Shown one piece after another: positions 1 through 64,000 of a stretch of DNA of 64,000 nt. Numbering within the stretch: the first letter of the stretch is position 1; each line of letters starts with the position of its first letter. The stretch is from the NCBI RefSeq assembly GCF_030682035.1, contig NZ_JAUXQZ010000045.1:1-64000 (forward strand), in the 5' to 3' direction. Both the position numbers and the translations under genes were made by a program. This DNA is from Brevundimonas sp. GTDB lineage: Bacteria; Pseudomonadota; Alphaproteobacteria; Caulobacterales; Caulobacteraceae. Below the pieces are notes generated by a model. That model worked only from the letters and a program-made list of their open reading frames with translations, was not told the origin of the DNA and ran no database searches.

Positions 1-122
1 TCTGCCCCTGCCACGGTTCGCACTACGACGCCTCGGGCCGCATCCGTAAGGGCCCCGCGCCCAAGAACCTCGTCGTGCCGGAGTACGCTTTCCTCTCCGA
101 CACCCGCATCAAGATCGGCTGA
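1..122 (+). CDS. petA: Ubiquinol-cytochrome c reductase Rieske iron-sulfur subunit (C-terminal end only)
   Basis: Only the last 39 residues are in the window; the gene begins upstream of base 1. The fragment opens with C-P-C-H-G-S, the second half of the Rieske cluster-binding motif, whose Cys and His bind the 2Fe-2S centre, followed by a YDASGR stretch typical of the cytochrome bc1 Rieske protein. The protein passes electrons from ubiquinol to cytochrome c1 on the periplasmic side. The stop codon is 11 bases before petB, consistent with a petABC operon. Identification rests on the short motif plus the neighbours. Confidence 0.93.
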
Positions 123-133
123 GGGCGAGACCG

Positions 134-1462
134 ATGAGCGATCACGAATCCACCTATGTCCCGAAGACCGGCCTCGAGAAATGGCTCGACACCCGTCTGC
201 CGATCATCCGCTTCGGCGCTGACTATATGTCGCTGCCGACCCCGAGGAACCTCAACTACTGGTGGACCTTCGGCGGTATCCTGGCCCTCTGCCTGGTGAT
301 TCAGATCGCCACCGGCGTGATCCTGGCCATGCACTATGTGCCGAACACCGAAATGGCCTTCGCCTCGGTCGAGCGCATCATGCGTGACGTCAACGGCGGC
401 GACGTGATCCGCTACACCCACGCCAACGGGGCCTCGATGTTCTTCATCGCGGTCTATCTGCACATGCTGCGCGGCCTCTACTACGGCTCGTACAAGGCGC
501 CGCGCGAGATGATCTGGATCGTCGGCTGCCTGATCTTCTTCCTGATGATCGCCACCGCCTTCCTCGGCTACGTCCTGCCGTGGGGCCAGATGTCCTACTG
601 GGGCGCCGAGGTGATCACCAATCTGATCGGAGCCATCCCGGTAGTCGGCGAGCCCGTCCTGATCTGGCTGCGCGGCGGCCCGGCGATCGACAACGCCACG
701 CTGAACCGCTTCTTCTCGCTGCACTATCTGCTGCCGTTCGTGATCGCCGGCTGCGTGGTCCTGCACCTGTGGGCGCTGCACGCGGCGGGCCAGAACAACC
801 CCGTCGGCATCCTGATCCCGAAGGATCGCGAGAAGAAGGACATGGTCCCGTTCCACCCGTATTTCACGGTCAAGGACGGCTTCGCCATCATCCTGTTCCT
901 GATCCTGTTCGCCCTGTTCGTCTTCTTCATGCCGGACGCCCTGGGCCACGCCGACAACTATATTCCGGCCAATTCGCTGGTGACCCCGGCGCACATCGTG
1001 CCCGAGTGGTACATGTTGCCGTTCTACGCCATCCTGCGCGCCATCCCGGACAAGTTCGGAGGGGTGATGGCCATGTTCGGCTCCATCGGCGTGCTGTTCA
1101 TCCTGCCGTGGCTGGATACGTCCAGGGTGCGCTCGATGCGCTACCGCCCGACGATGCGGACCTTCTTCATCATCTTCGTGATCGTCGGTCTGATCCTCGG
1201 CTGGTGCGGGGCCCAGCTGCCCGACGCGCCGGTGATCGGGACCTTCAAGACCTTCGTCCTGATCGACGGCGACCTGAACAGCTATCTGTGGCTGACACGG
1301 CTCGCGACGGCCTACTATTTCGCCTTCTTCCTGATCATCCTGCCCCTCGTGGGCCTGCGAGAGACGCCGCTGCCGATCCCGGCGACGATCTCGGAGCCGG
1401 TGCTGTCGGGCGGCGACGCCATGACGGCGGCGGCCCCGGCCTCGCCCGAGAAGAAGGGCTGA
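134..1462 (+). CDS. petB: Cytochrome b of the bc1 complex
   Basis: Multispanning inner-membrane subunit that oxidises ubiquinol at the Qo site and reduces quinone at the Qi site. At 442 residues it is a full-length cytochrome b rather than a split b6/subunit IV pair. Four haem-ligand histidines sit at about 96, 110, 197 and 211, giving the canonical 14-residue spacing within each pair. The Qo motif PEWY is at about 290-293. Eight hydrophobic segments are visible. The ATG lies just downstream of petA and is followed within 8 bases of its stop by petC, so the three genes should be co-transcribed. Confidence 0.98.
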
Positions 1463-1470
1463 GCGGGACC

Positions 1471-2340
1471 ATGACCCTCAAGACGAATATCCGCGCCATG
1501 AAGAAGACCCTGGTCCTGATCGCCGCCGCCGGCCTGACCTTCGCGGCCCAGCCCGCGCTGGCCGAGGGGCAGGCGCATGCCCTGCGCGACGGCGGCTTCA
1601 GCTTCGAGGGCCCCTTCGGGAGCTTCGACCGGAACCAGCTGCAGCGCGGCTACAAGGTGTATCGCGAGGTCTGTTCCTCGTGCCACAGCATGAACCTCAT
1701 GCATTTCCGCACCCTGGCCGAACCGGGCGGGCCGTTCTTTGACGCGCACCAGGCCAGTCCGGCCGAGAACCGCTTCGTCAAGGCCCTGGCCAAGGAAGTG
1801 CAGATCGCGGACATCGACACCGAGACCGGCGAGCCGGTGATGCGCGACGGCACGGCCGCCGACCGCTTTCCCAGCCCCTATCCGAACGCGACAGCCGCTG
1901 CGGCGGCCAACGGCGGGGCGGCTCCGCCCGACCTGTCGGTCATGGCCAAGGCCCGTGAAGGCGGCGCCAACTACATCTATTCGCTGCTGACCGGCTATTC
2001 GGCGGTGCCGGTGGGCCTGCAGATCCGGCCGGGCCAGCACTACAACACATATATGGCCGGCGACCTGACGCCGTTCATGCCCGAGGGCGCCCATGTGCCG
2101 CCGGGCGGGTTCATCGCCATGCCGGCCCCGCTGGCCGCCGGGCAGGTGACCTACGACGACGGCACCGTCGCCTCGGTCGACCAGATGGCCAGGGACGTGG
2201 CCGCCTATATCGGCTGGGCCTCTGACCCGCGGCAGGTTCAGCGCAAACAGACCGGCGTGGGCGTGCTGATCTTCCTCTTCATCTTCGCGGGCATCACCTA
2301 TCTCAGCTACCGCCGGATCTGGAAGGGCGTGGCCCACTAG
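1471..2340 (+). CDS. petC: Cytochrome c1 of the bc1 complex
   Basis: Periplasmic c-type cytochrome anchored by a C-terminal helix; it accepts electrons from the Rieske centre and passes them to soluble or membrane cytochrome c. The 289-residue reading has a Sec signal peptide ending near ALA-EG, the haem-binding CSSCH at about residues 68-72, and a C-terminal transmembrane segment (about 260-280) before a basic tail. Two starts are possible: ATG 1471 and an internal ATG at 1498 that begins directly with the KK-charged signal peptide. I kept 1471, but 1498 is plausible. A longer open frame running into this gene from within petB is not coding. Confidence 0.97.
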   Translation: MTLKTNIRAMKKTLVLIAAAGLTFAAQPALAEGQAHALRDGGFSFEGPFGSFDRNQLQRGYKVYREVCSSCHSMNLMHFRTLAEPGGPFFDAHQASPAENRFVKALAKEVQIADIDTETGEPVMRDGTAADRFPSPYPNATAAAAANGGAAPPDLSVMAKAREGGANYIYSLLTGYSAVPVGLQIRPGQHYNTYMAGDLTPFMPEGAHVPPGGFIAMPAPLAAGQVTYDDGTVASVDQMARDVAAYIGWASDPRQVQRKQTGVGVLIFLFIFAGITYLSYRRIWKGVAH

Positions 2341-2447
2341 GGCTGCCGACACTGATTCCGCATCGGCTCCCTGACCCGGGAAAGCTCGGGCGCATCGACA
2401 CCCGGCGGGCGGCGCCCTAACGTCCCGGCCTCTGATTTCGGCTGAGG

Positions 2448-4133
2448 ATGTTTCCGTTCATGCGTCTGTTTCCGACCGCCGCCGTGCTTGCCGCCGGCGC
2501 CCTGATTTCCGCCTGCGCCAGCATGGGGGAGGACGGGTCCGCCCCCGCCGCGCCGGCCGCGACCTTTGAGACGGCCCGCCTGTCCGAACACGTGCGGGTG
2601 CTGGCCGACGACAGCTTCCAGGGACGGGGCATCTCCACGCCGGCCGAGGACATGACCATCGGCTACCTCAGCGAACAGTATGCGGCCGCGGGCTTCCAGC
2701 CCGGCGGGGCGAACGGATCCTGGACCCAGGACGTGGCGCTGAACCGGTTTACAGCCTCCAATTTCCGGGGCGTCCGGCTGAACGTCGGCGGCGAGGCCAT
2801 TCCACTGACGCAAGGCCAGCAGATCACCATCTCGACGCGCCGACCGGGCAACCACGTCATGCTGACCGACGCGCCGCTGGTGTTCGTCGGCTATGGCATC
2901 AAGGCGCCCGAGCGGAACTGGGATGACTTCAAGGGCGTGGATGTGCGCGGCAAGGTCATCGTCGTGCTGGTCAATGACGCCGACTTCGAACAGCCGGAAC
3001 TGAACACCTTCAACGGCCGGGCCATGACCTACTATGGCCGCTGGACCTACAAGTATGAGGAGGCGGCCCGGCAGGGCGCGGCCGGCGTCATCGTTGTGCA
3101 CGAGACGGCTCCGGCCTCCTATGGCTGGACCACGGTGCAGAACAGCTGGTCGGGACCGCAGTTCGACATCGTCCGCGCCAACGCCGCGGCCGAGCGCGTC
3201 GGCATGGAGGCGTGGATCCAGCGTGATGTGGCCGTCGATCTGTTCCGCCGCGCGGGTCAGGATTTCGAGGCCCTGAAGGTCGCCGCCCGCAGCCGCGACT
3301 TCCGCCCGGTCGAACTGACCGGCGCGACATTCAGCGGCATGTTCGACGTCGCCACCACCCAGGTGACGACCCACAATGTCATCGCCCGCCTGCCGGGAAC
3401 GACCCACGCGGACGAGACCATTCTCTACACCGGCCACTGGGATCACATCGGCGTCGGCGAGCCCGACGCGGCGGGTGACCGCATCTTCAACGGCGCGGTC
3501 GACAATGCGACCGGCACCGCCGGCCTGCTGGAGCTGGCCCGAGTCTGGGGCGCCGGTCCGCGGCCGGAGCGGTCGATCGTGATGATCAGCTTCACCGCCG
3601 AGGAAAGCGGCCTGCTGGGCTCGGAATTCTACGCCACCAATCCGGTCTATCCGCTGGCGACGACGGTGGCGGGCTTCAACATCGACGCCATGAACGTCTA
3701 TGGCCGGGTCGCCGATGTGGACATCATCGGCTCGGGCCAGTCCGACCTCGACGCCCGCGTCACCGCCGAAGCCATCCGCCAGGGTCGGACCGCCAAACCG
3801 GACGGCAACCCGGCCTCGGGGAGCTATTTCCGCTCGGATCACTTCCCCCTGGCCAAGCGCGGCGTGCCGATGGCCTATGTCGATGGCGGCGGTGCCTTCC
3901 GCGACGAACCGATGGCGGTGCGCGACGCGGCCCGGTCAGAATACAGCGCGCGCCGCTATCACCAGGCCGACGACGAATGGTCGCCCGACTGGGACCTGCG
4001 CGGTCAGGTCGAGGACCTGCAGCTGATCTATTCGATCGGCCGCGACTTGGCGAACAGCCGCGACTGGCCGGAATGGATGCCGGGCTCCGAGTTCGGTCCG
4101 GCGCGCGCGCCGAGCGCGAGCCAGCGGCGGTAG
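2448..4133 (+). CDS. M28 family zinc metallopeptidase, lipoprotein
   Basis: 561-residue secreted peptidase of the M28 (aminopeptidase Y/PSMA-like) family. The N-terminus is a signal peptide with a lipobox (ISAC), so it is probably a periplasmic or outer-membrane lipoprotein. A protease-associated (PA) domain region precedes the catalytic domain. The zinc-ligand motifs are all present: GHWDH, AVDNATG, TAEESG with the catalytic Glu pair, NIDAMN, and RSDHFP near the C-terminus. ATG 2448 and ATG 2460 are both possible starts. The next gene is a paralogue with the same architecture, suggesting local duplication. Substrate unknown; dipeptides or amino-terminal residues are likely from the family. 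Confidence 0.93.
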   Translation: MFPFMRLFPTAAVLAAGALISACASMGEDGSAPAAPAATFETARLSEHVRVLADDSFQGRGISTPAEDMTIGYLSEQYAAAGFQPGGANGSWTQDVALNRFTASNFRGVRLNVGGEAIPLTQGQQITISTRRPGNHVMLTDAPLVFVGYGIKAPERNWDDFKGVDVRGKVIVVLVNDADFEQPELNTFNGRAMTYYGRWTYKYEEAARQGAAGVIVVHETAPASYGWTTVQNSWSGPQFDIVRANAAAERVGMEAWIQRDVAVDLFRRAGQDFEALKVAARSRDFRPVELTGATFSGMFDVATTQVTTHNVIARLPGTTHADETILYTGHWDHIGVGEPDAAGDRIFNGAVDNATGTAGLLELARVWGAGPRPERSIVMISFTAEESGLLGSEFYATNPVYPLATTVAGFNIDAMNVYGRVADVDIIGSGQSDLDARVTAEAIRQGRTAKPDGNPASGSYFRSDHFPLAKRGVPMAYVDGGGAFRDEPMAVRDAARSEYSARRYHQADDEWSPDWDLRGQVEDLQLIYSIGRDLANSRDWPEWMPGSEFGPARAPSASQRR

Positions 4134-4142
4134 GAGGTTCCG

Positions 4143-4285
4143 GTCTCCTTCCCCCGTAGTGGCGAGGGTGGTCGCGCAGCGACCGGGTGGGGAACGCCAG
4201 CCACGCGCCGGCTGCGCCAAGCTTCAGACTTCCCCACCGGGCTCGTCTCCGCCTCGCCGTCCCTCCCCATGAAGGGGAGGGAGAG
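4143..4285. repeat. Long hairpin-forming intergenic repeat, copy 1
   Basis: The arms of this block between the two M28 genes are inverted repeats: a C-rich run near 4149, GGGTGGGGAA near 4186 pairing with TTCCCCACC near 4230, and CCCTCCCC-ATGA-AGGGGAGGG at 4261-4282. The unique core (AACGCCAG ... GCCAAGCTTC ... ACTT) reappears in reverse complement at 19710-19755 inside equivalent arms. It belongs to a dispersed palindromic family in this window. Confidence 0.85.
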
Positions 4286-4374
4286 CCGACTTTCCACATG
4301 ACCAAAACTTAACACGCGCTGTTGCGACGGCCCCCTACAGTGCGCGCCTTCAGTCCGGCGTTGGAGCCTGCCAC

Positions 4375-5994
4375 ATGTTTCGCAAAATGATGGGCGGCGT
4401 CGCCGTCGCCGCCGTGCTGCTGGCCGCCGGCACGGCCTCGGCCCAGGACGTCTCCGCCCAGCGCCTCAGCGACGGCATCCGCACGATCAGCGCCGACGCC
4501 TTCCAGGGCCGCTATCCCGGCACCGAAGGCGAGCGCATGACCTTGGCCTGGCTGCAGGCGCAGTACGAGGAAATGGGTCTGGAGCCGGGCGGTCCGAATG
4601 GCCAGTGGACCCAGGCCATCGAGCTGAAGCGCTACACGCCGGTCGCCGGCGCCGCCAGCGCCAGCTGGTCCGGCCCGGACGGCGTCGCCCATCCGCTGGT
4701 TCCCGGGACCGACATCGTCATTCGCGCCGTGTCCAACGACGGCAGGGCCGCCATCGCCGGCGCCCCGGTCGTCTTCGCCGGACACGGCATCTACGCCCCC
4801 GAGCGGAACTGGGACGACTACGGCGACCTGGACGTGCGCGGCAAGGTCGTGGTCATCGTATCGGGCGAACCGGACGGCGACCTGTTCAACGGCGCCTATG
4901 CCACCAACTACCAGTCGGGCGCCTACAAGGCCGACGAGGCCTTCCGCCGCGGCGCGGTCGGCGTGATCACCCTGTGGACCGACGGCAATAGCTGGGAGCG
5001 GGTCGCCCAGGGCGGAAACCGCCAGCGCACCCTGACCCCGGGCGCGGCGGATCTGGAATTCGCCGCCATCCTGAACCACGACGCCGCCATGGCCATGGCG
5101 ACCGCCGCCGGCCTCGGCATGGATTCCTTCGGCGACATCGCCTCGGGCGAGTTCAAGGCGAGGGAGATGACCGGCGTGACCCTGTCGGTCGCCGCCGAGG
5201 AGACCATCGACACCCTGACCACCCACAACCTGCTGGCCAAAATCACCGGCACGGAACGGCCGAACGAGACGATCATCTATTCGGCCCACTGGGATCACGT
5301 CGGCGGCGCGGCCCAACATCCGAACGCGCCCGCGGACGACCAGATCTGGAACGGCGCCTGGGATAACGCCTCGGGCACCGTCGGCGTCGTCGAGGTGGCC
5401 CGCCAGTTCGCCGCCGCGCCCAAGCCCGAGCGCACGGTGGTCTTCGCCCATATGGCGGCCGAGGAAATGGGCCTGCTCGGCTCCTACGGCTACGCCGCCG
5501 ATCCGGTCTATCCGCTGGAGACCACGGTCGCCGACATCAATATCGACATGCTGCCGCTGTCGGCCCCGACCCGGGACCTGGCCATTTTCGGCAAGGGCCA
5601 GAATGATCTCGAGGACCGGCTGGAGGTTCTGGCCCAGGCGGAAGGGCGCTATGTCACCGACGACCGCGAGCCGGAGCAGGGCTATTACTACCGCTCCGAC
5701 CACTTCCCCTTCGCCCGCGCGGGCGTGCCGGCGCTGATGCCCTGGCACGGCGTCGATCTGGACGGGGGCGGCGTCGCCGTCGGCCAGCCGGCCTATACGG
5801 CGAAATTCACCGCCGACTATCACAAGTCGTCCGACGAATGGTCGGCTGAACTCGACTTCAGCTCAGCGGTCGAAAACCTGAACCTGCTGGTCCAGCTGGG
5901 CAGCCAACTGGCCAATGGCGAGGACTGGCCGATGTGGAAGCCGACCTCGGAGTTCGCCGTGGTCCGCGCCCGCTCGGACGCCGCTCGCCAGTGA
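4375..5994 (+). CDS. M28 family zinc metallopeptidase, secreted
   Basis: Paralogue of the gene at 2448-4133, 539 residues, with a cleavable Sec signal peptide ending ASA-QD rather than a lipobox, so it is likely a soluble periplasmic or exported peptidase. Catalytic motifs are conserved in the same order: SAHWDH, AWDNASG, MAAEEMG, NIDML and RSDHFP. The PA-type insert between the N-terminal strand and the catalytic core is kept (YAPERNWDDY shared with the paralogue). Its stop codon overlaps the GTG of the RidA gene by four bases (GTGA), so the two are translationally coupled. Substrate is not evident from sequence. Confidence 0.94.
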   Translation: MFRKMMGGVAVAAVLLAAGTASAQDVSAQRLSDGIRTISADAFQGRYPGTEGERMTLAWLQAQYEEMGLEPGGPNGQWTQAIELKRYTPVAGAASASWSGPDGVAHPLVPGTDIVIRAVSNDGRAAIAGAPVVFAGHGIYAPERNWDDYGDLDVRGKVVVIVSGEPDGDLFNGAYATNYQSGAYKADEAFRRGAVGVITLWTDGNSWERVAQGGNRQRTLTPGAADLEFAAILNHDAAMAMATAAGLGMDSFGDIASGEFKAREMTGVTLSVAAEETIDTLTTHNLLAKITGTERPNETIIYSAHWDHVGGAAQHPNAPADDQIWNGAWDNASGTVGVVEVARQFAAAPKPERTVVFAHMAAEEMGLLGSYGYAADPVYPLETTVADINIDMLPLSAPTRDLAIFGKGQNDLEDRLEVLAQAEGRYVTDDREPEQGYYYRSDHFPFARAGVPALMPWHGVDLDGGGVAVGQPAYTAKFTADYHKSSDEWSAELDFSSAVENLNLLVQLGSQLANGEDWPMWKPTSEFAVVRARSDAARQ

Positions 5995-6380
5995 CGGTCA
6001 CGATCCGGCCCCTGACCGGCGACGGCTCGCCGCCGGTTGAGGGGTCGTATCCGCAGGCGGTCGAGGTCATGGCCCCGACCCGCTGGCTCTATCTGTCGGG
6101 CCAGATTCCGGTCGCGCCGGACGGCTCGCTGGCGGCGGATTTCACCGGCCAGTGTGAACAGGTGTGGTCGAACATCGAAACCCAGCTGGCCGCCGCGGGC
6201 ATGACGCTGGACAACCTTGTCAAGGTCACGACCTTCCTGTCGGACAGGGCCCATGCGCTGGAGAACCGCGAGGTTCGCGTCCGGCGGCTGGCGGGACGTC
6301 AGCCGGCTCTGACGGTGATCATCACCGGCCTCTTTGACGAGGCCTGGCTGGTCGAGATCGAGGCGGTGGCGGCGGCGTAG
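5991..6380 (+). CDS. RidA/YjgF/UK114 family protein
   Basis: 129-residue protein of the RidA superfamily, trimeric cytosolic enzymes that in characterised members hydrolyse reactive enamine/imine intermediates made by PLP enzymes. The typical core LYLSGQIPV, the EQVWSNIETQL helix and the LVKVTTFLSD strand are present. The start is GTG 5991, overlapping the peptidase stop; the frame is open further upstream but that part is the reverse-frame shadow of the peptidase. The conserved Arg of true RidA, expected near residue 105, is not obvious in this member, so its activity may differ from RidA sensu stricto. Confidence 0.88.
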   Translation: MTVTIRPLTGDGSPPVEGSYPQAVEVMAPTRWLYLSGQIPVAPDGSLAADFTGQCEQVWSNIETQLAAAGMTLDNLVKVTTFLSDRAHALENREVRVRRLAGRQPALTVIITGLFDEAWLVEIEAVAAA

Positions 6381-6402
6381 TTCCTCCCCTGAAGGGGAGG
6401 AA
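6381..6402. repeat. Short CCCCTCC hairpin after the RidA gene
   Basis: TTCCTCCCCT-GAA-GGGGAGGAA forms a near-perfect 9-bp stem immediately after the RidA stop codon. It matches the outer hairpin of the larger intergenic repeat family and lacks a T-run, so it looks like a solo repeat arm rather than a classical intrinsic terminator. Confidence 0.7.
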
Positions 6403-6453
6403 CGCGCGCATTGACGCGTTGCGGCATCCATCCGTTCGCCGCACTGTCACGCC

Positions 6454-6882
6454 ATGAGCCGCTGGTCGCCGCAGCCCGCCCCCGATGAGCCCGACGGCCT
6501 GATCCTGTTCGACGGGGTGTGCGTGTTCTGCTCGCGCTGGGTGCGGTTCGTGATCGACCGCGATCCGGAGCGGCGGTTCCGCTTCATCGCGATCCAGTCG
6601 GAACCGGGCCGGGTACTGGCGGCGCGGTTCGGGATCGATCCGGAGGCGCCGCAGACCAATGCGGTGGTCTGGAGCGGCCGCATCTTCTTCAACTCGGACG
6701 CCGGGCTGACCCCGCTGGGCGCGCTGACGGCGACGCGGCCGCTGGGTGTGCTGAAGGCCGTTCCGAGGGGGGTGCGGGACCCGGTCTATGACCTGATCGC
6801 GCGGAACCGCTATGCGATCTTTGGGCGGACGGAGACCTGCATGGTTCCGTCGGCGGACGACCGGGCGCGGTTCCTGATGTGA
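6454..6882 (+). CDS. DCC-family (DUF393) thiol-disulfide oxidoreductase-like protein
   Basis: 142-residue protein with the family-defining N-terminal DGVCVFC motif (about residues 20-26; D-x-x-C-x-x-C pattern), followed by a WV-FVI-RDPERRFRFIAIQS stretch typical of the DCC/DUF393 family. The CxxC suggests a thioredoxin-like redox site, though no substrate is established for most members. No signal peptide, so probably cytosolic. It stands 73 bases after the RidA gene and converges on the minus-strand ketosynthase at 6997. Family assignment is solid, function is not. Confidence 0.88.
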   Translation: MSRWSPQPAPDEPDGLILFDGVCVFCSRWVRFVIDRDPERRFRFIAIQSEPGRVLAARFGIDPEAPQTNAVVWSGRIFFNSDAGLTPLGALTATRPLGVLKAVPRGVRDPVYDLIARNRYAIFGRTETCMVPSADDRARFLM

Positions 6883-6996
6883 TGCGGCAGCCGCGACCGG
6901 ACCCGCGGCGACCACCCCTCGGTCGAGAATCGGGGGTGCGCCGGGCCATGGAGTGGAAGACGACGCACCCGGCCAATGCGCCGGAGCCGGCGACCG

Positions 6997-8118
6997 CTAC
7001 GCCCGCTTCCTGACGAACACCGTACCCGCCGAATAGCCCGCCCCGAAGCTGCAGATCAGGCCGGTGTCCCCGGCCGCCATGTCCTGCTGGCGCAGGTGGA
7101 AGGCGATGATCGAGCCGGCCGAGGAGGTGTTGGCGTATTCGTCGAGGATGATGACGTTCTCCTCCGGCGTCGGCTCGCGGCCCAGCACCTTGCGGCCGAT
7201 GAACTGGTTCATGTTGATGTTGGCCTGATGCAGCCACATCCGCTTGAGCCCGTGCGGGTCGATGCCGAGGTCGCGGGCGTGGTCGACGATCATGTCGGAG
7301 ACCATGGGCACCACGTCCCTGAACACCTTGCGACCCTGCTGGATGAACAGCTTGTCGGGCGCGCCAATGCCCTCGGGGGCGGCGTTGTTGAGGAAGCCGA
7401 AATTGTTGCGGATGTTGTTCGAGAAGACGGTCTTGAGCCGCGTGCCGAGTACGTCCCAGCCGCCGGGGCCGGCCTGGTCCGATGACTCGACGATGACGGC
7501 GGTGGCGACGTCGCCGAAGATGAAATGGCTGTCGCGATCCCTGAAGTTCAGATGGGCCGAGCAGACCTCGGGATTGATCATCAGAACGGCCTTGACCGAG
7601 CCAGAGGCGATGAAGTCGGCGGCGGTCTTGATGCCGAAGGTGGCCGAGGAACAGGCCACGTTCATGTCGAAGCCGAAGCCGTCGATGCCCAGCGCCTGCT
7701 GGATCTCGACGGCCAGGGCCGGATAGGGGCGGGGCATGTTGGAGGCGGCGCACAGGACGGCGCCGATCTCCGAGACCGGCTTGCCCCAGGCGGCGATGGC
7801 TTCGCGGGCGGCGGCGACGGCCATCTCGGCCATGATCGACAGGTCTTCGTCGGCGCGTTCGGGGATGTTCGGGGCCATGCGGGCGGGGTCGAGGACGCCG
7901 GCCTTGTCGAGCACGAAGCGCGACTTGATGCCCGAGGCCTTCTCGATGAACTCGACCGAGGAGGGGGTCAGTTCGGCGACGTCGCCCTCGAGGATTTCAG
8001 CGGCGTGGTCGGCATTGAACCGCTCGGCGTAGGCATTGTAGGCGGCGACCAGCTCGGCGTTGGAGATCGACTGTTCGGGGGTGAACAGGCCGGTGGCGGC
8101 GATGACGGCATGGGACAT
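6997..8118 (-). CDS. Beta-ketoacyl-ACP synthase III (FabH-like)
   Basis: 373-residue thiolase-fold condensing enzyme. The active-site triad is recognisable: Cys in NVACSSATFG (about residue 154), His in MWLHQANINM, and Asn in the ANTSSAGS loop. It is about 50 residues longer than housekeeping FabH (near 320) because of an insert near residues 30-60, so it may be an accessory ketosynthase for a specialised acyl product rather than the primary initiator of fatty-acid synthesis. ATG at 8118; a repeat block lies directly in its upstream region. The adjacent CoA-ester lyase and SDR on the same strand suggest a small acyl metabolism neighbourhood, but they are separated by 76 bases. Confidence 0.92.
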   Translation of the reverse strand: MSHAVIAATGLFTPEQSISNAELVAAYNAYAERFNADHAAEILEGDVAELTPSSVEFIEKASGIKSRFVLDKAGVLDPARMAPNIPERADEDLSIMAEMAVAAAREAIAAWGKPVSEIGAVLCAASNMPRPYPALAVEIQQALGIDGFGFDMNVACSSATFGIKTAADFIASGSVKAVLMINPEVCSAHLNFRDRDSHFIFGDVATAVIVESSDQAGPGGWDVLGTRLKTVFSNNIRNNFGFLNNAAPEGIGAPDKLFIQQGRKVFRDVVPMVSDMIVDHARDLGIDPHGLKRMWLHQANINMNQFIGRKVLGREPTPEENVIILDEYANTSSAGSIIAFHLRQQDMAAGDTGLICSFGAGYSAGTVFVRKRA

Positions 8119-8123
8119 CTTGT

Positions 8124-8171
8124 AGGGCCCTATCGCTCGCGGCGCGGCCGCTCGCTGCTTGAGGGCCGGGC
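8124..8171. repeat. Dispersed CGCTCGC repeat, copy 1
   Basis: The block GGGCCCTATCGCTCGC...GCTCGCTGCTTGAGGGCCGGG lies directly upstream of the ketosynthase start. A close match occurs at 20318-20364 after rnpB and a partial one at about 20374-20410. GGGCCC/GGGCC ends and repeated GCTCGC give it palindromic character. Function unknown. Confidence 0.7.
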
Positions 8172-8194
8172 GCAGAGTTCTGTTTCTGGATGGA

Positions 8195-9103
8195 CTAGAT
8201 AGGCTTGACTACGGGAGTCGTCGAGGCCGCCTCATGGCGCGCCAGCAGGCGGTGGGCGGCGTCGAGATGCAGGCGTTCAACCATGCGGTAGCCGACCCGG
8301 ATCGCGCCCTTGCCCTGGGCCTCTGCGTCGGCGAAGGCGGCGACGACCTCGTGGGCCTTGGCCACCTCTTCGGGCGAGGGCGAGAAGGCGATGTTGGCGG
8401 CGTCGATCTGGGCGGGGTGGATCAGGCTCTTGCCGTCGAAGCCGAAGGCGCGGCCCTGCAGGCATTCGGTGCGCAGGCGGTCGGCGTCGTCGGTGGCGTT
8501 GACCACGCCGTCGATGGCCAGCAGGCCGTGGCCGCGCGCGGCGGCGACGACGGCGGCGAGCCAGGGCTTCAGCGGCTCGCGCTCGGGGCCGAGGATGAGG
8601 TTCATCCGCTCGCCGAAGTCATTGATGCCCAGCATCAGGGCCGCGAGCGGGGCGCCGGCGCCGGCGATCTGGTCGAGACGCAGGACCGACAGGGGGGTCT
8701 CGACCATGATCCACAGGGGGACGCCGACGGGCAGGCGGGCGGCGACTTCGTGCACGGCCTCGGGGCTCTCGATCTTGGGGGCGACGACAAAATCGGGCGT
8801 GAGGCCGGAGAGGGCCCCAAGATCGTCGGCGCCCCAAGGGGTGTCGAGGCCGTTGACGCGCACCCCGACCCGAGCCCGGAAACCGCCTGCGGACAGGGCG
8901 GCGACCATGGCCTGTCGGGCCTCGACCTTGGTCTCGGGGGCGACTGCGTCCTCGATGTCCAGGATCACGGCGTCGGCGTTCAGGCCGCGCGCCTTTTCGA
9001 TCGCTCGGGGATTGCTGGCGGGCAGGTAGAGGACGGAGCGGGTCAATTCGAGTGGCCGCGCTCGTCGACCCTGCGGGATCTCCCGATCCGACGCGACCGG
9101 CAT
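8195..9103 (-). CDS. HpcH/HpaI-type CoA ester lyase (citrate lyase beta-like)
   Basis: 302-residue TIM-barrel protein of the HpcH/HpaI aldolase / CitE-like family. Signature segments: RSVLYLPASNPRAIEKA at the start, DAVILDIEDAV (Mg-binding acidic residues), APKIESPEAV with the metal-binding Glu, a GINDFG motif and FDGKSLIHPAQI near the C-terminus. These enzymes cleave or hydrolyse CoA thioesters such as malyl- or citramalyl-CoA; the exact substrate is not readable. ATG at 9103 shares one base with the SDR stop (TGATG), indicating translational coupling. The open frame extends upstream inside the SDR gene but that part is not coding. Confidence 0.92.
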   Translation of the reverse strand: MPVASDREIPQGRRARPLELTRSVLYLPASNPRAIEKARGLNADAVILDIEDAVAPETKVEARQAMVAALSAGGFRARVGVRVNGLDTPWGADDLGALSGLTPDFVVAPKIESPEAVHEVAARLPVGVPLWIMVETPLSVLRLDQIAGAGAPLAALMLGINDFGERMNLILGPEREPLKPWLAAVVAAARGHGLLAIDGVVNATDDADRLRTECLQGRAFGFDGKSLIHPAQIDAANIAFSPSPEEVAKAHEVVAAFADAEAQGKGAIRVGYRMVERLHLDAAHRLLARHEAASTTPVVKPI

Positions 9104-9780
9104 CAGACCTTGCCCGTGACGGGGATCAGCGCCCCGGTGATCGCGCGGCTTTCCGGCGAGGCGAGGAACAGCATGACCCGCGCGAGGTCGGAGGGTGCGA
9201 CCCATTTGGCCGGATCGGCGTCGGGCATGTCGGCGCGGTTCTGGGCGGTATCGAGGATCGACGGCAGGACGGCGTTGACGGTCACCGACGTGTCCTTCAG
9301 CTCCTCGGCCAGGCTTTCGGTCAGGCGGTGCACGCCCGCCTTGGCAGCGGCGTAGGCCCCCATGCCGGCCGCGCTCTTCAGCGCCGCATTGGCTCCCACG
9401 TTGACGATACGGCCTTCCGGCGACGCCTTGAGATGGGGCAGGGCGGCGCGGCCGGCGTTCAGGGCGGTGGTCAGGTTGAGGGCGAACATCCTCGCCCAAG
9501 CGGGTTCCGGGTCTTCTGTAGTTTGCCAAACAAAGCCGCCGGCGATGTTGAGCAGGGCGTCCAGCCGCCCGAAACGCGCCGCCACGGCGTCAATGGCGTT
9601 CATGGCCGAGGCTGGATCGGTCAGGTCGACGCCGCCCAGTTCGAGCACGCCATCGGGAGCGGACTGGCCCCGGACATGGTCTATCACGGCGACCCTGAGC
9701 CCGTCGGCCAGCGCCGCCTCGACAACGGCCCGGCCCAGGACGCCATGGCCGCCCGTGATTGCGATCACCCGATCAGACAC
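9103..9780 (-). CDS. Short-chain dehydrogenase/reductase (SDR)
   Basis: Classical-type SDR of 225 residues. Cofactor motif TGGHGVLG near the N-terminus (TGxxxGxG), NIAGG, and the catalytic YAAAK pair are visible; the Ser-containing strand reads VNVGANAAL, so the usual catalytic Ser is replaced by Asn/Ala in that region, which is unusual and could mean altered activity. I chose GTG 9780 because GGGAGG lies seven bases upstream; an ATG at 9801 is in frame but lacks such a site and would add seven residues. Coupled to the downstream CoA-ester lyase. Confidence 0.88.
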   Translation of the reverse strand: MSDRVIAITGGHGVLGRAVVEAALADGLRVAVIDHVRGQSAPDGVLELGGVDLTDPASAMNAIDAVAARFGRLDALLNIAGGFVWQTTEDPEPAWARMFALNLTTALNAGRAALPHLKASPEGRIVNVGANAALKSAAGMGAYAAAKAGVHRLTESLAEELKDTSVTVNAVLPSILDTAQNRADMPDADPAKWVAPSDLARVMLFLASPESRAITGALIPVTGKV

Positions 9781-9855
9781 GCCGCGCCTCCCAAAAATCA
9801 CAGTCCGTAGCGTCCGAAGTGTTCAATGCCATGGACCGCTCGGAAGGAAAAATAC

Positions 9856-9887
9856 CGTCCGAAGCGTCCGAAGCGTCCGAAGCGTCC
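9856..9887. repeat. 9-bp tandem repeat (CGTCCGAAG)
   Basis: Three consecutive copies of CGTCCGAAG followed by a partial CGTCC lie between the convergent/adjacent ends of the SDR upstream region and msrC; a further single CGTCCGAAG is at 9811-9819. It lies in the 100-base gap between the SDR start and the msrC stop. No role is evident. Confidence 0.8.
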
Positions 9888-9903
9888 ACTCCGTCCGGAT
9901 GGT

Positions 9904-10395
9904 TCAGCCGAACACGCGGGCCATCAACCCTTCGAGAGCCTGCGCGTCCACTGCGTCAAAAGCGGACGTGACCGTCGCGTCCAGGTCGAGAACGGCGATC
10001 AGAGCGCCGGAGCCGTCGAACACCGGAACCACGATCTCGCTGGCCGAGCGGCTGTCGCAGGCGATGTGGCCCGGGAAGGCGTGGACGTCGTCCACAATCT
10101 GCGTCGTGCGATCCAGCGCCGCCGCACCGCAGACGCCGCGGCCGAAGGCGATTCTCAGGCAGCCCAGGGTGCCCTGATACGGGCCGACGACCAGTTCGTC
10201 GGCCTTGTCGGGGTCGACGACGTAGAAGCCGGTCCAGAAGAAGGCGGGAAAGGCGTCGGCGAGCATGGAGGCGACCGTGGCCATCCGCGCCGTGCGGTTG
10301 GGTTCACCGTCCAGAACGGCCAGAATTTCGGCCTCGACCTCTGCATAGCGGGCGGCTTTGTCGGCGGGTCGATCATCGCGGGCGGCATAGGCCAT
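9904..10395 (-). CDS. msrC: Free methionine-(R)-sulfoxide reductase (GAF-domain fRMsr)
   Basis: 163-residue single GAF-domain enzyme that reduces free L-methionine-(R)-sulfoxide in the cytosol. The three redox cysteines are at about 79, 89 and 113, with spacing of 10 and 24 residues, the same as the E. coli enzyme (84, 94, 118). The flanking signatures GRGVCG and HIACDSRSASE match the family. ATG 10395 has GGAG ten bases upstream; the longer open frame to 10461 lacks support. It is a monocistronic minus-strand gene. Confidence 0.93.
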   Translation of the reverse strand: MAYAARDDRPADKAARYAEVEAEILAVLDGEPNRTARMATVASMLADAFPAFFWTGFYVVDPDKADELVVGPYQGTLGCLRIAFGRGVCGAAALDRTTQIVDDVHAFPGHIACDSRSASEIVVPVFDGSGALIAVLDLDATVTSAFDAVDAQALEGLMARVFG

Positions 10396-10660
10396 CGGGG
10401 GTGCTCCAGGAGTCTGGTCGATCCATATAGGAAGCCGCCGCCCGACTGGCGAGGGCCGCATTTCCCCTCACAGGCGAGTGCGCAACTCGCTGATTCGCGT
10501 GGAAAACTCTCTCCAAGTCATAAAATGGCCGCTATGCGGCAACGCTTTATTGGAAACCGGCGTTTACCTTGACAGAAGGTTAACGGGGCCGGACTGTCCA
10601 GCTTGCGCAGAGGTAGGCGCAATGGGCAGGAGGCTGCCCGCTTTGGTCGTGCGAGGGTAT

Positions 10661-12148
10661 ATGGGCGAGGGTCGATCCAACGAGGAAGGCGGCTCCCGTT
10701 CGGGCCGGGGCCGCGGTCCCGTCGCCATCGCAGCGGTCGCCGGTGTGCTGGCCCTGACCGCGCTCGGCATGGTCTCTTGCGGCAATAGCGGCGGCGGCAA
10801 CGGCGTGCAGTTCTGGCAGCGTAACGACGCGGCCTCCAACGCCTGCCCGCGTCCAGCCTCCCTGACCGGCTCGGAGTTCAACGCCCAGGAGACCGGCCTG
10901 CGGGCCCTCCGCCGCGCGGCCTTCCGCGGTGATTTCTTCGCCCAGCTGGAGCTCGGCGGGCGCTATGCGGCGATCCGGGCGACCGACAAGAACATAGAGG
11001 ACCCGATCGAAAGCAGCACCTGGTACGCCATGGCGCTGGCCAATGACGAGGGCTACGCCCCGATCAATCGTGTCGACCGCGGCGGCTTCGGCGGCTGGCG
11101 GCCGCTGTCGAAATACGACGACTGCCGCGCCTATGAGCGGCACACGGCCTATCAGCGCCTGGACCGTCAGCTGGGCCAGATGACCCGGGAAGAGCAGGAG
11201 GCGGTGCGCGACCGCGTCATCTACATCCTGTCGACCCAGGACGCCTATGGCTACCGCACCCTGGCGCGGCTGCACGACGGTCTGTACGGCCCGTTCGGCG
11301 AACCCGAGGACAATCGCGAGGCCCGCGAGGCCTGGGGCCGCAACGCGGGCGGCAACAGCCGCGACCGCAACCGCCGTGGCTACCACTCGGCCACCAACCT
11401 GTTCCAGCGCAACGACGTCGACGCCTATCTGTACAACTACCTCGCGGTGCAGACCGGCGATGTCGGCGCCTATGTGCTGCTGAAGGATTTCGAACGCTCG
11501 GCCCCGAGCCGCGGCCAGTATCAGGGGTTCGTCGAGACCAAGGCGCGACAGTGGACGCCGCCGTTCGAATTCTACCCCAATGCCGCGCCGCGGTCCGGCG
11601 TGCCCTTCTCGGACGAGAGCCGCCCGCGCGGCGACGCCTATGAATACGCCCTGGGCCGGATGGGCGGCGAACTGCCGTTCCTGCACGTCGGGCGGGCCTT
11701 GAGGTATCTGGGCATCACCGACAACGTCGCCAACCGGCCCGAGGACCTGTCCAAACGCCAGATCGAGACGCTGGAGGCCATGCTGGGCCACCCGATGGAG
11801 GGCCGGCTATCCTATGTGGAACGCGTCCGCGCCATCCAGATGGCCGCCATCAACGGCTCGTCGGAAGCCCAGCTGGTGCTGGCTGTGATGTACGCCGAGG
11901 GCATCGGCCTGCCCGCGGACTACGCCCGGGCCTTCAAATGGTTCGAGGAGGCCGCGCGTCAGGGCAGCCCCGAAGCCAAATTCGCCATGTCGAGCTATTT
12001 CGCGCTCGGCGTCTCGGGTGTGGCGGATCAGGACAAGGCCCAGGCCGTAGCCCTGCGCATCGATTCCGCCCTGTCCGGCTTCGGCCCCTCGGCCGGCCGC
12101 CTGCAGGCCGTGCTGGCCCAGGTCTCCCGTTCGCAGCAGCGCCGCTAA
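10661..12148 (+). CDS. Sel1-repeat (tetratricopeptide-like) envelope protein
   Basis: 495 residues. The N-terminus is a 20-residue Ser/Gly/Arg-rich stretch, then a hydrophobic segment ending GMVSC, which could be a signal anchor or a weak lipobox. The C-terminal third holds Sel1-type repeats (SSEAQLVLAVMYAEGIG, then SPEAKFAMSSYFALGVSG). The middle is rich in Arg, Tyr and Asn with no family I recognise. The start ATG 10661 has GAGGG five bases upstream; other in-frame starts upstream at 10622 and 10478 are less supported. Thirteen bases before the beta-helix gene, so probably one transcript; Sel1 proteins usually scaffold protein contacts. Confidence 0.82.
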   Translation: MGEGRSNEEGGSRSGRGRGPVAIAAVAGVLALTALGMVSCGNSGGGNGVQFWQRNDAASNACPRPASLTGSEFNAQETGLRALRRAAFRGDFFAQLELGGRYAAIRATDKNIEDPIESSTWYAMALANDEGYAPINRVDRGGFGGWRPLSKYDDCRAYERHTAYQRLDRQLGQMTREEQEAVRDRVIYILSTQDAYGYRTLARLHDGLYGPFGEPEDNREAREAWGRNAGGNSRDRNRRGYHSATNLFQRNDVDAYLYNYLAVQTGDVGAYVLLKDFERSAPSRGQYQGFVETKARQWTPPFEFYPNAAPRSGVPFSDESRPRGDAYEYALGRMGGELPFLHVGRALRYLGITDNVANRPEDLSKRQIETLEAMLGHPMEGRLSYVERVRAIQMAAINGSSEAQLVLAVMYAEGIGLPADYARAFKWFEEAARQGSPEAKFAMSSYFALGVSGVADQDKAQAVALRIDSALSGFGPSAGRLQAVLAQVSRSQQRR

Positions 12149-12161
12149 GGAGGGCGGAAGC

Positions 12162-13652
12162 ATGATCATCCACCGCACCGCTCTGGGCCTGATCGGCGGC
12201 GTCGTCGCCATCGCCGCGGCCGTCACCGTCTTCGCCATGGGCGATGGACCCGCCCACGCCCAGGTCGCCGCCAAGGTCGAGAGCCAGACGCGCCCGAATT
12301 TCGGCGTTCTACTGGATCCCCCGACGCGCGGCTCGCGCAATCGCGGTTCGCACCACCGGCGCTATGACTACGGGCGCCACCGGCCCGATTGGCGGCCCGA
12401 CTATCGCCCCGGCGGCCATTACCCCGGCGGCGAGGAGATCGTGCTGATCGACTGCGGCGGCAATCCCGGCACCGGGGCGGTCGAGGACGCCGTGCGCCGG
12501 GTGCGCCCCGGCGGCACCCTGGTCATCCGAGCCCGCGGCGGGGCCTGCGTCGGCTGGCTGAACATCGACAAGCCGCTGACCATCATCGGCGAGGGCGGTT
12601 TCAATCCACGTGACTGGGACGGCAATCCGACGCCGACCCTGATGGCCCCGGACGGCCTGCCCTGCATGACGGTGGCGCAGGGCGTGCGGGTCGAGATCCG
12701 CGACATGGTCTTCTCTTCGCCGCGCGCCGGCGACGCGGCCTGCATCGTCGGCTACGGGGCCGAGATCGTCATGAACCGGGTCGGCTTCCGTCACGCGGGA
12801 GACGAAGCCGCCATCTATGCCGACGGCGGGCTGCTCGACATCCGCAACACCATCATCGACGCCCAGACCATCGCCCCGGCCATCGTCGCCGACGGCGCCG
12901 TGCTGACCGCCCATGAGTTGCTCGTCACCGGGGCCCAGTCCGGGCTCGAACTGGTGCCCGGCGCTGGCCAGACCTCCCGTCTTTCGGCCGTCACCCTGAA
13001 GGGCACGGGCGCGCCCAACGCCTTCGGGCCGCGATCGATCGGGATCGTCATTCGGTCCGGCCGCGAATACGGTCGGGTCGAGATCGAGAACACCGCCATC
13101 CTCGGCTATGTCGAGGGCGTGGCCATCGAAGGGGCCTCTGTCGCCATCACCAACAGCCGTATCGGACGGTCCGACAAGGGCGTGGTCCTCTACAATGGCG
13201 AACTGAACCTTTCCAACAGCCGCATCCGCGCCTCGACCATCGGCGTGGCGGCCGCCTCGGGTCATGCCGTGGTTACGGATAATGTCTTCGCGGGCGTCCG
13301 AGAGGTTATCTATGCCGAGAGCCGCGCCACGGTTGAAGCCAGCGGCAACCGGGTCTGGTCGCAGTCTCTGTGCAGCGCCCAGTTCCGCGACCGCTATCGC
13401 GGCCGCTACGAGCCCTACTGGCGGGGCGGCGATGGCTGGGAATGCATGTACGGGTCCTATCCCCAGAACTGGTGGGAAGACGAGGACGGCCTGCTGGGCC
13501 TGCCCTATCAGGACGACGGCTATCAGCTGGAAGGCTATCCCGACTACCAGAGCGGCATCGGCTACTACACCCGCGACGGCCGCTACGTTCGCGACGAACG
13601 CAACCGCGGCGACAACCGCTGGCGCGGCGGTGGGGGTCTGTTCAGCCGCTGA
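12162..13652 (+). CDS. Secreted right-handed beta-helix repeat protein
   Basis: 496 residues with a Sec signal peptide ending AHA-QV. After a His/Arg/Tyr/Gly-rich linker (about 55-90), residues about 100-400 show pectate-lyase-like beta-helix rungs (repeated VEIRDMVFSS, AEIVMNRVGF, LLDIRNTIID, VEIENTAILG, VAITNSRIG, LNLSNSRIRA), characteristic of parallel beta-helix folds. The C-terminal ~80 residues are Tyr/Asp/Arg rich. No catalytic residues of polysaccharide lyases are identifiable. A strong GGAGG site precedes ATG. Probably co-transcribed with the Sel1 gene and ended by the terminator at 13674. Function unknown, likely envelope or extracellular. Confidence 0.85.
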   Translation: MIIHRTALGLIGGVVAIAAAVTVFAMGDGPAHAQVAAKVESQTRPNFGVLLDPPTRGSRNRGSHHRRYDYGRHRPDWRPDYRPGGHYPGGEEIVLIDCGGNPGTGAVEDAVRRVRPGGTLVIRARGGACVGWLNIDKPLTIIGEGGFNPRDWDGNPTPTLMAPDGLPCMTVAQGVRVEIRDMVFSSPRAGDAACIVGYGAEIVMNRVGFRHAGDEAAIYADGGLLDIRNTIIDAQTIAPAIVADGAVLTAHELLVTGAQSGLELVPGAGQTSRLSAVTLKGTGAPNAFGPRSIGIVIRSGREYGRVEIENTAILGYVEGVAIEGASVAITNSRIGRSDKGVVLYNGELNLSNSRIRASTIGVAAASGHAVVTDNVFAGVREVIYAESRATVEASGNRVWSQSLCSAQFRDRYRGRYEPYWRGGDGWECMYGSYPQNWWEDEDGLLGLPYQDDGYQLEGYPDYQSGIGYYTRDGRYVRDERNRGDNRWRGGGGLFSR

Positions 13653-13673
13653 TGCCCAAGGCCAAACGACGAC

Positions 13674-13704
13674 GACCCCGCGCGCACTGCGCCGGGGCCG
13701 TTTT
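13674..13704 (+). terminator. Intrinsic terminator after the beta-helix gene
   Basis: A G/C-rich stem (CCCCG-CGCGCACTGCGC-CGGGG) followed by TTTT lies 24 bases after the stop codon. It also sits just beyond the 3' end of the minus-strand tRNA gene. Confidence 0.8.
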
Positions 13705-13711
13705 CGCGAGG

Positions 13712-13787
13712 TGGTAGGCGCGGAGGGACTCGAACCCCCAACCAGACCGTTATGAGCGGTCGGCTCTAACCATTGAGCTACGCGCCC
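13712..13787 (-). tRNA. tRNA with CAU anticodon, probably tRNA-Ile2
   Basis: A complete 76-base cloverleaf on the minus strand: acceptor GGGCGCG/CGCGCCT (one G-U pair), D arm GCTC-AATGGTTA-GAGC, anticodon arm GACCG-CTCATAA-CGGTC, T arm GGGGG-TTCGAGT-CCCTC and an encoded CCA. The short eight-base D loop (AATGGTTA) resembles the CAU isoleucine tRNA whose anticodon C is modified to lysidine to read AUA. An elongator methionine tRNA is the alternative; an initiator is unlikely because the anticodon stem lacks three consecutive G-C pairs next to the loop. Confidence 0.95.
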
Positions 13788-13857
13788 TCCGGGACGACGG
13801 TTCGGCCTAGCAGGCCGTCCCGCGCATTGCCAAGCGCCATCCGCCCGGCATCGGTCC

Positions 13858-13915
13858 TGAAGCGAAATCCGGGATCAGACGTAGTTGCGTCCAAACCGGT
13901 TCGCTCTGACCTGTC
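13858..13915. repeat. Intergenic palindromic repeat (AGCGAAAT family), copy 1
   Basis: AGCGAAATCC...TTGCGTCCAAACCGG-TTCGCT: ends are imperfect inverted repeats (AGCGAA / TTCGCT). The same arrangement with GCGTCCA in the middle is present at 33119-33177. Confidence 0.7.
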
Positions 13916-13920
13916 GCCGA

Positions 13921-13963
13921 ATTCATGCCGATGAATGGAACCTGCAAGGGTCGCTCGCGCGTT
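13921..13963 (+). promoter_or_regulatory. Possible operator and ECF-like promoter upstream of a SIMPL gene
   Basis: A perfect inverted repeat ATTCAT-GCCG-ATGAAT (13921-13936) abuts GGAAC (13937-13941) with CGTT 18 bases further on. GGAAC...CGTT resembles the alphaproteobacterial general-stress (EcfG) promoter, but the spacer is one or two bases longer than the usual 16-17. The SIMPL start is 89 bases downstream. Confidence 0.3.
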
Positions 13964-14051
13964 CATTCAGGTGCATACCGCCAAGGTTCGGTCACGGCCC
14001 GCCGACACCATCGGCGCCGATGGATCGTCCCTGTTCACTGGAGACTACGCA

Positions 14052-14816
14052 ATGACCCGCAACACTCGCGCCCGGATGCTCGGCGGCGCCCTGACAGCCG
14101 CCGTCGCCTTGGGCGCTCCGGCCGCCATGGCCCAGTCGCAGCCGGACGGCGGCGCGCCGATGATGATCCACGCCATGGCTGAACGGCCGGCGCTGAACCT
14201 GTCGGCCTATGGCGAGGTCAAGACCGCGCCGGACATGGCCACGATCAGCTTCGGCGTGGTCACCGAGGCGACCACGGCCGCCGAGGCCATGCGGCTGAAC
14301 GCGTCGCGGATGAACGAGGTGATGGCCGCCCTGCGCCGCGCCGGGATCGAGGCGCGCGACGTCCAGACCTCGGGCCTGAACCTGTCGGCGCAATACGACT
14401 ACGTCGAGAACCAGCCGCCGCGGCTGCGTGGTTATCAGGCCGTCAACCGCGTGACGGTGATCATCAACGACCTGACGGCCGTGGGCACGACCGCCGACGC
14501 CGTGGTCGCCGCCGGGGTCAACCAGATCGACGGCATCAGCTTCGGCCTGAAGGATCCCACGGCCGCCGAAAACCAGGCACGCCAGATCGCCGTGCGCAAT
14601 CTACAGGGCAAGGCCCAGCTGTACGCCCAGGCGCTGGGCGTGCAACTCGGCGGCATCCGTTCGCTGTCGGAAGGCGGCGGCTATTCGCCCCAGCCGCCGC
14701 AGCCGATGTACGCCATGCGCGCCGAAATGGCCGATTCCGTCGGCTCGACCCCGGTCGCCGCCGGCCAGCTGACGGTGCGGATCGACATCACCGGGGTGTA
14801 TGATCTGAACCGCTGA
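14052..14816 (+). CDS. SIMPL-domain (BP26/OMP28-like) periplasmic protein
   Basis: 254 residues with a Sec signal peptide ending AMA-QS. The remainder is a SIMPL/DUF541 domain: ALNLSAYGEVKTAPDMATISFGVV at the start of the mature protein is characteristic, and the family forms ring-shaped periplasmic assemblies in characterised members. ATG 14052 has GGAG ten bases upstream. A second SIMPL gene lies 0.5 kb away on the opposite strand (15285-16043), sharing the signature but low overall identity. Function in the envelope or oxidative stress is inferred from the family only. Confidence 0.88.
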   Translation: MTRNTRARMLGGALTAAVALGAPAAMAQSQPDGGAPMMIHAMAERPALNLSAYGEVKTAPDMATISFGVVTEATTAAEAMRLNASRMNEVMAALRRAGIEARDVQTSGLNLSAQYDYVENQPPRLRGYQAVNRVTVIINDLTAVGTTADAVVAAGVNQIDGISFGLKDPTAAENQARQIAVRNLQGKAQLYAQALGVQLGGIRSLSEGGGYSPQPPQPMYAMRAEMADSVGSTPVAAGQLTVRIDITGVYDLNR

Positions 14817-14824
14817 CGCGGTTT

Positions 14825-14940
14825 GAGTGGCGAGTGGCGAGTGGTTAGTGGCGAGTCTATCGGTGAGTGGCAGGCGCTGTCGCCGTGCTCACCCGCTCCG
14901 CGAACTGGACCTGCGCTCGCCACTCGACACTCGCCACTGA
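14825..14940. repeat. Inverted GAGTGGCGAG repeat between convergent genes
   Basis: The left arm (about 14831-14855, AGTGGCGAGTG...AGTGGCGAG) pairs with the right arm at about 14915-14939 over some 23 positions with about three mismatches. The left side also contains tandem GAGTGGC units. It exactly fills the gap between the ends of the SIMPL gene and the small membrane-protein gene and could act as a two-way transcription barrier. Confidence 0.75.
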
Positions 14941-15219
14941 CTACCCCCGCGAACTCCGCGCCAGCATCATCCCCACGCCGAGGTTCATGCCGTAGCAGAT
15001 GCCCAGCACGGCCAGGGCGGTGATCGGGCCGTCGTCCATGAACCACAGCGGCAGGCTCCACGGCAGGCCGAGGATTTTGGCGGGCAGGAAGGTCAGCAGG
15101 CTGTCGGGCTGGCCCAGCAGGCGCAGGCCGGCGGGGGTGGCGAACAGCAGGGCGACGGCGCCCGCCACCGCATAGAGGGCGAACAACAGCCACTGCAGTC
15201 CCTGAAGCGTGCGCGCCAT
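14941..15219 (-). CDS. Small membrane protein of unknown function
   Basis: 92 residues with two or three hydrophobic segments (about 8-30, 42-58 and 68-88). I recognise no family. ATG 15219 has GGGAGG nine bases upstream, codon use matches the neighbours, and the frame is closed precisely at the convergent repeat block, so I think it is real. Located between two SIMPL genes; no functional link can be shown. Confidence 0.7.
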   Translation of the reverse strand: MARTLQGLQWLLFALYAVAGAVALLFATPAGLRLLGQPDSLLTFLPAKILGLPWSLPLWFMDDGPITALAVLGICYGMNLGVGMMLARSSRG

Positions 15220-15284
15220 CGGTGGTCCTCCCTGCGGGCAGGGGATTCCCGAATGGCGGCGGCGTCAAGATGTGGGTGGGGCGG

Positions 15285-16043
15285 TCACTCGATCTCGAAC
15301 AGGACAGAGATGCTGGACTGGACCCGCGTCGGGGGTGGCGCGACCGTGATCGGTACGGAGGCGCGCACCCGCGAGCCAGTGACGACGACCTCTTCCGGCC
15401 CGGCATAGGCATCCCGGGCGTAGCTCCGGGCGTTGGCGTCCGAGACGCGGAGAACCCGAACGATCCGCTGTCCGGAGGCGTTGGCGAGCGATTGCGCCTG
15501 CCGCCGGGCGTCATTGAACGCCTCGCGGTTGGCTTCGGCTTGCAGTCCGTCGGTGTCCGACAGCCCGAAGGATTCCAAGGAGGCGTTCAGCGCTCCGAGC
15601 TCTGACGCCAACGACACCGCATCACCCGCGCGCAGGGCCGGCGAAGCCGACATCGAGACCGGCATGGAGGCCTTGTAGCCGACGATCGGGCATTCACGCT
15701 CACGGCCATAGGGTTGTTCGCACTCCGGGTCGCGGACCGGAACAACGGAGAAGGCGTCCGTGGTGAGCCTGACCTCGGCAAGGCCCTCCATGTCCGCCAA
15801 TCCCTGCATGACGCGGGTTTGGGCCTGGTCCATGGCACGCAAGGCCTGGTCACGGTCGGGTCCTGTCTGCTCGATCATCGCCTTGATGACGAAGGTGTCG
15901 GGCGGCATTTCGGCTTCGCCCGTGCCGACGACGAGGATCGTCGGCCGATCGGCAGGCGGGTTGGGCGCCGCCATGATCTGGGCTCCAGCCGGGAGCGCGG
16001 TGAGCATCAGGCTTGTGGCTGCGAGCGTTGCGAGCGTCTTCAT
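15285..16043 (-). CDS. Second SIMPL-domain periplasmic protein
   Basis: 252 residues, signal peptide ending AGA-QI, then a SIMPL/DUF541 domain beginning ILVVGTGEAEMPPDTFVIKAMIEQ, equivalent to the GYGEVKTAPD segment of its neighbour. Two cysteines (DPECEQPYGRERECP) lie in a loop near residue 110 and may form a disulfide in the periplasm. The family is widespread in proteobacterial envelopes, with poorly defined function. It sits 48 bases upstream of the panD stop on the same strand but is probably a separate transcription unit given its own AT-richer leader. Confidence 0.87.
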   Translation of the reverse strand: MKTLATLAATSLMLTALPAGAQIMAAPNPPADRPTILVVGTGEAEMPPDTFVIKAMIEQTGPDRDQALRAMDQAQTRVMQGLADMEGLAEVRLTTDAFSVVPVRDPECEQPYGRERECPIVGYKASMPVSMSASPALRAGDAVSLASELGALNASLESFGLSDTDGLQAEANREAFNDARRQAQSLANASGQRIVRVLRVSDANARSYARDAYAGPEEVVVTGSRVRASVPITVAPPPTRVQSSISVLFEIE

Positions 16044-16091
16044 GGTCTTCTCCCCGAGGTTGAACCAAAGGAAGGCTTCAGTCGCGAACCG

Positions 16092-16448
16092 TCAAGCCGC
16101 GCGTTTGATCCTGTTGTCGTCGTCCAGCAGCACCACGGTCGGCGACCACTGGCGCGCTTCTTCCTCCGGCATCTGGCCGTAGGTCACGACGATGACCTTG
16201 TCGTTCTTCTGAACCAGACGGGCCGCGGCGCCGTTGACGCCGATGACGCGCGAGCCGCGCGGGGCTTCGATGGCGTAGGTGGTAAAACGCGCGCCGTTGG
16301 TGATGTTCAGCACATCCACCTGCTCGTGCGGAAAGATGCCGGCGGCGTCCAGCAGGTCAGCGTCGATGGCGATCGAGCCTTCATAGTCCAGATCGGCCTG
16401 GGTCACCGTCGCGCGGTGCAGCTTGGCCTTCATCAGGGTGACCAGCAT
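16092..16448 (-). CDS. panD: Aspartate 1-decarboxylase
   Basis: 118-residue pyruvoyl enzyme that decarboxylates L-aspartate to beta-alanine for pantothenate and CoA synthesis in the cytosol. The self-cleavage site Gly24-Ser25 lies in DYEGSIAID; with ATG 16448 the numbering matches the E. coli enzyme exactly, which supports this start over the in-frame upstream codon at 16505. [10 protein letters not shown] before the cleavage site and the [13 protein letters not shown] strand are conserved. Confidence 0.97.
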
Positions 16449-16594
16449 GGGGGTGCGGTCCGGATGTGACGCGGGGCGATAGGCCCCCGCTCGCAGACCC
16501 ACCATATAGGGGTTTCACGACCGCCCATCAATCGTTGTCGTTGCAATGCAGCATCAGATGTTGCGGCGCGGCTCGCGCGTTACGGGCAGTTCAT

Positions 16595-16621
16595 TTGACG
16601 GCAGGCCTTGCCGCCCTATGG
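16595..16621 (+). promoter_or_regulatory. Candidate housekeeping promoter for sppA
   Basis: TTGACG (16595-16600) followed after 15 bases by CTATGG (16616-16621) resembles the Caulobacterales vegetative promoter (TTGAC -35, GCTANAWC-like -10). Transcription would start near 16628, compatible with the ATG at 16635 or 16671. Confidence 0.4.
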
Positions 16622-16670
16622 TCGAAAAGCGGCCATGACCCGGCCCGTGCTCCGGACGACTTCCCTCGCC

Positions 16671-18461
16671 ATGAAGCAATTTTTCCTGACCATGGCGGGC
16701 GTTTTCGCCGGTCTGCTGCTCTTCTTCATCATCAGCATGGTGATCGTGTTCGGCATGATCGGCGCGGCGATCAGTTCGGCCTCGTCGACGGAGGCCGCCG
16801 GCGCCAACACCGTGTTGGAGTTGGACCTGCGCGACGGGGTCACGGATCAGGCCCCCAACAATCCGTTCGCCGTCTTCGGCGGTTCGGGACTGTCGACGCT
16901 ACAGATCGTCGATACCCTCGCTCAGGCCGAGGATGACGATCGGGTCAAGGCTCTGCTGGTCCGCCTGCCTGAGGCCGGGATCACCCCGGCCGCCGCCGAC
17001 GAGATTCGCCAGGCCATCCGCCGCTTCCGCGCCTCGGGCAAGGTCGTCCTCGCCCACAGCCAGGGCTTCCAGCCGGTCGGCGCCACCATTTCCAGCTACA
17101 TGGTCGGGGCCTCGGCTTCCGAGCTGTGGATGCAGAACACCGCCAGTTTCCAGCTGGCAGGCTTCTCGGCCGACAGCATGTTCCTGGGCCGCGCCTTCGA
17201 CAAATACGGCGTCAACGCCGAGTTCGAGCAGCGCTATGAATACAAGAACGCCGTCAACGAATTCACCGAGAGCGACTTCACCCCCGCCCATCGCGAGGCG
17301 ATGACGGCCTGGATGACGTCCATCTACACCTCGGCCATCGCCAATGCGGCGCAGGACCGGAAGGTGACGCCGGCGGCGCTGCGCGCCACCATCGAGGCCG
17401 GCCCGTATTCGTCGGCGCAGGCGCTGCAACGACGGCTGATCGACAAGATCGGCCAGGTCGAGGAGGCTGAGGCCGAGGCGAAGCGCCGGGCCGGCCGCAA
17501 TGCCGAGATCATGGAGTTCGCCGACTATGCCTCGTCGAAGGGGGAGCGTGCCGGATCGGGCCGCAACGCCATCGCCATCGTCGGCGGCGAGGGCGCCATC
17601 ATGACCGGCACGGGCGGCGGCGCCGACCCGTTCGGCGGCGGCTCCTCGATCATGTCGGATGATCTCGCGGAGGCGCTGTACGACGCCATCGAGGACGACA
17701 GCGTCAAGGCCATCGTCTTCCGCGTCTCGTCACCCGGCGGATCCCCGGAAGCCTCGGAACAGATCCTGGCGGCGGTGCGCGCGGCCAAGGCGGCGGGCAA
17801 GCCGGTGGTGGTGTCGATGGGCGACTATGCGGCGTCGGGCGGTTACTGGATCAGTTCGGAAGCGAACTGGATCGTGGCCCAGCCCTCGACCCTGACCGGC
17901 TCTATCGGCGTCTATGGCGGCAAATTCGTGCTGGCCGACGCCCTGGGCCGGTTCGGCGTCGACATGCGCAATCTGACCGTCGGTGGCCCGTACGCGGACG
18001 CCTTCTCGCCCTCGCAGGACTTCAGCCCGGCCCAGCGCGCGGCCTTCGCGGCCCAGATCGACCGGACCTATGAGGAGTTCATCGCCCGCGTCGCGGCCGG
18101 CCGACGCCTGCCGCCTGCCCGGGTGCGCGAGATCGCCCGCGGCCGTGTCTGGACCGGCGCCCAGGCCAGACAGATCGGCCTGGTCGATCAACTCGGCGGA
18201 CTGGAAGAGGCCATCGCCAAGGCGCGCGAGCTGGCTCGCATTCCCGCCGGGGATTCGGTGCGGTTCAAACGCTATCCGGAGGCCCGGTCGCCGTTCGAGG
18301 CCCTGTCGCAGGCGTTCGGCGTCTCGGGTGAGGCGGCGCGGGTGCTGATCGGGATCGGCGGGGTCATGAACGACCCGGCGGCCGAGGCGGCTGTCCGCAG
18401 CATGCAGACCGAGCGGGCCCGGGCCTCCGGCGCTTCGGTGCTGGCGGACCAGCCTTATTGA
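16671..18461 (+). CDS. sppA: Signal peptide peptidase SppA, long (67K) type
   Basis: 596-residue membrane-anchored serine peptidase that degrades released signal peptides. An N-terminal transmembrane segment (about 5-30) is followed by two ClpP-fold repeats. The Lys/Ser dyad is visible: Lys192 in EYKNAV of the first repeat and Ser389 in DYAASGGYW of the second, 197 residues apart (E. coli Lys209 and Ser409, 200 apart). The start is ATG 16671 (MKQFFLTMAG); in-frame ATGs at 16608 and 16635 would add an unlikely Arg-rich leader. Downstream lies a small membrane gene, 103 bases away. Confidence 0.95.
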   Translation: MKQFFLTMAGVFAGLLLFFIISMVIVFGMIGAAISSASSTEAAGANTVLELDLRDGVTDQAPNNPFAVFGGSGLSTLQIVDTLAQAEDDDRVKALLVRLPEAGITPAAADEIRQAIRRFRASGKVVLAHSQGFQPVGATISSYMVGASASELWMQNTASFQLAGFSADSMFLGRAFDKYGVNAEFEQRYEYKNAVNEFTESDFTPAHREAMTAWMTSIYTSAIANAAQDRKVTPAALRATIEAGPYSSAQALQRRLIDKIGQVEEAEAEAKRRAGRNAEIMEFADYASSKGERAGSGRNAIAIVGGEGAIMTGTGGGADPFGGGSSIMSDDLAEALYDAIEDDSVKAIVFRVSSPGGSPEASEQILAAVRAAKAAGKPVVVSMGDYAASGGYWISSEANWIVAQPSTLTGSIGVYGGKFVLADALGRFGVDMRNLTVGGPYADAFSPSQDFSPAQRAAFAAQIDRTYEEFIARVAAGRRLPPARVREIARGRVWTGAQARQIGLVDQLGGLEEAIAKARELARIPAGDSVRFKRYPEARSPFEALSQAFGVSGEAARVLIGIGGVMNDPAAEAAVRSMQTERARASGASVLADQPY

Positions 18462-18564
18462 GGCGGAAACACTCGCCTGTGAAGGGGCCGGTCATTGACC
18501 GTTCATCCGAGTGGACCGACATTGAGAGTTCGGCGTTGTTCCCAGCGTCTGCTAAGGTGATTTG

Positions 18565-18882
18565 ATGACCGAGTCCGACCGTCTGCTCTTCGGCCCGTCC
18601 GCGCGCCGCCCGTCGAACGGCGTCCTGGCGTCGGTCATGTGGCTGGGCGGTGTGATCGCGACCGTCGCGGCCATGGCCGTGGGCGCCGTGCTGGCCGTCT
18701 TCACCGCCGTCGCCGTGGCCGTCATAGCCCTGTTCGCCGCCGTCCTGGTCTTCTTCGCCGGTCTGGCCATGGGCGCGCGCCGCAAGGCCGTGGTCCGCAC
18801 CCGCCGCGCCGATGACGTCATCGAGGCCCGCAAGGTCGACGGCGCCTGGGTCGCCTATGGCTGGGAGCGGCCGGGCCGGTAA
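18565..18882 (+). CDS. Small membrane protein of unknown function
   Basis: 105 residues: a polar N-terminus, two adjacent hydrophobic segments (about 22-72, very rich in Val/Ala) and a basic C-terminal tail (RRKAVVRTRRADDVIEARK). AAGGTG lies just upstream of ATG 18565. It ends 8 bases before the amidase, so the two are probably one operon. I recognise no domain; genes like this are common beside peptidoglycan amidases in Caulobacterales, which is a recollection rather than something proved here. Confidence 0.75.
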   Translation: MTESDRLLFGPSARRPSNGVLASVMWLGGVIATVAAMAVGAVLAVFTAVAVAVIALFAAVLVFFAGLAMGARRKAVVRTRRADDVIEARKVDGAWVAYGWERPGR

Positions 18883-18890
18883 GCCGCGCC

Positions 18891-19652
18891 GTGCTGACCG
18901 TGAAGGACGCTCCGTCCCCCAATTTCGACGCGCGCCGCGGCCTGCCCGATATGCTGGTGCTGCACTATACCGGCATGAAGTCCGCCGATGAGGCCATCAC
19001 CCGTCTGTGTGATCCCGAGGCCAAGGTCTCGGCCCACTATGTCGTCGATGAGGACGGGTCGATCCTGCGGCTGGTGCCCGAGGAACGCCGCGCATGGCAT
19101 GCCGGCGCCGGGGCTTGGCAGGGCGAGACCGATTGCAACGCCGCCTCCATCGGCATCGAGATCGTCAATCCGGGCCACGAATTCGGCTATCGCGACTTCC
19201 CGGAGGTCCAGATCGATGCGGTGATCAGCCTGATCAACGATATCCGCACCCGCTGGACCATCCCCGACGCCCGCATCATCGGCCACTCCGACCTCGCGCC
19301 CGAGCGGAAACAGGACCCCGGCGAGCGCTTCCCATGGAAGCGGCTGGCGGGGGTCGGTCACGGCCTGTGGTTCGAACCGGCGCAGGAGCGGATCGCGGCG
19401 CTCGGCGTGCCCCTGGGCGTCGGCGACGAGGGGTTGGGGGTGATCGTGCTGCGCGCCGGCCTGCACCGGCTGGGCTACGCTCTAACCCCGGGCGGGACCT
19501 ATGACGAGGCGACCCGGCTCACCGTCGAGGCCTTCCAGCGCCACTGGCGGCCGGGGCGGGTGGACGGGATCGCAGACGGCGAGACGCGGGCGACCCTGAT
19601 GGGGGTGTTGCAGCTGGCGACGGCGGAGAGCGCAACGGGGGTGTTGAACTAG
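18891..19652 (+). CDS. AmpD-like N-acetylmuramoyl-L-alanine amidase with peptidoglycan-binding domain
   Basis: 253 residues, zinc amidase_2 domain (about 15-160) plus a C-terminal PG_binding_1 domain (about 185-245; YDEATRLTVEAFQRHW). Zinc ligands can be read: His25 in LVLHYTG, His132 in IIGHSDLAP and Asp142 in KQDPGERFPW. The family cleaves the amide bond between MurNAc (or anhydro-MurNAc) and the stem peptide, for recycling or wall turnover. GTG 18891 is the start. The extra binding domain makes it closer to the AmiD-like branch than to minimal AmpD; lack of a clear signal peptide argues for cytosolic recycling. Confidence 0.9.
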   Translation: MLTVKDAPSPNFDARRGLPDMLVLHYTGMKSADEAITRLCDPEAKVSAHYVVDEDGSILRLVPEERRAWHAGAGAWQGETDCNAASIGIEIVNPGHEFGYRDFPEVQIDAVISLINDIRTRWTIPDARIIGHSDLAPERKQDPGERFPWKRLAGVGHGLWFEPAQERIAALGVPLGVGDEGLGVIVLRAGLHRLGYALTPGGTYDEATRLTVEAFQRHWRPGRVDGIADGETRATLMGVLQLATAESATGVLN

Positions 19653-19660
19653 CGTTCGGG

Positions 19661-19872
19661 TCTCCCTCCCCCGAAGTGGGGAGGGACGATCGCGTAGCGG
19701 AGCCCGGGTGGGGAAGTCGGAAGCTTGGCGCCACCGGTGCGGGACTGGCGTTCCCCACCCGGGCTCGGCTATGCCTCGCCGTCCCTCCCCATGAAGGGGA
19801 GGGAGAACCGTGCGGTGGCTCCCCACCCGTCTGTCGCTGCGCGACAGTCACCCTCCCCAGAAGGGGAGGGAG
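19661..19872. repeat. Hairpin repeat copies 2 and 2b upstream of rnpB
   Basis: 19661-19812 has the same arms as the block at 4143-4285 (CTCCCCC...GGGTGGGGAA...TTCCCCACCC...CCCTCCCC-ATGA-AGGGGAGGG), but the central core is in the opposite orientation. 19813-19872 is a second, shorter member: CTGTCGC-TGC-GCGACAG followed by CCCTCCCC-AGA-AGGGGAGGG. Confidence 0.85.
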
Positions 19873-19876
19873 AATG

Positions 19877-19905
19877 TTGACGTCATCCCTCAACCAGCGC
19901 ATCAC
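19877..19905 (+). promoter_or_regulatory. Candidate rnpB promoter
   Basis: TTGACG at 19877-19882 lies exactly 35 bases upstream of the predicted 5' end of RNase P RNA, with CATCAC at 19900-19905 in the -10 position. The -35 box is convincing, the -10 box is poor. Confidence 0.5.
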
Positions 19906-19911
19906 GCCCCC

Positions 19912-20304
19912 GTCAGACGGCCGGGCGGTCGCGGCGGAGGTTATGCCCTCGTCGAGGAAAGTCCGGGCTCCACGGTGAAGAGGCGGCGGGCAACACCCGC
20001 CCGGGGCGACCCGAGGGATAGCGCCACAGAAAGCAAACCTCCGGCCTCGCGAGGCCGGTAAGGGTGAAAGGGTGGGGTAAGAGCCCACCGCGTGCCTGGC
20101 AACAGGGACGGCATGGCAAGCCCCGCCTGGAGCAAGACCGAATAGGGATGTCGCGCGGCCTTCAGGATTCGTCCTGGGGCCGCAGGGTTCACCGCCCGAG
20201 GCGTCCGGGTAGGTCGCGAGAACCGTCCGGCAACGGGCGGTCCAGAGGAATGATCGTCGCCGTCCTCCGGGGCGGAACAGAACCCGGCTTACAGGCCGTC
20301 TGAC
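19912..20304 (+). ncRNA. rnpB: RNase P RNA (bacterial type A)
   Basis: Catalytic RNA of ribonuclease P, about 390 bases, which trims tRNA precursors. The highly conserved GAGGAAAGTCCGGGCTCC segment (about 19956-19973, P4/CR I), the ACAGAAA and GGTAAGGGTGAAA segments (CR II/III, about 20029-20070) and the late ACAGAACCCGGCTTACAGG (CR V, about 20275-20294) are all present. The ends pair perfectly: GTCAGACGGCC at 19912-19922 with GGCCGTCTGAC at 20294-20304, forming P1. A pyrimidine-rich run (TTTCTCTTTT) follows. It stands alone between hairpin repeats and a small minus-strand gene. Confidence 0.97.
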
Positions 20305-20317
20305 ATTTCTCTTTTGA

Positions 20318-20410
20318 AGGGGCCTACCGCTCGCCGCGCGGCGGCTCGCTGCCTGAGGCCGGGGTGCGCCAACGCTTGCGACGCGGTCGCTCGCTGCTTG
20401 AGCGCGCGAA
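20318..20410. repeat. Dispersed CGCTCGC repeat, copies 2 and partial 3
   Basis: 20318-20364 closely matches the block at 8124-8171 (GGGGCCTACCGCTCGC...GCTCGCTGCCTGAGGCCGG); 20374-20410 repeats the second half (CGACGCGGTCGCTCGCTGCTTGAG). They fill most of the gap between rnpB and the next gene. Confidence 0.7.
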
Positions 20411-20451
20411 ATGCACCTGGACACCCCGCGCGTGCTTGCCGCTTTCGACCG

Positions 20452-20628
20452 CTAGTAACGCTTGCGCGCCGCGTCGGCGGCGTCGATCAGGCGGAGACCG
20501 GAAATCTCTGCGGCGTCGGCGGTCAAATCGAGTCCGGCCTCCGGCGGATCCTTGATCACAACGACGCCATCGACGGCCTGCGGCGCCAGCGGTTTTGTCG
20601 GGTCGGCGGGCGTGGTGGGCTCGGTCAT
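20452..20628 (-). CDS. Small hypothetical protein
   Basis: 58 residues, acidic and soluble (MTEPTTPADPTKPLAPQA at the N-terminus, ending AADAARKRY). No domain recognised. ATG 20628 is preceded by a G-run; a GTG at 20643 would add five residues. The third-position GC bias fits a coding frame. It is divergent from the dcw cluster and upstream of rnpB on the opposite strand. Confidence 0.5.
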   Translation of the reverse strand: MTEPTTPADPTKPLAPQAVDGVVVIKDPPEAGLDLTADAAEISGLRLIDAADAARKRY

Positions 20629-20811
20629 CCCCCAAAAACTCACGATGGGCGCTCAGGGTTCCAGCTGTAGCCGACGCCATGGCGTTAACCCTTTGGCCCG
20701 GAATGGGGCGCAGGATTGATCCACAGGCGGGGTTATACTTTGGATGTTCTGTCTATGTTCTCTCACCTACAGCGTAGTTCGCCTCGATTGAGGTTAACAA
20801 GTGTCAACTAA

Positions 20812-20846
20812 TCCCATTGAGACCCAGTTGATCCCATGCTATCCCA
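20812..20846 (+). promoter_or_regulatory. MraZ operator: four direct boxes at 10-bp period
   Basis: On the minus strand the motif TGGGA/T begins a unit repeated four times. On the plus strand TCCCA is at 20812, ACCCA at 20822, TCCCA at 20832 and TCCCA at 20842, each exactly 10 bases from the next. TGGGN boxes separated by five bases are the published binding site of E. coli MraZ, which represses its own dcw operon. The array is 64 bases upstream of the mraZ GTG. A weak TTGAGG (20788) lies just before it. Confidence 0.88.
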
Positions 20847-20909
20847 TTACGTCTGAGGGTGTTCAGGGGACAAGAGGGGCGGATCGAGAGGTCCGAGTTT
20901 GGGGCAGGG

Positions 20910-21344
20910 GTGTTTCTCTCGACCTACGAGAAACAGTTGGACGGCAAGCGACGCCTGCTGATTCCGCAGGAGTTCCGCACCGCCGACAACGGCGCCGAGC
21001 AAGGCGTCTTCTGCTTTTTCGCCTTGGCGGATGACTGCCTTGAGGCCGGCGGGGATCGGCTGATGGCCGAATACGTGTCCCGCATCGAGGCCTTGCCGTT
21101 CGGCAGCGACAAACGCACCGCCCTGGAAGAGACCTTCTTTGCCGGCCAGCGCCCGCTGGCGTACGACGGCGGCGGCCGTATCACCCTGCCCGAGAGCCTT
21201 TGCCAGGACGCCGGCCTCGGCGAGGACGTCGCCATCATCGGTCTGGGCGCGCGCTTCCAGATATGGGACCGGGCGCGCTGGACCGCCCGTCGCGACGCCC
21301 GCCGCGCCCTGGCCCGCCAGGTCATGACCGGGGAGGGCGGATGA
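20910..21344 (+). CDS. mraZ: Transcriptional regulator MraZ
   Basis: 144-residue double-SpoVT/AbrB-domain DNA-binding protein, first gene of the dcw cluster, which binds TGGGN repeats upstream of its own gene. The first half carries [21 protein letters not shown] and the second a parallel copy ([18 protein letters not shown]), the two AbrB-like halves. GTG 20910 is the best start because the conserved VFLSTYEKQ begins there; the frame upstream is open to an ATG at 20859 but that stretch is non-conserved. It overlaps rsmH by four bases (ATGA). Confidence 0.95.
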
Positions 21345-22303
21345 GCCCGCACGCCCCGGTTCTGCTCGACGAAGTGATTGAGGTCCTGGCTCCGCGCGCC
21401 GGGGACGTGGTCATCGACGCCACCTTCGGCGCCGGCGGCTATAGCCGCGCCATTCTGGCCACGGGGGCGACGGTCATAGCCCTGGACCGCGATCCGACGG
21501 TCCAGCCGCACGCCGACGCCGTGGCCAACGACTATCCCGGCCAATTCCGGCTGGTGCGCACGCCCTTCTCGGGGCTGGCGGAAGCGTTCGCCGACAGCGG
21601 GGAGGCGCGGCTTGATGGGGTGGTGTTCGACATCGGCGTGTCGTCGATGCAGCTGGATCAGGCCGAGCGCGGCTTTTCCTTCATGCGCGACGGGCCGCTG
21701 GACATGCGGATGGACGCTGAGGGCGAAACCGCCGCCGACATCGTCAACGGCTGGGACCACGGGCCGATGGCCCACATCTTCAAACTGTACGGCGACGAGC
21801 GTCAGTCGGGCCGGGTTGCGACCGCCATCCTGCGCCGCCGTGTGGAGCGTCCGTTCGAGCGCACGCTGGATCTGGCCGAGGTGGTCGAGAAGGCGCTGGG
21901 CGGACGCCGCGGCGCGCCGATCCATCCCGCCACGCGCGTGTTTCAGGCCCTGCGCATCGCCGTCAACGACGAACTGGGCCAGCTGCGCCAGGGGCTGGAG
22001 GCCGCCGAGACCGCCCTGTCGCCCGGCGGGCGGCTGGCGGTGGTGACCTTCCATTCGCTGGAGGACCGGATCGTCAAGGCCTTCCTGACCGAGCGCACCG
22101 GCAACGCCCCCGGCGGTTCGCGCCACGCCCCGGTGTCGATCGAGACCCGCAAGCCCAGCTTCACCCTGTCGTTCAAGGGCGCGCGCGAGGCCGGCGACGC
22201 GGAGCGGGCCGACAATCCCCGCGCCCGTTCGGCCAAGCTGCGCGCCGCCGTGCGCACCGATGCCGCCCCTTGGGGCGTCTTTGGGGGGAGGATCGCCGCA
22301 TGA
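21341..22303 (+). CDS. rsmH: 16S rRNA (cytosine(1402)-N(4))-methyltransferase RsmH
   Basis: 320 residues. Transfers a methyl group from S-adenosylmethionine to N4 of C1402 in the 16S decoding centre. Motifs seen: HAPVLLDEV at the N-terminus, the SAM loop [14 protein letters not shown] (about residues 26-40), [11 protein letters not shown], and [13 protein letters not shown] in the C-terminal half. ATG 21341 overlaps the mraZ stop and its own stop overlaps ftsL (ATGA), so mraZ, rsmH and ftsL are translationally coupled. Confidence 0.97.
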
Positions 22304-22719
22304 GTACGGCCGTCGCCACCCTGAATCGCCTGCTCGCCTGGAAGATTCGCGGCATCCGCTGGATCGAGATCATCGGCGTTCTGCTGGTCGCGGCCATGGT
22401 CTTCTCGGTCTATCTGGCCAAGGCGGCGGCGGCGCGCGAGAGCGCCCGCATCTCCGACCTCGAGCGGCAGATCAGCGACAACGGTCAGCGTGTGCGCCTG
22501 CTGCGCGCCGAAGTCGCCCGGCTGGAACAGCCCAACCGCCTCGAGGCCCTGTCGCGGGGCGCGGGCCTGGGTCCGGTCGATGTGCACCGTCAGGCCACGG
22601 CCGAGAACCTGCCAAGCCTGGCTCCGATCCCCGAGCCGCGTCCGGTGGTCATCGCGCCGACGCCGCCCGCGACTGCTGACGCTCCCGTCGGCGATCCCGC
22701 GCCCGGAGACGAGCCGTGA
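22300..22719 (+). CDS. ftsL: Cell division protein FtsL
   Basis: 139-residue bitopic divisome protein that forms a subcomplex with FtsQ and FtsB. A cytosolic N-terminus (about 1-22), one transmembrane helix (about 23-43) and a periplasmic coiled coil rich in Arg/Glu/Leu (about 44-80; [25 protein letters not shown]... ) are visible, with a Pro/Ala-rich C-terminal tail. Identity is by topology and position between rsmH and ftsI, as FtsL sequence is poorly conserved. ATGA overlap with rsmH and GTGA overlap with ftsI. Confidence 0.88.
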
Positions 22720-24452
22720 GCGTGCATGATCCGCACGTCGGACCCCGGCCGGCTCCGTCGTGGGGCGTGCGGCGGTATACGCCGTCATGGCGCTGGCTGA
22801 CCGAGGCGATGTGGTGGGTCGAGCACGCCTTCGGCCGCGCCCACGCCAACGCCCGGCCCGAGGAGGACACGCGGGTCCGCATCTTCGTCATCCTGTCGGC
22901 GTTCTCGGTGGCGTTCGTCTGTCTGACGCTCGGCGCCGTGCATGCGGCCCTGCTGACGGCGGGCGCCGGCGGCGGCGGCTCGATCCATCCCAATGCGGTG
23001 GTGCGCGCCGACATGGTCGACCGGAACGGGGCCCTGCTGGCCACCAACATCGTACACTACGGCCTCTATATCGACCCGGCCGAGGTCTGGGACCGCCGGG
23101 CGGCCGCAGTCCAGATCCGGCGCGCCCTGCCGCGGGTGTCTAAGACCCGGCTCGAGACGGCCCTGTACGGCGACCGCCGCCTGCTGGTGGTCAACCGGCT
23201 GACGCCGCGCGAGAAGGTGGCGCTGCACAATCTGGCCCTCGGCGGGATCAGCTTCGAGCCTGAGGATGTTCGCGTCCATCCGCTCGGCGAATCCGCGCGC
23301 CATGTGGTCGGCAATGTGGACACCGGCGGCGTCGGCCTGTCCGCCGCCGAACGCGCCTTCAATGACGAGATCCGCGCCGCCGGGGCTCGCGGCGAGAGCT
23401 TCCAGATATCCATCGACCTGCGTGTCCAGGGCGTTCTGGAGAACGAACTGGCCGCCGCCGCCGAAGCGAGCCAGGCCAGGGGCGCGGTCGGCATCATCAC
23501 CGACGTCCAGACCGGCGAGGTTCTGGGCATGGCCAGCTGGCCGGCGTCCAACTCGCGCAACCTCGCCACCGCCGCCACCTATGAGATGGGGTCGGTGTTC
23601 AAGACCTTCACCGTCGCCGCCGCCATCGATACCGGCCGGGCCGATATGAACACCCTGCTGGACGCCTCCGAGGCGCTGCAGATCGGCAACCGCCGGATCA
23701 CCGACTTCCACGCCCAGAACAAGGTGATGACGCTGGAGGAGGTGTATCTGCACTCGTCCAACATCGGCACTTCGCGCCTGTCGACCGAGATGGGGCCGCG
23801 GGTGATGCGCGACTATTTCGAGCGCTTCGGCCTGATGTCGCGCGCGCCGTTCGAGATTCCGTCGGAAGCGCCGATCGTGCCGCGCGAATGGTCGGATTCG
23901 ACCCTCGCCTCGCTGTCGTTCGGCTACGGCATTTCGATCACCCCGATGCAGATGGCTGCGGCCATGGGGGCCCTGACCAACGGCGGGCGGTTCATTCCCC
24001 TGACCCTGCGCAAGGGCGGCCGGCCCGATGTCCGGGGCCGTCAGATCGTCTCGCCCGAGACCTCCCTGACCATGCTGGACCTGATGCGCCGCAACGTCGT
24101 ACGCGGCTCGGGCGGCCGGGCCGAGGCTCCGGGCCTGCGCGTCGGCGGCAAGACGGGCTCGGCCAACAAGTCGGTCAACGGCCGCTACAGCACGGCCCAC
24201 GCCGTCGGCACCTTCGCCGGGGTCTTCCCGGCCGACGGCCCGGTCAACGCCCGCCGGTACCAGATCCTGGTGCTGATCGACGAGCCGCAGACCTATCCGC
24301 GCACAGGCGGCTTCGTCGCCGCCCCGGCGGTGGGGCGGATCGCGGACCGGATCGCCGGCTTCGTCGGCGTGGCGCGCCGGGCCGACCCCTATCGCACCGC
24401 CCTCGGCGACCGCATCCCGGCCTTCGAGGATCTGGAAGGCGACGGGCGATGA
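22716..24452 (+). CDS. ftsI: Peptidoglycan D,D-transpeptidase FtsI (PBP3)
   Basis: 578-residue class B penicillin-binding protein that cross-links septal peptidoglycan. One transmembrane segment (about 50-75), a dimerisation/pedestal domain, then the transpeptidase with Ser-x-x-Lys in MGSVFKTF (Ser about 292), Ser-x-Asn in HSSNIGTS (about 346) and Lys-Thr-Gly in GGKTGSANK (about 479). GTG 22716 starts inside the ftsL stop (GTGA) and its own stop overlaps murE (ATGA), so the three are coupled. Partner of FtsW, encoded downstream in the cluster. Confidence 0.96.
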   Translation: MSVHDPHVGPRPAPSWGVRRYTPSWRWLTEAMWWVEHAFGRAHANARPEEDTRVRIFVILSAFSVAFVCLTLGAVHAALLTAGAGGGGSIHPNAVVRADMVDRNGALLATNIVHYGLYIDPAEVWDRRAAAVQIRRALPRVSKTRLETALYGDRRLLVVNRLTPREKVALHNLALGGISFEPEDVRVHPLGESARHVVGNVDTGGVGLSAAERAFNDEIRAAGARGESFQISIDLRVQGVLENELAAAAEASQARGAVGIITDVQTGEVLGMASWPASNSRNLATAATYEMGSVFKTFTVAAAIDTGRADMNTLLDASEALQIGNRRITDFHAQNKVMTLEEVYLHSSNIGTSRLSTEMGPRVMRDYFERFGLMSRAPFEIPSEAPIVPREWSDSTLASLSFGYGISITPMQMAAAMGALTNGGRFIPLTLRKGGRPDVRGRQIVSPETSLTMLDLMRRNVVRGSGGRAEAPGLRVGGKTGSANKSVNGRYSTAHAVGTFAGVFPADGPVNARRYQILVLIDEPQTYPRTGGFVAAPAVGRIADRIAGFVGVARRADPYRTALGDRIPAFEDLEGDGR

Positions 24453-25918
24453 GCGCGACCTGTCCCGCCCCGATCAAGCTGTCGGAACTGCTGCGCCGCG
24501 ACGTGGCCGCCGATCCGATGATCACCGGCGTTACGGCGGATAGCCGCAAGGTCGCCCCCGGCGCGCTGTTCGTGGCCCTGCCGGGCAGCGCCGCCGACGG
24601 TCGGGCCTTCATTCCGCAAGCCCTGTCGCAGGGCGCCGCCGCGGTGCTGGCTCCGGCGGATACGGACGCCCGACTGGCTCCCGTTCTGATCACCTCGGGC
24701 GATGTGCGCCGCGCCTACGCTATCGCCGCGCGCGGCTTCTATGGCGCTCAGCCCGCGACCTGCGTGGCGGTGACCGGCACCAACGGCAAGACCTCGGTCG
24801 CCGCCTTTTGCCGCCAGATATGGGCCGCCTTGGGCCTGCATGCCGCGAGCATGGGGACGCTGGGGGTTTTGGCACAAACGGGTAACGTTAACCGCGAGTT
24901 GACGGGGCCCGGGCTGACCAGCCCCGACGCGGCCGACGCGGCGCGGATGCTGGCTGATCTGGCCGGGAGCGGCGTCACCCATCTGGCGCTCGAGGCCTCG
25001 TCGCACGGCATCGACCAACGCCGGCTGGACGGGGTGACCCTGCAGGCCGCCGCCTTCACCAATCTGAGCCAGGATCACCTCGACTATCACGGCGACATGG
25101 TCGCCTATCGAGACGCCAAGCTGCGGCTGTTCGAGACCCTCCTGCCGAGGGGCAGGACAGCGGTGCTGAATGCGGATTCCGACGCCTATTCCAGCTTCGC
25201 CGCCGCCTCGATCATGTCGGGCCTCGGCGTCATGGGCGTCGGCGAACGGGGCCGGGACCTGTCGCTGATCGGGCGCCGGGCCGTGCCCGAGGGCCAGCGC
25301 CTGACCATCGACGCGCGCGGGACCCTCCATGAAGTCCTGTTGCCGCTGGCCGGGGCCTTCCAGGCCTCCAATGCGCTCGTCGCCGCCGGCCTGTGCATCG
25401 CCGCGGGCGAGACGCCCGAGCGAGTGCTGGCCGGGCTGGAGAAGATCACGGGCGCGCAGGGACGGCTGCAACGCATTCCCGGTTCGGGTCGCGGCGAGGT
25501 CTATGTCGACTACGCCCACACGCCCGACGGACTGGAGACGGTGCTGAAGGCGCTGCGTCCGCATGCGACCGGCCGGCTGATCGCGGTCTTCGGCGCCGGT
25601 GGCGACCGCGACAAGGCCAAGCGGCCGTTGATGGGTGAAATCGCCGGCCGTCTGGCTGACGTCTCAATCGTAACGGACGACAACCCGCGCTCCGAGGACC
25701 CGGCCGCGATCCGCAGGGCGGTCCGCGAGGGCTGCCCCGCCGCGCGGGAAGTCGGCGACCGCCGAGCGGCTATTCAACAGGCCATCGAAATGATGGGCGA
25801 CGGAGATGTGGTGGTCATCGCTGGAAAAGGGCATGAGCAGGGACAGATCGTCGGGGGCGTCACCCACCCGTTCGACGACGCCACCGAAGCTGCTGAAGCC
25901 CTGCGCATCCATGCCTGA
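24449..25918 (+). CDS. murE: UDP-MurNAc-tripeptide synthetase (meso-diaminopimelate-adding)
   Basis: 489 residues. ATP-dependent ligase that adds the third stem-peptide residue. The Mur P-loop GTNGKTS is at about residue 109 and the AKT/HTPDGLE region and the DNPR motif (about residue 410), which is diagnostic for meso-DAP rather than lysine, are present. ATG 24449 overlaps the ftsI stop by four bases and the 3' end overlaps murF by eight bases. A longer open frame reaching back to 23888 runs through ftsI and is not coding. Confidence 0.97.
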   Translation: MSATCPAPIKLSELLRRDVAADPMITGVTADSRKVAPGALFVALPGSAADGRAFIPQALSQGAAAVLAPADTDARLAPVLITSGDVRRAYAIAARGFYGAQPATCVAVTGTNGKTSVAAFCRQIWAALGLHAASMGTLGVLAQTGNVNRELTGPGLTSPDAADAARMLADLAGSGVTHLALEASSHGIDQRRLDGVTLQAAAFTNLSQDHLDYHGDMVAYRDAKLRLFETLLPRGRTAVLNADSDAYSSFAAASIMSGLGVMGVGERGRDLSLIGRRAVPEGQRLTIDARGTLHEVLLPLAGAFQASNALVAAGLCIAAGETPERVLAGLEKITGAQGRLQRIPGSGRGEVYVDYAHTPDGLETVLKALRPHATGRLIAVFGAGGDRDKAKRPLMGEIAGRLADVSIVTDDNPRSEDPAAIRRAVREGCPAAREVGDRRAAIQQAIEMMGDGDVVVIAGKGHEQGQIVGGVTHPFDDATEAAEALRIHA

Positions 25919-27320
25919 CAGACCGCTCTGGACCTCCGCCGAGATCGTCGCCGCCACTGGCGGGATCCTGTCCGGCGCGGCCTTCAAGACGACGGGCATC
26001 ACCTACAACAGCCGTGAGATTGTCCGGGGCGACCTGTTTCTGGCGCTGAGAGGCGCGCGGGACGGGCATGACTACGCCGCCGCCGCCTTCGCCGCCGGCG
26101 CGGCCGGGGCGATCACCGAACATCCGGTCGAGGGTGGCCCGTCGGTGGTCGTGGCTGATGCGCTGCGTGGTCTGGAGGCCCTTGCCGAGGCGGCCCGCGA
26201 CCGGACGCCGGCCCGCCGCGGCGCTGTCACCGGTTCGGTCGGCAAGACCAGCGTGACCCAGGCGATCAAGGCGGGACTGGATCTGGCGGGGCCGTCCCAC
26301 GCCTCGATCAAGAGCTACAACAATCATATCGGCGTGCCGCTGACCCTGTCGCGTATGCCGCGCACCACCGAACGGGCCGTGTTCGAGATCGGCATGAATG
26401 CGCCCGGCGAAATCGCGCCGCTGTCGAAAATGGTCCGGCCCCACGCGGCCTGCGTCACGACTGTGGGACCCGTGCATATCGAGGCCTTCGCCGACGGCGA
26501 GGCCGGGGTGGCGGCGGAGAAGGCAGCCATCTTCGAGGGGCTGGTCGATAACGGCGTGGCGGTGTTCAACGCCGATGTGGCCTTTGCGGCCGTGCTCGAT
26601 GCGGCCGCCCGCCGCGCCGGCGCCCGTATCACGACGTTTGGATCGAACGCCGGTTGCGACGCCCGGCTGATCGACTTCCAGCCAAACGACGAAGGGGCCC
26701 GCGTCCGGGCCGAGCTGTTCGGCAAGACCATCGACTTCCCATTGGCCCAGTCCGGCTTCCACTGGGGCCTGAACAGCCTGTGCGTCCTGCTGATGCTCGA
26801 CGCCCTTGATGTGCCGCTGGATACGGCCCTTGCCGCCCTGTCGGAGTTCCGGCCGTTGGCGGGCCGGGGCCAGGTGATGACGATCCATGCGCCCGGCGGC
26901 GACTTCACCCTGATCGACGAGAGCTACAACGCCAATCCCTTGTCGATGGCCGCCGGCTTCCGCAGCCTCGGCGCCCGGCCGCTGCCAGTCAGCGGCGGCC
27001 GTCGGGTCGTGGTTCTGACGGACATGCTGGAACTGGGCGATCAGTCCGAGGCCCTGCACGAGGGTCTGTCCGGGCCGATCGACGCCGCCGGCCTCGATCT
27101 GGTTCACGCCGCCGGGCCGGAGATGAAGCGGCTCTATGACGACCTGCCCGGCTCGCGTCAGGGTCTGTGGCGCGAGACGGCCGCGGAACTGGCCGCCGAG
27201 GCCGCCATGCTGGTGGGCAGGGGGGACATTGTCATGGTCAAGGGTTCAAACGGATCGAAGGCGTCGCTGGTGGCCAAGGCCCTCGCCGCGCTCGGAGAAG
27301 GCTCGGGAGGGGCCGCCTGA
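25911..27320 (+). CDS. murF: UDP-MurNAc-tripeptide-D-alanyl-D-alanine ligase
   Basis: 469 residues, the final cytosolic stem-peptide ligase. The Mur ligase signature GSVGKTSV is at about residue 107 and a MurF-type NAYNANP-like motif ([14 protein letters not shown]) at about 340. ATG 25911 overlaps the murE stop by eight bases; earlier in-frame starts would give a non-conserved leader. The stop TGA shares its A with the mraY ATG. Confidence 0.96.
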
Positions 27321-28429
27321 TGTTTTACCTGCTCTATCTCCACTACGCCGACATTGCGCAGGACTATCCGCTGCTCAATCTGGTCCAGTACCAGACGGTG
27401 CGCGTGGCGCTGGCCATGGCCACGGCCATGATCGTCGCGGTGACCATGGGCAGCCGCTTCATCGCCTGGATGCGGGTCAAACAGGGCAAGGGTCAGCCGA
27501 TCCGCGCCGACGGTCCCGTGTCGCACCTCTCCAAGGTCGGCACGCCGACCATGGGCGGGTTGATGATCCTGGCGGGCATCGCCGTGGCGGTGTTCCTGTG
27601 GGGCGACCTGACCAATCCCTATATCTGGATCGTCTCCGGCGTGACGGCCGCTTTCGGCCTGCTGGGCTTCATCGACGACTACGCCAAGGTGTCGAAACAG
27701 ACTTCGGCCGGACTCACCTCGAGACAGAAGCTCCTGGCCCAGGTGGTCATCTCGGTCATCGCCGGGGTGCTGACGGTGGTCTGGATGAAGGTCTCGCCGA
27801 CCTCTCCCAATCTGGAGACCTCGATCGCCTTCCCCTTCTTCAAGGCCGTGCTGCTGAACGTCGGCTGGTTCTATGTGCTGTTCGCCGCCTTCACCATGGT
27901 CGGTTTTTCGAATGCGGTGAACCTGACCGACGGCCTCGACGGGCTGGCCATCGTGCCGGTGATGATGGCGGCCGCGGCCTTCGGCATCATCACCTACCTC
28001 GTCGGGAACTTCATCTTCTCGGACTATCTGGGCGTCCACCATGTGCCGGGGGCGGGCGAGCTGGCCGTCTTCTGCGCCGCCATGATCGGCGGGGGCACGG
28101 GATTCCTCTGGTACAATGCGCCGCCGGCCAAGATCTTCATGGGCGACACCGGTTCGCTGGCCCTCGGCGGCGCGCTGGGCGCTATCGCCGTGGCCACCAA
28201 GCATGAACTGGTGCTGGGCATCGTCGGCGGCCTGTTCGTGATCGAGGCCGCCTCGGTCATGATCCAGGTCGCCTATTTCAAGGCCACGAAGAAACGCATC
28301 TTCCTGATGGCCCCGATCCACCATCATTTCGAGAAGATGGGCTGGCCGGAATCGACGGTGGTGATCCGCTTCTGGATCGTCTCGGCCATGCTGGCGCTGC
28401 TCGGGCTGGCGACGTTGAAGTTGCGGTGA
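27320..28429 (+). CDS. mraY: Phospho-MurNAc-pentapeptide transferase (lipid I synthase)
   Basis: 369-residue, roughly ten-helix membrane enzyme that joins phospho-MurNAc-pentapeptide to undecaprenyl phosphate. Signature motifs: [11 protein letters not shown] early, the Mg-binding Asp pair in FIDDYAKV (about 117), [10 protein letters not shown] (about 196) and [11 protein letters not shown] at the last cytosolic loop (about 332). ATG 27320 shares a base with murF (TGATG). The downstream 263-base gap contains a hairpin repeat that may split the dcw transcript. Confidence 0.97.
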
Positions 28430-28465
28430 TCCAGTTTGCCTGATCGAACACAAACCTTCGCCAGT

Positions 28466-28652
28466 TCACTGAGCCCTCCCCCTCGACGGGGGAGGGTTGG
28501 GCGGGGGTGGAGGCAGAATGTTGCCCGGAAGGCGCCGATGGGCGCCGTCGGCCGGTCTTCGACGACGCCTCTCGCGCCCCGCGCTGAAAGACCGCGCTTC
28601 CACCCCCATCCCCGACCCTTCCCCCGTCGAGGGGGAAGGGAGTCGGTTGTCG
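28466..28652. repeat. Hairpin repeat, copy 3, between mraY and murD
   Basis: CCCTCCCCCTCGACGGGGGAGGG...GGGGGTGGAGG on the left mirrors CCACCCCC...CCCTTCCCCCGTCGAGGGGGAAGG on the right, with about 100 bases between that carry a second small palindrome (GGCGCCGATGGGCGCC). It is the same arm family as copies 1 and 2 and is the only gap of this size in the dcw cluster. Confidence 0.85.
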
Positions 28653-28692
28653 GCCCCGAAAGTTGCCCGGTCCCGGGACGGGAGAGGAATAC

Positions 28693-30108
28693 ATGATCCC
28701 GGTCCCCGGCTTTGAAGGGCGGCGCATCGCGGTCTTCGGCCTCGGACGGTCAGGACTGACGGCCGCGCGCGCGCTCAAGGCCGGAGGGGCCCTGCCGGTG
28801 CTGTGGGATGATAGCGTCTCCAGCCGGATGCAGGCCGAGGCGGAAGGGTTCACGGTCGAGGACTTGACGGGCGCCGACTGGTCGGGGTTCGCGGCGCTGG
28901 TGCTGTCGCCGGGCGCGCCCCTGACTCATCCGAAGCCGCACTGGACCGTGGGCAAGGCCAAGGCCGCGGGGGTCGAGGTGATCGGCGACATCGAACTGTT
29001 CGCCCGGGCGATCGCGGCCCTGCCCGAGGGCGAGCGGCCGGCGGTCATCGGGATCACCGGCACCAACGGCAAATCGACCACCACGGCCCTCATCGGCTGG
29101 GTGCTGAAACAGGCCGGGATGATGGTTCATGTCGGCGGCAACATCGGTATCGGCGTGTTGGCCCTGCCGGCCCCGACGCCTGGGGCGGTCTATGTGATCG
29201 AGGTGTCGAGCTATCAGCTGGACCTGACGACGAGTTTCGCGCCGAGTTTCGCTATCCTGACTAACATCAGCCCCGATCACCTCGACAGACATGGCGGGAT
29301 GGAAGGCTACATCGAAGCCAAGGCGAAAATCTTCCGGGGTAGGGAAACCAGCAAGTACGTCGGCGTGGATGATTCTTGGGGCGGAGCGATCTTTGAGCGA
29401 TTGCTCGACCATCCCATGCGCAACGAGGTCTCGGTGCTGCGGCCACTCAAGCACGTTAGCGGGGCCTACCTCGATGATGGCTGGATCACATACAACCACG
29501 TCGATCTTGCCGGGCGCATCATCCCCCAGAAGGTCATCGATCTTTCGAAGGCTCGGTCTCTACCGGGTCGCCACAACGCTCAGAACGCCGCCTTCGCTTT
29601 CCTCGTCGCCTACGACTTGGGCATCGCTGAAGGAGATGCGGCCAAATACATTCTTACCTTCCCCGGCCTCGCCCACCGGATGGAGGAGGTCGCACGCCTC
29701 GGCCGCGTCCGCTTCGTCAACGACTCCAAGTCCACCAACGCCGATGCGGCGCGTCAGGCGCTGTCGTCCTATGAGCGCAGCTTCTGGATCGCGGGCGGCC
29801 GGGCCAAGCAGGGCGGCATCGACGACCTCGAGGAGCTGTTCCCACGCGTGGTCGAGGCCTTTCTGATCGGCGAGGCGGCGGGGCCGTTCGCCGCCCGGCT
29901 GGGCGAGACGCCGCACCGGATTAGCGGCGACATGGCCTCGGCCGTCGCCGCGGCCGCCGGGGCGGCCGCCGCCACCGGGCGCGAGGAGGTGGTGCTGCTG
30001 TCGCCCGCCGCCGCCAGTTTCGACCAGTATCCCGACTTCGAGGCGCGGGGGGAGGCGTTCCGGGCCGCCGTCCTTAACCTTGGGGCTACGCCTTCAGGGC
30101 ATGGTTAG
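28693..30108 (+). CDS. murD: UDP-MurNAc-L-alanine:D-glutamate ligase
   Basis: 471 residues, cytosolic Mur ligase. The nucleotide-binding GLGRSG (N-terminal Rossmann), P-loop GTNGKSTT (about residue 122), SSYQLD and DHLDRHGGM (central domain) and the FVNDSKSTN and GGRAKQGG motifs (C-terminal domain) are all intact. ATG 28693 follows GGAGAGG. The middle of the gene, about 29335-29700 (residues about 214-335), has roughly 59-62% GC and unusual codons compared with about 70% on both sides, although the frame is unbroken, pointing to a recombinant mosaic. Confidence 0.95.
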   Translation: MIPVPGFEGRRIAVFGLGRSGLTAARALKAGGALPVLWDDSVSSRMQAEAEGFTVEDLTGADWSGFAALVLSPGAPLTHPKPHWTVGKAKAAGVEVIGDIELFARAIAALPEGERPAVIGITGTNGKSTTTALIGWVLKQAGMMVHVGGNIGIGVLALPAPTPGAVYVIEVSSYQLDLTTSFAPSFAILTNISPDHLDRHGGMEGYIEAKAKIFRGRETSKYVGVDDSWGGAIFERLLDHPMRNEVSVLRPLKHVSGAYLDDGWITYNHVDLAGRIIPQKVIDLSKARSLPGRHNAQNAAFAFLVAYDLGIAEGDAAKYILTFPGLAHRMEEVARLGRVRFVNDSKSTNADAARQALSSYERSFWIAGGRAKQGGIDDLEELFPRVVEAFLIGEAAGPFAARLGETPHRISGDMASAVAAAAGAAAATGREEVVLLSPAAASFDQYPDFEARGEAFRAAVLNLGATPSGHG

Positions 30109-30114
30109 CGAACC

Positions 30115-31296
30115 ATGACCACCCACAGCTACAGCCCCGCCTTTTCGCGCAACGACCAGAGCCCGATCGCCAAATGGTTCTGGACCATTGATCGGGGCCT
30201 GCTGGCCGCGGCCCTGACCCTGGTTGCGCTCGGCGTGGCGCTGAGTTTCGCCTCCAGCCCGGCGGCCATCCTGGCCGATGAGTCGATCTCCGACCCGTTC
30301 CACTATTCGTGGCGGATGATCGTCTGGGCCTCCGGAGGGACGACGGCCATGCTGCTCGCCTCCCTGCTGTCGCCGCGTGGCGTGCGCCGCATCGCCGTGC
30401 TGGCCCTGCTCGGCGCCATAGTCGTCATGGCCGCCCTGCCGTTCATCGGCAATGAGGTGAAGGGGGCGGCGCGCTGGGTGAACCTGGGTCCGTTCAGCCT
30501 GCAGCCGTCCGAATTCGCCAAGCCGGGGCTGATCGTCTTCGCCGCCTGGATGTTTTCCGAGGCGCAGAAGGGGCAGGGGGTGCCCGGGGTCTCGATCGCC
30601 TTCGCGACATGGGCCCTGACCGTCGGACTGCTGCTGATCCAGCCCGACATCGGCCAGACCCTGCTGATCACCACCACCTTCATGGCCGTCTTCTTCATGG
30701 CCGGGGTGCCATTGAAGTGGGTGGCGGCGCTGGCGGCGGCGGGGGCGGGGGGCGTCGTCGGCCTGTATTTCGCTTTCGGCCACATGCGCGACCGGTTGAG
30801 CCGCTTCTTCTCGCCCGAGACGGCCGACACCCACCAGATCGACCGCGCGTCGGAGGCCATCCGCGCCGGCGGCCTGGTCGGGCGGGGGATCGGCGAGGGC
30901 GTGATGAAGCGGTCGGTGCCCGACCTGCACACCGATTTCATCTATTCCGTCGGGGCGGAGGAGTTCGGCCTGGTCCTGTCGCTGGCCATGATCGGCCTCT
31001 ACGCCTTCATCGTGGTGCGTGGGATGCGGCGGGCGATGAAGCTGACCGACCCGTTCGAACAGACGGCGGCGGCGGGGCTGTTCATGCTGATCGGGCTGCA
31101 GGCCTGCATCAACATCGCGGTGAACCTGAACCTGATCCCGACCAAGGGGATGACCCTGCCTTTCATCAGCTATGGCGGCTCGTCGATGCTGGCCATGGGG
31201 CTGACCATGGGTCTGGCCCTGGCCTTGACCCGCCGCCGCCCCGGCGCCTACGAGCCGGGGGCCAGCCTGCCGGATCGCCGGCGGATATTGCCGTAG
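30115..31296 (+). CDS. ftsW: Peptidoglycan polymerase FtsW
   Basis: 393-residue SEDS-family membrane glycosyltransferase that polymerises lipid II at the septum with FtsI. About ten hydrophobic segments are visible. The conserved GAARWVNLGPFSLQPSEFAK loop, the QPDIGQT strand and the YGGSSMLAMG C-terminal motif are all present. ATG 30115 lies six bases after murD; the RBS is not strong. Followed within seven bases by murG. Confidence 0.96.
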   Translation: MTTHSYSPAFSRNDQSPIAKWFWTIDRGLLAAALTLVALGVALSFASSPAAILADESISDPFHYSWRMIVWASGGTTAMLLASLLSPRGVRRIAVLALLGAIVVMAALPFIGNEVKGAARWVNLGPFSLQPSEFAKPGLIVFAAWMFSEAQKGQGVPGVSIAFATWALTVGLLLIQPDIGQTLLITTTFMAVFFMAGVPLKWVAALAAAGAGGVVGLYFAFGHMRDRLSRFFSPETADTHQIDRASEAIRAGGLVGRGIGEGVMKRSVPDLHTDFIYSVGAEEFGLVLSLAMIGLYAFIVVRGMRRAMKLTDPFEQTAAAGLFMLIGLQACINIAVNLNLIPTKGMTLPFISYGGSSMLAMGLTMGLALALTRRRPGAYEPGASLPDRRRILP

Positions 31297-31303
31297 GAAT
31301 CTG

Positions 31304-32410
31304 ATGTCGAAGGTCTGCGTCGTCGCCGCCGGGGGCACCGGGGGCCATATGTTCCCGGCCGAGGCGTTGGCGCGCGAACTGGCGGAACGCGGCTGGCGCG
31401 TCGTCCTGGCCACCGATCACCGCGGCGAGAGCTACGCCCAGGCTTTTCCAGCCGAGGAGCGGATCGCGCTGGACGCCGCCACCGGGCGCGGGCCGGTCGG
31501 CATGGCCAAGGCGGGCGTGGCCATCACGCGCGGAGTGGTCAAGGCCTGGGCGGCGCTGAAACGGCTGGACGCGGCGGTGGTGGTCGGCTTCGGCGGCTAT
31601 CCCTCGGCCCCGGCTCTGCTGGCGGCCCTGAGCCAGGGACGGCCGACGCTGCTGCATGAACAGAATTCGGTGCTGGGGCGCACCAACCGCTGGCTCAGCC
31701 CCTATGTCGGCGCCGTCGCGGCGTCCTTCCCGAACCTGCGGATGGTCCCGTCGGGCGTCGGGGCGCGGGTGACCCTGATCGGCAATCCGGTCCGTCCCGA
31801 CATCCGCGCCCTGTTCGATCGGCCGTACGCCGCCCCGACCGCGCGCGGGCCGATCCATGTGCTGGTCACCGGCGGCAGCCAGGGCGCGCGCATTCTGTCC
31901 GAGGCCGTGCCGCAGGCCTTGGCCGCCCTGCCGGAACCGCTGCGCAAACGGCTGAGGGTGCAGCAACAGTCGCGGGCCGAGACGCTGGAAGCCACCCGCG
32001 CTGTCTATGCGGCTGCGGAGATCGAGGCCGAGGCCGCGCCCTTCTTCGGCGACATGGCCCGGCGGCTGTCGGGCACGCACCTGGTCATCGGCCGCGCCGG
32101 GGCCTCGACCTGTTCGGAACTGGCGGTGGCGGCCCTGCCGTCCCTGCTGATCCCGTTGAAGATCGCCATGGACGACCACCAGCGCTTCAACGCCTTGAGT
32201 CTGGCCGAAGCCGGCGGGGCCGAGATGGTGCTGGAGGATGAGGCGACGGTGGAGCGGCTGACGGCGGCGCTGCTGTCGCTGTTGGGCAATCCAGTGCGGC
32301 TGGCGGCGATGAGCGGAGGGGCGAAGTCGGCGGCCCTGCCGGACGCGACCGCGAAGCTGGCGGACATGGTGGAGGCGGCGGCCCGCCAGGTGTTCGGTCC
32401 CGGAGTTTGA
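31304..32410 (+). CDS. murG: UDP-GlcNAc:lipid I GlcNAc transferase
   Basis: 368-residue GT28 glycosyltransferase on the cytosolic face that makes lipid II. The N-terminal GGTGGHMFPA loop, HEQNSVLG, and the donor-binding VTGGSQGARILSE and GRAGASTCSELA motifs are present. This is the last cell-wall gene of the cluster here: murC, murB, ddl and the ftsQAZ block, usually next in alphaproteobacteria, do not follow. The next plus-strand gene is a copper chaperone-like lipoprotein. Confidence 0.97.
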   Translation: MSKVCVVAAGGTGGHMFPAEALARELAERGWRVVLATDHRGESYAQAFPAEERIALDAATGRGPVGMAKAGVAITRGVVKAWAALKRLDAAVVVGFGGYPSAPALLAALSQGRPTLLHEQNSVLGRTNRWLSPYVGAVAASFPNLRMVPSGVGARVTLIGNPVRPDIRALFDRPYAAPTARGPIHVLVTGGSQGARILSEAVPQALAALPEPLRKRLRVQQQSRAETLEATRAVYAAAEIEAEAAPFFGDMARRLSGTHLVIGRAGASTCSELAVAALPSLLIPLKIAMDDHQRFNALSLAEAGGAEMVLEDEATVERLTAALLSLLGNPVRLAAMSGGAKSAALPDATAKLADMVEAAARQVFGPGV

Positions 32411-32568
32411 TGGTGCAATCTTTCCGCTGAATGGAAGGAAGCGCTATGGGCCAGTTACTCCACGGAAACGCCCGCACGACTGCTGTCCGTGTGCAAGCGT
32501 GACAGGGCGCCGCCTTGCCCGGCGCCGGAGGGGGCGATAGACCGCGCTCACCCGACAGGATGACCGTC

Positions 32569-33051
32569 ATGACCCGCGCCCCGATCCTCGCCCTCGCCCT
32601 GCTGGCGCTGACCGCCTGTTCCGGCCAGCCCTCCCGGTCGGGTGACGCCGCGACGGTCCAGGTCGCGGGCGCCGTCTGCCGACCCACGCCGGTCGGCCGC
32701 CAGACCACCGGCTGCTACCTGACCCTGACCGCCGCCGCCGCCGACCGGCTGGCCTCGGTCGCCAGCCCCGACGCCAACATCGTCCAGATCCATGAGAGCC
32801 GGATCGAGAGCAATATGATGATGATGCGCGAGCTCAGGGAGGGCCTGCCCCTCCCGGCCGGCCAGGCCGTCGCCCTGGCGCCCGGCGGCAGTCACCTGAT
32901 GCTTCTGGGGGTCAAGGAGCCTCTGGTCGCCGGCGACACTGTCGCCCTGACCTTGACCTTCGCTGCTTCGGCCCCGGTCGAGGTGACCGCGACCGTCGGC
33001 CAGCCGGCCGCGTCCGAAGACGATCACGCGGCCGCCCCCGCCGCTCACTGA
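32569..33051 (+). CDS. PCuAC-type periplasmic copper chaperone (lipoprotein)
   Basis: 160 residues. Lipobox LTAC puts it at the envelope as a lipoprotein. The PCuAC (DUF461) signature is readable: His in IHESR, a Met-rich NMMMMREL helix about ten residues later, and HLMLLGV about 20 residues further (H-x10-M-x21-HxM pattern), which binds Cu(I) for delivery to the cytochrome oxidase CuA site. ATG 32569 has AGGA eight bases upstream; ATG 32560 is a rival. The mature tail is His/Ala-rich (DDHAAAPAAH), which may bind metal. Confidence 0.88.
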   Translation: MTRAPILALALLALTACSGQPSRSGDAATVQVAGAVCRPTPVGRQTTGCYLTLTAAAADRLASVASPDANIVQIHESRIESNMMMMRELREGLPLPAGQAVALAPGGSHLMLLGVKEPLVAGDTVALTLTFAASAPVEVTATVGQPAASEDDHAAAPAAH

Positions 33052-33057
33052 CGTCCA

Positions 33058-33105
33058 GACCATTTTTGCTTCGGGTCGAATCGACCCGAAGCAAAAAAAA
33101 TGGTC
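33058..33105. repeat. 48-bp near-perfect palindrome
   Basis: GACCATTTTT-GCTTCGGGTCG on the left and CGACCCGAAGC-AAAAAAAATGGTC on the right, with a three-base loop near 33079-33081 and three extra A on the right. T-run first and A-run last on both strands, so it is not a standard intrinsic terminator. It lies seven bases after the PCuAC stop codon. Confidence 0.85.
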
Positions 33106-33118
33106 CAGCATCAATCTG

Positions 33119-33177
33119 GAGCGAAATCTGAGCCGAGCCGAACTGCGTCCAGCTCAACCGATTTCGCTCTGGCCTGA
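33119..33177. repeat. Intergenic palindromic repeat (AGCGAAAT family), copy 2
   Basis: GAGCGAAAT...CTGCGTCCAGCTCAACCG-ATTTCGCTCT, the second member of the family at 13858-13915. The ends (AGCGAAAT / ATTTCGCT) are a perfect 8-bp inverted repeat. Confidence 0.72.
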
Positions 33178-33232
33178 CAAACCGGTCGCGACCGGCTAAA
33201 GGCTCGCGCTCACGAGGAACCTCCCCAAGACC

Positions 33233-34327
33233 ATGGCCCTGAAAGTCGCGATCGTCGGCCTGCCCAATGTCGGCAAGTCCACCCTGTTCAACGCCCTGAC
33301 CAAGACGGCGGCGGCACAGGCCGCCAACTATCCGTTCTGCACCATCGAGCCCAACACCGGCGACGTGGCCGTGCCGGAGCCGCGCCTCGCGGTGCTGGCC
33401 GCCATCGCCGGGTCGAAGGAAATCATCCCCTCGCGGATCACCTTCGTCGACATCGCAGGTCTGGTGCGCGGCGCGTCAAAGGGCGAGGGCCTGGGCAACC
33501 AGTTTCTGGCCAACATCCGCGACTGTGACGCCGTGGCCTTCGTCTCGCGCTGCTTCGTCGATGACGACATCACCCATGTCGAGAACCGCATCGACCCGAT
33601 CTCGGACCTTGAGATCATCGAGACCGAGCTGATGCTGGCCGACCTCGAAAGCCTCGAGAAGCGGGTCGTCAACGTCGAGAAGAAGGCCAAGGGCGGCGAC
33701 AAGGAAGCCCAGACCACCCTGCGCCTGATCAACATGGCGCTAACGCCGCTGCGCGCCGGCAAGCCCGCGCGCGTGGTCAAGGTCGACAAGGAGGACGAGA
33801 AGGCGTGGCACATGCTGCAGCTGCTGACCTCCCTGCCCGCGCTCTATGTGTCGAATGTCGACGAGAACTCGGCCGACAAGGGCAATGACCTGTCAGATAT
33901 GGTCGCGACCCGCGCCGCCCAGGACAACGCCAAGGCCGTCGTCATCTCGGCGAAGATCGATTCTGAACTGGCGGTGCTGGACGAGGCTGAACAGGCCGAA
34001 TTCCTCGAGAGCCTCGGCCTCGTCGAGCCCGGCCTGAACCGTCTTATCCGCGAGGCCTACGCCCTGCTGGGCCTGCAGTCCTATTTCACCGTCGGACCCA
34101 AGGAAACGCGTGCCTGGACCATTCCGATCGGGGCGACGGCGCCCCAGGCCGCAGGCGTGATCCACACCGATTTCGAGAAGGGTTTCATCCGCGCCGAAAC
34201 CATCGCCTTCGACGACTTCGTCGCCCTGAAGGGTGAGGCGGGCGCCAGGGAGGCCGGCAAGATGAAGGCCGAGGGCAAGGCCTACATCGTTCGCGACGGC
34301 GATGTGATGAACTTCCTGTTCAACTAG
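33233..34327 (+). CDS. ychF: Redox-regulated ATPase YchF
   Basis: 364-residue Obg-family protein that prefers ATP over GTP. G1 motif GLPNVGKST near residue 8, the switch-II-like DIAGLVRGASKGEGLGNQFL and a C-terminal TGS domain ending FIRAETIAFDDF...YIVRDGDVMNFLFN are all conserved. The nucleotide specificity-determining NVDE motif (NVDENSADKG) replaces the NKxD of GTPases. Ends four bases inside the convergent lipoprotein gene. Confidence 0.97.
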   Translation: MALKVAIVGLPNVGKSTLFNALTKTAAAQAANYPFCTIEPNTGDVAVPEPRLAVLAAIAGSKEIIPSRITFVDIAGLVRGASKGEGLGNQFLANIRDCDAVAFVSRCFVDDDITHVENRIDPISDLEIIETELMLADLESLEKRVVNVEKKAKGGDKEAQTTLRLINMALTPLRAGKPARVVKVDKEDEKAWHMLQLLTSLPALYVSNVDENSADKGNDLSDMVATRAAQDNAKAVVISAKIDSELAVLDEAEQAEFLESLGLVEPGLNRLIREAYALLGLQSYFTVGPKETRAWTIPIGATAPQAAGVIHTDFEKGFIRAETIAFDDFVALKGEAGAREAGKMKAEGKAYIVRDGDVMNFLFN

Positions 34328-34815
34328 GGCGCCGGCGCTGCGACTGGAGCTGCGGCCGGCGCCGGACACCGCACGAGGCTGATCACCGCATTGTTCCGGT
34401 TCAACCAGGTCAGGCGCATGCTGTCGCCCTGCACCGCCATCCGGGTCCGCTCGTTCAAGGTCTGGCCTTCCGAGGCGCAGGCCAGCGAAACCTGGTAGCC
34501 GTCGGACACCTGGCTGATCGAGACAATGCCGCAGCTGTTCTCATAGCCCTCGAAGCGGGTGGTGGTGATCTCGATCGGCCGCTCGGCGCCTTGCGGATTT
34601 GCGCACCAGGCGGCGTTGGCGGCCCAGCGGCCCACGAAGGTCTGCGGTCCAGATCCGGGCATGATCGAGCCCACACCCGGCGGCGGAGTCGGCGGCGGGG
34701 CCTCCGCCTCTGGCGTGGCAATGGGCGCGGCCGGATCGGTGGGCGGATTGGTTTCGGATTGTCCGCACGCGGCAAGCATCAGAACGGAGAGAGCGGTGAG
34801 GCGATTCGGGGTCAT
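34324..34815 (-). CDS. Hypothetical lipoprotein
   Basis: 163 residues, lipobox LAAC at about residue 17, then a Pro/Ala/Glu-rich linker (about 20-50) and a compact domain with four cysteines (WCANPQ, NSCGIV, LACAS, VRCPAP) and a WAANAAWC...PIEITTTRFEGYENSC pattern, which probably forms disulfides in the periplasm. I do not recognise the family. Overlaps the ychF tail by four bases (convergent). Base composition is ordinary for the region. Confidence 0.75.
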   Translation of the reverse strand: MTPNRLTALSVLMLAACGQSETNPPTDPAAPIATPEAEAPPPTPPPGVGSIMPGSGPQTFVGRWAANAAWCANPQGAERPIEITTTRFEGYENSCGIVSISQVSDGYQVSLACASEGQTLNERTRMAVQGDSMRLTWLNRNNAVISLVRCPAPAAAPVAAPAP

Positions 34816-34945
34816 GAAACGGGAACGCCGTTCGACCGTCGCGGCTCCGAACTTTCCCTTCGATCACGAATTCGCGGTCACGCTTGCATCCATTGCAAGA
34901 TTTTGCGACCGGTTCGCTTGTGTCGAGAACAAGGGGGTGTCCCGC

Positions 34946-35209
34946 ATGACTCAGAACACCAATCCGTGGGCGAAGCAGATTGACCCGCTGGCGCAGGATA
35001 TCGCCGCCGTGCTCAGGCGCATGGGCGGCTCGGCCCACCAGCGCGATGTGGTCCAATGCGTCGCCGCCATGAAGCGACAGCGCGGCGAGAGCGTCGGTCA
35101 GGATCTGGCCAACAAGATCGTCGAGGCGTTCGAACGCTACCGCGACCTGTTCTTCAAGCCGTTCGGCGAAGGATCGATGCGCTGGGCGCTGCAACCCGGC
35201 GTCGCCTGA
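34946..35209 (+). CDS. Conserved small protein of unknown function
   Basis: 87 residues, cytosolic, mainly helical (DIAAVLRRMGGSAHQRDVV...LANKIVEAFERYRDLFFKPFGEG), with a spacing that could be a winged helix-turn-helix, but no family is certain. ATG 34946 has AAGGGGG nine bases upstream; GTG 34937 in frame is an alternative. A longer open frame to 34559 crosses the lipoprotein gene and is unlikely. Divergent from the lipoprotein gene upstream. Confidence 0.7.
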   Translation: MTQNTNPWAKQIDPLAQDIAAVLRRMGGSAHQRDVVQCVAAMKRQRGESVGQDLANKIVEAFERYRDLFFKPFGEGSMRWALQPGVA

Positions 35210-35227
35210 TCCGAGGCGGCTGAACCA

Positions 35228-35266
35228 ACGAAAAGGCGCGCCTCCCCCGAGGAATGCGCGCCTTCG
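35228..35266 (-). terminator. Terminator of the beta-barrel gene (possibly two-way)
   Basis: Stem AAGGCGCGC / GCGCGCCTT (35233-35241 and 35256-35264). Read on the minus strand it is followed by TTTTCG, a short T-run, and sits 20 bases beyond the beta-barrel stop. On the plus strand it is followed by the weaker CGTCGTTTC after the small gene at 34946. Confidence 0.75.
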
Positions 35267-35285
35267 TCGTTTCAGACGTCAGCCT

Positions 35286-35813
35286 TTAGAAGCGACGGAC
35301 AAAGCTCAAACCGTAGGTGTCGGCCTCGCCGGCGCCGTCGTCGCGGAAGTCGCGACGGGTCCAGTCGGCGCGAATGCCGTTGCGGCCGTCGATGAAATAG
35401 TTGGCGCCGACGCCGTAGTTGACGCTCTCGCCGTCCGCCGAGGCGGTCGCGCCCGCGACGTCAGCCGTCGCACGGGTGGTTCCGTAGCCGAGGCGACCGA
35501 ACAGCTCGAGGTTCGGATTGATCGGCAGTTTGGCGACGCCATAGGCGGCGGCGTCCCAGTCATGCTCGAGCTTGCCGTCGACGCCGGCGAAGGTGATGTC
35601 GTCGTCCTTGACGCCGATTGAGGCCTCGCCCTCGACGCCGAAATTGCGGGTGAAGTCATAGCCGACGCGCCCGGTGACAGCGCCGAGGTCGCCGCCGTCG
35701 GTATCGAGTTGGGTATAGCCGATCGAACCGGTGATCGGGGCCGCTGGATCCTGGGCCATGGCCGGCGCGGCGATCAGAGTAAGGGCGGCCGTGGCGAGAA
35801 GAATGTTACGCAT
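35286..35813 (-). CDS. Outer-membrane beta-barrel protein
   Basis: 175 residues with a clear signal peptide ending AMA-QD. The mature protein alternates hydrophobic and polar residues (GSIGYTQLDTDGGDLGAVTGRVGYDFTRNFGVEGEASIG and later), the pattern of a short barrel of about eight strands, and ends in a C-terminal Phe (VRRF), the BAM recognition signal. OmpA/OmpW-like by length. Own promoter likely in the AT-rich gap upstream (35814-35997), in which I see no other gene. Confidence 0.87.
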   Translation of the reverse strand: MRNILLATAALTLIAAPAMAQDPAAPITGSIGYTQLDTDGGDLGAVTGRVGYDFTRNFGVEGEASIGVKDDDITFAGVDGKLEHDWDAAAYGVAKLPINPNLELFGRLGYGTTRATADVAGATASADGESVNYGVGANYFIDGRNGIRADWTRRDFRDDGAGEADTYGLSFVRRF

Positions 35814-35997
35814 TGTTTCTTGTATCCTCTAGATGTGGCAGCCATCGGCTGCCGGCCCCATCCAGCGACGACACAAATGGGTCGAGGATGAAGGCGTTCC
35901 AGAGGCCCTCGTTTACATAACGTCGACTGTGGGACCCGAAGCACAGACTGCGTTACATCAAGTAAGACAGCATTGTGACTTTAAGACCGGCGAGCGG

Positions 35998-38688
<2,691 letters not shown>

Positions 38689-38869
38689 CGCCTGGTCCCT
38701 GAGCCTGTCGCGCCGTCCGGCCTGACTAACGTGCCGCGCCCGCGAAGGCGAGGCCGGGGCTGTAACAAAGGGTGCGTGGATGCAGGGGACTTCCCGGAAT
38801 TCGGGAATGCAGATTGCGCCACTCACTAATCCGGGCAATGTCAAAGAGCCAATCCGAGGAACGATCGCG

Positions 38870-39745
38870 ATGAGACTGCCGACGACCGCCGTCCTTTTCG
38901 CCGCGCTGGTACTCGCGCTCGCCGCGGCGCCGGCTCCGTCGGCGGCCGGCGCATGGGCGATCCAGGAGCAGGCCCCCGCCCCGCGCGTCAATATCTCGCT
39001 TTCGGGCGAGGCCGCGCCACTGTCGGAACGGGCGGACCAGGACCTCTATCTGACCGCGCTTGCCGCCTTCAACGAGCGCGGCTTCGAGGCGCTGCGGCCA
39101 CATCTGGCCAGTCTGCGCACCGCCCTGGGCCGGGCACCGGCCACCTATCCGGTGATGAGCGAGGTCGACGGCGGCTGGCTGATCCGAACCGACAACCGCG
39201 ACGAAGCGATGACCCTTGCACGCGCTATCGGCGAGATCGAACAAGGCCGGGGCGGTGGCGAGGTGAAGGTGGTGGTCGTCCCCAATACCTATCCCCGCAT
39301 CGCCTTCCTCTTGGGCAGCGAAGCGCTGGAGCGGCGGGAGTTCGAAGAAGCCCACCGCCATCTGGACGCCGGCCTGGCCCTGCAGCCTCTGGACCGGCTG
39401 CTGCTGAACGAGAAGCTGGTGGTCCTGCACGGCGAGCGGCGTTGGGAAGAAGCCTATCTGATGCTAAAAGACGCATTCGCGGCGGGCGATCCGGTGCTGA
39501 CCGCGAACCCTGCGCATCTGCAGCGGCGGTTGGGATACACCCTGGTCGAACTGGGCCGCTTGCGCGAGGCGCGCGAGGCCTACGACGCATCCCTAGTCGC
39601 CGAGCCGGACAATGCGATCGCGCTGAACGAGCTCAAATATATCGACGACATAGAAGCCGGTCAGCCCACATCCAATGAGGTCCAGATAACCGCTCCCCTG
39701 GCGCCTCGGCCCGAAGCCGATGCGCCGGCCAATCCACGTCCCTGA
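38870..39745 (+). CDS. Tetratricopeptide-repeat secreted protein
   Basis: 291 residues with a Sec signal peptide (about 1-30, ending AAG-AW). Residues about 170-265 contain two TPR-like helices (AFLLGSEALERREFEEAHRHLDAGLALQP and LQRRLGYTLVELGRLREAREAYDASL). ATG 38870 follows GAGGA nine bases upstream; an earlier in-frame ATG at 38780 would precede the signal peptide by 30 residues and is unlikely. TPR proteins in the periplasm usually mediate protein contacts. It ends only 7 bases before the CtrA-like box of ccrM. Confidence 0.82.
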   Translation: MRLPTTAVLFAALVLALAAAPAPSAAGAWAIQEQAPAPRVNISLSGEAAPLSERADQDLYLTALAAFNERGFEALRPHLASLRTALGRAPATYPVMSEVDGGWLIRTDNRDEAMTLARAIGEIEQGRGGGEVKVVVVPNTYPRIAFLLGSEALERREFEEAHRHLDAGLALQPLDRLLLNEKLVVLHGERRWEEAYLMLKDAFAAGDPVLTANPAHLQRRLGYTLVELGRLREAREAYDASLVAEPDNAIALNELKYIDDIEAGQPTSNEVQITAPLAPRPEADAPANPRP

Positions 39746-39752
39746 GGCCCGC

Positions 39753-40896
<1,144 letters not shown>

Positions 40897-40991
40897 ACGG
40901 ACGCGGTTGCTGAAACAGCAGTAACCCGCGCAGTTTCCACAGGAAAAATCCCCGTTCGGGGAACTTCGCATGTGCGAGATGGTTAGGTAGT

Positions 40992-41017
40992 CCGACGCCT
41001 TTCCCCCGGGGCGTCGG
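40992..41017 (+). promoter_or_regulatory. Leader hairpin next to the GT4 ribosome-binding site
   Basis: CCGACGCC (40992-40999) pairs with GGCGTCGG (41010-41017). The 3' arm abuts GGGAG (41016-41020), the likely Shine-Dalgarno sequence eight bases before ATG 41028, so the stem could mask translation initiation. No riboswitch class is recognised. Confidence 0.35.
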
Positions 41018-41027
41018 GAGCCACGAC

Positions 41028-42140
41028 ATGAAAATCGCGCAAATAACGCCGCTGTATGAAGCCGTTCCGCCGAAGCTCTACGGTGGTACAGAACGCGTCG
41101 TCGCCAACTTGACCGACGCCCTCGTCGATCTGGGCCACGATGTCACCCTGTTCGCCAGCGCCGACGCCCGGACACGGGCGCGGCTGGTTCCGGTTCGGGA
41201 TCAGGCCATCCGCCTGGACCCCGCTCCGCTGAAATCCGATCTGGCCGCCCACATGACCATGCTGTCGGAAGCGTTGAAGCGCGTCGATGATTTCGATGTG
41301 ATCCATTTCCACACCGATATGATTCACTTCCCGTTCTTCGCCCGTTGCGCCGACAGGACGTTGACGACCCTGCACGGGCGCCTCGACATGAAGGATATCC
41401 CCGCGGTCTATGAGCGTTGGCCCGAGTTCGGCCTGATCTCGATCTCCGATGACCAACGCCGGCCCCTGCCCCACGCGAACTGGAAGGCTACGGTCCACCA
41501 CGGCATGCCGGGGGAGATGTACCGGTTCTCGGCGAAGTCGGAAGGCTACCTCGCCTTCCTCGGCCGCATCTCACCCGAGAAACGGCCGGACCGGGCCATC
41601 GAGATCGCCACCAAGCTCAACATGCCCTTGAAGATCGCGGCCAAGGTCGATGCGGCCGACAAGGTCTATTGGGAGACCGTCATCAGGCCGCTGGTCGACG
41701 GCAACCCCCTGATCGAATTCGTCGGCGAGATCGGCGACCACCAGAAGTCCGCCTTCCTCGGCGGGGCGGACGCCCTGCTGTTCCCCATCGACTGGCCCGA
41801 GCCTTTCGGTCTCGTGATGATCGAGGCCATGGCCTGCGGCACGCCGGTGGTGGCCTTCCGCTGCGGCTCGACGCCTGAGGTCATCGAGGACGGGGAGACC
41901 GGCTTCCTGGTCGATACGCTGGAACAGGCCGTGGCGGCGGCAGGCCGCGCCCACCTGCTGGATCGGACCGCAATCCGCGCCCGGTTCGACCTGCGGTTCT
42001 CGGCCACCGCCATGGCGCGGCGCTATCTGGACGTCTACGGCGACCTGCTGGCGAAGCGGCCTTTCGCGGAGAAACACGTCGCTGATGTGGTGAGGCCGCT
42101 GCGGCCGGTCGAGGACAGAAGCTTCGCGACAGCTCTCTGA
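41028..42140 (+). CDS. GT4-family glycosyltransferase
   Basis: 370 residues, GT-B fold. N-terminal half: QITPLYEAVPPKLYGGTERVV and VIHFHTDMIHFPFF. C-terminal donor-binding half: LAFLGRISPEKRPDRAIEIA, then the E-x7-E motif in EPFGLVMIEAMACGTPVVAF (about residues 258-277). These are the family hallmarks of group 4 transferases using nucleotide sugars. Followed 87 bases later by a debranching-type glycoside hydrolase, so both probably act in glycogen-like or trehalose/storage carbohydrate metabolism, but substrate is unknown. Confidence 0.9.
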   Translation: MKIAQITPLYEAVPPKLYGGTERVVANLTDALVDLGHDVTLFASADARTRARLVPVRDQAIRLDPAPLKSDLAAHMTMLSEALKRVDDFDVIHFHTDMIHFPFFARCADRTLTTLHGRLDMKDIPAVYERWPEFGLISISDDQRRPLPHANWKATVHHGMPGEMYRFSAKSEGYLAFLGRISPEKRPDRAIEIATKLNMPLKIAAKVDAADKVYWETVIRPLVDGNPLIEFVGEIGDHQKSAFLGGADALLFPIDWPEPFGLVMIEAMACGTPVVAFRCGSTPEVIEDGETGFLVDTLEQAVAAAGRAHLLDRTAIRARFDLRFSATAMARRYLDVYGDLLAKRPFAEKHVADVVRPLRPVEDRSFATAL

Positions 42141-42227
42141 CGGGCGCCCGATGAACGGGATACGGCCCTCAAGCGTTCGCATTTGATCGCCAGTCTGAGG
42201 CCGTCACGCCCGCCAACCGGAGCCTTC

Positions 42228-44375
42228 ATGGACGACGCCTATACGGTCCAGACCACCGCCACCGAGTCGGGCGGCGCCGATGGCCTCGAACGGCTGATGG
42301 CGCTGAAAGATGGCGACACCTTCCTGGTGGCTGACGACTGGGGCGACCTGAAGGGCGGAGCGGACGGACTGTTCGTCAATGACACCCGCATCCTGTCGCG
42401 ACTGGTCCTGACGGCCGGGAAGGCACGGCCCTCGCTGCTCAGTTCCGGTGTCAGCCAGGACAATGTGTATTTCACCTGCCATTCGACCAACCGCCCCTTG
42501 CCCCCCATGGGCGGGCGTTCGGCGCCGGCCGGGGTGCTGCATATCGAGCGGCGTCGCTTCGTCCGGGACCGACGGATGTTCGAGCGGGTCCGGATGGCCA
42601 ACCACGGCGTCGAGGACGTGCTGCTGCCACTGACGCTCGATTTCGCCGCCGACTTCGCCGACATCTTCCAGGTTCGGGGGACCCTGCGCGAAAAACGCGG
42701 GAACGCCGAGTTACCGACGCACGACGGTCGTCGCGTGACCTTCGGCTACGTCGGCCTGGACGACGTCCGTCGCACCAGCTGCCTGGCCTTTTCCGAACCG
42801 CCCGCGCGGCTCAGCGGATCGCGCGCGGAATTCATGTTCAGCCTGCCCAAGGGCAGGCGTTGCGACCTCTATATCGAATGCGGCCCGGACCGCTGCGATC
42901 AGCCCGACGAGGCGCGCTATCGCCAGAACGCCGTGCAGGGGCGACTGGCCATGCGCACCCGCCGACGGCGCGGAGCCTCGTTGCGGGGCCCCCGCAGCCC
43001 GCGGTTCAACGACTGGCTGGACCAGAGCAGGGCCGACGTCGCCCTGCTGACCACCGACCTGCCGACCGGGCCATATCCGTATGCGGGCGTGCCGTGGTTC
43101 TCAACGCCGTTCGGGCGCGACGGGATCATCACGGCCTGGCAGATGCTGTGGCTGGACCCGTCCCTCGCCAAGGGGGTGCTGACCTATCTGGCCGCGCGTC
43201 AGGCGACGGAATTCTCGGCCTTCCAGGACTCGGCCCCCGGCAAGATCATGCACGAGACCCGCGGCGGCGAAATGTCGGCTCTGGGAGAGGTGCCGTTCGG
43301 CCTCTACTACGGCGGGGTCGACACCACCTGCCTGTTCGTGACCCTCGCCGGCGCCTATGCGCGTCGGACCGGGGATTTCGCCACGATCCGCACCCTGTGG
43401 CCCAATCTGATCGCCGCCGTCGGCTGGATGAGGGACCATGGCGACATCAACGGCGACGGCCTGATCAGCTATCAGCGTGGCGCCGAAACCGGCCTGTCGA
43501 ACCAGGGCTGGAAGGATTCCGAGGACTCCATCTTCCACACCGACGGCCGCTTCCCGAAGGGGCCTGTCGCCCTGCTGGAGGTGCAGGGCTACGCCTACGC
43601 CGCCTGGCGGGCGATGGCCGACCTCTCGACGACGCTGGGCGACGGCCGGCAGGCGGAATGGGCGGGGCAGGCGGAGCGGGTCCGGGCTCTGGTCGAGGAC
43701 CGATTCTGGATGGAGGACGAGGGCTTCTACGCCATCGCCCTGGACGGCGACGGCGAACAATGCCGGTCGATCGGCTCCAACGCCGGCCATCTGCTGTTCA
43801 CCGGCCTGCCGTCGGCGGAGCGGGCCAGGCGGGTGACGAAACGCCTGCTCAGCGCCGAGTTCCGCTCGGGCTGGGGCGTCCGGACCCTGGCGACCGGTCA
43901 GGCTCGCTTCAATCCGATGAGCTATCACAACGGCTCGGTCTGGCCACACGACACCGCCATGGCGGCGGCGGGCATGGCGCGCTATGGCGAGCGCCGGGCG
44001 GTGGCCCTGCTTCTGGGTGAGATCTATGCCGCGGCGGCGCATTTCCACCTGCGCCTGCCCGAACTGTTCTGCGGCTTCGAGCGCAATCCCGGCGAGCCGC
44101 CGATCGCCTATCCGGTCGCCTGCCTGCCCCAGGCCTGGGCGGCGGGATCGGTGTTTCTGATGCTGCAGGCGGCGCTGGGGATCGAGATCGACGCGGTCGC
44201 CGGGACCGTCGAGATCGACGACCCGGTTCTGCCGTCGGGGATCGACCGGCTGAACATTACCAACCTGAAGGTCGGCGACGGCATGGTCGATCTGGCCTTC
44301 CAGCAGATGGGGAACCACACGGTGGTCATTCCCTTGCACCGGGACGGGCCGGTCTCGGTGCGGACGGTGCGTTAG
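42228..44375 (+). CDS. Glycogen-debranching-type amylo-alpha-1,6-glucosidase family protein
   Basis: 715 residues with an N-terminal glycogen-debranching (GDE_N_bis-like) beta domain (LKDGDTFLVADDWGDLKGG...GLFVNDTRILSRL) and a C-terminal (alpha/alpha)6 GDE_C/MGH-like hydrolase domain (PWFSTPFGRDGIITAWQML, about 300; QGWKDSEDSIFH, about 435; NAGHLLFTGLPS, about 520; YHNGSVWPHDTA, about 566). The conserved Asp/Glu candidates for GH15-like chemistry lie in GRDG and the WPHD loop. ATG 42228 has GGAG six bases upstream. Family assignment is good; the exact bond cleaved is not. Confidence 0.87.
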   Translation: MDDAYTVQTTATESGGADGLERLMALKDGDTFLVADDWGDLKGGADGLFVNDTRILSRLVLTAGKARPSLLSSGVSQDNVYFTCHSTNRPLPPMGGRSAPAGVLHIERRRFVRDRRMFERVRMANHGVEDVLLPLTLDFAADFADIFQVRGTLREKRGNAELPTHDGRRVTFGYVGLDDVRRTSCLAFSEPPARLSGSRAEFMFSLPKGRRCDLYIECGPDRCDQPDEARYRQNAVQGRLAMRTRRRRGASLRGPRSPRFNDWLDQSRADVALLTTDLPTGPYPYAGVPWFSTPFGRDGIITAWQMLWLDPSLAKGVLTYLAARQATEFSAFQDSAPGKIMHETRGGEMSALGEVPFGLYYGGVDTTCLFVTLAGAYARRTGDFATIRTLWPNLIAAVGWMRDHGDINGDGLISYQRGAETGLSNQGWKDSEDSIFHTDGRFPKGPVALLEVQGYAYAAWRAMADLSTTLGDGRQAEWAGQAERVRALVEDRFWMEDEGFYAIALDGDGEQCRSIGSNAGHLLFTGLPSAERARRVTKRLLSAEFRSGWGVRTLATGQARFNPMSYHNGSVWPHDTAMAAAGMARYGERRAVALLLGEIYAAAAHFHLRLPELFCGFERNPGEPPIAYPVACLPQAWAAGSVFLMLQAALGIEIDAVAGTVEIDDPVLPSGIDRLNITNLKVGDGMVDLAFQQMGNHTVVIPLHRDGPVSVRTVR

Positions 44376-44394
44376 GTGTCGTTTCGGCGCTCCG

Positions 44395-45051
44395 TCAACG
44401 CTCCTCGCGCGGCGGCAACGTGGTCGGCAGAAGCTCGGCCCGCTCGACCCTGCGATTACGCTTCACATACCGGCTTTGATATTCGCGCCGCTGCTTGGCG
44501 ACCTCGTAGAGGACAATTCCCGAACTGGTCCCGAGATTCAGGCTTTCGATCATGCCGAACATCGGGACCGAAACGCACATCGCCGCCCGTTCGACAGCGC
44601 GATCGCTGATCCCGAGGGTCTCGCTTCCGAACCAGACCGCCAGCTTGGCGTAGGTCGTGTAGTCCCCCTCGTGCAGGTAGATGCTGGCCTTGCCCTTCAC
44701 ATGCGGCGAGGTGACGATTGAACTGAAATTCTTGCTCTCGAGGTAGTCGAAGCATTCGTCCGTGCTGTCGAAGCGCCTCACGAAGGTCCATTTCACCGCT
44801 GACACCGAAGTCTTCGAGATTTTGCGACTTTCACGCAGGTCCTGCCAGTCGTCCGGAAGGCTGCGGCGTGGGTCTACGACGTAGACCTTCTCCACGCCCA
44901 AGGCGTTAACGTTGCGTATCACCGTCCCGATGTTTGCGATGTCAGCCGGATTCTCAATGACGGCGATCAGGTTCTTGCAGCGATAGGGCTTGATCTCATC
45001 AGCGCGCTTTCGGACAGACCTCTTCGAGGGTGCTTCGTCTTCGAGGGTCAT
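44395..45051 (-). CDS. TrmH/SpoU-family RNA 2'-O-methyltransferase
   Basis: 218 residues. The SPOUT knot motifs are present: motif 1 NPADIANIGTVIRN with the catalytic Arg, motif 2 VWFGSETLGIS, and motif 3 VPMFGMIESLNLGTSSGI. The target could be tRNA (TrmH-like) or rRNA; not resolvable. ATG 45051 is preceded by TTG 45060. The gene is 52-60% GC in places, well below its neighbours, and its codon use is correspondingly unlike them, suggesting recent acquisition. A perfect small palindrome ACTGGCG-GTA-CGCCAGT (45074-45090) lies directly upstream. Confidence 0.88.
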   Translation of the reverse strand: MTLEDEAPSKRSVRKRADEIKPYRCKNLIAVIENPADIANIGTVIRNVNALGVEKVYVVDPRRSLPDDWQDLRESRKISKTSVSAVKWTFVRRFDSTDECFDYLESKNFSSIVTSPHVKGKASIYLHEGDYTTYAKLAVWFGSETLGISDRAVERAAMCVSVPMFGMIESLNLGTSSGIVLYEVAKQRREYQSRYVKRNRRVERAELLPTTLPPREER

Positions 45052-45129
45052 CTGGCGCAACTCTTATCTTGTCACTGGCGGTACGCCAGTCAGCAGTCTT
45101 ACAGGCGCGATAGCAGGCGTCCATCGGCG

Positions 45130-46158
45130 TCAGACAAGGCCACGCTCCAGTGCCTTACGGAACACCGTCGGCAGGGAGGCCAAGGCCTCCTCTGGATCGA
45201 TCCAGAGGAAGTCGCCTCCGCCCTCTGCCACGCGCACTGTCAGCGTCAGCGAGAAATGGGTGAAGACGTGCTCGATCGTCCCCGCCTCACGCCAGTCCAC
45301 GACGACGGGCGGTGGGGTCTCCGCGGCTCCCACACTCCACTCCGACGTCGGCAGACCCGTCATCCCGCCCAGCAGCCCCTCGTCGGGGCGACGCACCAGC
45401 GCCACCCGGCCCCGGTCATCGCGCAGCACCCAGGCGACGCCCGTCCGGTGCGGGCGCTCGGCCTTCTTCGTCTTCAACGGCCAGCGCTCGGGATGGCCCG
45501 AGGCGTAGCCGGCGCACCAACGGGTCAGCGGACAGGCCTCGCACAACGGCCTGCCCGGACGGCACACGGTGGCTCCGAGGTCCATCAGGGCCTGCGGCCA
45601 GTCGCCGGGGCGGTCATCCGCAATCAGCGTCGCAGCCAACCGTTTGAGCTCCGGCTTCGCGGCGGGCAGCGGCGTCTCGACCGCGAACAGACGGGCCATG
45701 ACCCGCTCGACGTTGCCGTCGACCACATTGGCCGGGCGGTCGAAGGCGATGGCGGCGACAGCGGCGGCGGTATAGGCGCCGACCCCCGGCAGGGCCAGCA
45801 GGCCCGCCTCGGTGTCCGGGAAAACCGCGCCGTAGTCTTCAACCACCGCCCGGGCGCAGGCCAGCAGATTGCGGGCGCGGGCGTAGTAGCCGAGCCCCGC
45901 CCAGGCGGCCATGACGTCGCTGTCGCCCGCCGCCGCCAGATCGGTCACCGTCGGCCAGCGGGCGGTGAAGGCCTCAAAATAAGGCGTCGCATGCGGCGTG
46001 GTAGTCTGCTGCAGCATCACCTCGGACAGCCAGACCCGGTAGGGATGGGGCCGCGGCGAACCCGGCGGCGCGCGCCAGGCCAGCGTCCGCCCATGGGCAT
46101 CGTACCAGTCCAGCAGGGCGGCGCGGAGAGCGGGCACGGGATTGGGGACGGCGGCCAT
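45130..46158 (-). CDS. mutY: A/G-specific adenine glycosylase MutY
   Basis: 342-residue DNA repair enzyme that removes adenine mispaired with 8-oxoguanine. Catalytic Glu lies in LSEVMLQQTT (about 43), the helix-hairpin-helix is LPGVGAYTAAAV (about 118) with Asp in VDGNVER (about 138), and the 4Fe-4S cluster Cys pattern C-x6-C-x2-C-x5-C is CRPGRPLCEACPLTRWC (about 192-208). The C-terminal NUDIX-like domain for 8-oxoG recognition follows. ATG 46158 is 21 bases from the divergent DUF721 start. An open frame extending to 47082 is not coding. Confidence 0.96.
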   Translation of the reverse strand: MAAVPNPVPALRAALLDWYDAHGRTLAWRAPPGSPRPHPYRVWLSEVMLQQTTTPHATPYFEAFTARWPTVTDLAAAGDSDVMAAWAGLGYYARARNLLACARAVVEDYGAVFPDTEAGLLALPGVGAYTAAAVAAIAFDRPANVVDGNVERVMARLFAVETPLPAAKPELKRLAATLIADDRPGDWPQALMDLGATVCRPGRPLCEACPLTRWCAGYASGHPERWPLKTKKAERPHRTGVAWVLRDDRGRVALVRRPDEGLLGGMTGLPTSEWSVGAAETPPPVVVDWREAGTIEHVFTHFSLTLTVRVAEGGGDFLWIDPEEALASLPTVFRKALERGLV

Positions 46159-46179
46159 CGACCGCGCTATAAACCGGAA

Positions 46180-46746
46180 ATGCGCCGCACGCTGCCCACA
46201 GACGCCGAGGCCCGCGAAATCCTGTCGCGCCGACGCACGCGTCCCGCGCCCCGGCCGACGCCCAAGGCCGGCCGGGCGTTGCAGGGGCTGATCAAGGAGC
46301 TGGACGGCAAGTTCGGGCGCGGCGCCGCGGCGCTGGAGCCGCGCTGGCGCGAGATCGTCGGCGACCGGCTGGCGCGGGTGACGCGGCCGCAAAAGCTGAC
46401 CAAGGGTCGGGGCGGCGCCGGCGGGACGCTGGAGCTGCGCGTGGCCGGACCGGCGGCCCTGCTGGTGCAGCATCAGTCCGAGGACATACTGGCGCGGGTC
46501 AATTTGTTCCTCGGCCCCGGCAGCGTCGATCGGCTGAGGATCGCCCAGGGCCCGGTCAGGCCGCTGTCGGACATCGCCGCCGCGCCGAAGCGCCGCCCCG
46601 CCGCCCAACCCCTGGCCGCCCATGAAGAAGCCGAGCTGAAGGCCGCGATCGATGCAGCGCCCGAGGCGCTTAAGGGGCCGCTGGAGCGGCTCGGACGGGC
46701 GGTTCTGGGCGATCCGGAAAAAGGCCGCGACCGTTCGGGCCGTTGA
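46180..46746 (+). CDS. DUF721 / DciA-family protein
   Basis: 188 residues, no signal peptide, basic N-terminus (LSRRRTRPAPRPTP), central DUF721 core (LIKELDGKFGRGAAALEPRWREIVGDRLARVTRPQKL) and a low-complexity C-terminus. DUF721 is DciA, the widespread bacterial operator of DnaB helicase loading in bacteria lacking DnaC. The position beside mutY and ahead of DsbA-like genes and smc is the neighbourhood I associate with alphaproteobacteria. Divergent from mutY with only 21 bases between start codons. Confidence 0.85.
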   Translation: MRRTLPTDAEAREILSRRRTRPAPRPTPKAGRALQGLIKELDGKFGRGAAALEPRWREIVGDRLARVTRPQKLTKGRGGAGGTLELRVAGPAALLVQHQSEDILARVNLFLGPGSVDRLRIAQGPVRPLSDIAAAPKRRPAAQPLAAHEEAELKAAIDAAPEALKGPLERLGRAVLGDPEKGRDRSGR

Positions 46747-46849
46747 CAAAACTTCGCCGTTTCTGTTCTCGAAAGTGCTGAAGCGCGCGTATACGCGGGG
46801 ATGTCGCGCGATGCTTTCCAAAATCCCGCCCCCAGCTAAGGACGACGCC

Positions 46850-47503
46850 ATGAGCGCCCAGACCAAATACGCCGCCATGAGCCGCCGCGCGGCGATGACC
46901 GCCGCGGCCCTGGCCGCCATGGCTACGCTGGCCGGTTGCGGCGGGGGCGGCGCGGGCGCGGCCGCCGAGGGCGACATGGCCATGGGTGCGGCCGAGGGCG
47001 CCAAGGTCACCGTGGTGGAATACGCCTCGGTCACGTGTCCGCACTGCGCCGCCTGGCAGGAAACCACCTGGCCCGCGTTCAAGGCCGCCTATGTCGATAC
47101 CAACAAGGTCCGCTATGTCTTTCGCGAACTGCCGACGCCCCCCACGAATGTCGCCGTCGCCGGCTTCATGATCGCCCGCTGCGCCGGCGAGGACAAATAT
47201 TTCGACGTGATTCACGGTATCATGGCCAGCCAGGCCGAGTGGCGCGCAGGCGTCAACCCGCGCGACACCCTGTTCCGCATCGGCAACGGCGCCGGCCTGA
47301 GCAACCAGCAGATCGAGACCTGCATCAAGGACCCCGAGAACCTGAAAGCGGCGGAGGAGCGCTCCAACGCCGCCGTGAAGGCGGGCGTCTCCGGCACGCC
47401 GACCTTCTACGTCAACGGGGTTGCGATCGTGTCCCCGGGCGCAGAAGGCGTGACCATGGCCGACCTGTCGCGTGCGATCGACGCCGAACTGGCCAAGGGT
47501 TGA
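46850..47503 (+). CDS. DsbA-family thioredoxin-fold lipoprotein
   Basis: 217 residues. N-terminal Arg pair and hydrophobic stretch ending in the lipobox LAGC (Cys30), then a linker rich in Gly/Ala, and a thioredoxin-like DsbA domain with the redox motif CPHC (about Cys63-Cys66) and a cis-proline loop GTPTFYVNG. An AGENT of disulfide formation or isomerisation in the envelope is expected from the family. ATG 46850 has AAGGA eight bases upstream; the stop overlaps the region of the next start. Second member follows immediately. Confidence 0.9.
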   Translation: MSAQTKYAAMSRRAAMTAAALAAMATLAGCGGGGAGAAAEGDMAMGAAEGAKVTVVEYASVTCPHCAAWQETTWPAFKAAYVDTNKVRYVFRELPTPPTNVAVAGFMIARCAGEDKYFDVIHGIMASQAEWRAGVNPRDTLFRIGNGAGLSNQQIETCIKDPENLKAAEERSNAAVKAGVSGTPTFYVNGVAIVSPGAEGVTMADLSRAIDAELAKG

Positions 47504-47511
47504 TCGCGGCG

Positions 47512-48150
47512 GTGGCGACACGGCGGCGATCCCTGCTGATCCTGGCGTTGGCGTTGCTGGCGCCCGCGGTCGCGGCTTCCGCGTCGGGATCGGATTCCGC
47601 TCTCGCGCGCCAGACGCTCGCCCCGGTCACTGCTGCCGACCGCAGCATTGGCCGGACCGACGCCCCCGTGACAGTGGTCGAATACGCCTCCTTCGCCTGC
47701 AACCACTGCGCCGACTGGCACCGGTTCGTATATCCGACGTTCAAGACGCGCTTCATCGACACCGGCCAGGTGCGGCTGGTGTTCCGCAACCTGCCGACCC
47801 TGCCCGAGGAAATGTCGATGCCGGGCGCGGCCCTGGCCCGGTGCGCGGCGCCCGAACGGTTCTTCGAGGTTGCCTCGGCCCTGATGCTTGGGCAGGACGC
47901 GGTCTTCCGGGGCGGGACGCGCGAGAACTGGTACGCTCCCGCCATCGCCGTCAGCGGCCGCACCCAGGCCCAGCTTGACGCCTGCGTCGCGACCCCGGCC
48001 ATCCTCGCCGCCATAAACCGGGACGTCGACAGCGCGAACGCGGCCGGCGCCACCACCACCCCGGCCTTCTTCGTCAACGGACGCCGGGTGACGGACCGCT
48101 CGCTGGGCGGGCTGGAGGTTGCAATCCGGGCGGCCGCGGCGGCCCGTTGA
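47512..48150 (+). CDS. Second DsbA-family thioredoxin-fold secreted protein
   Basis: 212 residues, a signal-peptide-like N-terminus (RRRSLLILALALLAPAV), then the thioredoxin fold with CNHC (about Cys63-Cys66) rather than CPHC; Pro at the second position of DsbA is replaced by Asn, which should lower the redox potential or change specificity. Cis-Pro loop TTPAFFVNG. Start is uncertain: GTG 47512 (AAGGG about 11 bases upstream) or TTG 47500 overlapping the previous stop (TTGA). Both genes precede smc by 14 bases. Confidence 0.88.
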   Translation: MATRRRSLLILALALLAPAVAASASGSDSALARQTLAPVTAADRSIGRTDAPVTVVEYASFACNHCADWHRFVYPTFKTRFIDTGQVRLVFRNLPTLPEEMSMPGAALARCAAPERFFEVASALMLGQDAVFRGGTRENWYAPAIAVSGRTQAQLDACVATPAILAAINRDVDSANAAGATTTPAFFVNGRRVTDRSLGGLEVAIRAAAAAR

Positions 48151-48164
48151 CCGCGTAGCAACAC

Positions 48165-51100
48165 ATGCAGTTCCAGCGCCTCCGGCTCGTGGGCTTCAAG
48201 TCCTTTGTCGACCCCGCCGAGGTGCATATCGAGCCCGGCCTGACCGGCGTGGTCGGCCCCAATGGCTGCGGCAAGTCCAATGTGCTGGAAGGCCTGCGCT
48301 GGGTCATGGGCGCCAACTCCGCCAAGGCCATGCGCGGCCAGGGCATGGACGACGTCATCTTCGCCGGCGCCGCCGATCGCCCGCCGCGCAACCACGCCGA
48401 AGTCCAGCTGACCATCGACAACGCCCAGCGCAAGGCCCCCCAGCCCTTCACCGACAGCCCCATGCTGGAGGTGTCGCGCCGCATCGACCGGGGCCAGGGC
48501 TCGACCTACCGCATCAACGGCAAGGAGGTCCGTGCCCGCGACGTCCAGCTGCTGTTCGCTGACGCCTCGACCGGCGCCAACTCCCCCGCCCTCGTCAGGC
48601 AAGGGCAGATCAGCGAATTGATCGCCGCCAAGCCGCAGAACCGCCGCCGCATCCTCGAGGAGGCCGGCGGCGTGGCCGGCCTGCACACCCGCCGGCATGA
48701 GGCCGAGCTGCGGCTCAGGGCGGCGGAGGCCAATCTCGAACGGCTGGACGACATCGGCCGCGAACTGGAGACGGCCCTGTCGCGGCTGAAGCGCGAGGCG
48801 CGGCAGGCCGAGCGTTACAAGAAGATTTCCGCCGAGATCCGGGCCTTGCAGGCGGCCCTGCTGTTTGTGCGCTGGAACGACGCCCGGGTGGCGGCCGAGG
48901 GCGCGGCGCAGGAGCTGGCCGACGCCGAGCGGGCCGCGGGCGAGGCGACTACCGCCTCGAGCCGGGCCCAGACCGCCGCCTTGTCGGCGCAGGAGGCCCT
49001 CAAGCCCGCCCGCGAGGAAGACGCCGTCGCCGGGGCCCTGCTGCACCGCGCCTCGCTGGAGCGCGACCGGCTCGACATGGCCGAACAGGCGGCGCGGGCC
49101 GAGGTCGACCGCCTGACCGCCGAAGCCGCCCGCATCGCCGCCGACATCGACCGCGAGACGGCCATGGCGGGCGATGCGGACAGCGAGCTGACCCGGCTGG
49201 GCGCCGCGCTGGAAACCCTCACCGCCGAGATCGCCGGGGCGCCGACGCGTGGCCCCGAGCTCGAGGCCGCTCTCTCCGCCGCCGAGGACGCCCGCAAGGC
49301 CGCCGACGCCGAGGTCGAGCGCGTGGCCGGGGCCGCGGCCTCGGTCGAGGCGCGGGTCAATGCCGAAAGCGCCCGCAAGCGCGACGCCGAAGCCCGCGTG
49401 GCCCGGGCGGAGACGCAACTGGCATCGGCCCAGTCCGAACGCGCTGCGCTGGGCTCCTTGGAGACGCCCGAGATCGAGGCGGCGAAGACGGTGCTGGAAA
49501 CGGCCCAGTTCGAGCTGGCGGCGGCGCGCACAGCGGTCGAAGCGGCCGAGACCGAACGCGGCGACCGCGCGCGGGCCGAGGCCGAGGCGCGCACGGCGGC
49601 CCGCGCGGCCGAGGATCGTCTGGGTCGGTTGCAGACCGAGGCCCGCGGCCTCGCCCAACTGCTGGTCCACGGCAAGCGCGAACACGCTCCGGCGCTGGAC
49701 AGCGTCGCGGCCGACAAGGGCTATGAGGCGGCGCTGGCCGCGGCCCTCGGCGACGATCTGGACGCGGCGCTGGACGCGCGAGCGGCGGCCTACTGGGCCG
49801 GCGCCGAGGTACCCGCTCCCGTCTGGCCGACGGGCGTCGAATCCCTGGCCGCCCACGTCTCGGCCCCCGACCAGTTGAAGGCGCGTCTGGCCCTTTGCGG
49901 CGTGGCCCCGGCCAGCGAAATCGAACGGCTGGCCAAATCCCTGCCGATCGGCGCCCGTCTGGTCACGGCCGCTGGCGACCTGTGGCGCTGGGACGGCTTC
50001 GTCCAGCGCGCCGAGGCGCCCCGTCCCGCCGCTGTTCGGTTGGCGCAGCGCACCCGCCTGTCCGAGCTGGAAGGCGAGATCGACGCGGGCAAGCCGGCGC
50101 TGGAAGCGGCGCAAGCCGCGCTCAAGGCCGCGACCGAGGCCTTCCGCGCTTCCGAGGAGGCGGTGAAGACCGCCCGCGCCGCGCCCTTCGCCCTCGACAA
50201 GGCCGTCACGGCGGCGCGCGACCGGGTCGAGACGCTCGCCCGCGATCAGGCCCGCAAGGAGGCGCGGGCGCAGGCGCTGGACGAAACCCTGATCCGGCTG
50301 ACCACCGAGGTCGAGGCGGCCCAGGCGTCTATGGCCGAGGCGCAAGGGGCCGACGCCCCGTCCGAGACGCTCGAGGGCCTGCGCGCCGAACTGGCGGACG
50401 CGCGGACGGCGGCGGATGCGGCGCGCGGCGCGGCGGCGACGGCGCGGGTCGAGCGCGACGCCGAGGCGCGCGAGGTGGCGGGTCGTCAGGCGCGGCTGGA
50501 CGGCCTGACCCGCGAGCGCGACGGCTGGGCCGCGCGGGCGAAGGACGCCACGGCGCGGATCGCGGCGCTGGAGAAGGATGCGGAGAGGACGTCCGGACGG
50601 CTGAAGGCGGCCTCCGAGGCGCCCGAACGGCTGGCGGCGCAGCGCTCGTCCCTGCTCGACGCGCTGACCGCCGCCGAGACCCGGCGCAAGTCCGCCGGAG
50701 ACGCCTTGGCCGTCGCCGAGAGCGAGGCGACCGAGGCCGACCGGGCCGCGCGGGCGACCGAGGCCGCGGCCTCAACGGCGCGCGAGGCGCGGGCCGGGCT
50801 GGCGGCGCGGGCCGACGGGGCCGCCGAGCGTCTGGCCGAGACCGAGACCAACCTGCGTGAAACGGCCCAGATGTCGCCCGAGGCGCTGGGCCAGAAGCTG
50901 ACCGACGACGCCATCGCCCGCCCGCCCGACGCCGCCGGGGCCGAGAGCCTGCTGTACGGGCTGGAGCGCGAGCGCGAGGCCCTGGGCGCCGTCAATCTGC
51001 GCGCCGAGGACGAGGCGGTCGAATACGGCGACCGGCTCAACACGATGAAGGTCGAGCGGCTGGACCTGACCAGCGCCATCGCCAAACTGCGGGACGGCAT

Positions 51101-51605
51101 CGACGAACTGAACGCCGAGGGCCGCGAGCGGCTGGTCGCGGCCTTCGACATCATTAACGACAATTTCAAGAGCCTTTTCGAGGCCCTGTTCGGCGGCGGC
51201 CAGGCCGAGCTGAAACTGGTCGAGAGCGACGATCCGCTGGAGGCCGGGCTGGAGATCTACGCCTGCCCGCCCGGCAAGCGGCTGGCGGTGATGAGCCTGA
51301 TGAGCGGCGGCGAGCAGGCCCTGACGGCCGCGGCGCTGATCTTCGCGGTGTTCCTGGCCAATCCGGCCCCGGTCTGCGTGCTGGACGAGGTTGACGCCCC
51401 GCTGGACGACGCCAATGTCGACCGCTTCTGCCGCATGCTGAACGAGATGCGCAACCGCACCGACACCCGCTTCATCGTCATCACCCACAACCCGGTAACC
51501 ATGAGCCGGATGGACCGCCTCTACGGCGTGACCATGCCCGAGCGCGGCGTGAGTCAGCTGGTCAGCGTGGACCTGACCCAAGCGGAAGAGATCGTGGCGG
51601 CGTAA
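48165..51605 (+). CDS. smc: Chromosome segregation ATPase SMC
   Basis: 1146 residues. Walker [10 protein letters not shown] (about 31-39) at the N-terminus, long heptad coiled coils rich in Ala/Glu/Arg from about 170 on both sides of a hinge, then the ABC signature [14 protein letters not shown] (about 1043) and Walker [16 protein letters not shown] (about 1069). Folds back to make the ATPase head that loads with ScpA/ScpB to condense the chromosome. Alphaproteobacterial-type SMC. The 3' end abuts the hairpin element. A 977-residue opposite-strand frame here is not coding. Confidence 0.98.
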
Positions 51606-51653
51606 TCCTCCCCTCCAGGGGAGGGGGACCATCCGAAGGATGGTGGAGGGGCG
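51606..51653 (+). repeat. Left inverted repeat of the DUF559 element
   Basis: Two adjacent hairpins: CCTCCCCT-CCA-GGGGAGG and CCATCC-GAA-GGATGG, followed by TGGAGGGG. It is the reverse complement, with a handful of substitutions, of the right end at 52038-52088. Confidence 0.85.
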
Positions 51654-51688
51654 CCAGACATTACGCAATTCCATGTTAGATTGCATGA

Positions 51689-52039
51689 GTGGTCGCGCCG
51701 CACGACACAGTTCAACACGCCCGAAAACTCCGCAGACGGCTCACCTTGCCGGAGGTCCTGGTGTGGCAGGCGTTGCGCGGCGGACGTTTGGTGGGACGGC
51801 GCTTCCGGAGACAGCACCCGGTCGGCCCCTACATCCTTGATTTCTACTGTGACGAGCTTCAGCTGGCCGTCGAGATCGATGGCCACAGCCACGATCATCC
51901 GGATCGCATCGCCCATGACCAGCGTCGGACGGGCTGGCTGAACCGGCAAGGCGTTCAAATGATCCGCCTCGCGGCGCGAGACGTGCTCGCCGACATGGAC
52001 GGAGCGCTCGGGATCATCCGGAGAACCGTGGGGCGGTGA
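51689..52039 (+). CDS. DUF559 (Vsr/PD-(D/E)XK-like) endonuclease-domain protein
   Basis: 116 residues, almost entirely one DUF559 domain. Visible: LTLPEVLVWQALRGGRLVGRRFRRQ (N-terminal basic helix), the core YILDFYCDELQLAVEIDG with the acidic pair typical of the fold (about residues 49-66), and the final helix WLNRQGVQMIRL. DUF559 is related to Vsr/MvaI-type nuclease folds, but activity of solo small members is not established. Start GTG 51689. The surrounding inverted repeats make this the candidate enzyme of a mobile element. Confidence 0.88.
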   Translation: MVAPHDTVQHARKLRRRLTLPEVLVWQALRGGRLVGRRFRRQHPVGPYILDFYCDELQLAVEIDGHSHDHPDRIAHDQRRTGWLNRQGVQMIRLAARDVLADMDGALGIIRRTVGR

Positions 52040-52088
52040 CATCCCTCCACCATGCTTCGCATGGTCCCCCTCCCCCAAGGGGGAGGAA
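52038..52088 (-). repeat. Right inverted repeat of the DUF559 element
   Basis: CCCTCCACC-ATGC-TTCGCATGGT with CCTCCCCC-AA-GGGGGAGG, two hairpins in the opposite order to the left end. Overall it mirrors 51606-51653; it ends right at the minus-strand glycosyltransferase stop. Confidence 0.85.
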
Positions 52089-52811
52089 CTAGCGCCCTAT
52101 GACTTCGGTCCGCACAAACCACCCGAAGATGGCCGGCCCCTCGATGACATAGCGACGGAACATCCGCCTCGGCTGGCTCAGCAACCGGTGCAGCCATTCC
52201 AGCGACAACTGCTGAAACACCTTCGGCGCCCGCTGCTGACGGCCGGTGAGGAAGTCCACCGAGGCCCCCACGCACAACGTCACGCCCGTCTTCCTGCCCG
52301 CGGCGCGCAGGGCGTGGGCGAACAACTCCTGTTTCGGGAAGGAGACGCAGGCAAGCAGCACGTCCCACTCGGAGCCTGCGGCATGGCCGACGGCCGCCCG
52401 CCAGCCGAGCGTGCCCGGAACCAGCATCGGCGCCTCGAGGAATTTCAGGGTCTGGCGCGGATAGCGGGCGGCCAGGGCGTCGAAGGCCGCGCGGTCGGGG
52501 CCGAAGACGGCGATGGTCAACCCCTCTGCGGCCGGCGAGGCCAGCAGGTCGGCGGTCATGTCCGAGCCCGGATATACCGGCAACGTCACCGCGCGCAGCC
52601 GCGCCAGATGGCTGAGGATGCGGCTGTCGCACACCTTCAGCGCCGCGCCCTCATAGACCTCACGGGCCACCCGGCCGTCCATCAGCTTGACCACATGGTC
52701 GACATTGGGCGTCACGACATAGCCATAGGCCCCGCGCGCCATGCCCAGCACGCGGGCCAGCATCTGGGCCCGGTCGCCGTCGGCGAAATCGAGGGTCATG
52801 AAGCGCGTCAT
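52089..52811 (-). CDS. WecG/TagA/CpsF-family glycosyltransferase
   Basis: 240 residues, GT26 family. The TagA/WecG signature YVVTPNVDHVV (about 31-41) is present, with VCDSRILSHLAR and the GVTLCVGASVDFLTGRQQRAPKVFQQL stretch following (about 175-210). Members transfer N-acetylmannosaminuronic acid or ManNAc to undecaprenyl-linked GlcNAc in surface polysaccharide synthesis. No other polysaccharide genes are adjacent in the window; the donor is unknown. Stop coincides with the edge of the DUF559 element. Confidence 0.9.
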   Translation of the reverse strand: MTRFMTLDFADGDRAQMLARVLGMARGAYGYVVTPNVDHVVKLMDGRVAREVYEGAALKVCDSRILSHLARLRAVTLPVYPGSDMTADLLASPAAEGLTIAVFGPDRAAFDALAARYPRQTLKFLEAPMLVPGTLGWRAAVGHAAGSEWDVLLACVSFPKQELFAHALRAAGRKTGVTLCVGASVDFLTGRQQRAPKVFQQLSLEWLHRLLSQPRRMFRRYVIEGPAIFGWFVRTEVIGR

Positions 52812-52858
52812 GGCGTCAGTCTACTCGCGCTGCGGTCAACACCCGGTTACGATGGCGC

Positions 52859-52996
52859 ATGAAATTCGCACCGAAGGCCGCCGTCCTGACGACGACCCTG
52901 TCGGCCGTGCCCGCACTCGCCGCGCCGCGGACACTCGGGGACGGAACACCTAGTCCTCGCCCTTCGCCGCCTTCTGCGCAGCCTGGCGAGGGCTGA
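52859..52996 (+). pseudogene. Signal-peptide-only ORF (gene remnant?)
   Basis: 45 codons: a textbook Sec signal peptide (MKFAPKAAVLTTTLSAVPAL, then AAP) followed by a low-complexity Pro/Ser tail that reads through the 3' end of pth on the opposite strand. Likely the 5' remnant of an exported protein gene whose body has been lost, or a chance ORF. No upstream RBS is convincing. Confidence 0.25.
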
Positions 52997-53582
52997 ATTT
53001 GGGGGCGGGGGCCAGACGCATGACTTCAGCCTGATAGCGGTCGTCGTCGCCGGCGAGGGCGAAGGGCAGGGCGTCGGCGACGGCGTTGAGCATCGGCTCC
53101 AGCCAGGTCTGGTCGGCCTTGTGGAAGTCGCTCAACACATGGCCGTGCACCAGCTGCGGTTCGCCCGGGTGTCCGACACCCATACGACCGCGGCGGAAGT
53201 CCGCGCCCAGTTGGCTGATCATGGAGCGCACGCCGTTCTGGCCCGCCGCGCCGCCGCCGATCTTCATGCGGAACCGGCCGGGGGCCAGGTCGATCTCGTC
53301 GTGGAAGACGATGACCGCGCCGGGCTGGACCTTGTAGAAACGCGCCGCCTCGGCCACCGCTCGGCCGCTCTCGTTCATGAAGGTCTGGGGCTTCATCAGC
53401 AGGACGCGTACCGCGCCGTCGGCGGTCGCGACCTCGCCCTCGCGGATCACCGACTGGAACTTGGCCCGCTCGGGTCCGAACGACCAGCGCCGGGCGATCT
53501 CGTCGGCGGCCATGAAGCCGATGTTGTGACGGTTGCCCTGGTATCTGGGTCCCGGATTGCCCAGGCCGGCGATGATGATCAT
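52950..53582 (-). CDS. pth: Peptidyl-tRNA hydrolase
   Basis: 210 residues. Releases peptides from peptidyl-tRNAs dropped by ribosomes. GLGNPG (Asn9), NRHNIGF (catalytic His19) and FHDEIDL (Asp about 92) match the family triad N10/H20/D93 of E. coli. A Lys/Ala-rich C-terminal tail (PRQAAQKAAKGED) is longer than in short members. Co-directional with rplY 78 bases upstream, separated by a terminator hairpin. Confidence 0.97.
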   Translation of the reverse strand: MIIIAGLGNPGPRYQGNRHNIGFMAADEIARRWSFGPERAKFQSVIREGEVATADGAVRVLLMKPQTFMNESGRAVAEAARFYKVQPGAVIVFHDEIDLAPGRFRMKIGGGAAGQNGVRSMISQLGADFRRGRMGVGHPGEPQLVHGHVLSDFHKADQTWLEPMLNAVADALPFALAGDDDRYQAEVMRLAPAPKFSPRQAAQKAAKGED

Positions 53583-53599
53583 GGCGCGAGGTCCGGATA

Positions 53600-53637
53600 A
53601 GGAAACGGCCCCGTCCGCTTCCGGATGGGGCCGTTCC
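53600..53637 (-). terminator. Terminator after rplY
   Basis: AACGGCCCC (53604-53612) and GGGGCCGTT (53627-53635) form a strong stem. On the minus strand it is followed by TTTCCTTATCC. It separates rplY from pth. Confidence 0.75.
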
Positions 53638-53660
53638 AGTAGCAGTTTGTCGAGGGGCGA

Positions 53661-54356
53661 TCAGCCCTCGGCGGTGTCTTCCGTGGCTTCGTCTTCGGCT
53701 TCGCCGGAGGCGGCCTGTTCGGTGGCTTCAACCTCAGCGGCCTCGGCGGCCACTTCGGCGTCGTGGGCCTCGTCGGCGGCGGCCGAGATGGCGGCCGAAG
53801 ACGTCTTGATCGAGGCGATCACGAAGTCACGGTCGGTGATGGTGGGTTCGACCCCTTCCGTGCCCTTCAGGTCGGTCCAGCGGATGGTGTCGCCCATCTT
53901 GTGGCCGGCCAGGTCGACGATCAGGTCTTCCGGGATGTGGTCCGCGCGGACTTTCACCTCGACCGAGTGACGAACGATTTCCAGCGAGCCGCCCTGACGG
54001 AAGGCTTCGCACTGGTCCTGGTTGATGAAGTGCACGTTCACTTCGATCTTGATGGTCTGCTTTTCGCTGACGCGCATCAGGTCGAAGTGCAGGGGGCGAT
54101 CCGACACGGGGTCGAACTGCACGTCGCGGGCGATGACCGGCTGGCTCTCGTCGCCGTACTTCAGGGTCACCAGGTGGCCCAGCAGCTTGCCGGTATAGAG
54201 TGACTTGCGGAAGTCGCGCTCGTTCACCGCGATGGCGACGGGGGCTTTGTCGCCGCCGTACAGCACGCCCGGGACCATGCCCGCACGACGCGCGGCGCGG
54301 GCGCCGCCGGTGCCGACGCCATCACGGACGTCCACGTTCAGAATGATCTCGGCCAT
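53661..54356 (-). CDS. rplY: 50S ribosomal protein L25/general stress protein Ctc
   Basis: 231 residues. N-terminal L25 5S rRNA-binding domain (VDVRDGVGTGGARAARRAGMVPGVLYGG) and a C-terminal beta-barrel TL5/Ctc domain; the extreme C-terminus is an acidic Ala/Glu-rich extension (DEAHDAEVAAEAAEVEATEQAA). The two-domain form is named Ctc. ATG 54356. Upstream region 54357-54509 contains no other gene I can see. Confidence 0.97.
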   Translation of the reverse strand: MAEIILNVDVRDGVGTGGARAARRAGMVPGVLYGGDKAPVAIAVNERDFRKSLYTGKLLGHLVTLKYGDESQPVIARDVQFDPVSDRPLHFDLMRVSEKQTIKIEVNVHFINQDQCEAFRQGGSLEIVRHSVEVKVRADHIPEDLIVDLAGHKMGDTIRWTDLKGTEGVEPTITDRDFVIASIKTSSAAISAAADEAHDAEVAAEAAEVEATEQAASGEAEDEATEDTAEG

Positions 54357-54509
54357 CGCCTCGCCTCAACAACACAAACGCCGCGCTGACCAGTCAGCCC
54401 TCGCGGCGGGGTCAGGGACCCTGAATTCAAGAGCGCGGGTCATTACACGCCAACCGGCGCGGACGCAACCGCCCCAGGCGTCATTGCGACGCCAGAATGG
54501 AAACGAACG

Positions 54510-55616
54510 TCAGCGCCCGCTGTTCAGAGCCGAGGTCGCGGAGATCGACGCCGCCGCCGCTGCTTCGGCCACGGGCGTTTGCACCGGAGCGGAATCAGGG
54601 GCCCCGCCGGCCACGGCGGTCGCCGGGATCTCGACGGGCGCGGGGGTGATGTTCTGGGCCGTGCAGGTGGCCAGATCGCGCGCCACATGACGGCCGACGC
54701 AGAACATGTCCTCATAGCTGGGCCGCGAGGCGGCGAGGCATTGGAACAGCATCAGCTTGGACATGTTGAGGCAGAACTCGCTGTTCTGCTCGACGGTCAG
54801 GGCCTCGGTATTGGCGCGGGCGTCCTCTCCGCCGGCCCCGAGCGCGGCCAGGGCGGCGATGGCCAGCGACCGGGCGATGGCCGGCGTATAGGGCGGCCCC
54901 GAGCGGGAACCGTTCAGTGACAGGCCCGTGCCCGAGTTCGCCGCGGCGAACAGGCGGGCCGATTCTTCGGCCGACGGCAGCATCTGCACTGCCGACAGGG
55001 CCTTGGCGCCCTCCAGCCGTGTCACGCGATCCGCGATATGGGCGACGGCCCAGCGGCGGCGCGGGTCGTTGCGCTCCTGGATGGTATAGGCGTCGCCCTC
55101 AACGGCGTCGGCGATCACCAGCATGGCCGCCGAATCCCGACCGATGGTGTCGATGATCAGGCCTGCGGCCGCGTCCGCGCCGGGCAGGGTGGCCGCATAG
55201 GCGGGATCCGCCACGACGCGGTCGATAATCTGGCGACGGTTGTCGGGGTCAGCGGCGATCGCGCGCACGCCCTGCACGAACTCCGGCGACTGCAGCGCCA
55301 GGATCGAGCCGTAGGCGATCATCCCGCGGGACAGTTGAGCCGGTTCATAGGAGGCGCCCCGGCGGATGGCGGCCTGGATCGCTTCGGCGCTGGTGAAGCC
55401 GGCCTGGATGGTCCCGGCCTCGCGCATGAAGGCGACATAGATGGAGGCGGCCTGGGCCACGCCCTCGTTCAGACTGACAGCCGGCGGCGGCGCGGCGGGC
55501 GGCGGGGGCGGTGCGGGAGCGGGTTCCGGCTCCGGGGTCGCGCAACTGGCCAGAACGGCGGCGACAACGGCGGCGGTCGCCAACGAAAGGCCGCGGCGCG
55601 GAAGAGCCTTGAACAT
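54510..55616 (-). CDS. Hypothetical lipoprotein, Pro-rich linker
   Basis: 368 residues. Lipobox ASC after the signal peptide (about Cys25), then a Pro/Ala/Glu run of about 25 residues and a helical domain of about 260 residues with no recognised family (EGVAQAASIYVAFMREAG...FVQGVRAIAAD). Cysteines in NSEFCLNMS, LFQCLAAS, MFCVGRHV and DLATCTAQ (about 270-325) may pair. ATG 55616 with GGGGA eight bases upstream is better than the in-frame start at 55646. The C-terminus is Ala/Val/Pro rich. Adjacent to prs by chance or in a conserved neighbourhood; not resolved. Confidence 0.78.
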   Translation of the reverse strand: MFKALPRRGLSLATAAVVAAVLASCATPEPEPAPAPPPPPAAPPPAVSLNEGVAQAASIYVAFMREAGTIQAGFTSAEAIQAAIRRGASYEPAQLSRGMIAYGSILALQSPEFVQGVRAIAADPDNRRQIIDRVVADPAYAATLPGADAAAGLIIDTIGRDSAAMLVIADAVEGDAYTIQERNDPRRRWAVAHIADRVTRLEGAKALSAVQMLPSAEESARLFAAANSGTGLSLNGSRSGPPYTPAIARSLAIAALAALGAGGEDARANTEALTVEQNSEFCLNMSKLMLFQCLAASRPSYEDMFCVGRHVARDLATCTAQNITPAPVEIPATAVAGGAPDSAPVQTPVAEAAAAASISATSALNSGR

Positions 55617-55701
55617 GCGATATCCCCACAAGGACGCACGGCGCATCGAGACGCCGGAAGTTTGAAGGGCTTATAACGCGGGGAGAACCGTTTTCCGACC
55701 G

Positions 55702-56637
55702 TTAATCGAACAGCTTGGACACGGATTCTTCGTTGGCGATCCGCCGGATAGCCTCTCCGATCAACGGGGCCACGGAAACCGTACGGATTTTTTCGCAGTT
55801 CAAAACTTCGTGGGGCTGCTCGATGGAGTCCGTGATCACCAGTTCCTTCAGCGGTCCGTCGGTGATCCGCTGGACGGCCGGACCCGACAGCACGCCATGG
55901 CTGATATAGGCCGACACCTCGGTCGCGCCCTTGTCCATCAAGGCCTTGGCCGCATTGACCAGGGTGCCGCCCGAATCGACGATGTCGTCGAACAGGATGC
56001 AGCGCCGTCCCTGGACGTCGCCGATGATGTTCATGACCTCGCTGTCGCCGGCCTTGGGCCGCCGCTTGTCGACAATGGCCAGGTCGGCGTCCAGCCGCTT
56101 GGCCAGCGACCGCGCCCGCACCACGCCGCCGACGTCGGGCGAGACGATCATCAGGTCGTCGCCGCGGCGATAGTGGTCCCTGATGTCCTGGGCCAGCACC
56201 GGCGTGGCCAGCAGGTTGTCGGTCGGAATGTCGAAGAAGCCCTGGATCTGCCCGGCGTGCAGATCCATCGTCAGCACCCGGTGGGCGCCGGCCCGGGTGA
56301 TCATATTGGCCACCAGCTTGGCAGAGATCGGCGTCCGGCCGCCGGTCTTGCGGTCCTGCCGGGCGTAACCGAAATAGGGCATGACTGCGGTGATCCGGCG
56401 CGCCGACGCCCGCACCAGGGCGTCGGTCATGATCAGCAGCTCCATCAGATTGTCGTTGGCCGGGTAGCTGGTCGACTGGATCACGAAGACGTCCTCGCCG
56501 CGGACGTTCTCCTCGATCACCGCGAAGACCTCATTGTCGGCGAACCGTTTCACCTGGGCCTTGGTCAGGGGCATGTCGAGGTGGGCCGCAATGGCCTGGG
56601 ACAGGGTCCGGTTCGAGTTGCCAGAGAGCAGCTTCAT
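55702..56637 (-). CDS. prs: Ribose-phosphate pyrophosphokinase
   Basis: 311 residues. Makes PRPP from ribose 5-phosphate and ATP for nucleotide, His and Trp synthesis. [17 protein letters not shown] at the start, [14 protein letters not shown], the PRPP loop [15 protein letters not shown] (about 215-229), and [10 protein letters not shown] (about 95) match class I Prs. ATG 56637. Divergent from bamD across a 220-base region with no gene. Confidence 0.97.
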
Positions 56638-56857
56638 GTCCGGTCATCCTTTCGCCGTCATCGCCCGGCTGAGAATGCTTCCGCGGCGCTGGCGCGCTTC
56701 ATACCAGCGGACGGCCCGGCCACAAGGCGCGGCGCGCCTTTTCGGCGCTCTTCTTCGCGCATTGGCGTGGGCAGGTTCGCTGGTGTAGAGATTGCGTCTC
56801 GTTTTTCGGGGGCGCCGACGGGTCCGCGCCCGCCGGCATTTCAAGTTGAGGTCGTCC

Positions 56858-57703
56858 TTGCCTGCTTCCAAATTCCGCGCCGGCCTGATCCTGGCCACCG
56901 TGGCTGTCTCGGCCCTGACGATATCGGCCTGTGCGGGACGCGGCGACCGCCCGCGCCTCGCCTATGAGGAGCGTCCCGTCGAGGCGCTCTACAACACGGG
57001 CTACCAGCGCATGGAGCGTGGCCGCTGGGCCGATGCGATCGACTATTTCCAGGAGGTCGAGCGGCAGCATCCGTATTCGGAATGGTCGCGCCGCGCGATC
57101 CTGATGCAGATCTACGCCTACTATCAGAACAACAACTACCCCGAGGCTATCGCCGCCTCGGACCGGTTCATCCAGTTGTTCCCCGGCAATCCGTCGGCCC
57201 CCTACGCCTTCTACATGAAGGCCCTGTGCAATTTCGAACAGATCACCGACGTGGGCCGCGACCAGGGCTATGCCCAGGCGGCGCTGGACGGGCTCAAGGA
57301 TGTGCAGCGCCGGTACCCCGGCACCTCCTACGCCACCGACGCCACGGTCAAGATCGACATGGTCAACGACCAGCTGGCCGGCAAGGAAATGGCCATTGGC
57401 CGCTACTACCAGCGCGCGGGACAGCCGCTGGCGGCGATCAATCGCTACAAGGCGGTCATCGACAACGAGGCCTACCAGCGCACCTCGCACACGCCCGAGG
57501 CCCTGTACCGGCTGGTCGAAGTCAATCTGGTCCTCGGCCTGAAGGAAGAGGCGACCCGCAACGGCGCCGTGCTGGGCTTCAACTATCCGGGCAGCCCCTG
57601 GTACGCCGAGGCCTACGCCCTGCTGTCCGAAGACGGCCGTACGCCCGAGGTGGCCCCGACCGGTCAGCGCGAAAGCTGGCTGCGCCGGATCATTCCGGGC
57701 TGA
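56858..57703 (+). CDS. bamD: Outer membrane assembly lipoprotein BamD
   Basis: 281 residues. Lipobox ISAC (about Cys25 from the TTG start) after a short signal peptide, then five TPR-like repeats (EALYNTGYQRMERGRWADAIDYFQEVE; SRRAILMQIYAYYQNNNYPEAIAASDRFIQLFPGN; and so on). BamD works with BamA in the BAM complex that inserts outer-membrane barrels. The TTG at 56858 has GAGG six bases upstream and begins PASKFRAG; the frame opens further upstream to 56792 but that stretch is not signal-like. Its 3' end is 17 bases from the brnT operator. Confidence 0.93.
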   Translation: MPASKFRAGLILATVAVSALTISACAGRGDRPRLAYEERPVEALYNTGYQRMERGRWADAIDYFQEVERQHPYSEWSRRAILMQIYAYYQNNNYPEAIAASDRFIQLFPGNPSAPYAFYMKALCNFEQITDVGRDQGYAQAALDGLKDVQRRYPGTSYATDATVKIDMVNDQLAGKEMAIGRYYQRAGQPLAAINRYKAVIDNEAYQRTSHTPEALYRLVEVNLVLGLKEEATRNGAVLGFNYPGSPWYAEAYALLSEDGRTPEVAPTGQRESWLRRIIPG

Positions 57704-57720
57704 CGAGACTTGACCAGCGG

Positions 57721-57742
57721 CATTTATGTAGCTACATAAATG
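57721..57742. promoter_or_regulatory. 22-bp perfect palindrome overlapping the brnT start (probable BrnA operator)
   Basis: The arms CATTTATGTAG and CTACATAAATG are perfectly complementary with no loop. The last three bases (57740-57742) are the brnT ATG, so bound protein or RNA structure would cover the start codon. BrnA antitoxins are DNA-binding autorepressors, which makes this the natural site. Confidence 0.8.
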
Positions 57743-58006
57743 ATCGTCTTCGATCCGGCCAAGGACGCTGCGAACATCGTCAAACACGGCGTATCGCTTC
57801 GGTTGGCCGAAGAGATGGACATGCAGGCGGCACGGATCGGTATCGACGACCGCAAGGACTACAACGAGGTTCGCTACGTCGCTTTCGGTGACATTGATGG
57901 TCGCCTCCACGCTTTCACCTTCACGATACGGGACGGAAACGTGCGAGCAATCAGTCTTCGGCGAGCGCGGGCGAAGGAGCCGAGGAAATGGTTGCTCGAA
58001 AGCTAG
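57740..58006 (+). CDS. brnT: BrnT-family toxin of a type II toxin-antitoxin system
   Basis: 88 residues. RNase toxin family with RelE-like fold; IVFDPAKDAANIVKHGVSL (typical of BrnT) at the N-terminus, the REVRYVAFGDIDGR-type strands and the catalytic-candidate RRARAKE near the C-terminus. The start is inside a 22-bp palindrome. It overlaps brnA by 19 bases, an arrangement seen in BrnTA modules. Lower GC than neighbours around the operator suggests the module was acquired. Confidence 0.93.
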   Translation: MIVFDPAKDAANIVKHGVSLRLAEEMDMQAARIGIDDRKDYNEVRYVAFGDIDGRLHAFTFTIRDGNVRAISLRRARAKEPRKWLLES

Positions 58007-58275
58007 ATTGGGAAAACGTCGAGCTCGATGAGGACGACGCGCCCGAATTGACAGCAGAATTGGCGGCGCGTCTGCGGCCGGCGAGCGAAATCCTGCCCGA
58101 GCACATCCTCGCTCAGTTCAAGCGGTCTCCAGGGCGTCCGAAACTGGCGTCGCCGAAGAAACAGGTCACACTTCGCCTCGACGCCGACGTGCTCGAGTAC
58201 TGGCGGGGGCAGGGCGAGGGATGGCAATCTAGGCTGAACGCCGTCTTGCGTCGCCAGGCCGGGCTCTCCGGCTGA
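57988..58275 (+). CDS. brnA: BrnA-family antitoxin
   Basis: 95 residues. C-terminal BrnA ribbon-helix-helix-type DNA-binding motif (KKQVTLRLDADVLEYWRGQG...WQSRLNAVLRRQA) and an acidic N-terminal half that would neutralise the toxin. The ATG lies within the last 19 bases of brnT in another frame. It should autorepress the operon through the palindrome at 57721. Thirty-one bases later recN begins, so read-through could couple them. Confidence 0.93.
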   Translation: MVARKLDWENVELDEDDAPELTAELAARLRPASEILPEHILAQFKRSPGRPKLASPKKQVTLRLDADVLEYWRGQGEGWQSRLNAVLRRQAGLSG

Positions 58276-58306
58276 CGGTTCAAGCCCGACTTTCGGCTAG
58301 GGTGGC

Positions 58307-60031
58307 ATGGATGCCGAATCGTTTCCTTCCATGCTGACCGCCCTCTCCATCCGCGACATCGTGCTGGTCGATGCGCTCGACCTCGAGGTCGACGGCGGCC
58401 TGACCGTGCTGACCGGCGAGACCGGGGCCGGCAAGTCGATCATCCTCGACGCTCTCGGTCTGGTGCTGGGCGCCCGCGCCGACGCCGGTCTGGTGCGAGC
58501 CGGCGCCAAACAGGCCTCGGCCACCGCTGTCTTCACCGCCCCTGACGACCCGGCCCTGATCGCCCTGATCAGCGAGCGGGGGTTTGACGTGGCGCCGGGC
58601 GAGGAGCTGATCCTGCGCCGGACCCTGGCTGCGGACGGCCGCAGCCGCGCCTTCGTCAACGACCAGCCCGCCGGCGTCGCCGCCCTGCGCGAGATCGGCC
58701 AGGCGCTGGTCGAGGTGCATGGTCAGCACGAGACCGTCGGCCTGCTGGACTGGAAGACTCACCGCGCCCTGCTGGACAATTACGGCGGGCTGCAGCCCCA
58801 GCTGGACGGCGTCGCCGCCGCCGCCGACCGGCTCAAGGTCGCCGAGCGCACCGTCGCCGATCTGAAGGCCGCCGCTGCGGACGCGGCCTCGCGGGCCGAG
58901 GAGTTGACGTTGAACCTCGCCGACCTCGATGCGCTGGACCCACGCGCCGATGAGGAGACCGAACTGGCCGGCGAGCGGGCCATCCTCGGCGCGGCCGAGA
59001 AGGCCATCGCCGATCTGGCGGACGCGAAGGCGTCGCTGGGCGGAGACAAACTGTCCCAGAAGCTGTCCGCCGCGTTGCGCGCCGTCGAACACGCCCGCCA
59101 GCGGGCCGGGCAGGCGGGCACGGACCCGGAGCATCCGCTGCTGCAAAAGCTGTCCGCCGCCGCCGAGGCCATCGACCGCACCATGGTGGAGGCCGAGGAG
59201 GCCATCGCCTGCGTCGACGCCGCCGCCAACGCCTTCGACTTCGAGCCCGGCCGGCTGGACAAGGCCGAGGAGCGGCTGTTCGCCCTGCGCGCCGCCGCCC
59301 GCAAGCTGAACACCTCGGTCGACAGCCTGCCGGTGCTGCGCATCCGCTTCCGCGAGCAGTTGCGCCTGATCGAGGACGGCGCCGAGGCCATCACCGCCGC
59401 CGAACGCGCCGCCTCCGCCGCGCGCGAGGCCTATGACGTCGCCGCCATGCTGCTGACCTCCGCGCGGGAAGCCGCCGCCGAGCGTCTGACGGCCTCGGTC
59501 ATGACCGAGCTGGCTCCGCTGAAACTGGACCGGGCCCGCTTCCGCGTCGCCTTCGAGCCCGTGGCCGAGGGCCGCCGCGGACCGCTGGGCGTCGAGATAG
59601 TCCGGTTCGAGATCGCCACCAACGCCGGGACGGCTTTCGGACCGCTGGACGCCATCGCCTCGGGCGGGGAACTGGCCCGCTTCGCCCTGGCCATGAAGGC
59701 GGCCCTGGCCGGGCGCGAGGATCAGCGCCAGCCGGTGATGATCTTCGACGAGGTCGACCAGGGAGTCGGCGGGGCCGTGGCCTCCGCCGTCGGCGCGCGG
59801 CTGGAGCGGTTGGCGCACGGCGCCCAGGTGCTGGTCGTGACCCACAGCCCGCAGGTCGCCGCCCGCGCCCACGCCCACTGGAAGGTGCGCAAGGCCGACA
59901 CCGGCGGCGTGACCACGACCACGGTGGATGCGCTGGACGATCATGCCCGCCGCGAAGAGATCGCGCGCATGTTGTCCGGTGCGGTGATCACGGATGAGGC
60001 GCGGGCGGCGGCCCGGTCGCTGATCGGGTGA
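58307..60031 (+). CDS. recN: DNA repair protein RecN
   Basis: 574 residues. SMC-like ATPase in double-strand break repair: Walker A GETGAGKS (about 37-44 counting from this ATG), a coiled-coil mid region with many Ala/Glu/Arg, the ABC signature LDAIASGGELARF and Walker B VMIFDEVDQGVGG near the C-terminus. ATG 58307 has AGGGTGG upstream; ATG 58331 (MLTALSIRD) gives the more usual family N-terminus and is an equal alternative. Confidence 0.96.
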   Translation: MDAESFPSMLTALSIRDIVLVDALDLEVDGGLTVLTGETGAGKSIILDALGLVLGARADAGLVRAGAKQASATAVFTAPDDPALIALISERGFDVAPGEELILRRTLAADGRSRAFVNDQPAGVAALREIGQALVEVHGQHETVGLLDWKTHRALLDNYGGLQPQLDGVAAAADRLKVAERTVADLKAAAADAASRAEELTLNLADLDALDPRADEETELAGERAILGAAEKAIADLADAKASLGGDKLSQKLSAALRAVEHARQRAGQAGTDPEHPLLQKLSAAAEAIDRTMVEAEEAIACVDAAANAFDFEPGRLDKAEERLFALRAAARKLNTSVDSLPVLRIRFREQLRLIEDGAEAITAAERAASAAREAYDVAAMLLTSAREAAAERLTASVMTELAPLKLDRARFRVAFEPVAEGRRGPLGVEIVRFEIATNAGTAFGPLDAIASGGELARFALAMKAALAGREDQRQPVMIFDEVDQGVGGAVASAVGARLERLAHGAQVLVVTHSPQVAARAHAHWKVRKADTGGVTTTTVDALDDHARREEIARMLSGAVITDEARAAARSLIG

Positions 60032-60295
60032 CGGGGAGCGACGTGGTGTGCCGCTTCAAGCGGACGTTCCCGCAGTTGCCTGATAAAGTTGCCGCTGACG
60101 TCCGAAACGGCGACCTGCAAGCTCGCGTCCGGATTGGCCGGTGGCAAGATTGTTACGATGGTGATCGGGATGGCGTGTGCGCGCCCGCCGATGAGCGATA
60201 ATGCTGCCCCTGATGCGGGCGCCAATGACTCCAGCGCATAAAGGAGCTCGCGGTTGGCGGAAACACGGCTCCTTCTGGCTTAGGACATTCGATGG

Positions 60296-61153
60296 TCAGC
60301 CCAGCCGGGCGATCACGTCCCGGATGATTTCGGCGCCGGTCCGGTCACGGGGCGAGGGCGGCGACCTTGTGTCCTGGTCCAGGGCGAGCACCAACGGCAA
60401 CCATCCCTCCCTCGGATCCGCCTGCAGAAGCGCCAGGGACGGTCTGGCCTCCAACGCCAGATTCTCCACTCCGGGGGCCAGGGTGGCGCACAGCTCGGGC
60501 GGCGAGGTGACCAGATATTCCCGACAGGCCAGCGGCCGATCGGCATGGATCGAACAGGCTTCATCCTCCAGCAGGGGGCAGGCCACCCCGGCCTCGAAAT
60601 AAGCGCGGCCCTTTGCGTGACGCTCGCCGGGCTCGCCGTCCAACCCGTCCAGCAGGCCCTCCGCATCCAGCGTCTCCACCGCCGCCTCGAACCGGCGCCT
60701 GACGTGATCGCGCCTCGGCTCGGGCATGGCCTCGACCAGCCGGGCCAGGGCTCGCGCCTCCGCGATCGACACCGGCACCATCTGGCGACAGCAGGCCCCG
60801 CAGCCGGCGCGACAGGACACCGACCGCCCTTCGGACCCGGCGCGCGCCGTCGCCCGCGTCGCGAACAGGCTGCTCAGGCCATGGAAGATGGGCAGCACGG
60901 CCTCGACCGCGACCGGTCCGGCCGGCACCGTCATCTCGACCGTGACCGGCTCCCCGCCGATGTCCAGCACCACCCGGCCGGTCGCGGTCGCTCCCCCGGC
61001 GGGCGGCAGGGCGGACAGACGCACGACCGCGTCAGCGTCCGCCACGACCGGATGCGGCGGATCGCCGGAAGGGGCGACCGGCCCGTCGGGGCGGAGCAAG
61101 ACTATCGGCGCGTCGACGGGGCCGGCCCACTGCTGGCCGCAGGCAGACGACAC
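60296..61153 (-). CDS. YkgJ-family cysteine cluster protein
   Basis: 285 residues. The YkgJ (Fe-S cluster-like) signature is at about residues 120-220: CRAGCGACCRQM, then CPLLEDEACSIHADRPLACREYL, eight cysteines that probably bind zinc or an iron-sulfur cluster. The N-terminal 110 residues (GGEPVTVEMTVPAGPVAVE) have no recognised fold. GTG 61153 has GAGGG nine bases upstream; this start overlaps the end of the upstream gene by 52 bases. The frame extends to GTG 61201 but that part overlaps further. Role unknown. Confidence 0.82.
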   Translation of the reverse strand: MSSACGQQWAGPVDAPIVLLRPDGPVAPSGDPPHPVVADADAVVRLSALPPAGGATATGRVVLDIGGEPVTVEMTVPAGPVAVEAVLPIFHGLSSLFATRATARAGSEGRSVSCRAGCGACCRQMVPVSIAEARALARLVEAMPEPRRDHVRRRFEAAVETLDAEGLLDGLDGEPGERHAKGRAYFEAGVACPLLEDEACSIHADRPLACREYLVTSPPELCATLAPGVENLALEARPSLALLQADPREGWLPLVLALDQDTRSPPSPRDRTGAEIIRDVIARLG

Positions 61154-61497
61154 TGGCGAACGCCCTCGACGATGACCACGGAGCCCCGCCTCGTCGTGCA
61201 CGCCTGCTCCGCATCCAACGAATCCAGCTTGAGGAAGAAATCAGTTCCCCGGGCTTGGCCTGCGGGGCAGTCCGCGTCCGAAGACCCGCCGGGTCCGGTG
61301 GCCCGACAAGCGCTCGGCTCGGTTCGCGGCAGGTGCTTCCCTGTCCAGGGGCGAGCATTGTCGGGCCCCGGCGTCGCGCGATCCTGCGCCTGCGCCTGCG
61401 CCTGCGCCTGCGCCTGCGGCCGGGCCTGGCCGGCGACGACCATGACGCCGAGGTCAAAGACGGCCGCGGTGGCCAGGATGACGGCTGTTTTCTTCAT
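61102..61497 (-). CDS. Small secreted protein with an Ala-Gln repeat
   Basis: 131 residues. Signal-peptide-like start (MKKTAVILATAAVF) and a run of five Gln-Ala pairs encoded by the hexanucleotide repeat at 61383-61418. Two Cys (DADCPAGQ and EQACTTR and further CRLPAA) could form disulfides. No family recognised. Frame continuity and the signal peptide support it as real; its tail overlaps the YkgJ gene by 52 bases in another frame. Confidence 0.6.
   Translation of the reverse strand: MKKTAVILATAAVFDLGVMVVAGQARPQAQAQAQAQAQDRATPGPDNARPWTGKHLPRTEPSACRATGPGGSSDADCPAGQARGTDFFLKLDSLDAEQACTTRRGSVVIVEGVRQCRLPAASSGPAPSTRR
61383..61418. repeat. 6-bp tandem repeat (CCTGCG)n
   Basis: Six units of CCTGCG within the coding frame, encoding the alternating Gln-Ala run of the minus-strand protein. 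Being a multiple of three, length changes would alter the run, not the frame. Confidence 0.85.
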
Positions 61498-61564
61498 GGT
61501 CTCACTCCTTGTCGGTTTCGGTTGCGGTTGGTTTTGCGAAGGTCGTATCCCGTTCAGCGGTGCG

Positions 61565-61996
61565 CTATCGGGGCCCTTGGTCGCCTTGCATCAATTGCCA
61601 GACACGCACCCGACCACTCAGGCGCACAGAGTCGCTGTCCTCGGGCGGGGGGATCGGAAAGCTGAACCGGCCCTCGGCGTCGGGCAGGATGCGGCGGTTG
61701 TCGACCATCAGTTCGTCCAGCCGGTGCCGCGGGCATGGCGTACGCGGGCGGCAGGCGGTGGTCACTTCGTACTCTCCGCGTTCGACCCGCACGCGGACCG
61801 AGAACCTTCCGTTGCGACCGCTTGTCCCCGCCGGCATGGCCACGCCGCCGGGCTTCTTTCTGACGATGATGTCGATGCCGGGGATATCATTTTCGGCGCG
61901 GTGCTCCGGACTCTGAGCGGTCGCGGGGATGGCCGGAAAGGCCAGCATGAGGACGGCGGCCGCGAGGGCGGCACGGCCGAGGGGGCGGCGGGTCAT
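61565..61996 (-). CDS. Secreted carboxypeptidase-regulatory-like protein
   Basis: 143 residues. Signal peptide ending ATA-QS. The mature part contains a beta-rich unit PAGTSGRNGRFSVRVRVERGEYEVTTAC like a transthyretin/carboxypeptidase-regulatory fold (x-G-x-F-x-V...G-x-Y-x-V pattern). A disulfide is likely between Cys of TTAC and TPC. ATG 61996 has AGGAGA eight bases upstream. Sixty-three bases from the 62060 gene on the same strand, so probably one operon with the triplicated genes. Confidence 0.72.
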   Translation of the reverse strand: MTRRPLGRAALAAAVLMLAFPAIPATAQSPEHRAENDIPGIDIIVRKKPGGVAMPAGTSGRNGRFSVRVRVERGEYEVTTACRPRTPCPRHRLDELMVDNRRILPDAEGRFSFPIPPPEDSDSVRLSGRVRVWQLMQGDQGPR

Positions 61997-62059
61997 GGAA
62001 CGTCTCCTGCGTTTGGGTTCTAGGGGGCGGTCAAGTCGGGTCGTGCACAACCAGGGTCG

Positions 62060-62434
62060 TCAGGAGGCGTCGGGGGTCTGGCTGCGGGCCATGAAGGTGC
62101 AGCGGATCCGCGGCGGCACCAGTGTGGCCTCACAGGTTATCCTGTTCATCTGCCGCGTCGGACCGGCCGCAGGCGGGGCCTCGACCGTCGGCTGCGGACA
62201 CCCGGCGGCGGTGAAGATGGCCTTGATGTCGTCGGTCCGACCCGCGGCGGCGAGGCCTTCAATCCTCGTCTTGTTGGTGTTGAACACCGCGGTGCAGTCC
62301 GGTCCGCGCCTGTCGCGGGCCGCCGCCTGAATGGAGACAACCGCGGGGGCCGATGAAACCGTACCCCCGGTCGGCTGGCCGGGCGCCGGAGGAACGGCCA
62401 GAAGGGTCAGGGCGGCGATGACATGAGCAATCAT
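62060..62434 (-). CDS. Small secreted cysteine-containing protein
   Basis: 124 residues. Signal-peptide start (MIAHVIAALTLLAVPP), Cys at GPDCTAV, AAGCPQP, ITCEAT, IRCTFM, spaced for two disulfides. No family recognised. ATG 62434 has AGGAGA nine bases upstream and overlaps the stop of the preceding gene by four bases (ATGA), so it is translationally coupled to the third tandem copy. Confidence 0.72.
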   Translation of the reverse strand: MIAHVIAALTLLAVPPAPGQPTGGTVSSAPAVVSIQAAARDRRGPDCTAVFNTNKTRIEGLAAAGRTDDIKAIFTAAGCPQPTVEAPPAAGPTRQMNRITCEATLVPPRIRCTFMARSQTPDAS

Positions 62435-62877
62435 GGGCGAATCTCCTGCGATCGGGGAATTGCGGGCGTCCATGGGCGCGGCCCGGAGGCGGCCTCGGTC
62501 AGGGTGACGCGGATGCGGCCGCCGCCGTTCGGGACCACCGCCACCAGCCGTCGGCCGTCCGGTCCCATGAAATAGGCCCGGCCCCGGCCGTGACCCGGAA
62601 GGATCGGGGCGGAGGTCAGCACCGTGCGCCCGACTTCGATCCGCGCGACGGCGGGCACGGCTAACGTCTGAACGCTGGGCAGCAGGATCGCGTATCGCCC
62701 CGGCCCGACAGCGAACGCCGCATGACCTGCGTCACTGGTGAGCATCGGCGCGACGACCGAACCGGGATCGCCTTCGAGGCCTACGGGAATGCCTACGATC
62801 GGCGTGCCCGGCGTCGGAAGCGACAGGCTCGCAAGCATCACGCCGACGGCTGCAAGACATGCGAGCCGGGCCGTCAT
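62431..62877 (-). CDS. Secreted transthyretin-like repeat protein, tandem copy 1 (most downstream)
   Basis: 148 residues. Signal peptide, then GIPVGLEGDPGSVVAP...DAGHAAFAVGPGRYAI, a CNA-B/carboxypeptidase-regulatory-like fold (x-D-x-G-x-F-x-V-x-P-G-x-Y pattern), and a C-terminal half (RIEVGRTVLTSAPILPG, then RGRAYFMGPDGRRLVAVVP) that is nearly identical to its two neighbours. ATG overlap with the upstream copy, ATGA overlap with the next gene. Function unknown; the fold is typical of surface or secreted proteins. Confidence 0.8.
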   Translation of the reverse strand: MTARLACLAAVGVMLASLSLPTPGTPIVGIPVGLEGDPGSVVAPMLTSDAGHAAFAVGPGRYAILLPSVQTLAVPAVARIEVGRTVLTSAPILPGHGRGRAYFMGPDGRRLVAVVPNGGGRIRVTLTEAASGPRPWTPAIPRSQEIRP

Positions 62878-63326
62878 GACCGCCCCTCGCGCGGCCGCGG
62901 CACGACCGGCGTCCATGGACGCGGCCCGGAGGCGGCCTCGGTCAGGGTGACGCGAATGCGGCCGCCGCCGTGCGGGACCACCGCCACCAGCCGCCGGCCG
63001 TCCGGTCCCATAAAATAGGCCCGGCCCCGGCCCTGACCCGGAACGATCGGGGCGGAGGTCAGCACCGTGCGCCCGACCTCGATCCGCGCGACGGCGGAAC
63101 GGTCCAGCGACTGGATGTTCCAGATCGCGACGGCGTATCGCCCCGGCCCCACGGCGAAAGCCATCTGCCCGGCGTCGTTGGTGGGCCTTGGCGCCACGAC
63201 TGAGCCGGGATCGCCTTCAAGCCCAACCGACGTCCCCTGTATGGGCACACCCGGAGTCATTGCCGGTAGCAATACGCCTGTCAGCATAACGTTGGCGGCA
63301 GCAAGAAAGGCAAACCGACTTCTCAT
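62874..63326 (-). CDS. Secreted transthyretin-like repeat protein, tandem copy 2
   Basis: 150 residues, same architecture as its neighbours. Nucleotide identity with copy 1 in the last 180 bases of the coding region is about 95% by eye; the N-terminal halves are more divergent, so the 3' half is either under stronger constraint or being homogenised. ATGA overlap at both ends. Signal peptide MRSRFAFLAAANVMLTGVLL. Confidence 0.8.
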   Translation of the reverse strand: MRSRFAFLAAANVMLTGVLLPAMTPGVPIQGTSVGLEGDPGSVVAPRPTNDAGQMAFAVGPGRYAVAIWNIQSLDRSAVARIEVGRTVLTSAPIVPGQGRGRAYFMGPDGRRLVAVVPHGGGRIRVTLTEAASGPRPWTPVVPRPREGRS

Positions 63327-63790
63327 GACCGCCCCTCCCGCGGTCGCGGTACGACCGGCGTCCATGGGCGCGGCCCGGAGGCGGCCTCGGTCAGGGTCAC
63401 GCGGATACGGCCGCCGCCGGGAACCACCGCGACAAGCCGCCGGCCGTCCGGTCCCATGAAATAGGCCCGGCCCCGGCCCTGACCCGGAAGGATCGGGGCG
63501 GAGGTCAGCACGGTGCGCCCGACCTCGATCCGCGCGACGGCTGGAACGCCCAGTGACTGGACATTCCAGATCGCGACGGCGTACCGCCCCGGCCCCACAG
63601 TGAAGCTCGCTTGGCCCGCATCATTGGTGGGCATCGGGGCGACCACCCCGCCCGGCTCCCCCTCCAGGCCGACATCAGTGCCAGAGATTGGCACGCCCTG
63701 TGTCGACTGGCCCACCCCCATCAGCATCATGCCGACGACGGCGACGGCGGCGGAGCGGGCGATCATCCGCCGTTTCAATATGCGAGTCAT
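63323..63790 (-). CDS. Secreted transthyretin-like repeat protein, tandem copy 3 (first in the operon)
   Basis: 155 residues. The most upstream of the three copies: signal peptide with a twin-Arg-like start (KRRMIARSAAVAVVGMML), then VGLEGEPGGVVAPMPTNDAGQASFTVGPGRYAV and the shared C-terminal half ending VVPRPREGRS. ATG 63790 lies five bases after the stop of the gene cut by the window edge, so all these genes should form one transcript. Confidence 0.82.
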   Translation of the reverse strand: MTRILKRRMIARSAAVAVVGMMLMGVGQSTQGVPISGTDVGLEGEPGGVVAPMPTNDAGQASFTVGPGRYAVAIWNVQSLGVPAVARIEVGRTVLTSAPILPGQGRGRAYFMGPDGRRLVAVVPGGGRIRVTLTEAASGPRPWTPVVPRPREGRS

Positions 63791-63794
63791 GATC

Positions 63795-64000
63795 TCATTC
63801 CACCCTCAGAACATCGCCACGAACGGGCTGCTCGCCATCGACGACGCTCGCGATCGACAGCCGGTCCCGCACGGTCTCGACCCGAACCTGACCGATGCGC
63901 GCCATCTCGACGTCCAGCACCTCGCCGGTGCGGGGATCCGTCAGGGTCCGGCCGGGTCGCCAGACGGTGAGCGTCAGGCCCGGCTGGACGTTGCGGTCGG
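63795..64000 (-). CDS. C-terminal end of a gene cut by the window edge
   Basis: The visible 67 residues (ending QPVRGDVLRVE) contain LTVWRPGRTLTDPRTGEVLD and IGQVRVETV...SIASVV, an arrangement that resembles the C-terminal domain found in FlgT and in CsgG/HfaB-type secretion lipoproteins. On that reading the upstream gene could be an assembly or export component that goes with the small secreted proteins behind it. Identification is tentative because most of the gene is outside the window. Confidence 0.45.
   Translation of the reverse strand, partial: DRNVQPGLTLTVWRPGRTLTDPRTGEVLDVEMARIGQVRVETVRDRLSIASVVDGEQPVRGDVLRVE

Follow-up and report, generated by a model that had tools for sequence, protein, structure and literature searches.

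The 64,000-nt stretch of Brevundimonas DNA analysed here (the window) raises the question of why a single small gene should lie between inverted, hairpin-forming repeats that exactly fill the space between two other genes. The 483-nt unit is the entire interval between smc and a GT26 gene, since smc stops at 51605 and the GT26 gene, on the minus strand, ends at 52089. The two genes are convergent, and the hairpins of the unit are placed between their stop codons. A preliminary description had already portrayed a 483-bp unit with inverted ends, two hairpins in each and one DUF559 gene inside, its boundaries touching both stop codons; the coordinates, the arm match and the folding analysis all agree with it. 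The ends, termed arms below, form an inverted match of 45 nt (51606-51650 against 52043-52087) that is 87% complementary, with 392 nt between them. The features of the unit are:

51606..51651, plus strand: left REP arm (type A), the 5' end of the unit, beginning right after the smc stop codon
51607..51624, plus strand: left arm outer hairpin, consisting of pyrimidine block CCTCCCC, loop and purine block GGGGAGG
51628..51644, plus strand: left arm inner hairpin, ACCATCC-GAA-GGATGGT, the stem of which covaries among dispersed copies
51645..51651, plus strand: left arm mirror third strand GGAGGGG, a triplex-type motif, matching the reversed purine block at 7/7 positions
51689..52039, plus strand: DUF559 (PF04480) putative nuclease gene, GTG start, 116 aa
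52043..52088, minus strand: right REP arm (type A), inverted, terminating beside the GT26 stop codon
52069..52086, minus strand: right arm outer hairpin
52049..52065, minus strand: right arm inner hairpin, ACCATGC-GAA-GCATGGT

From outside to inside the order within an arm is CCTCCCC, a short loop, GGGGAGG, the second hairpin and the mirror purine strand. Folded as single-stranded DNA, each arm gives two hairpins, with z scores of -1.9 to -4.2 relative to shuffled sequences over the four strands tested, the weakest of which is unremarkable on energy alone. When the 64-kb window was scanned in 25-nt steps with a 320-nt core and flanks of 300 nt, no further inverted pair scored 34 or more. Hairpins at 4143, 6381, 19661 and 28466 had been put forward as offspring of this unit, but inspection by eye indicates that none of them copies its arm. 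By eye, those at 4143, 19661 and 28466 are inverted repeat pairs (REPIN-like) belonging to sub-families other than that of the unit's arms, and the one at 6381 is a lone terminator-like hairpin.

The 116-aa protein matches the Pfam DUF559 profile (PF04480) with 99.5 bits, against a curated cut-off of 20.6, and showed no match to a transposase in Pfam. Its invariant residues are E22, W26, R41, Q42, D51, E62, D64, G65, D77, R80 and R93. The best predicted fold matches outside DUF559 are a homing endonuclease and Vsr, and a feature test for Vsr/EDxHD homing endonuclease-like PD-(D/E)XK nucleases found both the predicted fold and the conserved acidic residues. As modelled, the window gene is Vsr- or homing-endonuclease-like and probably encodes a DNA-cutting enzyme. 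For a DUF559 protein of Caulobacter a different role has been put forward, that of a mismatch-repair Vsr (PMC12907096, in the excerpts available). LexA-like boxes of the kind described upstream of or near Caulobacter vsrA in the literature were looked for, and were present at 3 of 217 DUF559 loci, and there is therefore no general SOS link. DUF559 had one weak match among phage records, and PADLOC returned weak partial matches only. No Y1_Tnp (RAYT-type) transposase was matched in the window's own genome; a Y1 transposase is present in one of 61 Brevundimonas genomes.

Copies of the arm are dispersed through the 2.9-Mb genome. A strict arm pattern has 37 matches there, compared to 2 for the reversed pattern; no fewer than two of these (C17:41366 and C18:28475, both among the 37) belong to another sub-family and fit the pattern by chance. 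Two DUF559 units account for four matches, one per arm, and ten constitute five stand-alone pairs that are oriented like the unit, the first arm forward and the second reversed. In the four pairs that were read the arms are 29-36 nt apart, so that a spacer replaces the gene in an otherwise identical layout; the outer ends of these pairs share a short sequence (mostly ATT...AA), with no sign of a target-site duplication. Repeat copies are more numerous than DUF559 genes. Among 22 distinct copies, 98.7% of the inner-stem cells are paired, against at most 67.5% for slid partners. Changes on both sides were seen in 27 cells, and the paired fraction, this count and the covariation score were each matched in 0 of 500 shuffles; two of the five measures, the pairs with a double change (50/500 shuffles) and the pair types (96/500), were unremarkable. 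Covariation of the inner stem suggests that the folded single strand is either selected or remade as a unit, and flipping of the entire hairpin could contribute to it.

The same arrangement recurs at DUF559 genes elsewhere. For each locus the two 300-nt flanks of the DUF559 match were compared, the highest-scoring inverted match between them was taken as its score, and the locus was called armed at a score of at least 40. Loci were taken from the top of score-ordered lists, so that weak, decayed DUF559 genes are under-sampled; L162, which had wrong match coordinates, entered the genus and class survey as a miss. By this measure 4 of 5 loci in the window's own genome are armed, as are 53/68 in Brevundimonas (69 taken) and 41/68 in Alphaproteobacteria (70 taken), compared to 0/546 control windows shifted by 800-1000 nt within the same loci. 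A phylum-wide sample gave 26 armed loci among 38 further alphaproteobacterial ones (shifted control 0/150) and 15/28 among other Proteobacteria (29 taken; shifted control 1/108). The share of sampled loci without inverted arms accordingly ranges from around one in four in the genus to close to one in two outside Alphaproteobacteria. GNAT acetyltransferase genes of the same genus, which served as a gene-centred control, were armed in 0/26 cases (30 loci, 4 too short). When each site is counted once, 30 of the 36 testable Brevundimonas site clusters have an armed member, or 29 of 36 if the first member alone is considered. Arms in direct orientation, additional or sole, occur at 0/5 loci of the own genome, 22/68 of the genus and 20/68 of the class, and in the phylum sample at 9/38 alphaproteobacterial and 14/28 other loci (controls 5/150 and 2/108). 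The median unit span over the 139 armed loci is 489 nt, and by a crude rule the pyrimidine block is outward in 100 of them, inward in 13 and unclear in 26.

Five named loci outside these samples gave inverted scores of 66 (Sphingobium), 28 (Azospirillum), 20 (E. coli), 20 (Neisseria) and 18 (Sinorhizobium). The Sphingobium unit, which is on a plasmid, carries the arm type of the window and so provides an example across orders; at the other four loci (scores 18-28) the repeats are one-sided or in direct orientation. The Neisseria gene (L293) has, by eye, a BoxC-like repeat on each side in direct orientation. Six cyanobacterial plasmid loci, scored without shifted controls, gave a mixed picture, with inverted/direct scores of 29/155, 27/23, 128/50, 21/21, 96/66 and 34/60. 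At four cyanobacterial plasmid loci (L414, L415, L417 and L419) DUF559 adjoins genes annotated as DUF1156 or BREX-1 PglX, and BoxC-like sequences are close to some of them.

Arm sequences vary among units (CCTCCCC, CCTCTCCC, CCTTCTCCCC and others), and most DUF559 arms share a rule, in that the purine block is repeated in mirror order further inward. Counting A as matched by A or T, the mirror match is at least 0.85 in 184 of the 213 hairpin-bearing DUF559 arms (262 arms in total), where 24.9 would be expected from shuffled tails; it is 7/7 in the left arm of the window and 6/7 in the right. A corresponding intrastrand triplex motif is equated with the BoxC or PIT elements of E. coli in the available portion of PMC4666352, according to which knowledge of BoxC/PIT in E. 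coli goes back to the 1990s and a count of one G/C-rich triplex motif placed it in over 260 genomes. E. coli itself encodes a DUF559 protein, YcjD, in the gene order sapF-ycjD-fabI. The last codons and the stop of ycjD fall within a BoxC-like stretch in strains KE47 and EMG2 (L342 / L292), and a full BoxC motif follows 168 nt beyond this 3' repeat-like stretch, before fabI. We take it that BoxC was first noted near envM/fabI. Repeats are found on the 3' side of ycjD only, with no inverted arm upstream (score 20), and E. coli therefore shows adjacency only.

Gene and repeat also occur together at the level of genomes, as the preliminary description had led one to look for. We searched 240 alphaproteobacterial genomes for both DUF559 and the pattern CCCTCTCCC-loop-GGGAGAGGG-connector-GTGAGGG; the backward pattern, used as a control, had 0 matches in the genomes listed. 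With DUF559 called at E<1e-15, 38 genomes had both, 7 the repeat only, 20 the gene only and 175 neither (odds ratio 47.5, p 1.7e-22, relatedness ignored). With any DUF559 match counted, the numbers were 39, 6, 38 and 157. The tested pattern is missing in 20 of the 58 genomes with a strong DUF559 match, which may carry other arm sequences. Genomes with the hairpins and no DUF559 homologue had been named beforehand as evidence against a link, and to a limited extent they exist: DUF559 is missing in 3 of the 32 genomes with at least 5 repeat copies, and the four Brevundimonas genomes without DUF559 have 0, 0, 4 and 9 copies, the 4 in G025 (70% complete) and the 9 in G041. Such repeats would be as expected of copies left behind, but would fit looser models as well. 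Across the 61 genomes of Brevundimonas, there is a weak correlation between the copy number of one arm type and the number of DUF559 genes (Spearman 0.32, p 0.013, relatedness ignored). Arms and proteins vary jointly. Among the 214 loci with flanks, 129 armed ones were compared, and in these arm similarity and protein similarity are correlated (Mantel 0.28, relatedness ignored), as they are in the same set without close pairs (0.26) and within the genus (0.38, 52 loci), with 0/999 permutations reaching the observed value in each case.

A second nuclease family appears to have repeats of its own. The GIY-YIG family includes homing endonucleases, and GIY-YIG genes of the genus (L255-L284) had been fetched as a control. 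Inverted repeats flank 18 of 26 (30 taken, 4 too short). Fourteen have arms of the form TTCCGCTCATCCC[C/G]GC...GC[C/G]GGGACCCAG, three have a GTCATCCCCGACG variant, and one (L284) is CGTC-like. This GIY-type motif class occurs in 0/57 DUF559 arms and 18/18 GIY-YIG arms (p 1e-17), and the mirror match characteristic of DUF559 is seen in 0/30 GIY-YIG arms (36 in total; 0.7 expected). That two unrelated nuclease families, both of which include homing endonucleases, each have distinct repeats speaks against a passive association.

The 74 Brevundimonas DUF559 loci fall into 37 site clusters, which is an upper bound because diverged flanks may split one site. For 219 pairs of units in different clusters, homology spanning the gene passes the outer edge of the arm by more than 10 nt at 12 of 876 ends, stops within 10 nt of that edge at 256 and stops inside the unit at 608; halting at the arms is partly expected, because the arms are repeats. 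To follow the smc/GT26 site, we scanned 80 Brevundimonas-type loci with the DUF559 and GT26 sequences of the window and read the gap in 25. A near full-length GT26 match lies beside smc in 26 genomes (the window and 25 others), two of which have DUF559 between the two genes; in L073 the gene is at this site with both neighbours present and is 66% identical. Weaker DUF559 matches further downstream occur in L086, L103 and L124, which have no GT26 match in the sequence examined. A gene present at the same site in all relatives, with no empty sites, had been set down as contrary to mobility, and this is not what we observe: the window's DUF559 has no match between smc and GT26 in 24 of the 26 genomes, and the family as a whole is spread over the 37 clusters. 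The gap contains nothing in L066, L067 and L076, one outer hairpin in L068, L071, L088 and L126, one arm in L075 and L123, and unrelated sequence in other relatives. On a tree of smc and GT26 these states are intermixed. Judging from the gap sequences, turnover at smc/GT26 is high, and among the nearest relatives repeated loss leaving one hairpin would fit at least as well as gain. In L065 and L072 the gap that houses the DUF559 unit in the window is occupied by a repeat pair of the GIY-YIG type (TCATCCCGGCG...CGCCGGGATGA), and it may therefore be a hot spot for elements of more than one kind.

Neither smc/GT26 nor the other loci compared yielded a clean transition from an empty to an occupied site. 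The flank of L239, used as a probe on 26 genomes, matched its own genome and otherwise gave short partial matches, with no orthologous site. Among E. coli genomes with no ycjD beside fabI, the one read (SCU-101) has an efflux operon upstream of fabI and so offers no empty site. In Sinorhizobium the DUF559 gene is intact in Sinorhizobium sp. K101 and reduced to a truncated remnant at the corresponding place in S. meliloti Ak57, which indicates decay, not gain. The Sphingobium relative is missing more than the unit, blurring the boundary, and the DUF559 region is present in 7/7 of the Azospirillum records matched, which leaves no empty site there. In the Sinorhizobium dsbA-smc gap (L288, L289) the gene of Sinorhizobium sp. 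K101 adjoins smc on its upstream side and is next to a repeat of about 150 nt that is found in more than 100 plasmid records.

We consider it nearly certain that the pairing of DUF559 with these arms is real and specific. What the sequences show directly is the unit and how it recurs, the co-occurrence of gene and repeat, the way arm and protein vary jointly, the conserved residues and the predicted fold; beyond a gene between cognate arms we infer each step, namely binding, cutting and copying. On balance we favour, with some reserve, the view that the unit is a REP-nuclease element, a DUF559 gene between BoxC/PIT-type arms. The DUF559 protein probably acts on its arms. It would recognise the folded arm while single-stranded, most likely at replication forks, and would cut at or beside it; repair of the break would then copy in a different repeat unit, much as homing does. 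Such copying would multiply single arms and REPINs (arm pairs) in the genome and, on rarer occasions, the complete arm-gene-arm unit, while gene-less copies and lone hairpins would be deletion products or passengers. To our knowledge, a PD-(D/E)XK nuclease would not be expected to join DNA unaided, and a homing-like process is therefore the simplest active model; spread by homing-like repair is nevertheless a tentative proposal.

A looser relationship would hold if the REPs spread otherwise and DUF559 were a free-standing homing-type gene inserting time and again into arm pairs, these being its cleavage site; it would then exploit repeats that it has no part in making. Such a guest would account for the stand-alone inverted pairs, the four of which that were read have the layout of the unit with a 29-36 nt spacer replacing the gene, for a homing endonuclease as the closest predicted fold outside DUF559, and for the excess of repeats over genes. 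However, the strong co-occurrence and the arm-protein covariation suggest a closer tie, and the sole other mobiliser tested, the Y1 transposase, occurs in 1/61 genomes; we regard this reading as unlikely, if entirely conceivable. It is quite improbable that DUF559 is a host protein for Vsr-like mismatch or structure repair, removing hairpins that block replication, with the repeats arising by replication slippage, since this would leave unexplained both the matching inverted arms around the gene (30 of 36 testable site clusters) and the joint variation of arm and protein sequence. Finally, the hairpins might simply be terminators, collected by any orphan gene. Those of the window do lie between convergent stop codons, and lone hairpins persist at related sites without the gene, but GNAT genes (0/26) and shifted controls (0/546) are not armed, and the DUF559 and GIY-YIG arm families differ (GIY-type motif in 0/57 against 18/18), making a passive association scarcely credible.

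If the REP-nuclease reading is correct, a very common class of repeats may owe its spread to DUF559, a partner that had long been missing. Its recurrence between arms, with joint variation, makes it a concrete and testable candidate for the mobility gene of BoxC/PIT, and the GIY-YIG observation points likewise for CGTC REPs. More speculatively, homing-type nucleases of at least two unrelated families, DUF559 and GIY-YIG, might be dedicated drivers of two palindromic repeat classes that rank among the commonest in bacteria, BoxC/triplex-type REPs and TCATCCC-GGGACCCAG (and CGTC-like) REPs, acting by cutting folded DNA and by repair copying with no transposase. The pairing also suggests what DUF559 may do, a family whose role has been obscure and to which E. 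coli ycjD and Caulobacter VsrA belong, and hints that bacterial repeat content is shaped by homing-type nucleases besides RAYTs. A link of DUF559, GIY-YIG or ycjD to repeats was not found among the matches listed from the open-licence literature.

Among known nucleases, DUF559 resembles both the Vsr-like homing endonuclease I-Bth0305I and E. coli Vsr in predicted fold, and is like I-Bth0305I at the profile level too. It differs in being free-standing between repeats, outside any intron or intein, and in the window stretch read no methyltransferase gene adjoins it. Most DUF559 arms have the same pyrimidine block, loop, purine block and mirror purine strand as BoxC/PIT/TM repeats. In E. coli the second loop of BoxC/PIT is short (TTA or CCG), whereas the connector in the window is a second, covarying hairpin; short connectors do occur in other DUF559 arms. 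The available text of PMC4666352 adds further likenesses, in that five close inverted pairs are found among the 23 triplex motif copies of K-12, and the motif is unstable, with deletions that leave a hairpin. The survey reported in that text found no mobility genes beside the motif, whereas here DUF559 is the associated gene. The CGTC-tagged REPs, which in the excerpt of PMC3733652 at hand "apparently lack a dedicated transposase", are likewise abundant, occur in Alphaproteobacteria too and have no RAYT alongside. Their sequence differs from that of the arms described here, a CGTC-like arm being present at 1 of 18 armed GIY-YIG genes (L284) and in 0/57 DUF559 arms. Another parallel, in organisation, is the RAYT/REP system (REPtron, REPIN). 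In both, a nuclease-type gene is flanked by REP palindromes, the repeats are dispersed singly and as inverted pairs, and several repeat families occur per genome. The enzyme here is DUF559, with a PD-(D/E)XK fold, instead of the Y1/HUH tyrosine transposase of RAYT; neither window arm has a GTAG tag at its foot, and both add a mirror (triplex) strand. The suggestion that the unit is an analogue of RAYT elements is upheld to this extent, that in Brevundimonas, and in Proteobacteria more widely, the position of a RAYT next to REP-type repeats is held by DUF559.
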